Origin: Baylisascaris procyonis
Taxonomy: Eukaryota; Nematoda; Chromadorea; Rhabditida; Ascarididae
DNA length: 64,000 nucleotides
Assembly: GCA_037389465.1 (NCBI GenBank)
Contig: JAZARR010000250.1
Location: 4,890,001-4,954,000 of the forward strand
Direction: 5' to 3'
The notes below the pieces were generated by a model. That model saw only the letters and a list, made by a program, of their open reading frames with translations, was not told where the DNA came from and ran no database searches. Every line of letters starts with the position of its first letter. Position 1 is the stretch's first letter. This document shows positions 1-64,000 of this stretch, in pieces. A program made the position numbers and the translations under genes.

Positions 1-592
1 AAATAACACTATGAGTCTATTCACTTTTTGAATCACTCTTTTTACTCCACTTTTTAAATTACTGTTCTTTGTTTTCTGACTTCCCTCTAGCAGCTTGTCT
101 TTTTTATTTAACTCAACATTTTGTTTATTTGTTCACTACCTATCATTTTATAGTCTACATTTATATGCATTCGTTTTCATTATTTTTCGTGTTAACTTCC
201 TTTATAGCCACCTCTCTGCATATAGACGAACTAATATCGCTGATAATTTAAAGACTGGGCGAATCATAAATATCTGATTACTTTACAGCCGGTTCTCCGT
301 TAAAGTTTAAATAGTCACTCGCCTAACAAATCAAAACCTTTTTGCTCTTCAATAATTACGTTGATGTCACCGAAGTTCTTCACCTAGAATTACTCATTAA
401 ACTGAAGTAGACGTAAGTCGTTCACAGAAACCTCCTATAACAGAAGAACCGTACTTCTAACAAGTCATTACTGACTTTGTATACAGCAAATAGAGTGAGT
501 GAAAGACAGATCCGTATTAGAGAGATCGATATTGTTGACATGGTTGGAAAACTGGCCAAAAGAGACAGCTTCCTGTTGCGATGGTCGCCTCA
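1..592. other. left-edge sequence, no supported gene
   Basis: AT-rich sequence with short open frames only. I see no convincing coding exon, RNA gene or repeat here. The plus-strand frame at 477-704 runs antisense to the possible minus-strand terminal exon at 593-650 and is not supported on its own. Confidence 0.4.
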
Positions 593-1246
593 ATTGCCCG
601 TCAATGAGTCCGATTCCGAATCGTCCGTGATCATCGGCTCTCGAGATGGTCTGAAAGAAAAACCATCTTATTATGAAGTATCACCCTATCTAGAAGCATT
701 CTAATTAAAAAGTTCTCCCCTCCACTTACAAATGTCAAAAACTCTTCTTACATTTATTTACTAACGCAATTCTAAATCAACCACTGAAAAAAAACCAATA
801 TTGGGAAGAAGAATATCATAATCAATCGAAAAGGAGGAGTTCTACACTATTAGCGAGTAGCATGAGGTTTCACGAGTACAAACAACGGTGAATCAATGAC
901 CCCCTCTTTCCCTCCCTCTAGAAACGCGGCTAACTAATGCAGCATGAAAACGTCGCGTAACAGTTAACAACAAAAACAGAACGAAATGAGGTGACAGAGA
1001 AGGGAATCTCCATCAATCTTCCCCCATGATGAATGCCTTATTCATAAAAACATCATTAATAAACCTATTCCCGTATTGCCTCAAATTGTCGAGTTGGTAA
1101 TGCCGTTAAATATTTCTCTTCCTTCAACACGAACAATCAAACAGCCAAAAAAGAGGCACCCTGGAGTTTGATCCAACGAAGCGATCATTGCAGTACTACC
1201 ATTTACCGGTTCATTTGCGGATCGAAAATTGAGATGCCGTACACGA
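593..1246 (-). other. possible 3'-terminal coding exons of the NEMP gene
   Basis: Two exon-like segments lie downstream of the NEMP reading frame on the same strand. The first (1246..1207, 40 nt) has a GAAATTTCAG acceptor and a GTAAAT donor. The second starts at 650 after a strong TTTCTTTCAG acceptor and reads an acidic tail (ITDDSESDSLTGN) to a TGA at about 593-595. If NEMP uses the GTAATA donor at 2886 instead of reading through to its stop at 2867, phases 1-2-1 join all three pieces. The same terminal exon also has a 61-codon alternative frame ending at TAA 468-470. Either could be chance. The sequence from 1247 to 2866 shows only low-complexity and C-rich tracts. Confidence 0.3.
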
Positions 1247-2866
1247 CTGAAATTTCAACCAAACAATACTTTTTGTTTCTCATGAACACGTATCAGCAAT
1301 ACATTATCCCTATTGTGTACCACTTTTATATAACATAAAACCGTTAAGTAAGATCGCCTGAAAAAGATAGCGAAGGATTTTAGAAGGCGTCAAAACAACT
1401 CAGAATCGGCAAAAGGTCACAACTGAATCGATGGAATGAATCAGGAAGGGACACCTCAACATGGGCCTTAGGCAACCACAAATGAAGAAAATAAACAGGA
1501 AATTTCATCATAAACCTTAGATTCAAAACAAAAACCATTTCCCAAGACAAATTAGAATCAAAATAAACCAGACTAAGGAAAAAAACCTCTTAAAATAAAC
1601 AAATAAAAAAGGAAAACAACAAAGAGCAGCATAAAAAATAAAAAAACCTTTTCCGCTCCTCTAGAGATCCGGTAATTGATGATTCTGCAACGGTTCTTTA
1701 GAGGGCCGAAAAGCGTGAGCGAAAGAATCGATTTACAAGCAAACTACCAACAGGGACAGGCTCTTCGATAAACCATTGCCAAACATTAATTACTCTTGGG
1801 ACAAAAAAAAATATTGCAATGACAACAGAAAGATCAAGTGGCATCCTCTAGTTCTTTCCTCTTTTTTCATCTTATTTCATTGCCAATTGCAAATAAAGTA
1901 TGCCGATTTTCGCCAACAAAATACAGCATTTCCGAGAAATCATTATTTGAAACTTCAAGTCTCTATAGTTTGTGCAGTATCGGATCAGCAATAGGCCTAT
2001 TTTGCAAATCGTAGAACTTAGCCCGACAAACGAAAGAAAGTACATAAATGCCGTCTTGATGAAAGCATTGAAGATAACAGCTGCAGTATAAACTCCAATA
2101 ATCTTTAGTTTCGAAATAAATGGAAGCAGAAGCTTTACTCATGGCGTGTCGAGCGTTTCTCTTGTTCCAACCGAAGTAAATATTCGCGATCCGAGTCACT
2201 GTCACTGTCACTGTCGTTCGCTTCTCGCTCTTCCACCGCCCCCCCTCCCCCTGTGCCTGTTCAAGCGACGCCTTAAATCCGAATTTGGGTCGGATCGCAA
2301 TCGATCACTACAAATGATGACACCGTTACTGGAAAAAAAAAGTTATACAGCAAGATTAAACAAATGTAGAATATGCAAAAATAAGAAAAAGACATTTCCT
2401 CTTACCCCCCCCCCCCTTATCTATTAAAAATCCCAACCCACTTATCAAGAAACTCCTTTTTTCATATATCTCAGCAAAACCCCCTCTTTACTTAGCAAAG
2501 AAAACATGATGCAATCTATCTGAGAAGAGTCAAAAAATCCCACAAAGAAAACTGCCCTCAACCGATGGATATATTGCAAATTGGCCTTTCTGTAACCATT
2601 TCGAAATTCGAGCTTTCTCCACTTTCTGCTTTCTTCATTCTACTGATTATATGAGTTAATTCAGCCTTACTTAAACACTTTGAAGCAAAGGATGGCAATT
2701 GATCTCTGTGGATTACGCTGTATCTTTTAAATGCGTTATTGAATCCTTGCAAGCCCCAATCACATCATTCCCTTCGAAAGGTTTAAAATGCTAGAGGAGT
2801 CTTTATATGAGCTTGAATCAGAAATGTCCATGCAACTGAAGGCCTACTACATCCCTCAGCTCTTTC

Positions 2867-5800
2867 TCACACACCCTCTCTATTACCGTTATCCTTCAAA
2901 GACGCATACCACGGCGTGTCACGAAACGATGCACGTCCGCGTGTACGCTGCTCTGTGACCATCTCATCCTCACCACTATCGTCAGAAAATTCATCGAGTC
3001 GTGAGCATTCCAGTTCATGCAGCAACGATTCCTCTTCCGATACGTGACCACATGATCCATCAACAAACCGAGCGAACCTGAAGTTTAGTATACAATCAAA
3101 GAACAATACAACAATAGCAGTACTGGAATAGTTCGACGCTCCAATTAATTCAACTAAAGATACACTGCTGTATTTAAATTTTTTCACTGCATAACCCATA
3201 GCAATGTTCCCAGGCCTACAAGACTTCCGCTCTGAAGGATGTGCTCTCCTTAAGAACTGAGAGTCTTGATGAACTCCAGAAGGCGATTCCAGTTTTCGGA
3301 CAACTGATGCTTTTCCTCACATAAAACGAGAGCAGAGAATATCATGTCCCTAATTTTCCATCTTTGCACACATGATGCCCTTCTGCCTTCTAGCATTATT
3401 TTCTTGAACAGGAGTGGGAAATGGAAAGTTATTGACACCGCTATCGGTAATTTTGGCAAAAACAATGAAAATATTTTAAAATGACCTGGATAGGAATGTT
3501 TTGGATGTGTTCGTAAGCTAAGTTGGATATATTCGAGAGTGGATGGTGAAAGTTCAAGTCAAATTTAAATGAGATAAAGGTTATATATCACCTAATGTGC
3601 GACGCTCTAAGCCCGAATCGTGTCTGAGTCACCGATGAATTTATTTATTGCGCTATATGCGTCATATATAATTACGCGGTTTCTCCACCGCTCGAATCAC
3701 GAGATGCAACGCTGTTATTGTTGTATTTGCAAATGACTCAATTTAGCATTTCCATTCACGAATAACGAATGTCCTAAGCAGCAAAACACACTCATTCATG
3801 TTGTGCATCATCAGACAATCCAAACAATATAGATTATGCAATTGCTCTTCATATATTGAAAGTCCCCAACCTTTTCGGGTCGCTAAGAGAAGAAGTAATC
3901 TTCCACGCATTTACTTCGGGGCTGCTACAATAAAGGCGCAATTCGTCCAAAGCTTTACTTGTTTCCTCTTCTCCCTGTCGCTCATACTCTTCCAATGTTA
4001 ACAAACGACGCGATTTCGGGAAGAGAAAACGCCTGAAATGTGCATTTCAATTAAGATACTGAAATCATAGATGCAGATAACACGAGAAAAATTCGAGAGA
4101 AAAGCTGATACGAGATGATCAGATGGTAAGCGAAAGAGACAGAACGAGTAAACAGTGGGAAGAGGGAAGATGAGCAAAGTGACACAACACTTCAGATCTA
4201 AAAGAAATGAGAAATAAAGGTAAAAATAAGATGAAAGCCCACCAAGTTGTGTTAACAACGGCAAAGAACTTCATCACAATAGGAATAATCCATCCCTTAG
4301 CTGCTGACCAAAAAAGTAGCAATGCGATTACGCTATATGCCACCTCAGTGATCTAAAAATACCTGTGAAAACAACGAAGGGAAGAAATGCAAAACTTATC
4401 AGCCATATGACAGAGGGAAATTTTTCTTCCCTACCTCAAGCAACTTCCTAATTAAAATGCGACATACGAATGTCGCATAGGGAATAAGAAAGCCCAAAAC
4501 AGATCAACGACTTTAAAAGTAAAACACTTTGCTTGGAATTGTTTCATCTCTAAACCTGGTGAATCTTCTTGTGCTCTATTTTGCAGTGATCAAATATATA
4601 CTCTCCAGAAAAGTGCTAAGGCCCATTAATGAATCCATGAGCAAAAAAGCCACTAAATATATAAGAGTATAGTATGTGTTAGAGGTACTGGATTAGTCTT
4701 TCAGTGTGTACTTATATAAGTGGGTGTGAAATGCATCAACATATGATTCGCATGCTTTCTCCCGCCCTTCTCCTATTGGATGACGCAATCGGCTTTCCAA
4801 AGCAATCTTAATCACCTATGTAATGCGTAAAAACAATAGTGTTTACAGGAAAATAACAATAAAGTGGTCAACACATCGTTTAATTAAATATACCTGACAC
4901 GAGAAATAGATAAGTGCAAGTGCGATCGACTGAAGTGCCCACTGTGCGAGATTATGCGAGCGCACATCTGTTGGAGGTCCATATCGATAACAGATCGCAA
5001 ACGATATAAGCGTAACCGTTGCAAAATATGCGGCAACGAATTTCTGATACTGCAGAAGCAGCAACGTGAAGTTCTTCCAAACCATATAAACGATATAAAA
5101 CGATAACGACCAACCACCAAATAATATTGGTAATCCCGCCCATCGCTGCAAATTAACAATATTATATATTAGACAAACGCGAGAAAATATAAAATGTGGA
5201 AAAATTAAGAATCTGAGTTCAGGACGCTTAATAATGATCGGATTTAACTAAGATGCAAATAAACAATTCGGGAAGTGAAATTAAAAAGATAAAAAAGACA
5301 TCAAATGCCCACTGGTGTTGCCGTAAAACAAGAACTTCAACACTGACAAGTAGATAAATGACGAAAGGAGGACAAAACATCGGAACAAAATAAATCACTG
5401 ACATCTTAAAGGAACTTTCAGAGGCACAAAAAGTAAACAATGCTGAAGAATAACGGAAGAGATTTGGGAAGGGGAGAAGCGAGAAGGGGAGATTTAGCGT
5501 CAAGAAGACCCTTGTTTGCGAGGACAAGTTACGGCTGAGGAAAGACGCATAAAAGATGAAAGAAATTAGACACGCTTTCTTGCTTTTGCCATTGAGTATT
5601 AGAATCGCACCATACAGATCAGACTTCTATCACATATACAAGGAACATTTCAAAAGATTAAAGAATGTTTTCACTATAAAATGTGCGTCACTAATACAAA
5701 ACTTAAGTGTGGTCAAAAGTTAAGCATTCTAAACGAATGCTACAAAACCTTAGAAAAATACAGATCTAATCCAAAATAATTCATGAAGAAGCTCCCAAGC

Positions 5801-8800
5801 TTTAATAACATTGGAACCTTCGGAGTGAATCGGTAGAAGACAATTGCCACGATAAGCAACGATGCGACCACTCCGGCAGCGCATCCGCCCGCATAGTAAA
5901 GCAGTGCGTTGCGCACCAGCGAAGCTGACATCACAAACAGCACAATACTTCCAAGGAACACGCCAAGACGTATGTAGTTCACATCTGCAACATCAAGTCT
6001 CTCTCCCCAATAACAGGCCTCTCCCTTTCTTAAATATATCTGTGTTTCTCTACCTACGAAATGTTACACGTCACATGCACTGTGCACGACTAGCAGTGGG
6101 TACGGCAACTGATTTCGTTATGCTTTCTTCTTCATCCACTAGTTACTCACTCTTTTTTCACGCGAAAAGAGGAACAAACCCTAAATGCTAAATGCAAAAC
6201 ACATCGATATGGCGACATGAAGGTAAGGTCTGTATAGAAAAAAGTGAGTGGAAATATTCGCAACTAAACACTGATACTTGGACTTCGTCATTAGCACATT
6301 AAAAGAAAGGAATTTCTGCCGCAAAGCCGCCAAGTATCAATAGGTCTAACCGAAGATAGAAACGACACCATCGAATAGTTACCAATATCCATGACCCAAG
6401 GAATTTTCTCTTCCGATGGGAAAAAATGCGTAAGGAATGTCCTATAATACCTGACATACCACCTAAATACTGTGGAGCTCATACTATCGCTTTTACAAAG
6501 CTTATGCAAATTCCTTCCAGCAACACTAATCGAAGATGTTATTTGCGAAGAAACACTGCTTCTACCAGAGGCACGATCCGATGTAATCTTGAAGGCGTGA
6601 AAATAGCATTAAATACCACGCATATAGTTAGCATATTCTAGCCGCACCATATAACAAGCATCGTGATAACTTATTCCCTATCTAATAAGCAGTCAGGTAA
6701 TATTTTAATGCAAAGAAATAATTTACCCCAGACACGCACTCTGACCGTATAGGGTTCATTGGTGAAAACGCCTATAACGGATCGACCAAACGGATTCAGA
6801 TGCTTAGAACGCATGATACTTGCGTAACGAAGCAATCCGAAGAGACGTTGATCATCACGGTAATGCTCCAACATCGAAGAACAGTTTTCCCCCTATAACC
6901 TTTGTTAATACCTCCAACACCTTTACTAATATTCAATAACGAAAACTTCAAACATACGGCAAATTTCATTTACGGTGAAGCATTACAAACCGAGATTACA
7001 TATGCTGGTAATATGGCCAATTTTTTAGATATAAGCTTATGTATTACACGTAATGGTGTAGTCACAAATGTATATGATAAAACCGAACAGTTTAACTTTC
7101 CAGTTAACAAATATACTCAATTGGATAGTAATATTCCTCTGTTTATGCACAAAAACCTCATAGTTTCCCAAATCTATAGATTTACTAAACTTTGCTCCAC
7201 TAAAGAAAATTTCATCAATAAGTGCAAAGACCTACTTAAAAATTATAGGGATAAAGGTCTCAGTAATTTCATTATGAAAAAGTTTATATACAAGGCATTG
7301 ATCAATAAACCGGAATTGATATATAAGTTCGCCTACCCAAATAGACAAAGTATTAGCAATTTACTTGATACAATTTTTTATGGGCCTTAGTATCTTACAC
7401 ATATTAGATTAAAGACAGATGTACTTCACGGAATATAAGGTCTGTTGCATCCTTATAAGAAAATACAACCCACATAATAACTTCATTTTATAATTACACT
7501 AATAGAATCTAAGTTATTTGTAGTGAACGACCGCACTACGATTCAATTTGCATATACTTCTATAGTCGTCTCCGTATTCAAAACCGTTCGCTGTTATGTA
7601 CGTTAACTCTGATATATTGATGGTTTTCCATGTTCTTCAGTTCAGTCAGCTGGTTAAGTCACCCGGTGCGGTTTAGTGCACCGTTTCGGTTAGACGACAG
7701 TAAATCTTCAAATTCGCCCGGCAACAACACGACGTACAAACAATGGAAGCCGATGGAAAAAGAAACGTAGCTTTGGCCTCACAAGGATCGGTCACTGAGA
7801 AAAATAGAAAACCGGAACGTGAAGGTGAGGTAGACATGTTTCTGGTAATCTACTTTTAACCGATAATATTAATCATGTTCACATTGACACCAACTATAGT
7901 TCCCTTTACGACTTCAGTTGTATTTCTTCATTCTACTCCTCGTCTGTTATGTCACTAGGTTTTCTTTTCTACTTCCATCTGTTCCCTTATTATGCTACCC
8001 TTTACATCGTGTTGTTTCACTAACATTACAACCTTTCATCAACTAACAGGGTTATGCGTATCGTTCTGATGATGGCCCACGCATAACTCAGGTGCACACG
8101 TAAACGAATAAGGGCCGAAACGTGTTCACCTATTTAATCTTTGTTCTTTTCTTAGAATATACTCTTTACAAATACGATCTATTTTTGCTATTTTCTTGTT
8201 TATTTTTATATTTTATTCTGCACTCATAGTTCTTAAATAATCTCATGTCAATTAACGGTGGATTTAAATAATATCATAACATCCATGTAACATTTCTACA
8301 TAACGAGATACTTCTGTATATATAATATAAGATTGAATTATTGTCTAAATATATATATTAGCCTATTGTGACATTCACAAAACAAAACACACAATCAAAC
8401 CTGAAAGGAGAGTAAGCAACAAATTCGCGACACTCTTGCAGATTTTCTTTTCCGAGAGATGATGCGCCCAAAGATTTTAATTTTATATGCCTTCCACAGA
8501 TAAAACACAAACCAGTGGAACAAAAGAACGTAAAAGCGCATATTTTTCAGTGGATAAAATAAGTGCGCTTTGCATTTGAAAACGATGAAATATGAGGGAG
8601 TGCTTATCTCTAGCTTAATGTCATCAAACTATCGATCAATCTTTTATTCCGCTTCGAGCAGGAGGGCTAAGCTAACTTCTACAAAGCAAATGAGTCTATG
8701 TGTCCAATCGTAATCGACTTCCAAAGTAAAAATAGGTCCACAAAATGGCTTTCCTTCTCTGTCCCGAACATAAAATCGAGATTTAAACAACAAAATTGCA

Positions 8801-9929
8801 ATTGTTTAATTACGCACCTCCGATGCAATTAAAAATTTGATATAATTTCATGCCATCAACAGTGGTAACCAAGATCTCCATGCGAATGAAAGGAATCGAA
8901 GTTGGACTGAAGCAATCGACTTTCATATTCCATCTCCTCCCTTCTCCGCCATCTAAATCTTCCCCTCCTCCGCCCTCTGTCAACAAAATTTCTCCTCCCT
9001 TTCCTTTCTGCCACACAAAACTTCCTTCCCCTCTCCCTCACGACTACGAAAGAGGAGTTTAGCAATCAAACCTGATATATCTGATAGGTTTGCTCGTTGG
9101 TTAGATTAATCTGCAGATGTACTTCAACGAAAAGACGCGAAAAATGAACATCAAATCCATCGAAGTGATATATATCCAATGAGGTTGAAGTCCATGATGA
9201 AGATTTCCGAGGTATCTTCATTGGAATATATCCCAACTCTGAAAATGAAGCAAATTTAGGAGAGTGTATAAGATAAGCTTGATCATCACAAAATATTGTT
9301 CACAAATTTTGGCAAGTTCAGCAATTGCACTGCTTAGTGATGTGCAATTAAGCGTTTCGATAAAATGCATTAGCAGCAACAAACATAATGACTGCAGTTC
9401 CACAAGTAAAGAAGAGGCAATTCTAAGTCATTAACGCCGATGTGGTGATTGTATCACCTTGAGAGGAATGGCGGGTCGGTGCAGACACTACGCTTTGAAT
9501 GCTATCGTTTTTGATCTTTCGAGTCTTTGCTCCTATGTATGCGTCTTAGTGCTAAGATATTTCAATGTCTGAGGCGTTCGGTTAACGGTTAAACTCAAAA
9601 AAGTGAACTAAAAATAAATAGGTAGAAAAAGACATTCAATTAAGAATTCAGATATTGCCCGTTCAAGAACGTGAATTTCAATATCGTCCAATCGGCTTCA
9701 ACTCATCAGAGATAAAACCTAATGGGAGATGAAAGAGAAAGAAAACATGACTCTTGACCTTTTTCGTTGGTAAAACCACTATTTCTGGCTAGAACCGATG
9801 AAGGCAGATAAAAAACTACAAACCTGTTGAGTTGCACTCCTCCACAATGCCGTCATCGTCAACACTCATTGAAAATGCACAACACGCTTGCACTAGTAAT
9901 GTGAGCAACAACAGCCGATGCAAATCCAT
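2867..9929 (-). CDS. nemp-1: NEMP/TMEM194 nuclear envelope integral membrane protein
   Basis: Multi-pass inner-nuclear-membrane protein, in other animals needed for nuclear-envelope stiffness and fertility. Exons joined by phase: 9929-9824 (start; signal peptide MDLHRLLLLTLLVQACCAFS), 9238-9072, 9007-8818 (CFSP motif), 5984-5818, 5145-4894, 4352 to about 4260, a less certain exon ending near 3275, and 3077-2867. The 5984 and 5145 exons hold the membrane core: YYAGGCAAGVVASLL, FGGWSLSFYIVY, then the family signature ICYRYGPPTDVRS. The 4352 exon continues with VAYSVIALLLFWS. The C-terminal exon has RFARFVDGS and an acidic EFSDDSGEDE stretch, like the nucleoplasmic tail of vertebrate NEMP1. Exon phases agree from the first exon through 4352; the joins between about 4260 and 3275 are unresolved, and the end may instead lie near 593. 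The third intron (8817-5985) contains retroelement debris. Family identity is secure; terminal exons are not. Confidence 0.85.
6902..7390 (+). pseudogene. reverse-transcriptase C-terminal fragment, Penelope-like type
   Basis: An open frame of 162 codons on the strand opposite NEMP, inside its third intron. It reads NMANFLDISLCIT, then VYDKTEQFNFPVN, LDSNIP and SQIYRFTKLCSTKENFINKC. This order (FLD, a conserved YxK, a SNxP box, an R...CS...F stretch, then a G-rich tail with a terminal Tyr/Phe) matches the segment after the catalytic core in Penelope-like and related reverse transcriptases. The catalytic YxDD box and any endonuclease domain are not present in the flanks, so this is a 5'-truncated copy that happens to stay open. 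A host-domesticated exon is possible but unsupported. Class assignment is from motif memory, not a search. Confidence 0.55.
8066..8121 (+). ncRNA. hammerhead-ribozyme-like core (weak)
   Basis: CTGATGA at 8066-8072 is followed by GGCCC (8074-8078), a 33-nt loop, GGGCC (8112-8116) and GAAAC (8117-8121). This is the order of a hammerhead core with stem II closed. GTG-TT-CAC after GAAAC could form a minimal stem III, followed by CTA. I do not find a convincing stem I partner, and the stem II loop is long. Penelope-like elements are known to carry hammerhead motifs, and a reverse-transcriptase fragment lies 0.7 kb upstream on the same strand. Treat as a candidate only. Confidence 0.25.
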
Positions 9930-12518
9930 TCTTTTGGAATGTGCAATACAGAAATAAGGCAATCTATATAAAGCAAATGCATATATTCCAAAGTATTTAA
10001 ATTCTTAGCGATTGTAGAGCACCGTTACAGCTGTGTGGTGACACAACTGAGATGAGTATATATCGCACAAAAGAAAGTAGTTTAGTACCGTTAAAGCCTT
10101 GTATGGCACGTTGAAGCTATGAACTTTCGCATATGCCGCACAAGTGGTATTAACACCAATAAATGCTAACGATAGAATATCGCCACATGGTGTGATCCCC
10201 TGGAGTATTGAAGGTAAACACCACGTATCGCTAATGAAATGCCACTCCACAACGCTTGACGAACTCATACAGATATTTGCCTTCATTGTACTACTGGATG
10301 ATGCTCTTTGTCGTGATGTTCCCATGTTAGAGGAGGAACTTTTTACTGCGCCGTTATCGATGGTTCATGCTGATTGGCAATAATAACTCAGAAACATCCC
10401 AACCGAAAGCATTTTCACGCAAAACATGAGCAATACGATCGAAACAATAGAAAATATTCTATGAAAAATAAGCGAATAGATCTGTTCCATGACTGAGACT
10501 TCCTTATCGAAGTTTAATGTCACCGAAACAAACGACGTGTTGTTAAATCCTTTCTCCCATACCGTCCTCCATCTCGAATCATTAGTCAAACGTGAAAAGT
10601 TGGCTAAGGTCACGTGCTGCATATGCACGAGAAAACATTGTCACACAGATACGCGTCGACTACAAAACAAATCAGTAAGACGCATGCAGCCACTTGAATC
10701 TCTTCAAGCTGACACAGCAACATTTTTCCACGAGCATTGAGTGAGAAACTCCACTAGATTTCCCAACACTTAGTGCTAGTTTTAAAGCTTGCATAAGGAA
10801 AGAACGCGAAAGATACCGGACACATCCATCCTTCAAACAGTGAAAATTCATCAAAAATGAAAAAATCCTGAGCCAGATTCCTCATTTGCTTCATCGATCC
10901 CAATTCCCCGGTCATAAGAAGCAGTGGGTAGTTCTTCTAATATCCAGCTACCGACCGATCAAATTATTCAATAAACACGAAATGAAAAGAAAGCAGCTGT
11001 TAATTTTAACAAATAAAACAAATTCGAATTTCACTACTGTATTCGATCATTCGCTTCATGAGTGATGCGGTATTTGAAACGGAATAAAGACGCATTTCGG
11101 TGTTGTTATGGGGCACTCCGGTCAGAGAAAAGTAACAAGCGAAGACTAAATGTTGAGATCTATTTGTTCCACTGAGTGGACATCGAAAAGCAAGAACGAA
11201 CCCACTGAATGAACAAACCTAAGGAGAAGGTGAAAGATAAAATAATAAAGACTAAATTTAAAAATAACAAAAGATGTAGACAAAGAATTGTAAATAAGGA
11301 AAACGGCACTAAGCAGCGAGATATATACACTTCAGAAAGAAGAATAGATGCAAAACAATGAGGTACACGCATATAGCAGCAATGCAATTCAAGCAATAAG
11401 CAAATGTTATAAAATCAATTTGTACAGGTAGTGATAATAACATAACAAAATGAGGCGAATGGAATCAACCAAAAATCATTAAGGGAAATAAGAACGAAAT
11501 TGAGAGATGAAAACAAAATCAAAATAAGAGGATAACGAACTCAATAAATAATGAGTGATTGTTCCTTTCGTCAGTCGATTCAAGGCCTCTCGTAGAGAGA
11601 TTTTTTAGCGACTTATGAAGGAGCTTATTCCAATTGCCGATAACTCTGAGCTGGAAGCTGTAAATGATGCTGTTAGCAGATTTTACGCGCTATTTAATAA
11701 CAATGGAGTCTACGGGAGGATATCGTTGACTTGTGGGTTTTGTAGTCACGTGCCGCATCCTCTCTCATACATTATTGGTCCTTCACTCTCACCTGAATAC
11801 CTATGATAACAAAAAAAAAAGTAGTGCAGCAATGAAATCATCCTCTGCTCGGAACCTTATAGCTGTCCGTACCTCTTTGGCCTCGAAGTCTGTAGTCGAT
11901 GATGAGATGACACAATATATATATGCGGAAAAGCAACAAAGACATTTTTAATCATAAACAGAGCACGCAGCCATACATTTAAAACCTAAAGAAAAGGAAG
12001 AGCAGAGATCATAAGCAATGAAAGGCATGCAGGAATGCAGACGAAAATAAGATAGATAGAATTAATTACTACCAGCCACCAGTAAATATCACCACAGATC
12101 GCACTATTCTAAGCGTCGCTTAAAACAAGAGAGTGGCCGCCTATAACCGCATGATACGACAGAGAATTCTAGATGTGAGCAACACATGAAGCGAATGAAT
12201 TGAGCACATCAGTTCGATTCGTTACCTTCTTTTCAATTTGAAAGGGATGAGCCTCGAGCTTAATGCAAACTTTGTAAAAAAGAAAATACGCTCACAAAGG
12301 ACCGTCAGAAAAATTTGACAATCTTGAGGCATAAATGTAAATCGAATTGAACTCTATGATACCACAGAGGTTCTGAATCAGAAATAAGAAGCCGTTGATC
12401 ATAATTAAGCGGCAACAGTTAACGAAATGCTTTTCTAGAAGCCGCCTTAGTGACGCGCCATTGAACTTTCTTATTTATCTCCATATCGTTTTTCACAGAT
12501 GGCGACCAAACATTAGTA
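9930..12518. other. intergenic region upstream of NEMP
   Basis: Sequence 5' of the NEMP start codon. It contains only short open frames on both strands, none with a recognisable domain or a pair of good splice sites in a consistent frame. The NEMP promoter should lie just above 9930 on the minus strand, but I see no clear core motif. Confidence 0.5.
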
Positions 12519-13742
12519 AGTATTCGCTTTACAAATACTGAAAATTACTCTCAGAAAATCGACTCTAAATCTTCTTAGCTTTTCTGACGTTATCAGTGAT
12601 AACCAGCACGGCTTCCTTAAAGGAAAATCTACACTTACACAACTCATGACTTTCTATTGTGACTGGTACGAAGCCCTCAATAACGGTTTCCGAACAAATG
12701 TGGTGTATATTGATTTTGCCAAGGCTTTTAACTCGGTGACCCATCCGAAATTGTTGCTCAAGCTGAAAGCGTATGGAATAGATGGCGCTGTCCTAGCCTG
12801 GTTGAAAGATTTTTTACGCGGACGAAGCTTCATAGTGAAAATGCCTTGTCTTCGCTGCACTTTGTGCTCAACGGGTTGCCGCAGGGTAGCGTTCTGGGGC
12901 CTCTTCTATTTCTGCTTTATGTAAACGGTCTTCCAGAGGACTTATTAAGCTGCTGCAAGTTTTATGCTAATGATGTGAAAATAAACAGACCTACTATTGA
13001 GCCCCAACTCGATTATAACGCATTATGTCAGGACATGGTTTCATTAGAAAAATGGTCACAGCTATGGCAACTCGATAGATCCGCTGAAAAATGCTTTGAA
13101 ATTGCACCAAATTTCTTGACTGAATGTCTTCTGCGTTTATCTTTCTGCAAAGGAAGTAGTGAAGGATCTAGGTGTTTACGTGAGTTCCGACCTTAGCCGG
13201 CATAATCATTGTGTTGAAATTTCGCGGAGGGCTGCCCAAGTTGCGAATTGCATTCTGCGTGCCGTGCAGTACAGTTGCGTAGAAGATTACTGGAAAGCTT
13301 TCGTTGCTTACTGTCGCCCCATTTTGGAATATTGCAGTCAGGTTGGTCCCCACCCGCGAAAAGGACATCGAGATAATTGAGAGACCTCAACGGCGCTTCA
13401 CTAAGGCGGCTTTTAGAAAAGCTTTCCATCGACCGCTCCAGCCTAATCGTGAGCAGCGGCTTCGTATTTTTGACTTGAAACCTTTGTGGCATCGCAGAGC
13501 TTAGTTCTATTTATATTTATGTTTCAAAATCATTGAAGGTTTCTCAGGCATTCCGTTCGAGAGCATTTTCTCCTTTACAAAGTTTGCACTACGCTCGAGG
13601 CTTCACCCTCTACAAATCGAAAGGAAATCACTTAATCGAAGTGATGTGCTTAACTCCTTCGCTTATCGTGTTGTCCATTTGGAACTGTTCACCATGTGAT
13701 GTGGTAATGGCTGGTGATTTGTCATGCTTTAAGAGACGCTTG

Positions 13743-13898
13743 GAGCAGTGTGATCTATCAGCGATATGCGCTACATATCGGTTATGACAAATAATCACAT
13801 GTATTTCTTTTTTTTCGACATTCCTACGTATCTCTATTCCTCATGATTTCTGATATTTGTTTTTATTAATCGCTGATAGCTGATAGATCACACTGCTC
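13743..13898. repeat. 20-bp perfect inverted repeat in the LINE 3' end
   Basis: The 20 bases at 13743-13762 (GAGCAGTG...ATCAGC) recur as an exact reverse complement at 13879-13898, separated by about 116 bases. The right copy lies outside the coding remnant, in the 3' untranslated part. It looks like an inverted duplication of the last codons of the element. Confidence 0.8.
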
Positions 13899-13905
13899 AT
13901 GCGAG

Positions 13906-13907
<2 letters not shown>

Positions 13908-13944
<37 letters not shown>
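13908..13944. repeat. (AT)n microsatellite
   Basis: Uninterrupted alternating AT tract of about 37 bases, directly after the inverted repeat of the LINE 3' end. Confidence 0.95.
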
Positions 13945-13947
<3 letters not shown>

Positions 13948-14198
13948 ATTGCACATGTAATTCCATGTTTCTTCATTGTATGAATAAAGATTATTATTAT
14001 TGTTAACCTTATTCAATGAACCATACCCACCTATCAAGATTTAAATTTTCTTATTGAAGGTTATTTCTAACTTCCCCGTTCAGCCCTCACCTCGCCGCCC
14101 CCTCTCCCCCCCCCGATTGATGTATGCCTTTCAATAAAGCGCTTCGTTAAAATTGTTTGTGCTGAGCCTGTTCTTCCTTTCAGTCTTTATACTCAATG

Positions 14199-14426
14199 AC
14201 AGTAGTAGGTCAGAACATGGTAGATCAAATATTAGTGGTAGGTCAGACCATGGTAGATTAGACATTGATGGTAGGTCAGACCATGAAAGATGAAATGATA
14301 GTAGTAGGTTATATGCTCTACCATGGTTCTGACCTACCACTAATATTTGATTTACCATAGTCTGACCTGTCACTAATATTTGATCTACCACGATTTGACC
14401 TACAGCTAATGTTTGCTCTACCATGG
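14199..14426. repeat. inverted array of ~33-bp units (fold-back repeat)
   Basis: The left half (about 14199-14302) carries three direct copies of a unit containing GGTAGGTCAGACCATGGTAG, sometimes followed by ATCAAATATTAGT. The right half (about 14317-14426) carries three or more copies of the same unit in reverse complement (CTACCATGG...CTGACCTACC...AATATTTGAT). The whole can fold into a long imperfect hairpin. Units differ by scattered substitutions, so the array is not recent. It lies between the LINE remnant and a solo LTR. Confidence 0.88.
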
Positions 14427-14592
14427 TAATATTTCATCTACCATGAAAAATATTTTAAAACACACTTATAAACAATCTTTTCAAAGTTCCTATGACATAA
14501 AAATTTTGCACGAGATTTGGTGGATTGGAGGCATTGGCTGTAAGAGAGCATTATTCTTTCCGCAATACTGGGAAGAATAATTGTAAGGGGCA

Positions 14593-15048
14593 TGTAAGGG
14601 AGATCAGCAGAATGCAGATCAATTGCCTTCTTGCAGAGCAGGATAAAGGGCGACAGATCAAGCTGTCTACAAATGCCTTGATGATCTCATGGTAAAACAA
14701 GTTGTCTATAAATGCCTTGAGGCAAAACTCGGGTTGTATAAGAGGAGAGCGCAGCAGAGTTAGTGTGTGTCGGTTTCGTCGTCTACGCGGGCTCGAGCTG
14801 TTGCGAGCAGGTCAGCTTGGAGCTGCGTGCTGGGATCGTTGGTCGTCGGAGGTCGCGCAAGGGGGCACTACGGATATTGCCGAAGCCCTGTTAGGGCTAG
14901 CCTTGGTCCTTCTCCCGATCTCCCCTTTTTGTGGTTGTTGTTCTTGCAAATTCGTTTTAAGCGTTTAAATAAAATTTTAAACATTTTTATTGTGCCGGCT
15001 CCACATAGCACCTGATAATCCTCAAGAGAAACCAATCAAACCCTTACG
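14593..15048 (+). mobile_element. solo LTR, copy 1 (older)
   Basis: Shares one consistent alignment with 51976-52370. Both begin TGTARGGGAGATCA, share a TTGCAGAGCAG-type block and the CAAAACTCG...TATA box (about 14737 here), and end ACATAGCACCTGRTAA...CCCYTAC. This copy keeps a segment missing from the other, with AATAAA at 14968-14973, so TATA box and polyadenylation signal are in LTR order. Its last bases are mutated (CCCTTACG) and no target-site duplication is visible, fitting an older insertion. No gag or pol sequence flanks it. BEL/Pao or Gypsy origin cannot be decided from the LTR alone. Confidence 0.75.
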
Positions 15049-17449
15049 TAGTATTCAAATTGACTTTGAATTCCGCTGCAAGAATTACCTGCATCCTTCA
15101 TTATAATTTTTTTTTATCAGCTTTGGGTGTTGTCTTGGTTCTGATTGTAACATTCTTCACAACAACTTCATAGAAACTCAGAGTCGAGAAATTTAATAGC
15201 TTCAATTCATATTCCATGAATTTACGTCTGTTCTTTTCTTCGTTGATTAAATGAAAAAAAATTTTTTCTTAAACTTCCCATTTTGAATAACAAATACATT
15301 TAAGGGATTCTGAAATTTGTCCATCCTATTTTACACTTAAAAAATTGAATGTAAAAAGATGAGTTGGTAAATCTAATGGCTGAATAAAGCGTTACACTTA
15401 ATTGGCATAGATATCTCGATAATGGATCATTTTTTGTGATACGAGAAATGGCACGTTGAATTTGTTTTCCTATTGCGTTTTCCCGTCTTATATTCAAGTG
15501 AAAAATATTTGTTTGAATTATATGTACTGTAAGTCACCTTATGCACTACATTATACTCTAAAATTCTCATATCTAATTTTAAGGGAATTTGCATTTTCGG
15601 CGTGACGCATATCGTCTGAAACAATTCGACGAATATTTCGATATATTTTGCAAATCAGCAATTAGTGACGTAAATGTAACATTGATTTTACAACGTGATG
15701 CTCTCTACATGAACGATAAGTGTCTACCGTCCTTCTAGTGGTGGAGTTGGCAAAGTTTCTTTTAATTTCATCGCCTATTCCAGAATGGGACAATAGTAAG
15801 CGACGAAAACAACTCGAAAAAAAGACAACCTTTTTGCATAACTGAAGACTGCGGTTTTGTTACTCGTTGTAACATCTCTTTTGAGATTATCCTCTTCATA
15901 CCTTTAAATGAAGTGAAATTGTTGTATATAATCTAACAAATCGTAATTTACAAGTCAACAAGAGACCACGTTTATTCAGTCGAAATTCATTCTGAAATCT
16001 CCAATTGTGTTAGAAGCGATCTAAAACACGGGGAGGCATTTGAAGATCTTTCCTTTATAGAGGTATAAGCTACCATCAAGGCATTACACCTCACGTTTAA
16101 TAAGTAAGTTGGGGCCTGTTTTTGCTTCATAACACCTTTTGAGATTGTGATTTTCATGACGATTTGCCTGAAAACTTGGCTTTATTACCGTAATCTCTCC
16201 ACTATGGACGCGAACACAATTTGGCGGGAAAGCTTTTAAATTAAACGTGGTCAACGCTTCTTTATGTGACACCGAGCGTTGCGTGTAGTCGTGAGGGTCG
16301 CGTTCTAATCGTTCGTATTCGGGTTGTTTCTGTTGTTGGGTCTGAAAGTTATTACTGTTTATGGTTATTGAAACTTGAGTGCACTATCTTTCGGTCATTT
16401 CGACCTTTGTTTATGTTTGCGTATTTTCCATTATTGATAATTTCCTATGTAGGAGTGTTCACTTCACATTACACTCATTACTCACCTCTAAACGTAGCCA
16501 AAGTTCTTTTATCGCGATGAAACTAGTTTGTTAGCTGTTATTCATACGTGTTAGGATTCACTGTGCAAATCTTTTTGTTTTTTGTTGGATTCTTGAGAAT
16601 TGAAAGTCGATTTTATTTTCACATTAATGGAATGAAATAATATTGGCTACTCTGCATAACGCCTTAAGAGACAAATTTCCACTCATACCCTTAATCCGCT
16701 CAATTTCTTTTTTTTTTTTGCTTTCTTGCAGTTTTTTGCATGAGGTTTAAGCCATGTCTGCTTGTGATTGTGTCTTTCCTTTAGCGATTTCAATTTTCTA
16801 ACAGTAAATCTACAACTTTATAAACTCATCTCAATTCTTGATTGATCAAGTTTTAAAAGCAGATTATTGGTCAAGCTTATTGTTGCGACAAAATTGTTTT
16901 ATTGACAGCCGATTGATTGATGAACGACCAGCTATTATTTCTGCCTTTTCAGTTCGTTTGGTTTACAAAAAAAAAAAAAACAATCGTTTGTTTGGCACAA
17001 TTACAAAAAGCGCGTATGGTGCGGATATCCTTGCTGCCTATGGGGTTTAAATTTTTATAGAGCATCGACGAATATATTGTTTTCATTGGGGAAGTTTGCT
17101 GACTTTATGTCAAAGTATTTTGCATATCAATTTAGTAAGGGATGAAGTGTCGATTTAATTCATGCTACAAACTTAAGCAAATGAAATATGTGTCTGTTCT
17201 TATCAGTGTTGTTTACCACCAACAAAATATTGTCTTCATAAGGCTTATTTTAATACGTGTGCACCAGCTGTTACAAATCATAGTAAGGATATATTGCATA
17301 AGTCTCTGAAAGCCTTAGGGGCAGGTGCCACCGAATCAAGTATTCAACAATTGCCAAATTCTTGCATTCAACGACAAATAACGCTTATTTCAGTTGAATT
17401 ACTTTCTAATCGGATCCAGACTTAACATTCACCTATATAATTGCTACTG
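15049..17449. other. intergenic region upstream of knl-2
   Basis: AT-rich sequence without a recognisable coding exon. Short open frames at 16266-16520 and 16838-17050 show no domain. A possible acceptor (GGATCCAG, ending about 17419) lies 30 bases before the knl-2 start and could be a trans-splice site. Confidence 0.4.
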
Positions 17450-20400
17450 ATGGCTGCAAAACAACCCGGCAACTCGATCGCATCGAAAAATTCCGACACA
17501 GTTGGACTCAAGCTTTGGATCTTCAAGGTAAAACCTTCATTTCGAAAATTTGCTATCGTTTCGTTTCCTATATTTTTCGCATTCGTCATTCACTGAGTGT
17601 CAATTATCGTTGCATATGCATACCTGTCTATTTGTCATCGACAAGCGCAACTTTGGAAGATTCTGATCGGCCGATTTGTTGCTCGCCTCACCGGTAGGGC
17701 AAATTAAATATCGAGATTATTTCCTTTTTTTTTGTTAAATGGAGAATTATTAGCAACTGAAAGATTGTTGTAGCTAGATTTCACGCTGTTTTATCTTCCG
17801 CTATTAGCCATGATTGGGTTTTGTTCATCTTTGTTATTCGACGCAGAATACGTTTGACAACTTTCTCACCGTTGAATCTCTATAATATTTTTCGATGAAT
17901 ATTACAAATGTAAAATTTGCGTTACGTCCAAGATGCAAGTTTGCTCATACATTATATTTCGTTGGAATATTCTGAAAAGTTCCTTTCTTGGAGAGCTGGG
18001 GTGGTGAGGGTCTCTACGCTCAACTTTCTATTGGGTATTTTAACGTCGATTCATCGTTCCGACCTGTCTACTGCGCGCTAGGTTGTGAAGCTACGACCAA
18101 ATTGTTGGCTCGACGATGAATCGGCTCGTCAGCATCCCACGGGCGGGAGACGAGCCTGAGCTCTAACCTTCACGCGACTGACCCGCAAGAAGGAGAGGCC
18201 GACCTAAAGGCCACAGAAGCCAAGTGGACCAGACAGCCATTGGGTCAGAGCAGGTGGAAGCGATATAAAGAAACATGTGTTCGTAATGAATGCTATATTC
18301 ATTAAAATAAATAGATAAATAAATTTTAACATCTGGAATTTCTAATGTACGGGAATAATTATCGAATTGCCTGAAGGAAAAACATTTTAAGCAGGTGCTT
18401 TCGAGATTCGTGCTTATTGCACTTCATATATGATCAGCCGCAATTTTACGGTATTTGATTGGAGAAGTTTCAAAAAATGCCCCTTTAATTCTAAATCTGC
18501 ATATCTACAACTAGAAAGTTATTGTGCTATCAAGTTCATCAGGAAAATCTCTTCGTAAATTCAACCACAATCCACTCAACCCGGAAAATGGCATCTCAGA
18601 ATTAGATGGAGAGAGTGCAGCCTGCTTGTCGTACTCTGGCTAGAAGTGCACATTAATGTTTCAAAGGTTTACGACTCCTAGAAGAAGCAGTATTCGTCGA
18701 TCATTTATTATAGACAGAAGAAGGTGTTGATTATTGGCGTGATCAAGAGCTTTCTAGCGAATGAATTTATGGGAAGCATTTAATGATCAACTCATTTGTT
18801 TCAATGTTTCCCTGTTATTCCCTCTTATCGTTTCACATCTATACTTTTTTTGTTGAGACACAGATTTCCGTTGCGTTCATCAGAAATTTCTGATCCACGA
18901 CAGTCTTATGCTGTTTGGACTTTTTATCCTAATTGTAAAAATTCTTCAAACATGACTACTGGGACCATCTCATTCTGAGGCTTCAGCTGATCATGAAACT
19001 GAAGTTCTTGATGCTTCTTAGTTCACGCTTACCGATTGTCCTGCCACCAATGCTACTAACCGACTCGGCGAATTTTGATTTATTCGATAATATAAAAAAA
19101 TTCTCGACTCCAGTTTGGACTACGCTATTACATATGGTGGATAAGCGTATGTAACGTAATTGCAGTTGGTTTGGGATGAATTCGCAGTGTGCGTGGAGGG
19201 TTATCGAGCAAAGGACGAGGGCGAGCTCGAGCTGTGTAATTGGAGAAGTACACCCGTGGTACAGAGAATCACCTCTCGAGTGCTGCAGACGCGATCGGGC
19301 ACTAAATACGTCCTTCAAGGAATCATTGATGAGGAATCTGTTCTCGCCCTCGGTTTGTTTAAGATTTTCCCCAAAAATGAAATTGTTGTTTTTAGGAGGC
19401 ATTCAGACCTTTTTGTTTATCATACTAAAAATCTTTTTGAATTGAACAGATAACTTTCCTCGCTAAATATCGCAAAAAATTTTTGCAGATTTCTGGGGAG
19501 TCTTTTTCGAACATTTTTCTTTCAACTGGCTGTATGGGTTAGTAGATTATGAAGAGATACTTGGGCAGAATGTCATCGTATAAGTAAGCTTCTTTGCTTA
19601 TTGTTGTATATATTTTCCATTTCTTTGTGCTTCATGGATTTGATCGTTTGCATTTTCATTGAGCTTTCGGATGAAATCTGTGTCTAGAATCCTTCTATGA
19701 GCTTCCTTATGGATATATATCCTCGAGCATGTTTATCATATAAATCCTTGAAGATATTTAATGCAGTCTGATAGTAGAGGAAGAGCATGAAGTCGGTTGT
19801 TGCTGGTTCGCTTCTTGTTTGGAACATATCAGTGAGGTGGAATAGTATTGCTGGTTCACTTCTTTATAATCGTAATGTTTGATCATGGAATACTATGATA
19901 ATTCCATGTAATATAATGCAGAGACTTATGGATCTGCGACAATGGGCGGCTCGACATAAGAAATTGTTTCCCAATCACTTGGACTTTTTATGGCACGAAG
20001 GATCGTTAGCCTTCCCAAGTTAAAAAAGCAATCTTCCAGAGAAAGCAGATACAAGTACTGTGGAGGAGCCAATAATTCGAATTGGGAGAGCGGCGGGTAC
20101 TTATCCGTGTAATGGCCAGAATGTAAATGTCTGAGGCAGGGATCGTGTACCGCTCATCCTGTGCATTGCATCTCCATGCCGTGCTTAGGAAGGTTGTACG
20201 GATTCTTGATATTCTTTGTTTATTCCAGGTTATCCACGTGTTTTGGTAGATCAGTTCAAGGATGGGTTCCCTCCAAACTGGAACGAAGTGCTTCATCAGT
20301 ACCACTACTCCTTCACCAAAAACAATCCTTTGAACTCATCACAGTGGTTCATTATGAGCACCATATGCGCATCTAAAGGTGCACCTGCTGTTGCGTCGGA

Positions 20401-23400
20401 CAGATCGTCAATCACTGGCGCAGGTAGAGTTGCATTTTAAGTTGGATACGTGTAGGCACGCGGCTGCCGAACTTTTGTGTTGCCGTTATGGAGTATGTTT
20501 ATTGCTGCATATTACATCGAAACATTCGATTAGCATTCTAATTTATCACTTCCATGACGTCTTTTGCTTTCCATATGACGATATCGCTTGACTTTTTTTT
20601 AATGTTTTAAATATCCACTGTTGTTCATCATCACCAAGATGTGTAGCTCTTTGGTTAATCTGCATAAAAATCGTTTCAGCGCGCGCATTGATTTGTGGGA
20701 TTTTTTTCAGTACTTGGTGACCTACAATTGAAACAGGTGAGTCATCGACGATCATCAACTTTGCTAGCTCGTCAAGGCCAACATAACGTGGCTAGCGAGA
20801 AAATTATCGAGGAAGAAGAACGAGAAACGAGTAAACGCACTGAGTCATCACAGCTTGAAAAACTCGGGCATGAAAGTGAGGGGCGTGAGTCGAGTCGAGA
20901 ACAGACATGCGACGGCGACGAATCTGAAAAATCAAATGGGAGGATCTCTGGAGCAGCGGATGAGGTATTCAAGGTGCCAAAGTTACCTGTGGCCACCAGA
21001 CGTTCACTGCGTTAGTAAATTCGTTGTTTTTCTTCATGAATGTTATTTACTAATTGTGGTGACAAAGGTATATTCCCGTAGAATGGAAAAGATCATTTGA
21101 TACAGGAAGAGGAAAAAAATTCCTGATAGATGAAAATGTATGCAGGGCACAGATAAGTAAAAAAGAGGTCGTTGGCGAACGCGTTATCTTTGTAAGGTAC
21201 TGGTTTGACTGGACTCTCTTATTCCGTAATTTTCTTTGTATAGAATAAAGAGAAGGGAGTGGATTTTTCTCAATGCCATCACTGAGCAGTCATGTAATAT
21301 TCGTGAAAGTTGTTATGGTTATATGGAAATATTAACCGCATCGTATAAGTAACATTGGCTAATATGAATTCATCCATTAACATGTTACGTGCTGAAAATG
21401 ACTAAGTAACGCAAGGCCATCACTTTTAAAGTAACGTTGACATTTATTGATGGAGATGGGTTTATTCGTATCGCATAAACAAGCCTATCAAAGAGGATGA
21501 TTTCAGCAGCGGTGAGGCTGTACAATTGGACTGTACTCTTTTCGATAAGCGATCTGGGTATATCGACGCTATTCCGCGATTTCGGACTTGTTATTGAGGG
21601 ATACAGAGAGTGCGTGAATATTATCTTGTTTTCTAAAATTTTCAGTGCAAGCCGATCCGCTATCTAGGAATTTTTGAGATCTGCTTTTTGGAATATGATC
21701 TCGATTTGCTGTTAAGTAGCTTCTAACTATTACATGCTTAAGCTTCCACTTGTACTACAACGCTCATAACTCACCATGCATTACAACTCTCAAGATCAGA
21801 TCCGTAAACATAACGTTGTCTGCAACCTTACATCTCTAGTAAGAGATCGTATCAATCTACCTTGTAGTGTTGTCTAAGTGAATGATTTTTTGACTTTCAA
21901 AGGAAGAATGTTTGAGGTCGTATGGTTGGAGATATTTGGATGGCTGAATAGCCAAACTATTAGGGATTAAAGTAGAACAGTTCGCCAAGGTCTGCAAGAT
22001 CGTATTTATCGCTTCCCTCTCCATCCCCTCTCTTATCCCTCCCTCCTCTTTGTCCATTTCGTAACGTTGTAAGATGACTGCATGACCACTAGAAAATTTT
22101 GCATATTATAGTCCTCTTTGATATGTTTGTAAACTAAATGCCGCTGTCTTTGAAATTTCCCCACAATTTTTTGCATTCGTTTCCTTTTCACAATTAAGTT
22201 GCCTTATGCCGTAATAGCAGCATTAAACGATTGCGTCTAGGGCAGAACAATGTGATTGGAAAACGTCATGTATCATTGCGGTGAGGGATGGTCGTCATGT
22301 TGAGACTGCATCGACAGTCTACGAGCTTGCTGGCCCCATCAATACGATGGTCGCCGCGCAACAAGGTTTGCATCAAACATTTATGGCCTCGATGCTTTTT
22401 CATCTTTTCTGTTTAGAACTGTTTTGGGACATCTTTCCCCGTTATACTTAACGTGGACATGAACTTGCAAATTCTACTTGCCTTGTGCTTCATATTCCTG
22501 TTGTTTTTCGTTGTCTTCGTATAGTACCTACAGTTTTTTTTTCAAATTTGAATTGGCTCGTTAACTTCCAGAAACATTTACTCAGGTAGCATTTTTAAGT
22601 ACATTTTTAAGCACACTTTGATTTCATTTCTTGAAGCATTTAAAAAATATATATATTTTATTGGTTGTTTATAAGAAAAAAAAAAGAGGGTAGGGAGGTT
22701 TTACAGGCTTTTCTCGGCGAAATTGTTTAACTTGTCTTGTCATTTGTCTATGTATTTGTTTTTTTCGCTTTATGTAAGAGAGTTATTCTCTTACATAAAG
22801 CAAAAAATTTTTGAACCTCATACAAGAGTCGAAGTTTTTGTTGTTAGCTCTTCTCATTTATTTTTACAGGTTTTTGCGTACAACATCAGGTAAAATTTTG
22901 AGATCAAAATACATGTAATACTACTATCGCAAAAATTTTTCGCAATATTGGTTAAAGATAAGCGTATTATTTGCAGGGTATCCGAAGGAATTTGTTGCCC
23001 ATTTCCTGGACGGGTTTCCTGATGACTGGCACGCGATCATATCGAGGTTCTTCATTACCTATGTGTAAGTAATTTTTTTAATCGGTAATTGTTCCTCGAA
23101 ACTTGCTTGTCAAAAAATTCAATAAAGATGCATCAAGCGACGACTTGGATCCTCAGCAGCTTACAGAGGTGTTTGCAGATGATGAGGGCCGCCTGCGGGT
23201 CATTAAATTTTTGAATTACTGTTCCATGAATTTTTCAGTGTTATATGCCTTTTTTTTCTGTGCAACTTCATATCTGGTCTCTCAGACTTTTGAAGTGGGT
23301 AGGGTGCAAAAGTGAGCATATTTTTGGTTAGTGAGAATTTTGTTTGCGCAATGTCAGGCATATCACAGTTGAAGGAAGCTGAAGTCGATCGATGAGAATA

Positions 23401-26400
23401 CGCCTATTAATTCTGTTCCCAATCACGGTCCAGTGCTATAAGCCGTTGTTTTCTGCATTTTGTTTTGCTATTAGCTGAACAGTGTTTTTGCATTCGTTTT
23501 TCTTAGTGGTTTCGAATGCCGTTTAGTATAGGTATTGCAGTATTAGTAAAAAAGATTGCTTCCGAGACAGCTTTCTGTGCTTGCCTGTCCCTGTCTTATT
23601 TGAAGTTTTTTTAAGAAAGCCCCACATCGAGTTGGAACAGAGAAGGAAGAGCGCGGTACAGCCATCACAAGGAATAACAGAAGGGGACTCTGGTGCATGG
23701 TCAGATGGCGATACGCCATCTGAATCAGATGAAAGCGACATAGACACGAACCCGAGAGCGAGGCATGATTCAGCGGACTCTCTTTCATCGTCGAACGACG
23801 GACGGCTGTTGAAATCATCGACGATAAAGCCTCCAGGAGCTTCCAATGGTAATTGTGATAGTGTAAATTGGCCTCATTTTTTGAGTTGGCAATCAAAGTA
23901 ATTCGTATTGTCTACGTTTTTCACATCCTTTTTTTGTTTATCAGCATCTTCTTCATTTAACCTCTGCCTTAAATTCGACGGAACTTATTTCAATCTCATT
24001 TCAAAACCAACTTTTTAGGGATGTTATTAACAACTGTCCACTGTAGACGCATTCTTTTTTGCTCTTCCTGGTTACCGTCGTTCTTATTCAAGTTTCACGG
24101 ATTGTTTTATTTTGTAAAGGTTCGATATTGCCCAAGACTGTCTTCAGAAGCAGTGCCCTTCAATTTGTTCACTATGACATCGGCTAGTGTTTTAAAACAA
24201 TTTGACCTCATATCAGTGACCTTGAAAACCTGCTTACGAGTAAAAGAATTTCTGTTGGAGTTTATTCATTGTGTAATCTCATTCCTTCATAGATCTACAA
24301 AGAAGAGACCATTTAAACCTTTATCAGAGACAAAGCAAATTGGAAGGAGTCAGTAGAGTGTTAACTTTTCAGTATAATTTCTCGATGTCATCCAATTTGA
24401 ATGCGTGAAAATCGAGAAATGGAATTAAGCGATTATTTTGCTCAAAAATTCCTAGTTCATGGCTGGTCTGATAATTTAAAAAAGGTGACTGCAGGTACTG
24501 GCAAGCGAGCTCCTCCAAAAATAGTCGAAAAAGCGTCATCAAGATTACCGTCGAAAGAAGGTGCCGCGTCAAAGAAACTGTCAAAGAAGATGATAGTGAA
24601 AGGGCGACAACGAAGATCAGGTCGAAAATGAAATAATTTATCAGTTTACGTACTGTGCTGGGGCTTTATCTAAGCGACGAATGTTGTTTTTTTCTTCGCA
24701 TTTTATGACTTTACTATTTGCGAACGAGGTCCTTATATTATCCTTGATGTGCAAGTGATGGGAAGGAATTGAGAAGGATTTGGTGAACCAGTGGGAGGAG
24801 CGGAGAGCAAAAGTCTTGTTTCTAAAAAATTTAAGCAGATATATTACTAAGGTTTTCTTATCACTAACTCACTGTCGATGTATTCCCCATTTCTGTTGGA
24901 ATCTCTTTTCCTTGAGTTTCATAAAAGAATATCCCTTACTGGGAGCATCGTATAGTCTCAGCACAGTAGCACACTTTTACTTTAGAAATTGCAGTTTTCA
25001 TTGCACTTTTGCTCTCCACATGTGCAAAGTTCATCTTTGCATTGTGCATATCTCTGTCTATACGTTCTCTACGCGCGGAATATCGCGTACCCTCCAATAG
25101 TTTTTCTGCACAGATGGAGGGCAGAAAGCGAAGCATCGGTTTTAGTTTGTGCTTGCGATCGACGGGTTTCGATAGGCAGAAGTCTGCTCAGAATTGTAGA
25201 GCATAGCATCAGAAACAGCGAGCTGGAGAGAGAAAATAGATTTTTGTATCTAATGTTTGTCTGTGTTGGCGTCGCACTTGATTCCACCCGCCATCCGCCT
25301 CGCAAAGGCTGGTCTACGTTATGTTAGTGGAAAATGTGCGGGTCGAAAAAATTTTGACATTTTTCAAAGAACCTGAAATCTTCGCTATTCTTGAATATGA
25401 ACGTAGGATTTCCATGGTGTCTTTGATGGATTTCCGTACATATTCAGCATCCCAGCGAGCGGATTTTTCAAAAGCTCGCATTTCATCCGAAAGTTACACG
25501 GTCATTTCTGATTCCTTCTCATCTTAGAATTTTCATATATTCCACAGGGTCAGATTTTCTAATTACTCAATACTTTTTATAATATTATTTTGCGCCCGCC
25601 GTCTCATCGCTCTATTTCTTGTCTGCACGCATATCTCTATTGCGATACGGGTCAAAATGTCTTTCGAAGAGACCTAGCTTTTATCATTTGATACAACAAG
25701 TGTGGAATACACTCTAAAAAACGACAGCGGTAAAAGTTTACGTTGACCCTTCTTATGGTTGTCGCGTTTTTTTTTTTTTTTGCGAAGAGTGTATTTTTAG
25801 GTATTTTCGTAGACATTGCAGGAGCATATTTTGAACTTGTTCCCACTTGTATTTTAGCCTTAATATTGATTGGTATGAGATTCTTGAGGCATTCGTTGCT
25901 GCTGCTGTTTTATTGGAAAGTGTATTTGGCCGATTCGAAATTTCCGGGTAAAATTTTTTCAAATACAGCTTTCTGCCTAACACAACATTTAAACAATTCC
26001 TAACGTTTTGGCAATGAAGCGTTTGATCGCCAGGATTCTGTCGTTTTGTTAGATGGACTCATTGGCGGAATGTCATACTCTACTGGCTATAATTGCCCAA
26101 TAATATGTCCAGAAATTATTAAACTATCACCTGGTAATGTGCACAAGAACTTGTTTAAAAAAACCAAGTTTATCTCAGACGTGTAGGCTGAATTTACTTG
26201 ATTTCAGAGGTGTCTTTGGGTTGAAATCATCGATTCAGAATTGATTTAAACGCGAAAGTTCTTTTTCTGTCTATCGATACTTCAGCGTAGTATCTGATAT
26301 CTGCGGGAACAGAATAGTTTTGGGCAATTTATAAGCTGGAACGCTTGGAAACGGCTGCAGCAAAATAATTCCTTAAGAACAGGTGTGTCAAAGAAAGGAT

Positions 26401-29400
26401 CAAAGCGTTTAGTTCGGAAAGTACATTGGAATTGGTGTTTTAAAGCTTCTTTAAATTCTATCGAATAGTCGTGCATGATATTCTTGCATGATGATTAAGG
26501 ACAAATATGAGTTCATTTACATTTTTGTCGAATTTATCGCATTGTCGAATCTGTGAAATGAAGCGTCACAATCATTTTCAACATTAGCTCATTCATTACA
26601 AATATCAATTCATGTGGGGTGTTTGAGCTGTGCTGATTTCAACTTTTGATTGTGTGAATGAAAGAAGACACCGAGCAAGCAGTATTGACACTAACTGCCA
26701 TTTATGCTAATATGACTGTAAAAATGCTTTTCATAGCATTCAGCAAGCCTAATAGTCAAGAGATGTACCTAGCGAGTGTTCGTTCTCGGTTACCAGGTCT
26801 TCCTCTTTTTTCTTTCACTTAGTCGACGAGCATAGATTGGAGCGATATTATTTTACCTGATTCATTACATAAACATGCAGGGCTCCGGTTGAGAAGGAAA
26901 TATTTCCAAAATGGAATTCTTAGTGCTGATTGGTTTAGTTGTTCACTTAATTTTTTTAGTTAGGTTAGGAAGGAGTGAGAGTATTGAAGTGTTGTCTTTT
27001 AGTTGGGGACGTGTTTTATAAAATGAAAGACCAGGTACTTTTATTATCAACGGCTGTAGCGTTTCTTTTCGAAAAACGGTTTTAAAACACAGTATTGCGA
27101 AAAGAGATGTCCGTTCACTTCGCACTTATGTAGGGCACTCTTTGAGTCATTTCTGGTATGACCGCCTGATTTTCCTACTCTTATTTTTTTGAGTTTGGCA
27201 CTTATTATTTGCCATGCTGGCGTATTCTGTTTCTTTCTAATGTTTGAGCGTCAGTTTTTACCCTTGAGTTCTCCCCTTTCCTATCCTCTATCCACCTAGC
27301 TTCATAGGCATCTACTGCACAGTTCGTCTTGCTTTTTCAAAAACGTAGAAGATGGGATCAGTGTGACACTATGTCATTATCACTTAGAATATGACATCCA
27401 TGATATTGTCCAAGATCAATAATTGATCAAATGCGACTGATTAATTCGGTGCAAGGGGTTCCACTCCGTTCGTAGTCGTCGAGTAGGAAATCAAACTTTA
27501 TATTAAGTGCCATTATCGATAATTATTTGAATAATAAATTGTCATTTGAAGGAATTATAGCAAGTAACGATGATCATTTCAGTTGAAAAGGAAGGTGTGG
27601 TAAGAACATCACGCAGCGGTCGTGTACTGAAACGTCCACTTGCAAGGTGGGCAGGTGAAAGAATTGTCTATGACGTTAATGGTGAACCTGTAAAGGCAGT
27701 GGGTATAACTACGGAGAGTGCCATGACAAACGGAGGAGGAATTGAAACGGTTTGATTAATTTCTTCTTTGTTAACTTGTTTAGTGTGTTTCAGTGCAACT
27801 ACATGCTCTAATCAACTGTAAAAGTTGTGATGGATTCATATCAAAAAGATTGTTTTAAAAAATATAAATCAAAAATTATGAGTTGTTGCCTTCATTTCTT
27901 GGATTTTTTTTTTGACTGAAATATAACTACTTGGTCAAAGGCATCTTACCATCAAATAGAATTGTGATCCAAAGCAAAAATTCTTCAACAAACAATAATA
28001 TGAGGAAGTTGATAAAAATCGTATTTCATGGTTGATCGCGATCGGTGGATAATTTTTGCATGGATTCGTTGTATATGGTTTATTTCAAGAATCAAATATT
28101 CCAGAGTGCAGTGGTGAATCATCTTGGCCTTTCACCGCTAATCGCTCCAGTTCAACAAGAAAAGGGCTCTTTCGACTTGCGAATTCGAAAACGGCGTAAA
28201 ACGAAGAGGCGTCCATTGGTCACTTACAGCAGCAGCCCATCAGACAGTGATGAAGACTACGTGCAATATGCACACGAGCCCCCTACACCATTCCATGGCA
28301 GACCACACAAGGTTTGGTCGATTACTATGCTTTCTCACTGTTTTTATGAGCTTTTGCATAGTTTGCATATCCAAAGCACATTATATGAAGCCTATGATGG
28401 TAGCGTTTGTAGTGGAGCAAAACTGTGATGCTTTCAGTCATCTTTAACTAAATTCATGAAAGGGAGTAGGAAATGAACGAGGATGACAAGCAGGTTCCTG
28501 CCAATGAAACATCCGGCGCAGTGATCATATTCGGTTGTCGAAGCGTGCTTCTGAGGAGTGAAGTTGAGGTGATCACCAATAAGGTTGGTTGCGCGTAATT
28601 CTTCCTTTTCAATCTGAATAAGTGACCGAAGCCTGTTTCTTTCTCTTGCACGTGATATATAATAAGGCTTTTTTTGCATACTGTTGCTGTTATCTTGATG
28701 TTGAAGCATGTATAGAATTCGAGACTCTTCCAGCAAACATGGCATGTCATTCAATCATCGCCTGAGGAAGAGAAAGGACATGAAGAAGACAATCGTAAAG
28801 CAAAGAAACGCAGACAAAAGGGCAAGAAGAAATCATTTAAGGGACGAGGCGTTGTCAAGAAACAAAGCACAAAACGATTACCTGCAAGGCGACTTGGAAA
28901 AGGTGCGCATTAGTTAAATTAGGGTTTCCTAGATTTATATCTTTGCCCAATTACGTCATTGTGTCATTTCTTTGATTCAAGTGAAAACATCCTATTCGTA
29001 AATTGATGTGCTGTTGTTTGCTATTTTCGCTCTTAAGTGAGCATACCATTCACTTTTGAGATCTTTGCATGTTCGTTTTGGAGGCTTCAGATGGGAGTCA
29101 AATTTCATAAGTCTATAAGATCGGTGAAGCAGCAGAACTCTCATTTGTGGATTATTCAGTGCAGTTCCAATGTAGTGGGACTGCTTACTTTCTTGAAGCG
29201 AAGAAACTTTTCATCACCTTGAATACAGACCTTTTATGTGATTATCAGCACCTAGCGGCCTGTACAGGGTAAAGCTTATTTTTTTCTGTTGTTGTCTCTC
29301 TTCGCTGTCTTTTCACGAGGCTTTCTTCGGCTGCTCACGTATTATTTGAGAAACTCGGATGTTTTGCAGCTACCGTCCTTGGTTAGCAGAGAATGAGCAG

Positions 29401-32400
29401 CGAAGAGTGGTGGAGCTTTTTCTATTTCAAACCTTTCTTGTGGGTATCTGCTTTTAGTATAAATAAGTTAGGATCTCGCTTTTAAAGTACTAAGGGTGGG
29501 GCTGGCGTCCCCTTTTCCCGTAACAGCTGTTCATTTCATTTTTCTATTTCATTCACCTTTTTAGCGTTCGGTGTACAACAGAGGCTAACGGCAAGCAGGC
29601 ATAAATGAGGATTGCATTTGTGAGCGTAGTTAAATTTTTTCTGTTGTGTTGGCTGAAGGCACCTCCGCGTTAGAATTTATTTCATAGCGTTTGCATAGGG
29701 ACACAAGCTTGAAGTGCGAAACCAGAGATATCCATATACCTGAAGTAGAGAAGTTGGAGGAAGAGGAACACGTATCAGCTGTAGAGAGGCGATAATATGA
29801 GAAGAGGGGTAGGCGTCTGTCCTTTTATAGATCCCTCATATTGCTTTCTTATTCATCATATTGGTGAGATGAAAGGGGGACCTGAATGCTTATGATTTCT
29901 TTCAAAGGACATCTACTTTCGATCTTCGTTCCCTTCGCCCTGCCCCCCACTAACCTAAAAGGGTCAATGTCTACGACATTGATTGTGCATCTTATTATTT
30001 TTTATAGTCAACTACAACATTCAGCGGATTGGAAGAATGAGTTGCAGTGAATTGAACAGATTTGTTTTATGTTGATGGGTTGAAACATTTGAATATGAAA
30101 TAGGAGTAGTGAACCAATATGACGTTTGATTAGCCTGTCCGTGTTGTTTAATACAGCGTTAAAGAGTGATTCTGAACAGCGTTGAGGTGAAATACGTATT
30201 GCCGTATACTTCTGCGATATGCTATACGACCGTTAAATATTCACCTCAGACTTGTCGCAGTAGTTGAATTAAATGTTTTTGTTAGTTTGCTTGAAAAGGT
30301 GTTGAGTATATACTTATCATCCCGGCAACCTAAATTTACCCGAGCTCCATCTCATATCATTTCCTTACTTTGGAGAAATAGTGATGCTGAGGTTTATCGG
30401 AAATTTATTGTTTCGTAAGTGGATCTCGTATCGGTTTTGCTTGTTTGCGTCTCAGCAAGCCGATTGCAACTGCATTCTTTAGAGAAACAAAAAGGGCAAT
30501 CAATCACTGATAAGATGGACAGCGTGGAAATTGATGCACACAGCGATGACTATGAGAATAGCATTGGCATAACAGAATCCACTGCGAGTGACATTGGAAC
30601 GCCGGAGCGTGTGGAATTCAAAGAGGATGATCTGACGATTGAACAGCGTCATGCGCCGAAACGCTGGAAGAGAGATGAGGTCGATCGACTCAAGGTATTT
30701 TAATTCCTTATTCGGCTTCTTTAGAGAAGAAACCGCAAGGTTTTGCATATGTCAATAAAATGTTGTGTTGTCGTTATAGCTGATGTAATTCTCCATAGTT
30801 GTAATATTCTGTATTGCAACAACAGTGGACACTGATGATTGATTGACATGCACGAATGTCGTTTGATATGAACAGGAAGAACATTTTTGAAATAAAGATG
30901 AGAAGAAATGCATAATTATGCCTGTGAGGACATTGGTTGTTGGGAAATTATTCTTTATTGTTACCTGAGCAGTTAAGCAACGTTATTGAAATAACTCTTC
31001 GCATTTAAGTTTGTCCCAATATATTTGTGTATGCGAACGTTTCAAAAATAATTCACGTGCAAATAGTGTGAATTTTAGTTGGCCGTACGAGCGATCAAAC
31101 CTCGTGATGATAGTGATTGGGTGAAAGTGGCAAACTCGTTGGGTGGTAGAGACGCATCTGATTGTCTTGCGGAAGCGCAAAAAAGATTAGGATGGAAGCC
31201 GCAGAAACACCGTACACGTGTGGAAGAAGACCGGCAACTTGAAGAACTGGCATGTGCGGCAGGCAAAGCGAAAGTGAGTTTTATGAACATTTCAAGGGAT
31301 GGATGGATGGCTTCAGAAAGCATGGTGATGAATGTTTATTGCAATGAAGGTAGATTTATTTTACATGTGTGGATTCAATATATAGCCAACTAAAAGTATT
31401 ACATCCCCTTTCCAGGAGAGGTCACCGTTTTTACCGATCGGATCAAAGAATTTGTAGATGTGCGCGGACGGTCAGATGAATTGAAATCTGAAGAAATTAT
31501 TTCGCATATTGATTATTTGTTGGTGGTTTATTAAAGTGGATGCTTGGTCAATGGAAATACTGAAGCACATCTTTTGTCATCTGCTGTGACACATTCCTTC
31601 AATTAAATTTTTGATTCAGGTCGGAACGGTATCTTATCAAGTGAAGGCACAAAGATTCACTCGTAAATACGTGATGGCTGGTGGAGAAAGTGACTTCTTC
31701 GAGGATACGATGGATCTCGGTGCAAGCAGTATGGTAAGCTTCTTTGTCATGTCCGGTCTTCTTCATTAAAAGGGTAAACCATATCTTCATGCTTTAAAAG
31801 AGGGCCAAAAGAATACGGCGTGTTGTTTGCATGCATCATTTGTATGCCGTATTTTTCATTTTTTATTCGATTTGCACACAGAAATATTCCTATATTTATT
31901 TCAAATTTTTTTAGCCCCTAAATTTTTATCCCTAAAATTCAAAATTTTTAATTTCAGAATTTCATTCCATTGGAAGTCAGAATGGGCACTAGATTTTATG
32001 TGCATTTGGTTGTTTCTTTCAACGTGGTGTTCTCGATTATTTCGAGTGCTTATTTATTTTTCGGATAAGTCGGAATCAGCGACTCAGCAAATCTTACTTG
32101 GGAAAGATCGCCATAAGTAGTTCGCGCAGTGGTATGGTCGTTTAAAGATAAAAAGCAGTGGCAGGGTGAGTGGGGAAAAATAATGACACTAAGAGATGTG
32201 TAAAATTAAAGGCATGACAAGTTTTTCCTGCTTGATTTTGTTGAGGGAGGAAATGGGGATGGTGACTAATTTGCCAAAGTGAAAGAAATCTACGGGAGCA
32301 TTCCTACAGAAATCCGTGCTCACGTCACTCTCACCCCACTGGTTTCATGTCTTTTTTCTTCTGTATTTTGTTGTGTAACGTTGTGTGGACTTTATAAATT

Positions 32401-33339
32401 GTTGTTGATGTGATGTGATGTAGTATAAGGTGAGGTGGGTGTTATGATTCGGATAAGCTGTTTCACAACAAAAGTTATCATTTGTAGCCTTTTCTGTCCA
32501 GTGTAGGATGTTTTCTAGATGCAGATTGTTACTGTCATCTCTATTTTTAGATGTGCTATTCTGTTTTCTTTTTTTAGTTTCTGGTGAATGGAAAGAGGGC
32601 TTTTTTTTTTTACTCGTTGATATTCTTTCATATCTAAATGTTCAAAAAAAAACAGATGAGGACCATGCCATCAGTAGTGCAGTTCGATCCGGATGATTCT
32701 CTACTCGATGTTGTGCGCACTCCAGGGGCTGCAGAAGTGAAACATGCCAATCGACGTGAATTCATTCCGGATTTGGCAAGTTCAAGTGAATCGCTTCCGG
32801 GACCGTCACGATTGAGTCCTACGCTGTTTGCTGTTGATTCGGCCGAAAGGTTGGTGATTTCAGTTATTGCTAAGAAGAATGTTTTGCGAGGACCATGTGG
32901 GATTGCTGTTTTTTTTCTCCACATTCTATCCTGCATTTTGCGAAGCTGTAATAAGAAATGAATAAGACTAAGAGAACAATGATAGTAAATGTAGGGCCAT
33001 TTTCTGCTAAAAGAACCTTTCGAAAATTCGCTCAAAATTCTGTTATTTTGAAAGGAGTTTTTTATTTCTTATGACATCGGGAATTTTTCCAATTGTGTGC
33101 CGATTACGCCAGAAAATTTAATGCTGTTAAATTATAGGGATCGTCGTGAGCGATATGTTCATCGACTTTTAAAGAATAAGAGCTATAATTCGAGCCGCTT
33201 GAATGCCTCTTCAGTGAATGTAAGCAAGGGTTGTGCGAGGCGCAACTATAAACTCAATATTCCTTCTTCGACTCAACGAATTGTTGAGGTGGATGATGAA
33301 AACAACGACGACTACTTTTCGAGTGATAGTGACAATTGA
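17450..33339 (+). CDS. knl-2: KNL-2 / Mis18-binding-protein-1-like centromere licensing factor
   Basis: Chromatin factor that loads CENP-A at (holo)centromeres. Predicted exons: 17450-17527, 19166-19352, 20229-20423, 20711-21014, 21507-21609, 22241-22365, 22977-23064, about 23140-23225, 23616-23848, 24495-24620, 27583-27749, 28105-28311, 28734-28902, 30456-30694, 31079-31273, 31421-31522, 31620-31733, 32656-32849, 33138-33339 (stop); roughly 1,040 residues. SANTA domain 1 spans exons 1-3 (WDEFAVCVEGYR, VLQTRSGTKYVLQG, GYPRVLVDQFKDGFPPNW). A second SANTA domain spans exons 5-7 (LYNWTVLFS, LVIEGYR, GYPKEFVAHFLDGFPDDW). Exon 27583 has a CENP-C-like motif. Exons 28105-28902 are Lys/Arg-rich with likely nuclear localisation signals. 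Exons 30456-31273 form a Myb/SANT domain (RWKRDEVDRLK, DWVKVANSLGGRD). Exon 31620 has the KVGTV-like block also seen in M18BP1. Phases agree across nearly all joins; the 21014/21507 and 23064/23616 joins are unresolved. Confidence 0.88.
18000..18330. repeat. GC-rich transposon-like relic in knl-2 intron 1
   Basis: A block with more CpG and GC than its AT-rich surroundings. It has an 11-bp inverted pair (CGATTCATCGT near 18049, ACGATGAATCG near 18113), a TATAAAG box near 18264 and an AT-rich AATAAATAGATAAATAAA tail. This layout suits an LTR or a retroelement 3' end, but I see no open frame and no second copy here. Confidence 0.4.
22764..22806. repeat. short hairpin in knl-2 intron
   Basis: CGCTTTATGTAAGAGA and TTCTCTTACATAAAGC face each other across a few bases, giving a stem of about 16-19 bp flanked by T and A runs. 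It lies in the intron between exons 22241-22365 and 22977-23064. Confidence 0.75.
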
Positions 33340-34708
33340 GTTGATAGTTCGCATATTTAAGCTTGCCAAACGATTAGGCATTTGCAAAAGATTGCTTGTT
33401 TTCGCTGTTATAGCATTCGGTCGTGCCAATCACGATTAGACTCGATGTTTTTATGGGAAGTAAAACAATCAAATATGAATTGTTTCGGTTGCTTTATGAG
33501 AAATCATTCTGATCAGCAAATGTGGAGGACCTATGAGACGTTGCCATCTGCATATCTCGGCATTCGCACTTCATGTGTATTTATAGAGGTGCAGAGGATT
33601 TGGAGAAGGTTGTTTAGTGTTCTAGCAATCCATCACTTCATGTCCTTTTGTAAATCCGCTCTTCGTAATCTGGATGGAAGTGTTTGAGATTTGGATAGCA
33701 GGTTGCACTCTTCAGAAATGTTCAATGACCGAATTATCGGTGATTGGGTGGCTTACTATACGATATAAAAACAGACATTATTCTCAGTTAGCATTGACTA
33801 CAGTCGGTGTCTTAAATATTTCAGTCTATTTGATTTCTTCCTCGTTTTATCTTTTCTCTATTCATAAATCGTTGGGGAAATCGGTCTCATTTAGCTGTCA
33901 ATGTAAATGAATATGGGCATGTATGAAATACCTTCGACATTGATGGTTTTCGAAATTTCTGAGAGAATTGCAACATATCGCTAGCGATTACTTTATTCTT
34001 TTTAAATGATTAATGCGAAGTGCCACGTGATATTTTTCTCCACTCTCCACTCGCTGCTTCATATTTAAGTGATCTTTTTTAGCTTCTCTATTATTTCAGC
34101 GCTTATCATCTCTCCACTAATAATTATCGATGTATGTTTATTTAGTTATAATTTGATGATTTTCATTACTGATGCAGTTAGCTTACTTTAATTTACATTC
34201 ACTAGTCGTCACAATTCGGACGTGATTTTGCTAAAGGAACCTCTCAAGAAGGTAGTACTACAAAGGGAATTGATGATCAAGCAATAGAGGTCAAGGATTT
34301 TCGACTGTTTTTAATGCTATTTATTCTTCTTCATAAAATATAAACATTTTAATGAGGTGTGTCATGTTCTTACATGAAGGTAGCTGCCTCTATACGCTAA
34401 TTGAATTATATTCTGAGGTGCAATCACTCGTCATATCCATACTGAATTTAAGTCGACTGTTCATGGTTTTGAGTTTCGTAATTTGCTTCATATTTCATGT
34501 TGTTATAAATTCGCTCTTTTTTGCTTCAACTTCGGCAATTATGCATTTTCATTGGTTCATATCTCTTTTTTTATACTGAATTGTATAGTTTTACATCGTA
34601 GTTTCTTTAAGTAGATTTAAATGTTTGTATACGTCTTACGCTAAGAAAGAAGAAAATTTTCTCTTATAAAAAAGTTCGTTCATTTATCAGTTATCTTCAG
34701 CGGTCGCA
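33340..34708. other. intergenic region between knl-2 and the BRC-RPA1 gene
   Basis: About 1.37 kb of AT-rich DNA between two plus-strand genes, with no coding exon seen. It ends in TTATCTTCAG (34691-34700), an acceptor-like sequence 8 bases before the next start codon, suited to spliced-leader addition. The gap is longer than in typical nematode operons, so an operon is possible but not indicated. Confidence 0.5.
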
Positions 34709-37700
34709 ATGGATCGGATGAGCTGTTATGCTACAATTCCATTTTCCCTCATTTGCGGGTAAGTTTTCGATTAATTTCCCTGAGAACAGTTCCGTAAGAA
34801 AATGCAACTATCAATTTCGACAGCCAATTTTCGCGCATTTTCTGACAGTCTAAAGTGTGGGGATATTTTTTTTCTTTCCTATTAACGCTTGTCATTTTCG
34901 TAGATTTTATATACTTTACTAATTTTTCTTTGTAAAATTTTTTTTTTCGTCGTAGCTGCTGTATTCATAAGTGTGCATGTACGGCGGATTTTCTACTTAT
35001 TGTGTTTTTCTCCTTCTGAGAAGTAAATGTTTCTTTAAAGGATAGATCATTGCAATGAAGCTTTCATTAATTAACACCGTTTTTTCGGTGAAGGGAGATG
35101 TACATGTATCATATGATTTGTTATTCAAAGGTCATCTTCACCTACGTGATAAAGAAACGTCCGTGCAAAACATTTACGCGTTCACGGTCGTTAAGGTGGT
35201 TGTTTGTTAATTATTCATTTCCATTGAGCGGTTTGAAATGTTATTTATACGATTGAATTGGGCTTGATTGAGATGGAAGGGGAGAGCACTTAGCACTAAT
35301 AACTTCCAGCAAAAGAATTTGGTACTCGATCATTCACTATGCCATTATGGGGGCGACGGTAACTATCGTTCTGCTTTGTTTGTCTATAGCGATATGATAC
35401 CGACTTGTGATCGCATTCTCTGATTAATCTTTCAAGAATCGCATGAATGCTTAGCAACGAGTTTGGTTATTATCATCTTTGAACTGAAATTTCTTGAGTT
35501 GTACTCATGCTGTGGAATCTGAAAGAGGGTGAGAACAATATGGGTGACAGTCATTGGAAAGCGTCATTTTGCGCAGCTAGTTGCTGCTGTATTCTTTTAT
35601 ACGGTATCCGTTTCGGCGATTTAATTGATGAAATGAACGAGGTAGGTGGATGAAGGTTGTTCAGCAATATTATATTGGCAATGCTATATTAGGCCCACGT
35701 AGTAAATGGCAAGAGCGCAATAGGACAGATGTGAATAGGAAGTTGACGACTCTCAGGGGGAAGGAAAGAAAGTGATAGACTTTGAGGCAAGATTGTGTTG
35801 CTGCTATCAGAACCTGCAGGTGTACAATTATGATCGTTGGCAAAAGAAGTGATGGTTGTTTTCGTTTCATTTTCAGATTAGTAATTGAAATGAGTGTTGG
35901 CTTTGTGACAGCATCAGGTAAAGGTGTGAAGGTGAGTGAGAGTGCACTCGAGAAGGCGAGAAAACTTTTGGAAACGATCGATAAGGAGGATGATTTTTAT
36001 GTTGGTGGTGATGCTGCTGTGCCATCGGTCGATATTTCAAGGTGATACAATTGTTTATTCTGCAAAAATTAGTGAAATACAATCAAAAGAGAAAGGTGAA
36101 ATGCGATTGAGAAAGAAATCGATCATTATTTATGATGGATGTTCAGTTCAACTTCTAATGTTTTCTTCTGCAATATCGAGCCAGTTTCATAGCTTTTATT
36201 TATCTTTCGCTCTTTGTCGTCTTATTTGTTGTTCCCACAAGTATTGATTGGTATTTGTTTTCACCTCAGGTGTGGGTTCATCAAAGCATAGTCGGTCGTT
36301 TACTAAGGTCTTATATCCATATTTTTCAATTACTGCCTGATCTGTCCGTTCATTAGAATATCCTGTTTAACGAACAAAGGTGCATACGGTGAGCTTAAGT
36401 CTGGCAGCAGTGTTGCAGTTCCCTAATCCTGTCTTGATTATTCATTTTTATTTATTTATTTTAACGTCCTGAAATGGGAAAACAAAAGTATGCGAGCATG
36501 AACAGCGGAAAAGATCAAAATGTTCGCAAAACTATATTCCTGACGAATGGGCATTCAATATGAAAGAGCAGCAGTAATGTTTAGGACGACTCAGCCACAA
36601 CTCAAAAGCTGAAGGAGTGGGTGCATTAACGATATCGGCGAGAAGCAGATTACAGGCTTGTATAACGCCAAACTGTAAACTGCAGAAGATTTTTTGTGCC
36701 GCAACATCCTTTGGCAAGCTAAAACTGATGCGCATATCAACTACGAAGAAGGGCACACTGAAATTTTCTGACAGCAGAATGCTGGAAAAGCCGAACACAA
36801 TTTTATAAGAAAGAATCAAGTCAAAGTTGAGCGTGCGATTTTCCAATGACTCCAAGTTAATGATTTTTGGCCTTCTGGTCTCCGGCTAATGTTATGAAGG
36901 TCCGGCAGCACACCGTCATCCTCCATAAAAACAATTGAGAACTAATGTGCAGGCATGTTATATGTTAACTGGCTCTCAGTAGCAAAGGAATCACCGCGGT
37001 CATTCCTAGGGCGACTCATAATTTCTGCCAATTTTAACGCAGTGAATTTATTAATGCTCAGAATACTGGTCAAACTGTTAATTCACCTAACTTATGGTGG
37101 ATAAGTGAGAGGGGAATATTTTTTCCTATGCAGACGTTGAAGGTACGATGATAGTAGTAGTCGTTCGCATGACCTTATTTTTTTGCATATATTTCACAAG
37201 CATTATGCAGAAAGCCTAGAAAGCGGTTATATATTTTGTCAATCCCGGTCGAGCCTTCAAGATGTTAACTCGAGTTATGCTGAGTTAACACAGCGTTAAA
37301 GGAACGAAAGGGATATATGTGCTTTCTGATTAGCAGATATTACTATGGGACTTAAAAAGGTACCAAAGTAGAGAGATTGAGAGATCTAGAGAGAAACTTA
37401 TTCCGTCCGACGCTTCCGCGCTCATAGTTTATCAGCGAAGATCGCAACCATGTTTAGATGTTGTGTGGAAAAGCCCATCTATGCATTTGAGTATCTTTCA
37501 CATCGCTTATGTTCATAGCCATAAAAAGGTCGGTAGTGAAGTACTGGAAACACTTGTCAAAGAATCAGATGTTGCTTTCTTGAGAATCAAAGCGGACATG
37601 CAGGGACTCATTGACAAGTTGTTGGGCGAGGAGGGGAAGAAGGGGTGATGGTCACTCTTCATCAAGTATATGTTCTTGACTGGATTATTTGTTTCAGTGC

Positions 37701-40700
37701 TTCATCGTTCTCGACCCCGATTAGGAGCGTTACGATTTCAGGGAGATTAGGCGCTATAAGACGCGCCACACCATTCCGCTCCCCGGCGTTCATAAGTCCA
37801 AAACCGCAAAATGGTTCATTGCTTTTTAATTGCTTTAATTTTCTTGTTTATATTTTAGAAGGGGATCATTTCTCTTTGTTCACGCCGGTGCATCTTAAAG
37901 AACGCTTAAATCAGTCATAATTATGTTTGGAAGGATTTTTCATTTTTCGAATTTTTTTACAAGACTCGAGGAACCGAATTCTGAAGTGAATAGCTAAGCG
38001 CATCTATGGTATGAATCACTTCAGGGCAACTCGATTTTCAGCATTTCACTTTTTTGTATTCGGAGGGAGGATGAAAATGATTGTCAAATTGAATTCAATT
38101 ATCCAGTAAAAAAGACATACACATAACTCATTTTATACAAATCACATTACGATTTTGAAATCGAATTATTCCACTAGTTTTTATATACATTCTCTGCATG
38201 AAATATTTGCAAATGTTATTTTATTTGTTATTTCAAGTTCTTTAATTGACATTAATGGGTTGGGAAGAAATCACATGGAAATTGATCGATAAGCCTGCAG
38301 CGAAATTCTTTTAATTGGCTTTGTCAGTGCTGTGAGCTTTCTGTGCACTATTACCTACGTCTCTGAAATTTACTTTATTTTTTCCCTACTGTACTACTTT
38401 ATAAGCATTTTCACGCAACGAGAATTTTTTTATATATCGTCTTCGCGCAGCATTTTCTTTATTTATTCAACTGGAAATTTAAAACACCTTTAAAATTATT
38501 TTTGCATTCTCTTCATGGTCTTACATTTATGTTTTGGTCAGTTGTTATAGATGGTGTTTTAGAAGAAAATATGGGGTCGACCCTTGTCGAGGTGGAAAAC
38601 GCAGAACATTTGGACAGTGTCGTTCCAGATGGTGTGACACCACAACGTGTATCGCTGCTTTCTGCATTGAGTACACCAGTAACGCCTTCTACTCCTAGTA
38701 CTTTTTCCTACTTCTTTTGATGTATAAAATAGTGGAACACTTTAATAACCTTAATTGCAACCCCAGTTATCTATTCAAAGTGCTAAGAGCTGTAGTTGAG
38801 ATTTCGCTCACCACAAATATTGGCGTCACCAACGTAATGAAAATTTTGTTTGACATTTTAGCATCTCGTTCCGTAATCATTAGCAATTTCATAATTTGTG
38901 ATGAGGGTGTCCTCAGAAAATAATTTCATAGGAATGCGGGGAGGAAGGGGGAGGGAGCTTCAGGAAAAATTCATATAAGAAGACATTGACGCCGAATATG
39001 CTACAAATTGACGCATTTTGAGGCTTCGTGAATTTGCGAAACAAACTCAGAAACCATCCAAATAACTTTTAAAGTTGTTCGCGAGGGGTCTCCTAAATTT
39101 AATGCGATAAATTCGAGAGGACTTTGTCGAAATTCGAGAGGACAACTAGAGCTTCCACTTAATCCCTTTGGCTTTGCCGTTGACTTATGAAGTTAATTCA
39201 ATTGATGCTACACCTACAACAATTTCTGACAAGGGTTCAGCTGTAGGTTTAGTGCTTTCTTATAAAGAGATGGTTGCTTTCTATAACCTCGAAAGATATT
39301 CATGGGGGTTCCTACAACATTACTTCATGAACATTCTGTTGCTCTTTATGAGTGTTTTATATCTAGTTGAAGTGAGCATGGTATTGGCCAACTATTTGCT
39401 TCGACGACGATTATGATGAAAACAATTACTGAAGTAGACGACCAAAGCACTTGTAAAGGCTTTGGATGGAATCTGAGTAAAAAAAGACGGTGAATTGGGA
39501 AAAGGGACTAAAGGACAAAGCCAAAAGAGTATCATTAAATTGGCGAGCGAATGCAAGTGATCTGTCAAATAAAAGTAAGGAAAGGATGCTGCGAGACACA
39601 GAGTTGATCGTGAATGCTAACGGAAGAAAAGGAGTAAGCAATGAGGAGAATGCAAAGGGGAGTGTAAGCGTCATATGGAAGTGTAGAGTTCAAAAACATA
39701 GAATAAGGACGCTATAATTGAACGGAAATATACTTTCGATGAGGTTTCTCTTTTAGACAGCAGTGGAGAGGAACGCCGTAATATAACACCAATAAAACTG
39801 CTTACACCGTATTGTAAAAATTGGCGACTTTGTATTAAGGTTGTTTGCATCGAAGAGGTTAGTTGATAAAAATTTGCGTTTTTTTTCACTGCTTCCTTTT
39901 TTTTCAACTCATTGGATTAAACTCATCAAACATGATGGAAGCTAACGGGATCTTGATCTGAATAATAAAGTATCTCATGTAAACTGATGTGATCTTATAG
40001 GCAATTAAACGAGTAGCCTTTAGCTGAAATCTTTGTAAGTGTCAGTCTGTTTGAAAGGCTTATTGCTGATTCAATATACAAATATATGCCAGCAAAAAGA
40101 TGCAGCTTATTTCAATTCGCGTTTAATGATTACAGCCAAAATCATCTATTGGCATTCTACGCAAAACTTTCGAGTTGAGCGGTCGATCTGAAGAAAAATT
40201 ATAATTTAGCTGCTATATGGTCGAAAAGTAATATTTATCTTATAGGTAATTTTTATGAGCGGTCGGGTCAGTTAAAATATGAATTTTCGTTTTACATATT
40301 TTGCTGTTTGTTGAAGAGTTTTCTAGCCATTGGAGTGTATTATGCCTGCGTCTTTGGCACATCTTTCTATTCTATTTGCCTAGAAGATTTCTTGACTTGG
40401 CTTTGGGTTAGTGGGGCACCAATGTAATTGTCTCAAGCAGAAGTATAATGCTTGTGCGAGCACATTTCATTTGAATTCTAATTAAATAAATGTTGAGATG
40501 AGGCAATTCCGTGGAACCAGCCTATTCTCGTTTTCGGGTGTTGATGACGATGGAGTCGAAATTCGGATTTGTGCTTTCAATCACCTTGCACAGAAAGTGG
40601 CCGCACTTATTAAGCTTGATCAGGTATTGTATTCTTGTGGAAATACTTGTAGATCAATCGATATGTTTCAAACTCTGCAAGCACATAATGGTAGGCAAGT

Positions 40701-43700
40701 ATAGTTTCGAATATGTGTTTGGTGGGATTATTCTGCAGAAAAGTTTTATTCGTAACACAGTATTTTAAAATATTTTCATTATATTTATTGACATCGCTTA
40801 GTTATTGCACAGTTATAGCACAATCCGGCATTTAGTTCAATAATTGCACAAATTATGGCGCAACTCTTCGATGGTTATGAAGTTGCCTATTTATAACATA
40901 TTCGTTCTGTGCACTTAGTAATTGCGTAATGATATCACAACTATGCAGTATAGTAACATAAGTTCATAAATTTTTCATTGCATTGCATTAATTTGAAGAG
41001 ATTCTTTGATCGTATCAATTCTTTGTCTTATTAAATTGCATAAATGAATTTGCATTGATTATCCTGTTAACTCATATTTGATGAATGTTTTTAATGGCAA
41101 GTTTTTAGATGTACTATATAAGAAGAGCATCAGTGAAGCCGGCAATGAAACGATTCAAACGTAATCAATATGATATGGAAGTTATCGTTCGAGATGAAAC
41201 CGAGGTTTGTCTTGCATTGTTACTCTTTGAATGCAAAATTCTAATGCGATTAGGGATAATCGTTCACTCTTTGCAAAGTAGCAATTGCTATGACTTGTAC
41301 AGCTATTTGACTTATATGCTTTCATATTTTCATATCGTTTGATTAATTTTAATCGTGATCAATCGCTTTCGTTTGATGTTTCATTGAAATCGAAGAGAGA
41401 AATGCGAATAGTAGAAATTATTCACGAAGAATTCTTATTTATTTATTTATGTTATCTTTCAGATAATCGAATGTATTGATCGCGCGGAAATTTCATCGCC
41501 GAAAATTCGTTGCGATTTTGTTCGCATTAGAAATTTGCCTAAGTTTACCAATTCGGAAGTTGGTAAGGTTATTCTCTCAAATTGCTGATCGTTTTCTTTT
41601 TTAGAGCATTATTTTCATTCGAGCAACTACGATGTAATATGTAGTTAAATGAGCATTTTTGCTGAATTTCTTATTTTTACTAAAACGTCTCATATTTTCA
41701 CTAAAAATTTTCTCAATCCCACCAAAACTTTTCTCTGTACTACACTGAAGTGGATGAAAAATAGTTGGGAATAGAATAATACCCTCAATTTGAATAATAC
41801 TACTCATTGATTGATGTATTTCTCATAATAGTGATATGTATTTTTATTGTATATATGGAGCAAGCGTGTAAGAATGCCATTCATAATGTGACGATATGAT
41901 ATGCACTAGTGAGTGATCACTTACGAAAGGGAGTATGTTGGAGGAATGATTTATAAAAAAATACGAGAGGGAACTTTTTGAAAAGCAGTAGCACTGAGTG
42001 CATAGAAATGTTTCCATTGACATTATAAATACAAGCATTGCACATTAAACTCAATGATATGTTTTATTCGGAAACTCTCAACAAATATTCTCGTTGTTGG
42101 CGAATGTGCTTTGGTTGTCGAATTGCTTCTCATCCTGGTTTGTCTTATGAATACGAACATTTAACTTATTGAGAGATTATGTTGACTTGTGAAAGCAGTA
42201 ATATTAGTCGTTGATTTTTGCATTCTCTCCGGCGTATTAGTCTTCATTGTGATAAGTCACTTATCAGCTAGTCATATAAAAGCTGTCAGTTAATCATATC
42301 AAGCATTCTAGATATGGTGGGAGTGGTGCGCGAAGTGGGTGAAGTAAAGCAATTGACTGGCAAGATGGGTGAGGCACTCATCAAGAGGGATATCCAAATT
42401 GTTGATGACTCGTTGCGCTCGGTAACCGCCACCTTATGGGGTGAACGTGCCAAGAACTTTGATGCATCTTCCGAAGTGACGATACTCGTTTTTAAGCGCG
42501 TTCTTGTACGAACTTATCACGGTATTTTGCTTTGATTGTTGCTTCGTTGTTGAAAAATTGTCTATATGTTTTTTCCAACTTTTTTTGTCTACGTTGTACC
42601 CTCCAGTCACTGAAGAAATGAAGTTCTGTTATTTTAATGTTTTGGTTCGGTATATGGTTGAATAAGTTGGAAAGCACATTAGAAAAGCTAGCACAACAGA
42701 CGCTTTTGCAGCCGTGTTCATGGTCAGTCATTCTCGCACAATTTCAGAAAATTATAAAGCAAGCCCAATAATGTATTGTTTGTTTAACAGTTCTGTACAT
42801 TTGCAATATCTTCTGTAAATTATTCGTTTTTCCCACTTAATCGCTGTAAAACGTATGCAGATTTGTAGTCACTTTTGAATGTATATAATTCTTCATAATT
42901 TGTTTTGAAAAGGGTCGATCAGCTCCCGCAATTCGCTTTTGAAAAAGTTTACTTAGAGTCTGTCTTGTGGTGAAGGTTACTGCTATAAAATTCCATGAAT
43001 AAAGCCTCAGTGGTTGGTGGCTTACAGTCAAAATGCAGACAAACAGATACTCTCCACTCAATTCATAGGTAGGCGTCGCCGTAATTTGTCATGCAATTTA
43101 AACTTGAGCAATTGGAAACTATGAGGCCAATTGGAAATTTTCTGATCGGCCGGGTTAACCTATTTAATTTGTTGTTATTCAAAAAGTTATTATCATTCAA
43201 ATTGACCTCTTTGGACTTACCATAAATCAGCTTCCATTTTTCCCCGCATGTTTATTCCTTTTCCATGCAAGAATTGCTGAGAATATATCGGCTAATAGTA
43301 GAGAAATAAATAATCGTTGAAATTCGAATGAGCAATATTCTATTTGCAATAATATTCTATTTAGTATAATACGATAAACGTTCACGTTTAGGTTCGATAT
43401 CGTTATCGACGACCAGTTCAACAATATTGGATGTGAATGTGGATTTGCCAGAAGTCAAAGCTTTGCAACGATGGTATGAAGAGAATAGAAACGCTTCATT
43501 TTCAGCACTCTCTACCGAACTTATTCTCTCTTGTATGTTTCCCTACAATGATCGATTTTTTGTCGTTTTTTTCTTCAAATTCGTTTTTTAATTCTATTCA
43601 ATAATAGTGCTGAATGTTTTTAAGTACGAATGACCAATATGTTTAGTGGATTTATTCAGTCTACTTCAGTTATTTCTTGTTCTGAATGCTTTATTTTATT

Positions 43701-46217
43701 ATATTTGATTCATCAGTCAGTCTATATTGGTGCCTGTCCTGAGGTACGTTCGCGATTGCTAAAGCTTAATAACTGCATTTAAACCATTCGTAGCCTAATA
43801 TCATAAAAGAAGAAGAAACCCATAAAGGCTGTGCATATGATTACCATATAAGTAAGTTTCTAACAAACCATTCAAGTTTTTCGATGAATAACCTGCTGTC
43901 ATATTCATTTGTTAGCAATCTATTCGGATTTGTTATTTTAATAAGTCGTTAAATTAAAAAAATCTTGCCTTTCATAGCAAGTTCATTTTTTATGAGCGGG
44001 GAGGGGAGAGGAGTAAGGGAACGAACGACTTGTTGATTTGCATCTGTTCAATCTAAGTGGTATTTTATTCGATTTTTTTGCTAGGCAGCATACCAGCTGG
44101 AAAACATTCAATAATTTCCTTGATGAGCTCATTATTGAATTGTCTCCATAATCTTCAGCCAGCGAACATAAATGGATCGGAGAGGTGAAAGTTTTGAATA
44201 AGATGATCTACTTTAATGTAACGGCAATGATAATGAATATCAACGTGGACAACGCTGTTTACAAGGTATTTTTTCGATTTATTCTCTACGAATTGCTGTT
44301 GCTTTGCGGTGATTATACACTTCGAAACCATTATTATTTTCAATTGTTGATATGGGGATCAACGATGTAGAGTGTACCCGCATTCTGAAGCTACGATGAG
44401 TTACTACCATTGTAGTCACTTAGACTTGAAGTTTCCTTCGTTATTGCTTTATTTGTCATTTCGTGGGGTTCATTGAGAAAATGGTTCAACGTCTTGTGCG
44501 AGTGATTAAAGACTTAGAGACAGGAATACAAAAACCTAAATGTGAATACCTACCTCATCCCGATAGCTTTGACACCCGCACATTTTTTAGAAATATGCTC
44601 ATTCGATGAGCATGCCCATTAAAAGCACTCTTTTTTAAAAGCACGAAGTGGGAGCAATTTTATAAACTCGCGATCCGAGGTGGTAAGATTTAATTGAACC
44701 CAATTTAGGAGCTGTTAGTTCAAGTGCAGTCGAGTGCATTTGTACCCATGACAACATTTCAAAATAGAACGTATTGTCATACGTCGGTGTATAGCTTTTG
44801 AATGGAGCGTACGCGAGGTGCTGCTGCATGTTCCATCGTAATGCGCAACAAGCACCGCACGTTCCTTTTGAGCTAAAGAAAACCGTCGCGTATTCCTTCT
44901 TTCATAAACAAGAGTCCCTTTATTTATCCACTTTTTCCATGCACTCTACATCTACTGCAGAATATAGTTTTTTTAATATTTCTTTAGTGCATACATCAAA
45001 AATAAGCTTGTTTCAATACTGTAGCTTTATTTTACCTTTATTACGCTGTTATTTTAGGGTTGTGTAAACGAGGGTTGTCGAAAGAAATTGCTCGAAGTGG
45101 ATGGCACATTGCATTGTCCAAAATGTGGCAACGCATCCGACGACTATAAATATTTCTACACTCTTTCGGTTTGCTCCTTTTTGATTATATAAAGCCTCGT
45201 TAGTGAATATTCTTATTTCTTTAGTTGGTGATGTTAAAGAAAGCATAGTTTGCTTCGGACAGTTTCATATTTGTGGTATTTTAGGCCAAAAAGTACCGGG
45301 AAAGCTGGAGAATTCAATAGTAATATGCGACTACTCCTGGATTTGGTGAAAGCTTTACTGAAGATACGGAGTTATGCACCGAGGTTGAGAAGTTATCCAA
45401 AATGGCAGAATAATGTTTAGCAGAATAGATCAAATTTTAACCTTTTCGAATGTGGCGGCAAGCCTAGACGTAAAAAGGAATTGTTTTCGTTGCCCAACCA
45501 ATTAGGAAAAATGACATTGCAAAATGTTTCTTAATTTTCAGAATTATTTATGAATTTTTAGTATTTTTCTCGTAGGTTACATCGCTGTGGATAATCGAAA
45601 TACAGTTTGGGATCGTAAATCCTATACTGGGACATTTTCTGTTCGATCAGCTGTTTTTAAATTCTAAACTCGCATCATATCTCAGAGCAGTCAGTGGTTT
45701 CACACTTTGCTTTAACTCGCCTAAGGGGCATCACGTTTGGGGCAGTTTGAGATGCGAGTGTCGCAGTAGCCAAAGTTCGTTTCAAAATGCATTTATTTAA
45801 AAAAAGTTGAGCATCTAAACGACGAAGAAAATTTCTCGAAAAGCGATATTTCAGATGGAATTATGCGATATGACTGGAACGCATTGGGTGAGCGTATTTG
45901 ATGACTCGGCTGAGAAATTACTGGGCGAATCGGCCGATGAGATCGCCAAAACTCGTAACTATAACTATGACACATATTGCGCCCACTTTAGAGCATTACT
46001 TTTTAAAACTTACGCATTCCGAGTGGTTGCACGTCGTTGCGATAACGATTCAAGTATTTCTCGAGAAAGGATGCAGCAAAAAGTGGGGACCTCAGGTTCG
46101 GGTTCGAGCTCAACTCATGTGCAGCACAAAATGCGTTGGTCTGTTCTTGATTTGATGCCAGTGAATTATGATGCATATATTCAATTCTTGGAACGTTCTG
46201 TGCAACGTTTATCTTAA
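34709..46217 (+). CDS. BRC repeat fused to replication protein A large subunit (RPA1-like)
   Basis: Predicted ssDNA-binding protein with a built-in RAD-51-binding motif. Fourteen exons join in one open frame of 652 codons: 34709-34758, 35877-36041, 37519-37644, 37698-37813, 38551-38697, 39757-39857, 40498-40623, 41109-41204, 41463-41562, 42312-42521, 43392-43532, 44159-44265, 45058-45168, 45855-46217. Residues 25-52 are a BRC repeat (GFVTASGKGVKVSESALEKA). Residues 114-201 are Ser/Thr-Pro rich (ATPFRSPAF, TPVTPSTP). Residues about 205-315 are RPA DBD-A (TPIKLLTPY, TSLFSFSGVDDDG), 343-430 DBD-B (VTATLWGER, with the ssDNA-stacking Trp at 385), and 445-652 DBD-C with a zinc ribbon (Cys 497, 502, 515, 518). 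The RPA70N (DBD-F) domain found at the N-terminus of usual RPA1 is missing. Exon 39757, where DBD-A begins, has no ATG and joins exon 38551 in phase 1, which argues against two genes. AATAAA lies at 46469. Confidence 0.87.
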
Positions 46218-47596
46218 AAATAATTCAGTCTTGAAGGGTTTTTTCTGTAAATCATGCGATCTTGCCTCCGTCTTGTAAATGATATCACTATATGGCCATC
46301 GTTGTTTTCTCTTTTTCTATTGCCTTAATTTTTTCAAAGGTTCAGCAGAAGTTTTCTGTGTAGTTTTAGATATTTTCGTTTAGATGCCTTAGTTACTGAG
46401 GAAGATAGATCCTCCCTGTTCTGTTATGTTATTTTTATGATATATTTTATTACGGTGGTATGTGAGAAAATAAAAAAAACAGTGGCATTTATTGGAACAT
46501 TCAGCGTGTGGGAGGAAAATAACGTCCGATATTTTGGAGTGATTTTCGAGGGGAAGGGAGGTATTGAGCTCTATGTAAACTGCTAGCTCATATGCAAGCG
46601 TTTTCTTTCCCCATCTTTGCTGTTTAGTTACCTAAATTTCAAACCAGCAAATTACTGAGTGGACGCCATTATTATGTTCAACATCGTTATGATATGTAAA
46701 GAAAATGATATTATATGTCACACCTCTGTATAACACGGTTAAGGGAGTTTGGATGGGTACAGACTATATAGGTCGGAATTATACGAATAGCAGTAAGCAG
46801 TGAAGGGAAATGCTGGATACATTGTTGCAGGTGCACGAGATTTGAGGTTGTTTCCTCATAGTATTGCTTCTCTTTGATTCTGTGTGGTGAATACAATAGT
46901 ACTATAACGTTTACTGTTTATTCCTTTCTTTGTTCATCCTTCTTCGTCTGTGCATATCGTTTATTTCACTTAGCTGTTTACTATGAATCCATTTACTCTG
47001 TAAATAAAGTTAGAAACGATGAAGTACTCTCAGAAATTATTTTGAAAGTAACCGTTCTTTTATTGTGGAGAATAAAATGATTTGATATATGTGTATGTGA
47101 GAATCATATCGGAAGTTTTCTTCCAATTGGTGGAAATTTCACTATTTTTCGTTTTGTTTTCGAGAAATTCTTGCTCAGTTTAGCTTTGTTTAGTAGGTTA
47201 CGAAATTTATTGTGCTGTGAGAGATGAAAATAAAGATGGAAGACTATTCGCTGACCGTTTACTTCCTTTTAGAGCCTTTCAAGTTGTTATATAATGGTAT
47301 GGCTGCTTTACTTATATATGTTTTTTGTAGAGTTCATTTCGCACTGTAGTCGATTCCGTTTTGTGTACCGAGCACAATATTTGAAAATTTTTAGTCGTTT
47401 CTAGCTTATGCGTTTTTAATATTAATTTAATTTAATGCCAAATGTGACTAATTTTGCTCTTAATCACGATCGGTGAACTAGTGAACATTTCAGATGCATT
47501 CATTTTACACAGCAGTTTGTTAAAAGGCCTACAACAATTCTTCCTCGCAACCGCGAAAATTTTGGCTGACGTTCCCTCAGGCGTTGTTGTTTGCAG

Positions 47597-47671
47597 TTGT
47601 TGAACGTGAGTGTCGTTCCGGTGTCCGTCCTAAGCATCCTTTCAGGCATCGCTCAAGCCAGTGTGACAGGT
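47597..47671 (+). other. orphan exon-like segment
   Basis: Begins after TTTGCAG and ends before GTAACTT, with two open frames between: a hydrophobic one (LLNVSVVPVSVLSILSG) and a basic one (CRSGVRPKHPFRHRSS). No partner exon was found on either side within 2 kb. It could be part of a decayed transposon or chance splice signals. Confidence 0.2.
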
Positions 47672-48949
47672 AACTTATTTCTAAACGCTAACTGTTGTTC
47701 AAGAGCGATGTTGCATATATGCACTATTTAGTTCTGAAGCGCCTATCCAATAGTTACGTAGAGGGTGCGGGTATGGTATAAGCGATGATCCCCTTGCGGC
47801 AATTTTCATCGATATTCTTAGATTGCTGTTTGTTGAATCATCGCTTCAAAAGTGCATTTCATGTTCGTTGATGTGACCCGGTTGATAGAATTGTTTGACT
47901 TTCGCTTTTGAAACTACGGTAACACAAACCTACGCTCATAGTTCGGCTAACCATGTCTTCAGATAGCTGTCACAACTAGCTTCCAAAAAGGGATATTGTT
48001 TAGCTGCTCAAGACAAATGTGAATGACGCCAATGCCTCAATCCGAAACGTCAAGTATTTGCAGTTTTTTGCATTTCCTCATCACCTCACCTTAAGAAAAG
48101 AAAAACCCTATAATTTGCCTCTTTTGGCGCGAGAACTCTAGTGGATGCGTATTTAGCACAAACACTCAAGAGCATAATAGGTTTACCTGCAAAGTTTTGA
48201 CCATAGATTTCTTTGGGTCTGTCCTAGCCAGTTCGAAACGTCATACTGCGGTAAAGAGGTGGTAATCGAGAAGTTCTGCCGTGTCACAACATGTGCCTTT
48301 TGACAGCGTATGTCGTAAGGAACCTCAGGTTTTTTCCATCACCTACATGTGGCGTTTTGCCAGCTGCTTGAATTTTTGTTTGTGTGCATACCCACTTGGA
48401 GACGATCTTTCCCAACTAGCAAAATGAACATCGAGCAACTACGGACGCATTCAAAAATACTGGGATATGACCATGTCCAGGTTGTGACCAATGCCCAACA
48501 TCGAAGCAGAACTTAGTTGAAATTGGCTTCCCAGCTCGCGAGGTAATACCTCTGAAGAGAAATTGTCGAAAGCGGACTCTTCAATGCCACTCAGTGGCAT
48601 AAGCAGCGGCTGTTAGCTCAGATTGATTCTATTAAAATGTTTCACTGCGGCCGACATGCATCATCACTTTCTCGACACTTGAAACTTTAAAAATTCGATC
48701 GGTGGTGAAAAATCCCACTGGAGGTATCGGAGAAACCCTTCATGAAGTGTTCCTCCACCAATACTTTTGTTGTGGTGCTACAATGGCAGTAGGTGCAAAA
48801 CACAAATATGAACTGAATTTAAACAGTTCTTATTGTTATTCAGGTTTTTCTGACAATGAACGTAGAAAAAGTAATACAGTTTATGAATATCATATAAAAG
48901 AAGAAGGATACTTCTGATAACAACGATGATTATGACATTTCGCAAAAAC

Positions 48950-49040
48950 ATGAATTATGCAAATTTAACGACATTATTATGAAATATAAAATATGCAAAT
49001 TTACGAACAATATTAGAAAATATGGGATATGCAAATGCCA
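48950..49040. repeat. 36-bp imperfect tandem repeat with ATGCAAAT octamers
   Basis: ATGCAAAT occurs at 48957-48964, 48993-49000 and 49029-49036, exactly 36 bases apart each time. The sequence between is similar in the first two copies (TTTAACGAC / TTTACGAAC, then AATAT and a run of A and T). ATGCAAAT is the classic POU-domain octamer, but the even spacing is explained by tandem duplication. It lies in the 3' intergenic region. Confidence 0.75.
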
Positions 49041-49812
49041 CAAAATCACTGAGTATAAACTTGAAGGCGTCGCAAAGTGCCTTCTTAAAAAATGCGTATT
49101 ATTATGGTAGATAGGCAAGTATTTCAAGTTATGCTGTACATAGGAATATGTTCGTAAAAATGAAATGAATGAGAATAACAAAAGAAGTAAATTCAAAAGG
49201 CAACAATTAGACACCACATTAAACAACAATATAATACTCAACAATGATATGAAAGATATTCGAAACTCAATGAGTTTCGATATTCGATCTATACATCAAC
49301 AGCACAGAATAAGAGCAAAGTCTTGTGTATTTCGAATCAACTGCATCGAAGAAAGAAGGAGATTTTGTTAAATAGTAAAGTAAAGAAAAATCTCGTTAAA
49401 TGATGAAATAACGCAATGCATACTTATGTTCCTTCTCTATCTATTCTATCTAATATAAAAAGAGGTCATATTTTCTGAAGCATAAAAGTTTTCGTTGACG
49501 ATTACTTTCGAGAGAATTTTCCGATCCAATTTTTTATCTTTGCTATAGATAGTGAGTGGGGATGTAAAGGACTTATGTTTTTCAAAAAAATGCACTTAAT
49601 TCTCTCAAATTCGACATGTCGCGTTTTGTGTTTCATCCATCGTGGTAAATTCTAATGCAATCATGGGTACTCGCGCTAATTACCGTACCAATTGTGTTAT
49701 CTTGCTGATAACTCATCTGAATTCTGATTCCGATAACACAACAAAGTGCAGTGAATTGAGGAATTTGATTTAACAGAAACAAACCATATGACGTTCTCAC
49801 CTTAGGCAAAAA

Positions 49813-52800
49813 TCAGCTGGCGGCAATTGCAACAAAATCCCATTGGCTAGCCACCGAGCAGAAACGATTTTCAGTCACATCCAATAATTCATCCTCACCA
49901 TGCAAACAGCGACCCACAGCTCGGTTGAATAATTTTGAATCGTCCTGAAATTAATCATCAATCCACAACGAAATAAAATACGGTGTTTTACCATCCGAAT
50001 AGTATACTACAGAATATGGGCTTTATTTTTCTTGAGATAACTTTTTCAACGCTCAAAACATTCGCAACAATTATTTGCTTTTAAATATCTTGTTCTGCTT
50101 CTTTTCCGATGAAGAAAGCATTAAAAATCGCCATTTTTATATCCCTCAAAATTCAAACATAATTGTGCATATTCGAAAAGCGTCATTCAATTCAGAAAAC
50201 TGCCAAAAAATAACCAGTGAAGTAAGACAAATATTTATTTTTAAGCAGCCTTTATCCAAACCTTAAGGAAAGCTTTTTCTCATCTTTTAGTCTCCCTTTA
50301 CAAGCATAAATTAAACAGCTTCACGGATCGGCTATTATTGAGAAAGCAATTCATCGAAAACATCTCACAGTTTCATGAACAATAATCGCAGTAAGCGTAT
50401 AAATGAGATTTAGTCTTGCTGTCAATCATCAACTTTTTGGGTTACTAAAAACAAACATTCCTTTTGTGTTTTGAAACTCAGATGAGTAATTGCTGCCAAA
50501 AACTTTTAACATTTCCCCAATTATATATTTGTTTTTTGTCTCGTTACCTATATAACTTAATGGAAATGGTTTGAAATATATACCATAGTGGTCCATTCTT
50601 GATGTGAGCCTTGTAAGTGACACTTCAACAAGCGAGGACCCTAAAAAATGTTGATCAACATCACCGAAGAGTTTTCTAATTATAAAAAATTTGCGACAGA
50701 AATGTCACATTGAATTAAACAATGATCTCTTTCAACTATTGACTTTAAAATATTATTTTACTTACTATACAACTGTAATCTTATTCAGTGAATGCAAGTT
50801 CAAGTTTCTCCGATCACACAAATCCGTATCACCGTAGCCTAATGGTTCTCCGAATTCCCCTCACCTTTCCTGCCTTTTAAAGGAATCTTCAAAATCTGAA
50901 ATATCTGAACTACTTCGAGATGAAATTTTACTCTTTATTGCGTAGACGGGAACACTATAAATGGAAATTTATTTCCTCATCCTTAATTTTACGCATTTAT
51001 CAAATTCTTTCGCAACAGTTTGCGCATTACTTCAGCCCAGATGTTTTGTTACGTTGCCTAAAGTAACAGTATAACCTCTGAAAAGAAAATCAGCGACGCA
51101 GTCGAATATAAAACTTCAGCCCTCTTCGGTGCCTAAATGCAGCCCTTTACGTTTGTAAAAGGCTGCATTTAGGCACCGAAGAGGGCTGAGGTTCAACTTA
51201 CTTTTCGCACATGTCGAATGACATTTCTGGAGTCAATCCTCAGAGGCATTTAAGCTGTCATAGTGACAGCATTCCGCCAATATATTAACGGAAACACTCA
51301 TCCGTTTCTTTCATTGCTAACATAGGAGAGTTTATTGACAAGCGTGTCGATTACGATTGCAAGACAGTGTAAAGATAACCTTGAGTGAATCGAGGCATAG
51401 ACTGCTCGATCCCATCGGCCTCAGTTCGCCTAATTTTGTCCAACGCCACATCTGCTGTCGTGCCGACTTATGACATCGTTCGAGAATGGCTCTAGCACCA
51501 CGCGATATCCGTCCATTGTTCGATTCGCCCGCAAGGCAAAGACTTGTCCCATGAAGCCGTATCTGAACACTGTATTTGCATAAATAATTCCTCAGCTTGT
51601 ATACACAGTCTTAGCATTGAACTAACAAAATAATGAAAGGCACCTTGTATGTTTTTATATTCGCTTTATATTCAATGAAGAATATTTTATAAACGTATGC
51701 TACATTTCCGCCTCCACATCTCCATCATCGCTCGCCTTGGTGGTTGTGTGAACAGGATGAAAGACATCCATCCAAGTTGAAGTTCTGTTTAAATAAGGAT
51801 AGGTCTTACGGATAAAATATGATAGAGGCGTATGGCGGATCCACGAAAATACGGTATACTTGCAAAAATGTTTTGGTCACGAACATTACTCCTTTTCCAC
51901 TCTTCCCCACAAAAGCGTTGTACATGGGAATTCTAAAGTGCAAACAGATAGTACAGATAGACGGCTTTATATAGCTGTAGGGGAGATCACCAAAGACCAG
52001 ATTAACTGCTTTCGTGCAGAGCAGGGGAAAGAACGATCACAGGGCAGATCAAACTGTCTACGAACGCCTTGACGATCTCAAGGTAGAACAAACTCTATAA
52101 AGCCTTGAAGCAAAACTCGACGCGTATAAAAGGGGAGCGTATTCGCTCTCAGAATCATTGTCAGTTTCGGTATTTCCCACGGGTTCGAGCTGCAACGGGT
52201 GCGCCGACGTTGGAGCGTCGTGCTGTGGTAGTCGATATCAGTATCGCGCAAGAGGCACTGTGGATAGTGCAGAGGCCTTGTTGGGCAAGCCTTCGTCCTC
52301 TCCCGATCTCCCTATTTCTGTGTCACATAGCACCTGGTAAAGCCTCTAGAGTAATCCGACAACCCCTACATAGCAAGAAAGCAGAAAATGTGAAATAGGA
52401 CCCAGGTTCTTCATTCAACGAGCGGCGAATTGAAAACTTACATGGTACTTGTCCCCGGTAGATTTCCAGTATGGATTTGGTCGTTGAAGGCTCTCTTTCG
52501 ATGGAAAGTTGTCTGGCAGCAGTTCGGGGTAGATATTTTCGAGGTACCATTTGAACGGTTTGCAATGTAGACGCTCACGAATGGCCTTCATTTCAGAGAT
52601 ATCGCCAAAGTTTACTCCTCGCAGATATGGCTTTGCCTCATAAAATTTCTCCTAAACATTGTACAAATATATGGGACAGGGTAGGCCAATCCGTTAGCCT
52701 GCCAAATGACCTCCGACAACGAGTACGTTGCCTTTGAATACTTCTAGTTTGATGTAAAAATTTTCCACCATAATATCTGGCAACCGTCTTTTCTAGTTTC

Positions 52801-55800
52801 GTAACCAAATAAAAGGAAGTTTGAAATTTTATTTGCTGGAAAATTTCCTGTGAGTCTAACGATGACCAACGGCTATAATCGTTTCATGCTGAAGGTTGAA
52901 AAATGCTCTCAATTTTCGTGGATCTGTAGTTCGCTGGTCGTTTGTAAAACTTCATTAAAGACTCGATTCTACTGGCCCTTCATCAACTTTTATATCTTTG
53001 TAAGAGCTTCTCTGGCATCACTATTTAAGGCACTAAGCTGCAGGTTAATGTTTTTAATTTGCCGATCAGGAGCCAAGCTCGTCTTGGAGCTCTCTTTTCA
53101 CATTCGCCGATTGCTTCATAGTTATTGCTGGCAATTTTCCATAATTCTAGTAAAAAGCGAATTCAGGACGTCCCAATTCGAGACAGCGTTATAAATCATT
53201 TCCTCAAGAAGGCGCTGTGCTCTACTGTAAAGCCATTTGCTAAGCATATGATGTTCTAACTTTAAACGCTTGCAAATGATGAGGCGATATGGCCACTAAC
53301 AAGATATTCGTCGAGCCAAACGTTTGCTGCTCTGAGTGCGTTTCGTCCCATCGTATCAACACCAACTCCATAGGGACGTCTCTTGCGGAATATATGTCCT
53401 ACCCGACTGCATGGTATTATCTCGAGACGACCCCCACACATCCAAATCTGGATTCACGCTTATAGACGATTGTTAGATGTGAGATATGTTAATATGAAAC
53501 TTTAATTATCATCAGTCAAAATATATAAGCCGAGCAATAGGGGGTGGGTGCAAGGAGGGGGGATATGGAGGACTTCCTTCATCCACCATCATCTTTCTAA
53601 AGGAAATTCCCAGCAATCAAGGACATTCAATGTGAAATACAAACGGGAAAATACTCCCTTATAGCGTATTTTGTCGTATGTGAGTAATAAGTGGCTTACA
53701 TGACTTCACAACTTAAGAAAATTTGGGAGTGGTTCTGTTCTTCGAGATTCGAGATATCGCTCAGCTCGAGCCTATCCACTATTTAGAAATATAAAAGCTC
53801 TGCTGATGGTTTTATCGAGACGGCGTTAAAGTAATGCCTATGCATATAAATATCACTCATAAGTCAATTCAAATAAAACTTTACAGCTCCGATTCTGAAA
53901 AGCGATGGATGGCATCTTTAATCCCCGTCTGCTCGAGATGAATTTCATTCATAAGGAACGTCGACTCCAGGTGGTTCAAAAATTCAGCTTCATTGTGCAA
54001 CAATAATTTCTGCAACCCTTTTTATTTACGATTCTTTCCCTATACTACACTCTTATTTCATTCTGAATTTCTTTTCTTATCTGTAAAATTTTCATTTATA
54101 CGTAAGTTGTGATCAAAGTTATAGAAAAAATGTTTCATAGTAGCACAAAAGCGGATTTTGAGAGCGAATTAATCAGCTTATGATGGGGGACAAGAAGCGT
54201 TAGTGAAGGACCTTAGACGGAATACCCTGAGCGAGATTTCAACGTTCTCGGCGCCCCATACGTCCATGCCTCGATCATATTGACCCAGTTCAAAGAAATA
54301 CTTCCGATCGATTGCAAACAGACCGCCAGCCATGGTGGCCGATTCCAATGGGCGAATATACCGTTCCGGCTCGCTGAAGTATGACTGCGGGGGATAATCC
54401 CATTTGAATAACAGCGACCACGACATCCCACCTTTGCATACTGGAGACTCGATGTACTTCATCGTATCGGCATCTATTATGTCGATTATTGGACATACTA
54501 CTCTGAAAATTACACCTTATAGTTTCTTATCCAGACCGCAATTTCAAATATTGAGATAGGAAAAGCCTTTACGTGATACCTCCAATCGATTGCAAACAAA
54601 CATGTCATAAAATTCAATAAAATTGAAATTTTGAAGTTTTATGAGCACCCAACTATAGCGGTCACAATTGTCTTGTCCGAGTTGTCTTTGCCTGCAAAAA
54701 GACATTTATGTTCGCGCATCTAGATAGATGGATAGGTGATTTCATATCACGGTCATGAACGCAATCACTATTCCAGGAAGGAAGAAGCGGAAACGCAGAA
54801 TTGACAATAAATATATTCGCAACTAACTGCCAACCCAGTTGACACTACTATTTGACGCTATTAGAATCCAACAAAAACGCCACATGGTACATATACGCAA
54901 AAAAGATTATCTCATCATTAAAATCACTGTTAAGATGAAAGTGAAAAACAAGAAAAAGGAAAAGATAATAAGAAAGAAGAGCGAAGAAAGAATGCAAAAT
55001 GCGTTCGGGTATCCTATTTTTTTTGCGTTACAACCAAAAAATTCAACTAAAAGTGATCCCTTTGCACCGACAAAATCACCGCTAAATCTCTTCATTAGGC
55101 AATCATCTCTATACTACGACGTCTTGTTTCGTGTTATAAAACCTATGGAAGAGCATCGTTCATAGATATGTGCACCGTAATTTGTTTGTAAAACAGAATT
55201 TGAGTAAGGAGCTTCCATCCAACAGGAATCTTCTACTTCCTCAATTTTAAACAGCGAGGTTTTATTCGAAGAAATATGGCTGATTTATCAGCAGGCTTTA
55301 GGTCGTGTGAGCTTTATGGGCTTCAAAAACGGTTGAAAAAGGTACTTAACAATGTGCGGAAAGCGGTCACATTCCAAGATTGATTAAACAGCGATAAAAA
55401 GCAGTGTTAACCGATTAAAACAACTGTGCTTCACAATCCACATTTCCACTAGAAGGTGGCAACCAACAGAAATGAAACACATTCAAGTTGAAATAAAAGA
55501 AACAACGGAAAGTGCATTATGCTTGTGTCTTTATCTATCCCTCAGCCAATTTCAATTTGTCAACTAGAGAGAGTAGTCACTGAGGTCGAACTTCGTTCCA
55601 GCTGAATACCATCTTTGTCGGATGGCGACAATAAAGGATGTCATAAAATAAACGTTTTAAATTTCTCATCATGCAGATGAGATATCACCTGCACCGACGA
55701 ATAAATAGTGTCAATATATTCACTGAGTTTACTGTCATAGAGTGCAGCATTGCATGCATCGCATAAGAAAACAAGGGAACTTACGTGTGTGGATCAGTAT

Positions 55801-58800
55801 GTATTCGATCAAGTAAAGGTTCAATCCAACGTTCGTTAACCTCACAGTGACTATCGAGGAATATGATCACCTCTCCACCGGCACGTTCAGCACCAAACAT
55901 CTTCGCACGGATCAATCCCTCATTGTGTTCGGTTCTCAACATTTTCACCAACTCCGATGACCAATTCTCTTTTCGATATTCCCGCAGTGTGGCATCTGAT
56001 GAGTTGTCTAAAAAATTTTAGACGAACAGTACTTTAAGAGATCATCTCGGATGGGATTGCAGTCAGCATTCGCTACGGATGCTTTAGTCACAAGCCGCGA
56101 AATGAGTGGAAAGAAAATTGTATGATGGTCATCGTATCAGTGGTTTCGCTAAAATCTCTAGTGAACCTCAGCACCTATATGGAGGAAAAACAAATATAGT
56201 CTGAAATAGCAATCAACTGACCATATGCAGGCTACTGGTAGAAGTTTCTGAATGAACCAGAGCGGATTCTGCACAAGATCTGCGCAACATACCGAATCAG
56301 TAAACGAGTAATGGTTACATCAAACCAGCATTAAACAACATTTAATTTTGGAGACAAGGAATGCTGCATTTCTGAATTTTAAATTAACGACATCAGATTC
56401 TTTGAAAGGAAGGTTATGGAAGAGAACCTTCATTAAGTGGGGTACTTCTGGCAGCTCTTCTTGCCAAATCAGGTTTTGAATTGAAAGAATGGCGTTGGGG
56501 GGGGGGGGGAAAGGTTCGATTCGAAAATATGAGGTGAATTGAAATATACCAAGATCACTGCAGTCGTCGATAAGAAGGATTTCGTGAATGAGATTCAGTG
56601 GCGTTCTGTCGAGGATGCTGTTCACCATACGGATTAAGGCCGACGGTGCTTCGTTGTAGTAGCAAATAATGATACTAGATGATGGCAGATCTTCTGCGTA
56701 ACTTTCATTCTGGCACCTCAAATTTGAAACACATCGCCATTCTCATACAAACTGGGAAATCTACGAGAATCTACGAGACCTGCTTTGTAAGAACCACAAT
56801 GAAATCATAGAGGAAATCCAAAAAGTAGAAATGTCACTGGATATACGCTCTTCTCCTCCTTTCCCTTACAACGTTACAACCTAAAACAGGTCATCGCAAC
56901 AGTACTCACAAGCAGAGACTACGATACTTTTTATATGTCGCGAGATAACCATAGCATTATCACATAAAACGATTGCCGAATCATACTCATATTCAACAGA
57001 CATTAATTCGAAACGTCTGACGCTGCAAAACTAATAAACTACAAAAACGATGGGGATTCGAGGACGATCTTCCCTAATACAGTTAAAAGGGAAGCAGACG
57101 AGGAGATAGCGACTAATTTGCCAGCCAATCAATCAAGAATGGCGCATATGATGGGATATTGAATGAAGGAGCGCTTTTCAATGTAATTTTAAAGAGGATC
57201 ACCGAATCGACTAACAATGAACAATAATCCATACAATACAGCGGGATAAATAACTGTTTATTGATCAAGCATGATTAAATTTCACTTGTGAAGAGAGTTG
57301 TTGTAAAGGTGTTTTTGCTTGCAATGAGGAAAAAATTAAGTGATAAGCGGTAGAAACATGTGCGATTAGTAGAGTAATGTGAATTTTTGGTATATATTCA
57401 TTTTTCGGCTCGCAATTTGGAAATCAACGTAATTTACACCAAAGTAATCTACAGAAGTGAACCAATGGAAATCTGACTCGAAGAGTATTACTTTTCTCTG
57501 CGAGATTATGGCACTTACGCTCAAAACTAATTAATCTACACTTTTAGCAATAATAGGCTGTCGGTAAGATGGATATAATGCAAGCAATCGCATCAGTTTC
57601 TAAGTGCAACAAAAAGCTTCATCGAACAAAGACCATTTGCCAACTTATACGCGTACATCCACAAACAAATATCTCACAATAAGAAACGATATCTCTAAAT
57701 TTATCAATAAACTAAAAGAATCTTGAGCTTTAATTTGCAAATTTTCAACAGTGGTGTCACATCTCCTCTAAGATGCTTATCGCGAATCAAATAGGTTTAT
57801 ACATTACGATACGATGATAGGGCATTAAGCACAGTGGACGAGTGAGAGCATCCAACTCAAGCGGTAATGCAACAAAACAGGAAGTATTGTAGATTTCAGC
57901 ATACTTCGTGCACGAACAATTACCATCGAACGATCGATTAACGATGAGATATTTCGTTGAGAGATATTTGAGTATATGAAACCTATAAAAAACAATAGGT
58001 GTGACTAAATAAGGAACTTACAGGTAATGTCTCGAATCAGGTATTCGCCTTCGAGGTCCAATTCGCTTGCTTAGAAGCTCATTAAATACATATTTATCGA
58101 AGCCTTCATCGTGCATTTTCTGAAATGACTGTTTGCAAGAGTAACGGGTATACAGCTGGTTGTTGATGAACAACATGTTAATGGCATCCCTCCATAATAT
58201 TCTCTTATAAATGCAAAACAAATTTAGAGCAAGATTCAATTGAATAAGTGAGGGATGAAGAACAAATAATTGCATATTTGATAGAAGATGAGGTGAAGTT
58301 AGTGGCATATTAAAGGTGGAAAGATTGTAAGATTGAAACTCGCATATATTCTCCATTAAAAGGAACTGATTGAGGAGAGAACATGTTAGAAAGTTACCTT
58401 AGTTTTCTTAAAGTTTTGTTTTTTGCAATGAATTTATAAAAAAATGATTCATACTCATATATACACTCTAATAACATTTTGCCAATACACATACAATCCA
58501 TCACATTATGATATCTATCCCTTTTCCCGGGCTTTCCAGATCAACGCCCCTCTCAATCATCACTTCGAAATTCTCGTTAATGAATGAAAGCATATCGATG
58601 AAGGATTCTTGACGTGTAGCAAATTGCTTTTAAATTGACTTTCAAAGAAAAACCATCACAAAAAACAATCATTAACCGACCAAATTTCGGCAGGGTGCTG
58701 GCTTTATTTTCATAATCATGCAGTTCTATCAACTTAAGAAGAAATGGCACATTATGTTTCACTTATATTTGATTATAATTGCTGAAGGACATATTACAAA

Positions 58801-59293
58801 TACAGCAACGTTGTATGTAGGCACAATTAGGAGAAGTATTATTAAACAAAAGAAATACATTCAGATTAGGATCGAAAATGTGGAATTTTTTAAAGCAGTT
58901 TAGTTGAGTTACCTGCTCGGCTTTATTGTTGATCACAGCGAGCTTGTCGAGATCCACATCGGGGATTTGATTCAACGAGAATTGCTCTTCATGGATTTGA
59001 CCGGCAATATCACTGCTATCAAGTGCTGGAATGTCGGCTGGTGGAGGTGCAATCTTCTCGCCGAATAAATCCGGATCTTGTTTCGGTTGCTTTTTTTGTC
59101 CATCATGTCGTTGCCAATTAAATTTTGCACGTCGAACCGCAGATGTTTGTCCATTTTGTGCATCCAATTTGCCTATATATGCGACCATTGCCAATACCCA
59201 CACGATCGACACAACAACGGAAATCAAAATGCAACTGCGGTTACGCATTTTTAAACTTTTAAGGCGTCGTAGTGAGGACACCAATTGCATCAT
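49813..59293 (-). CDS. polypeptide N-acetylgalactosaminyltransferase, GALNT11-like
   Basis: Golgi type II membrane enzyme that starts mucin-type O-glycosylation (UDP-GalNAc to Ser/Thr). Exons: 59293-58913, 58119-58022, 56716-56550, 56007-55785, 54502-54226, 53447-53301, 52651-52442, 51562-51380, possibly 51226-51202, and 49944-49813 (stop). Phases agree from the first exon through 51380. Residues about 20-43 are a single membrane anchor ([20 protein letters not shown]). The catalytic part has [16 protein letters not shown], the Mn-binding DSH motif at residues 267-269 ([12 protein letters not shown]), [22 protein letters not shown], the [13 protein letters not shown] box and [20 protein letters not shown]. 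The following exon gives [15 protein letters not shown] ricin-type lectin domain follows ([26 protein letters not shown]) and ends [10 protein letters not shown]. The wording of the catalytic block is closest to GALNT11 in my memory. The lectin region has at least one exon I could not place. Confidence 0.92.
51118..51189. repeat. near-perfect 34-bp hairpin in a GalNAc-transferase intron
   Basis: Left arm 51118-51151 and right arm 51156-51189 are reverse complements over 34 bases with one mismatch, around the 4-base loop GTTT. The arms contain CTCTTCGGTGCCTAAATGC. The tiny loop and high identity indicate a recent palindromic duplication or the remnant of a fold-back element. Confidence 0.92.
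51976..52370 (+). mobile_element. solo LTR, copy 2, with 4-bp target-site duplication
   Basis: A 395-base element starting TGTAGGGG and ending CCCCTACA (perfect 8-bp terminal inverted repeat), flanked on both sides by TAGC, a 4-bp target-site duplication. It has TATAAAA at about 52125-52131 followed by GGGGAGCG. It aligns with 14593-15048 but lacks that copy's segment containing AATAAA. Complete ends and the duplication show that an LTR retrotransposon inserted here and was reduced to one LTR by recombination. It lies in the GalNAc-transferase intron, 72 bases from exon 52442-52651 and in the opposite orientation to the gene. Confidence 0.88.
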
Positions 59294-62164
59294 CTAACGA
59301 TAGAAGAGAGAACTGCACCTTGAACACCTTAGCGAACCTGAACGCACCCTCGATGATCCATTAGGAATACGAAGACCGGTACCCGAAAGAGTTAACGAGA
59401 ACGCATGCAGCGGTGGCAACGTTGAACGCCCTTCGTGCAGTAAATAGGGCGCACAACCACTCAGCACACTGCCCAACAACTACAGTTCGGCGTGCTGTTT
59501 GCGCTACGTAAGCGAGCGATCGGCGGTGTGCTGAGAACGCGTATTTTGAAAGGACAGAAGTTTGATTATCACTGCAACCTGTACATTTAAAGCTTTTGCT
59601 AGAGGGCAATCCCTCACCTCAAAACATGCCTCTGTTCTTATACAATCATTTCTCAGGGATTAAGGGTCACATCTAAGGAGTAAAACTATATTCCAATACA
59701 GTGTAGTTGCATCGATTGAACGAATTTATTTGCATTGTTTATGAGTCGCAAAACTTGTTGAACGACTACTCAACTATCGTGTTGACGAATGCGGAATCAC
59801 TTTTTTTCCACTCTTTTCTTATTAATATTTCTCGTGTGAAAGTGAAATAATAGGATACTTGGGATTTTTTTGAGTATAAACGACGTAACAATTGAAAAAA
59901 GACAGCATTTTCCATAAACAGCATAAATCACTACGAAAAATACAGCAAACACAATAAAAGGTAAATTTCGACGCTTTTATAAGAGAAAACAATGCATCCA
60001 CTTATGTAAGCAATATCTATAATTCCATCCAAACAATATTCGCTAATAAATACAGATAACTGCGATCTCAATGTAATAGCATTACCCGGCAACTTATATC
60101 TGCCATACAGTAACAAATAAGGCAAGAAAATTAAACGAAAAAAAAAGTCTTCTCAGCCTTCCACTAAATTTTTGAGTGATAAATTTGAAAGCACAAATTA
60201 AATTAGCTGCATTATTAGAAAGATAAAACTTTTTTTTTTCTGAATTTCATTAGGTGTGCATATATATTATTGCAGTTCATTAATATTCTCAGATTTTAGT
60301 TATAATTTCTCGAAATTACTCAAACGGATATGCGCACTGATAAGAATAACTAAATTATGAATAAAGAGAAATATCAACACAATCAATAATCTACTTCAAA
60401 AACTATTTTACACCAAATGAAATATTTATGTACTTCTTTTTGAAACAATTTACAACAATAAATGAACAAAAAAAATGGAATGAAAAATATAAATTAATTA
60501 TTCAAATGACATAAGAAAAGTGAAATGAACATTGTAAAGCGCATAAAATTAAAATGATCAAAATGCAGAAAATACAAAAAAAAGCAAACGAATCAAAGGG
60601 ACGAAAGCACTTTCAAATAGAGATTTTTTCTTAAAACAATGTAAAAAAAATTTCTTCTAAAATTTTTCATTACAAACATTACACAAATATTCACTTTAAA
60701 TTACTTCAAGCAATTGTGTACCATATTATTATACTCGAATTACACAGAAATAACGTGGATGAGGTGTAATGAAAACTGATTGCCTGAAAAGGTACCACGT
60801 ATTGATCAACACTCGCATATACAACTTTTCATTCGGCACAAATTTTAACACATGTTATTATCATAAATAAAAGCAGGCATAGCAAAGCAAACCAATACTT
60901 AAATATAATTAGCAAAGTGAGAACAGCACCATAAATTCTGCAAATCAAAAAAAGGGATTCCTTCAAAAGATGACAATTCATCAACCAATTGAATCCCTCT
61001 TTACCCGTTTCCCCACCCACTCTCCTTCCTTTCCCCACTCATGCAATTCCTTTTGCTCATAATAAAGTCCAATTACAATTTTTGAAGTTAAAAAAGAATA
61101 GACATGTTCCATATAATCAAGACTCATCGCTTATCACTTAGCGTACGACTGTGTTATTTGAAGAAAAGGATCATATAATTTTCCAACATAACGTCGCTAT
61201 ACGCACCAATAGCTATGGAAATACGATCAGACGTGGAACCACATTCGATCTATCTAAACATCGATTGATCCGGATCCAGAACTCGGTTCTGTTACCTGAA
61301 ATTTCAAAGGTAGAAGACTCTTTTCTCATCCGCCCCTCTCCACTCTTTAGTACATTCTTACCTCCACTGATCAATTCCTGTTCACTATCGATGGGCCAAT
61401 GCAAAACAGTCAATACGATAATAGCATTCACTGAGCTAACAGGCTATTAATATACCGCAAAACATAGGAAAATCACTATAGGCCAGACTAGCAAAAAAAT
61501 AACGCAATCTTGTTGTCCGCTGCTGGACGGGAAATAGATTGAAATTTTCGTTGTTCCTCGCTGTGAACATCTCTTTATTTGTGCATCGTACTGCTTAATA
61601 ATGCTTGCCTGGCCTAATTAACCTTTTACAATCGGATTTACATCACTATAAGGAGGATCGCTGGGAGAAGTGACAAGAACTTGCTAAAATTCCACATATG
61701 ACTGACAAGAATTTCTTGGTTAAAAGAAAGAGATAAATCTAAAAGCATAAAATCTACCTCGGTGATCATAAATTAGGCACAGCTCAAATTTGAGTGTTAC
61801 GTAAAACCCCCTTGCGTCCTTTCTTTCCATCGTTTCCGTTTCCATATTCTCTACAGGAAATATTGGCCATCAAAATATGCATAAATGCGGATAATAAGGA
61901 TAATTGGATTCTTCCTTTTCCGCCGGGCTGGAAATAAAGGAAACTGTAAATTACCTTTTAATGGTTATCAAAACCAGTAGACGAAAGGAAGAGAAGAAAA
62001 TAAGCAGAAAATATCAAACAACGTTTCACGTAAAAATGGCGCATTTAAAATAAGAGGACGGATAAGCGGGCTTCATGCCTCTTTGTGGTAAAAAGTACAG
62101 GGGGGTAAAGAAATCAAGAGAAGGCTATGAATTCTCTCTCAAACAAAACAAATGACCATCAATT
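59294..62164. other. 5' region of the GalNAc-transferase gene and AT-rich intergenic DNA
   Basis: The first 300 bases (59294-59600) are less AT-rich with several CpGs and are the likely promoter or 5' leader of the minus-strand GalNAc-transferase gene. From about 59700 to 62160 the sequence is very AT-rich with T and A runs. It contains no recognisable exon. A Lys-poor frame at 61151-61450 has no domain. Confidence 0.45.
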
Positions 62165-64000
62165 CTAACCATGTCGCAATATCGGTTCTACAACAAACAC
62201 ACCACGCAGCTTCTCGCTGAAGAGAACCTCCCAGATAGCAGCATGTTTTTTACGCGGAACCCAATCACATTCATTGCCGAAATCCTGAATAACAACAAGA
62301 AGTACCGCAAATCGATAAAAGTGACGTAAACTATAACATAGCTGCCAACATCTTTTACATAACTGCGATTAGATTATGATTGGTGGAAGGAAGAAATTTG
62401 TAAGAGATGAAAATGAGCCGAAAATGAGAGGAAGAAAGAAACAAAGTGATGAGAATTAGCTCAAAAGATTATTAGAAATGGAGTTTCTTGGCGAGATTTC
62501 CTATAAACAATAAGAATCATATATCTTTAAATAAAAAAGCCCCTCATCGAATATGATGTCATAAACTCCAAAGTCTTCAATAGCAAAAACTGCGAAATTC
62601 GGGAATGATTTAAAAAAAAAAGAAGATAAAATCATTAGTGAGCAATTTAAATTCTAAAAATTAGACCAACCAAAGTGTCAGCAAGATCTTCCATTCGAAT
62701 GTGATCAACCTCAAGCAGCATATGGAAAATACTCCATTCTAGATCGGTCAATACAAGAAAACGCAATTCGCTGCAAAAATGCATCTAAGCGATAATCGGT
62801 TTCACTTCATCAACAAATATAATGGAGTATTAGTGATAATAAAATTAAGATCAAATATTCTAACATTCAAAATATATCAGTCACTGCGGCGTATATTTAC
62901 TATTTTTCGGTCCAACTGCTAATAATGGGTGTTGGTGAGATCTGAACAGTTGATTAACACAATCACTATTCAGTACAATATACTTCACAAGTATGAATAC
63001 AATATAAGAGAGAAAATGTTGATAACACAAGAAACTGTCCAGTTCAACTCAATGTGATAAGATAAAATCCCCTGGAGAACAACAAACGAAGGGAATCTAT
63101 GACAGGTGAACATTATTCATCCGTGCTTTCTATAACCGCTCTCTTTTACGTGTTTATGCCTCAGTGAAAAAGATATTACCTGAAAATGGGATTGAGATAG
63201 AATCCAAAGTCTTCTGGACGGATTAAAACAATCTCCGAGTCAATAAGTTCCCCAAAATCCATACAATCAAGTCGGGGCAGCATGTCGCGACCACACAATT
63301 GCTCAAATATATAACAATCACTATTAACAATAGCTTTCAGTCCCCCATTCCTTACCAGTAAAAAAAGTGATAAGCAAAAAGTTTAGATCCTTTATAATAA
63401 CTGCAAATAATATAAACACAGATCATAGACCCTCTTTATCCTTCCCAAATTAAAGTGAAGAATAGCGCTATCACAGCCGTTATAGATTACAATGTCGAAA
63501 GGCAGTGTTCAAACCTGAACGTTTGGTATCAACCTTGTAAATGAAAACCTAAAACCAGAACCGATACAGTCTAAATTGAATGAGAGATATGCATTAACTT
63601 CCTCAGATATCCTCTTCTGTCTAAAATTGCAAGAATATATCATCGGCTATGAATTTTCATCAGAAGGGTTAATCCAACGCTATTAAACTGATAATATAAA
63701 GTGGCAAAGGGTGAGAGAAGGGAATTCTTGCATATAAACATCATAACGGAGAATTTTGTTCAACTCCATTTATTAAAGGAGCATGTTGAAGTGAATTAAA
63801 GTAATACACCATTTTCTGATATTCTTTGCATTTCCATTCCTCTCCCACACAGTATTACAATTAAGACAATATTACCATCAGTGTACTGAGCTTGCTATGC
63901 TTTTGGCAAATCTGAAAGTGAATGAAATGAGGAACGGGTTGGAAAGTGGGAAGGAAATGATAGCAGAGAAGTAAAAGAATAAAAGTAAAAGGACGATGTG
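62165..64000 (-). CDS. unrecognised conserved-looking protein, 3' exons (partial, runs off right edge)
   Basis: Three exons join in phase with good splice signals: 63350-63180, 62770-62671 and 62284-62165 (in-frame TAG at 62165-62167). They read NGGLKAIVNSDCYIFEQLCG..., then ...IRPEDFGFYLNPIF | SELRFLVLTDLEWSIFH, then DTL | DFGNECDWVPRKKHAAI and a hydrophobic end FVVEPILRHG. Upstream, a stretch near 63520-63440 reads FDIVIYNGCDSAILHF and would join in phase through a GTGTTT donor near 63425, but a stop blocks its 5' side, so that exon's start is unclear. A 36-nt candidate exon lies at 63911-63876. The composition (buried hydrophobics, Cys, Trp, charged turns) looks like a folded enzyme or regulator. 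I do not recognise the family. The start lies outside the window. Confidence 0.6.

What the first reader, a model, noticed from the sequence alone, without database searches (positions are those of the whole stretch)
34709..46217. Natural BRC-repeat to RPA1 fusion protein
Seen: fourteen exons join without a frame break. They link a BRCA2-type BRC repeat (FVTASGK core at residues 26-32) through a Ser/Thr-Pro linker to RPA1 DBD-A, DBD-B and zinc-ribbon DBD-C. Known: BRC repeats bind RAD51; RPA coats ssDNA and must be replaced by RAD51 in recombination; BRCA2 proteins do this with their own OB folds. Inference: this protein may bring RAD-51 directly onto ssDNA held by RPA, merging the BRCA2 mediator with its substrate-coating partner. 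From memory, engineered BRC-RPA fusions partly suppressed BRCA2 deficiency in mammalian cells. I know of no natural example.
Basis: partly seen in the sequence, partly recalled or inferred. Interest (0 to 1): 0.93.

Follow-up and report, generated by a model that had tools for sequence, protein, structure and literature searches.

The report
Natural BRCA2-RPA hybrid in parasitic worms
Ascaris-like roundworms carry, besides an ordinary RPA1 gene, a second gene whose protein joins one BRCA2-type repeat (predicted to grip RAD-51) to the three DNA-binding domains of RPA1, so it likely loads RAD-51 onto single-stranded DNA as laboratory-built BRC-RPA hybrids are thought to do.

Summary
The fusion is real, but its gene model needs trimming. 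One BRC repeat (Pfam E 9e-10) is followed by a Ser/Thr-Pro linker and RPA70 DBD-A, DBD-B, zinc DBD-C and C-terminal helix, without RPA70N. Eighteen database records from 16 named Spirurina species (ascarids, an oxyurid, Thelazia, filariae) join BRC and RPA domains; one is truncated before DBD-C. The window's own 273-Mb genome holds a separate conventional RPA1 with RPA70N, 4.6 Mb away, and no other BRC repeat above the Pfam cut-off. Six of 8 introns in the RPA part coincide with that RPA1's; the fusion clade is sister to nematode RPA1. So this is a duplicated RPA1 carrying a BRC repeat, likely the worms' BRC-2 (BRCA2), nucleating RAD-51 on ssDNA. Engineered BRC-RPA fusions correct BRCA2-deficient mammalian cells, and C. 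elegans BRC-2 is reported to have an RPA-like OB fold. Function is inferred; RAD-51 and DNA binding are untested, and C. elegans BRC-2 could not be compared. Origin before the Spirurina is weakly favoured (AU p 0.019; 0.075 after dropping six rows).

The parts
35877..35889 (+). 13-nt stretch between a strong 3' splice site (tttcattttcag|) and the start codon; likely 5' leader, perhaps a trans-splice acceptor
   Evidence: splice context; the trans-splicing reading is inference
   Evidence: 14 of 18 relatives begin at this Met; matched by 18 of 18
35899..35970 (+). BRC repeat, residues 4-27, GFVTASGKGVKVSESALEKARKLL
   Evidence: Pfam PF00634 E 9.1e-10; only BRC hit above cut-off in the genome
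37698..37813 (+). coding exon 2: Ser/Thr-Pro linker
   Evidence: matches A. suum, Toxocara and Parascaris at E 6e-12 or better; other relatives weakly or not
38563..38697 (+). coding exon 3: Ser/Thr-Pro linker (acceptor corrected from 38542)
   Evidence: A. suum, Parascaris, Toxocara
39757..39857 (+). coding exon 4: start of RPA1 DBD-A
40498..40623 (+). coding exon 5: DBD-A
41109..41204 (+). coding exon 6: DBD-A; both boundaries shared with own RPA1
41463..41562 (+). coding exon 7: DBD-A/DBD-B
42312..42521 (+). coding exon 8: DBD-B with ssDNA-contact Trp (residue 318) and Tyr 344
   Evidence: PF16900
43392..43532 (+). coding exon 9: end of DBD-B; both boundaries shared with own RPA1
44159..44265 (+). 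coding exon 10: start of DBD-C; both boundaries shared
45058..45168 (+). coding exon 11: zinc ribbon of DBD-C, Cys 430, 435, 448, 451; both boundaries shared
45855..46217 (+). coding exon 12: rest of DBD-C, C-terminal helix, stop
46167..46214 (+). C-terminal helix matching the RPA70 helix of the trimerization core
   Evidence: predicted on the Toxocara relative; aligned, placed

Best explanation
This gene encodes a natural fusion of one BRC repeat with the three DNA-binding domains of RPA1, with relatives in 16 named Spirurina nematode species, and the protein likely acts as these worms' BRCA2 (BRC-2): the BRC repeat is predicted to hold RAD-51 while the RPA1-derived domains would bind single-stranded DNA and so nucleate RAD-51 filaments there. 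Shown: one chain with BRC, linker, DBD-A, DBD-B, zinc DBD-C and C-terminal helix; no RPA70N; a separate conventional RPA1 in the same genome; no other BRC repeat above the Pfam cut-off; shared introns and tree place the RPA part as a duplicate of nematode RPA1. [quoted passage not shown] elegans BRC-2.
Against: No binding, expression or genetic data were available. C. elegans BRC-2 was not retrieved, so orthology rests on the BRC repeat, its uniqueness in the genome and print. The T. brucei engineered BRC-RPA fusion restored RAD51 foci but not homologous integration (PMC2408642 passages). BRC peptides can also inhibit RAD51 filaments (recalled). Whole-genome scans read exon by exon and missed a split RPA70N, so they could miss a divergent or split BRC repeat.
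Confidence: 0.78

Rival explanations
1. It is a brake or store rather than a loader: it parks RAD-51 on ssDNA or keeps it off, for example at forks, for single-strand annealing or for protection against excess recombination.
For: C. elegans BRC-2 also promotes annealing of RPA-coated strands, and one of its RAD-51 contacts inhibits RAD-51 ATP hydrolysis (PMC8121103 passages). RADX, an OB-fold RAD51 regulator (recalled role), appears among fold matches (8u5y).
Confidence: 0.12
2. The fusion is simply the RPA1 of these worms, so their whole RPA pool carries a BRC repeat.
For: Databases give 16 of 18 records an RPA-type name; DBD-A/B/C, zinc site and C-terminal helix are kept.
Against: A second RPA1 with RPA70N lies in the same genome, and 14 of the 16 named species also have a conventional RPA1 record. 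The conventional gene is the more conserved in 9 of 9 species pairs compared.
Confidence: 0.03
3. Gene-model artefact: a BRC gene and a truncated RPA1 copy lie side by side.
For: 1,059-nt intron between 38697 and 39757 with a weak donor (CCTA|gtactt); no transcript evidence from a call.
Against: Relatives from ascarids, an oxyurid, Thelazia and filariae have the two parts in one predicted protein; no in-frame Met precedes DBD-A in its open frame.
Confidence: 0.02
4. Rival on origin: the RPA1 duplicate arose inside the Spirurina and replaced an older BRC-2, so C. elegans BRC-2 is a separate invention.
For: All 18 named fusion records are from Spirurina. The AU test does not reject a Spirurina-only origin once six rows are dropped (p 0.075).
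Against: With all rows the Spirurina-only origin is rejected (p 0.019); the best trees put the fusion outside the nematode RPA1 clade (99/97; 98/96, with a warning of long branches meeting). Print reports an RPA-like OB fold in C. elegans BRC-2.
Confidence: 0.3

Closest known systems
Caenorhabditis elegans BRC-2 (CeBRC-2)
   Same: Single BRC repeat plus ssDNA-binding OB fold (PMC8121103, passage); no tower, and its OB fold is reported nearer to RPA than to BRCA2 (PMC3240595, passage); [quoted passage not shown]
   Different: 394 aa with one OB fold as reported (PMC8121103, passage); the Spirurina protein has all three RPA1 DBDs with zinc ribbon and C-terminal helix. Sequences were not compared here.
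Engineered BRC-RPA fusions (mammalian, Ustilago, Trypanosoma)
   Same: BRC repeat(s) joined to the RPA large subunit; one BRC is enough in the mammalian version (PMC3240595, PMC2408642, passages).
   Different: Laboratory constructs; the worm protein is natural, conserved, and lacks RPA70N.
Human BRCA2 / Ustilago Brh2
   Same: BRC repeat(s) and tandem OB folds in one protein.
   Different: OB folds here are RPA70-type by sequence, structure match and introns; no BRCA2 helical or OB1 profile match; one BRC repeat (Brh2 also has one, PMC8121103 passage).
RPA1 (RPA70)
   Same: DBD-A, DBD-B, zinc DBD-C and C-terminal helix; six introns in identical positions with the own RPA1.
   Different: A BRC repeat and linker stand where RPA70N would be; faster evolving; exists beside a conventional RPA1.

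Membership tests
BRCA2 / BRC-2 (RAD51 mediator) | At least one BRC repeat with the FxxA (F-x-T-A-S-G-K) core | tested here: met
   Pfam PF00634 above cut-off; F5, T7, A8, S9, G10, K11 (585-aa numbering) invariant over 18 rows
BRCA2 / BRC-2 (RAD51 mediator) | OB-fold domains in the same chain | tested here: met
   ssDNA binding itself not tested
BRCA2 / BRC-2 (RAD51 mediator) | Only BRC-bearing gene of the genome (expected for a sole BRCA2) | tested here: met
   one hit above cut-off; two weak hits below it, one of them in a repetitive stretch, the other not followed; split or divergent repeats could be missed
BRCA2 / BRC-2 (RAD51 mediator) | Physical binding to RAD-51 | not testable with these tools
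   needs protein
Classical BRCA2 DBD (helical-OB1-OB2-tower-OB3) | Matches to BRCA2 helical and OB1 profiles | tested here: not met
   none among Pfam hits of the protein at E up to 1; genome scans for PF09103 and PF09169 also empty but without a positive control
Classical BRCA2 DBD (helical-OB1-OB2-tower-OB3) | DSS1 binding | not testable with these tools
   a DSS1 gene exists in the genome
RPA1 (RPA70) | DBD-A and DBD-B tandem with ssDNA aromatics | tested here: met
   residue labels recalled, columns from the alignment; the F269 column is Ile in the fusions but Ile/Val in the other RPA1 rows too
RPA1 (RPA70) | DBD-C with four-cysteine zinc ribbon | tested here: met
   12 of 13 rows; the 13th record is truncated
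RPA1 (RPA70) | C-terminal helix of the trimerization core | tested here: met
   predicted helix 571-585 of the Toxocara relative; aligned to 1l1o_C through residue 616; pairing with RPA2 not tested
RPA1 (RPA70) | RPA70N domain (PF04057) | tested here: not met
   no hit at E up to 1 in the fusion; present in the own conventional RPA1, E 6.6e-10

The most novel reading that the evidence does not exclude
Nematode BRC-2 as a whole is not a shrunken BRCA2 but a duplicated RPA1 that swapped RPA70N for a BRC repeat early in chromadorean nematodes. The Spirurina keep the full form; C. elegans BRC-2 is its worn-down descendant. The full form still joins RPA2 through its C-terminal helix, giving these worms a second RPA complex that carries its own RAD-51 loader.
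Probability: 0.35. Interest if true: 0.9.

Novelty: new variant of a known kind. Interest (0 to 1): 0.8.

Why it matters
Engineered BRC-RPA fusions were a main argument that the core job of BRCA2 is to bring RAD51 to ssDNA (PMC3240595 passages). Here evolution has made and kept much the same construct, with a single BRC repeat, across ascarids, an oxyurid, Thelazia and filariae. It gives a natural, compact (521-620 aa in the untruncated records) mediator for biochemistry, offers a testable origin for the RPA-like OB fold reported for C. elegans BRC-2, and suggests that BRCA2-type mediators can be rebuilt from RPA1. It also warns that 16 of 18 database records of this protein bear RPA-type names although a conventional RPA1 exists beside it in most of these worms.

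Tried and rejected
Fusion as the only RPA1: rejected. Second BRC gene: the C195 hit (17.8 bits, E 1.05) lies in a repetitive frame; the C144 hit (14.8 bits) was not followed. RPA70N by whole-genome profile gave only one place under the cut-off, on C78; the RPA70N of the own RPA1 is split over exons and was found only with the Parascaris relative as guide, which shows that these exon-by-exon scans miss split domains. RPA3 (PF08661), BRCA2 OB1 and helical scans were empty without a positive control, so they show no absence. PF16900 and PF08784 scans did not complete. C. elegans BRC-2 was sought with a mixed profile and not retrieved. Papers on C. elegans BRC-2 (PMC1069622) and on the mammalian BRC-RPA fusion (PMC1482653) are not held; their content is taken from passages of later papers. 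No paper describing this natural fusion showed in the listings; the library holds open-licence papers only, and I did not read every listed paper. The tree used 13 of 19 available fusion sequences (12 records and the own one), 21 RPA1 and 9 others; the second tree left out six rows (long, fairly long or truncated) and kept columns filled in 60% instead of 50% of rows; its tool warned that long branches meet there. A script to splice the own RPA1 automatically went wrong; splice sites were then read by eye.
Full report
What is there. The product has Pfam BRCA2 repeat PF00634 (E 3.4e-9; 9.1e-10 on the N-terminal 204 residues), REPA_OB_2 (3.5e-20) and Rep_fac-A_C (5.4e-29) in one chain. By sequence it matches human RPA70 over DBD-A to DBD-C (E 1.6e-55), and its N-terminus weakly matches the human BRC4 peptide of 1n0w (E 0.059).

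Correcting the model. Exons 1 and 3 are not borne out. Against these two stretches alone, the ascarid records P0001-P0003 give nothing below E 0.6 in exon 3 or E 0.4 in exon 1, whereas they match the neighbouring exons at E 6e-12 or better. P0006, P0011 and P0013 give short hits to exon 3 (12-20 residues, E 0.003-0.045 for a target of 176 bases), three of the four at the C-terminal end of their chains and one inside the BRC region; I take them as chance. Ascaris suum F1KWX5 (P0001) reads on upstream of 35890 in the genomic sequence (35810-35889), so its first residues may be leader sequence. Skipping exon 3 keeps the frame and gives VDISSASSFSTP, where A. suum has VDFSSASSFSTP. Moving the next acceptor from 38542 to 38563 gives PQNEEN, as in A. 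suum. The corrected protein (12 coding exons, 35890-46217, 585 aa) aligns to A. suum over its whole length, 530 of 586 identical with one gap. 14 of 18 relatives begin at the Met encoded at 35890; P0001, P0003, P0015 and P0017 have 3 to 50 residues before it. I recall that F1K... entries of A. suum come from assembled mRNA; no call shows it.

Relatives. The first protein search gave 17 records with both BRC and RPA domains from 15 named species, plus 3 ordinary RPA1. One of the 17, the Parascaris record P0003, stops before DBD-C. A profile search gave the same 17 plus Syphacia muris P0082, an oxyurid, and 19 short unnamed pieces (P0082 domains confirmed). All 16 species fall in suborder Spirurina: Ascaridomorpha, Oxyuridomorpha and Spiruromorpha. 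These searches score only the roughly 8,000 candidates that share most words, so absence from other nematodes is not shown. Ten of the 18 records are named RPA 70 kDa DNA-binding subunit, six have other RPA-type names and two are named BRCA2 repeat protein.

A separate RPA1 exists. A whole-genome scan (own genome: 272.8 Mb, 293 contigs; the window is C248:4890001-4954000) found the Rep_fac-A_C domain at two genes, this one and C248 near 343 kb. The second gene was read with insect, fish and Parascaris RPA1 as guides. It encodes RPA70N (E 6.6e-10) and all three DBDs. A query built from it gave 61 relatives, none with PF00634 among its listed domains, the best 86% identical (Parascaris univalens P0021). 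Of the 16 species with the fusion, 14 also show a conventional RPA1 record there; 11 of those 14 carry PF04057, and the other three (P0022, P0034, P0047) are shorter records. A search of the genome with the fusion protein found its own exons and one weak hit at that RPA1. One BRC repeat in the genome passes the Pfam cut-off, and it is this one.

Origin. In the RPA part the fusion has 8 introns and the own RPA1 has 10; 6 coincide in position and phase (P 7.6e-13 for random placement; RPA1 splice sites read by eye). In a tree of 13 fusions, 21 nematode RPA1 and 9 others over 429 columns, the fusions are one clade (100/100), nematode RPA1 another (99/97), and the two are sisters against the rest (100/100) when rooted on the rest (the same groups in the quick tree). 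So the RPA part is best read as a copy of nematode RPA1. Whether the copy predates the Spirurina is less sure: forcing the fusions together with Spirurina RPA1 gives AU p 0.019 with all rows but 0.075 without six rows, where the tool also warned of long branches meeting. The two genes lie 4.6 Mb apart on one contig. The fusion is less conserved than RPA1 in 9 of 9 species pairs compared, for example 49.4% against 66.4% with Loa.

How it likely works. BRC repeats bind RAD51 and RPA DBDs bind ssDNA; both are established for the families, not for this protein. From passages only: BRC-RPA fusions correct the recombination defect of BRCA2-deficient cells, a single BRC repeat suffices there while it barely works on the BRCA2 DBD, and the OB fold of C. 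[quoted passage not shown] The equivalent T. brucei fusion restored RAD51 foci and VSG switching but not homologous integration (PMC2408642). C. [quoted passage not shown] RAD51-type genes and DSS1 are present in this genome. The best reading is a mediator that docks on ssDNA through RPA-type OB folds and delivers RAD-51 from the BRC arm on a flexible linker. Lacking RPA70N, it would not recruit the checkpoint partners known to bind that domain (recalled). Whether it pairs with RPA2 is open: C. elegans RPA-1 pairs with RPA-2 or RPA-4 and no RPA-3 is known there (PMC7913698 passages), and none was found here, without a positive control.

Verdict. It is not the worms' RPA1 but a second, BRC-bearing copy that is most likely their BRC-2. 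Databases hold it mostly under RPA names, and no paper describing it showed in nine searches of an open-licence library.

Noticed in passing
G000 C170:4489835-4492357 (+) and C219:4958810-4961754 (-): Two separate multi-exon RAD51-family genes, plus one weak single hit at C219:4619938. C. elegans is reported to lack DMC1 (PMC8121103 passage), so one of these could be a DMC1 or a second RAD-51.
   Followed up: no
window 12520-13196 (+): Two overlapping frames, each with part of a reverse transcriptase (PF00078, E 1.8e-8 and 3.4e-8): a frame-broken retroelement fragment.
   Followed up: no
window 56320-56742 (-), perhaps to 59293: Exon of a glycosyl transferase family 2 gene (PF00535, E 6.6e-6); the wording CYYNEAPSALIRMVNSIL recalls polypeptide GalNAc transferases (recalled, no call).
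   Followed up: no
window 14201-14427: Two adjoining 33-nt tandem arrays whose units are near reverse complements of each other, so together they form an inverted repeat.
   Followed up: no
window 6899-7390 (+): 163-codon open frame without a Pfam match at E up to 0.01.
   Followed up: no
P0001-P0017, P0082: Ten of 18 records of the fusion are named RPA 70 kDa DNA-binding subunit, six have other RPA-type names, two are named BRCA2 repeat protein; automatic transfer of RPA1 function to them is likely wrong.
   Followed up: yes
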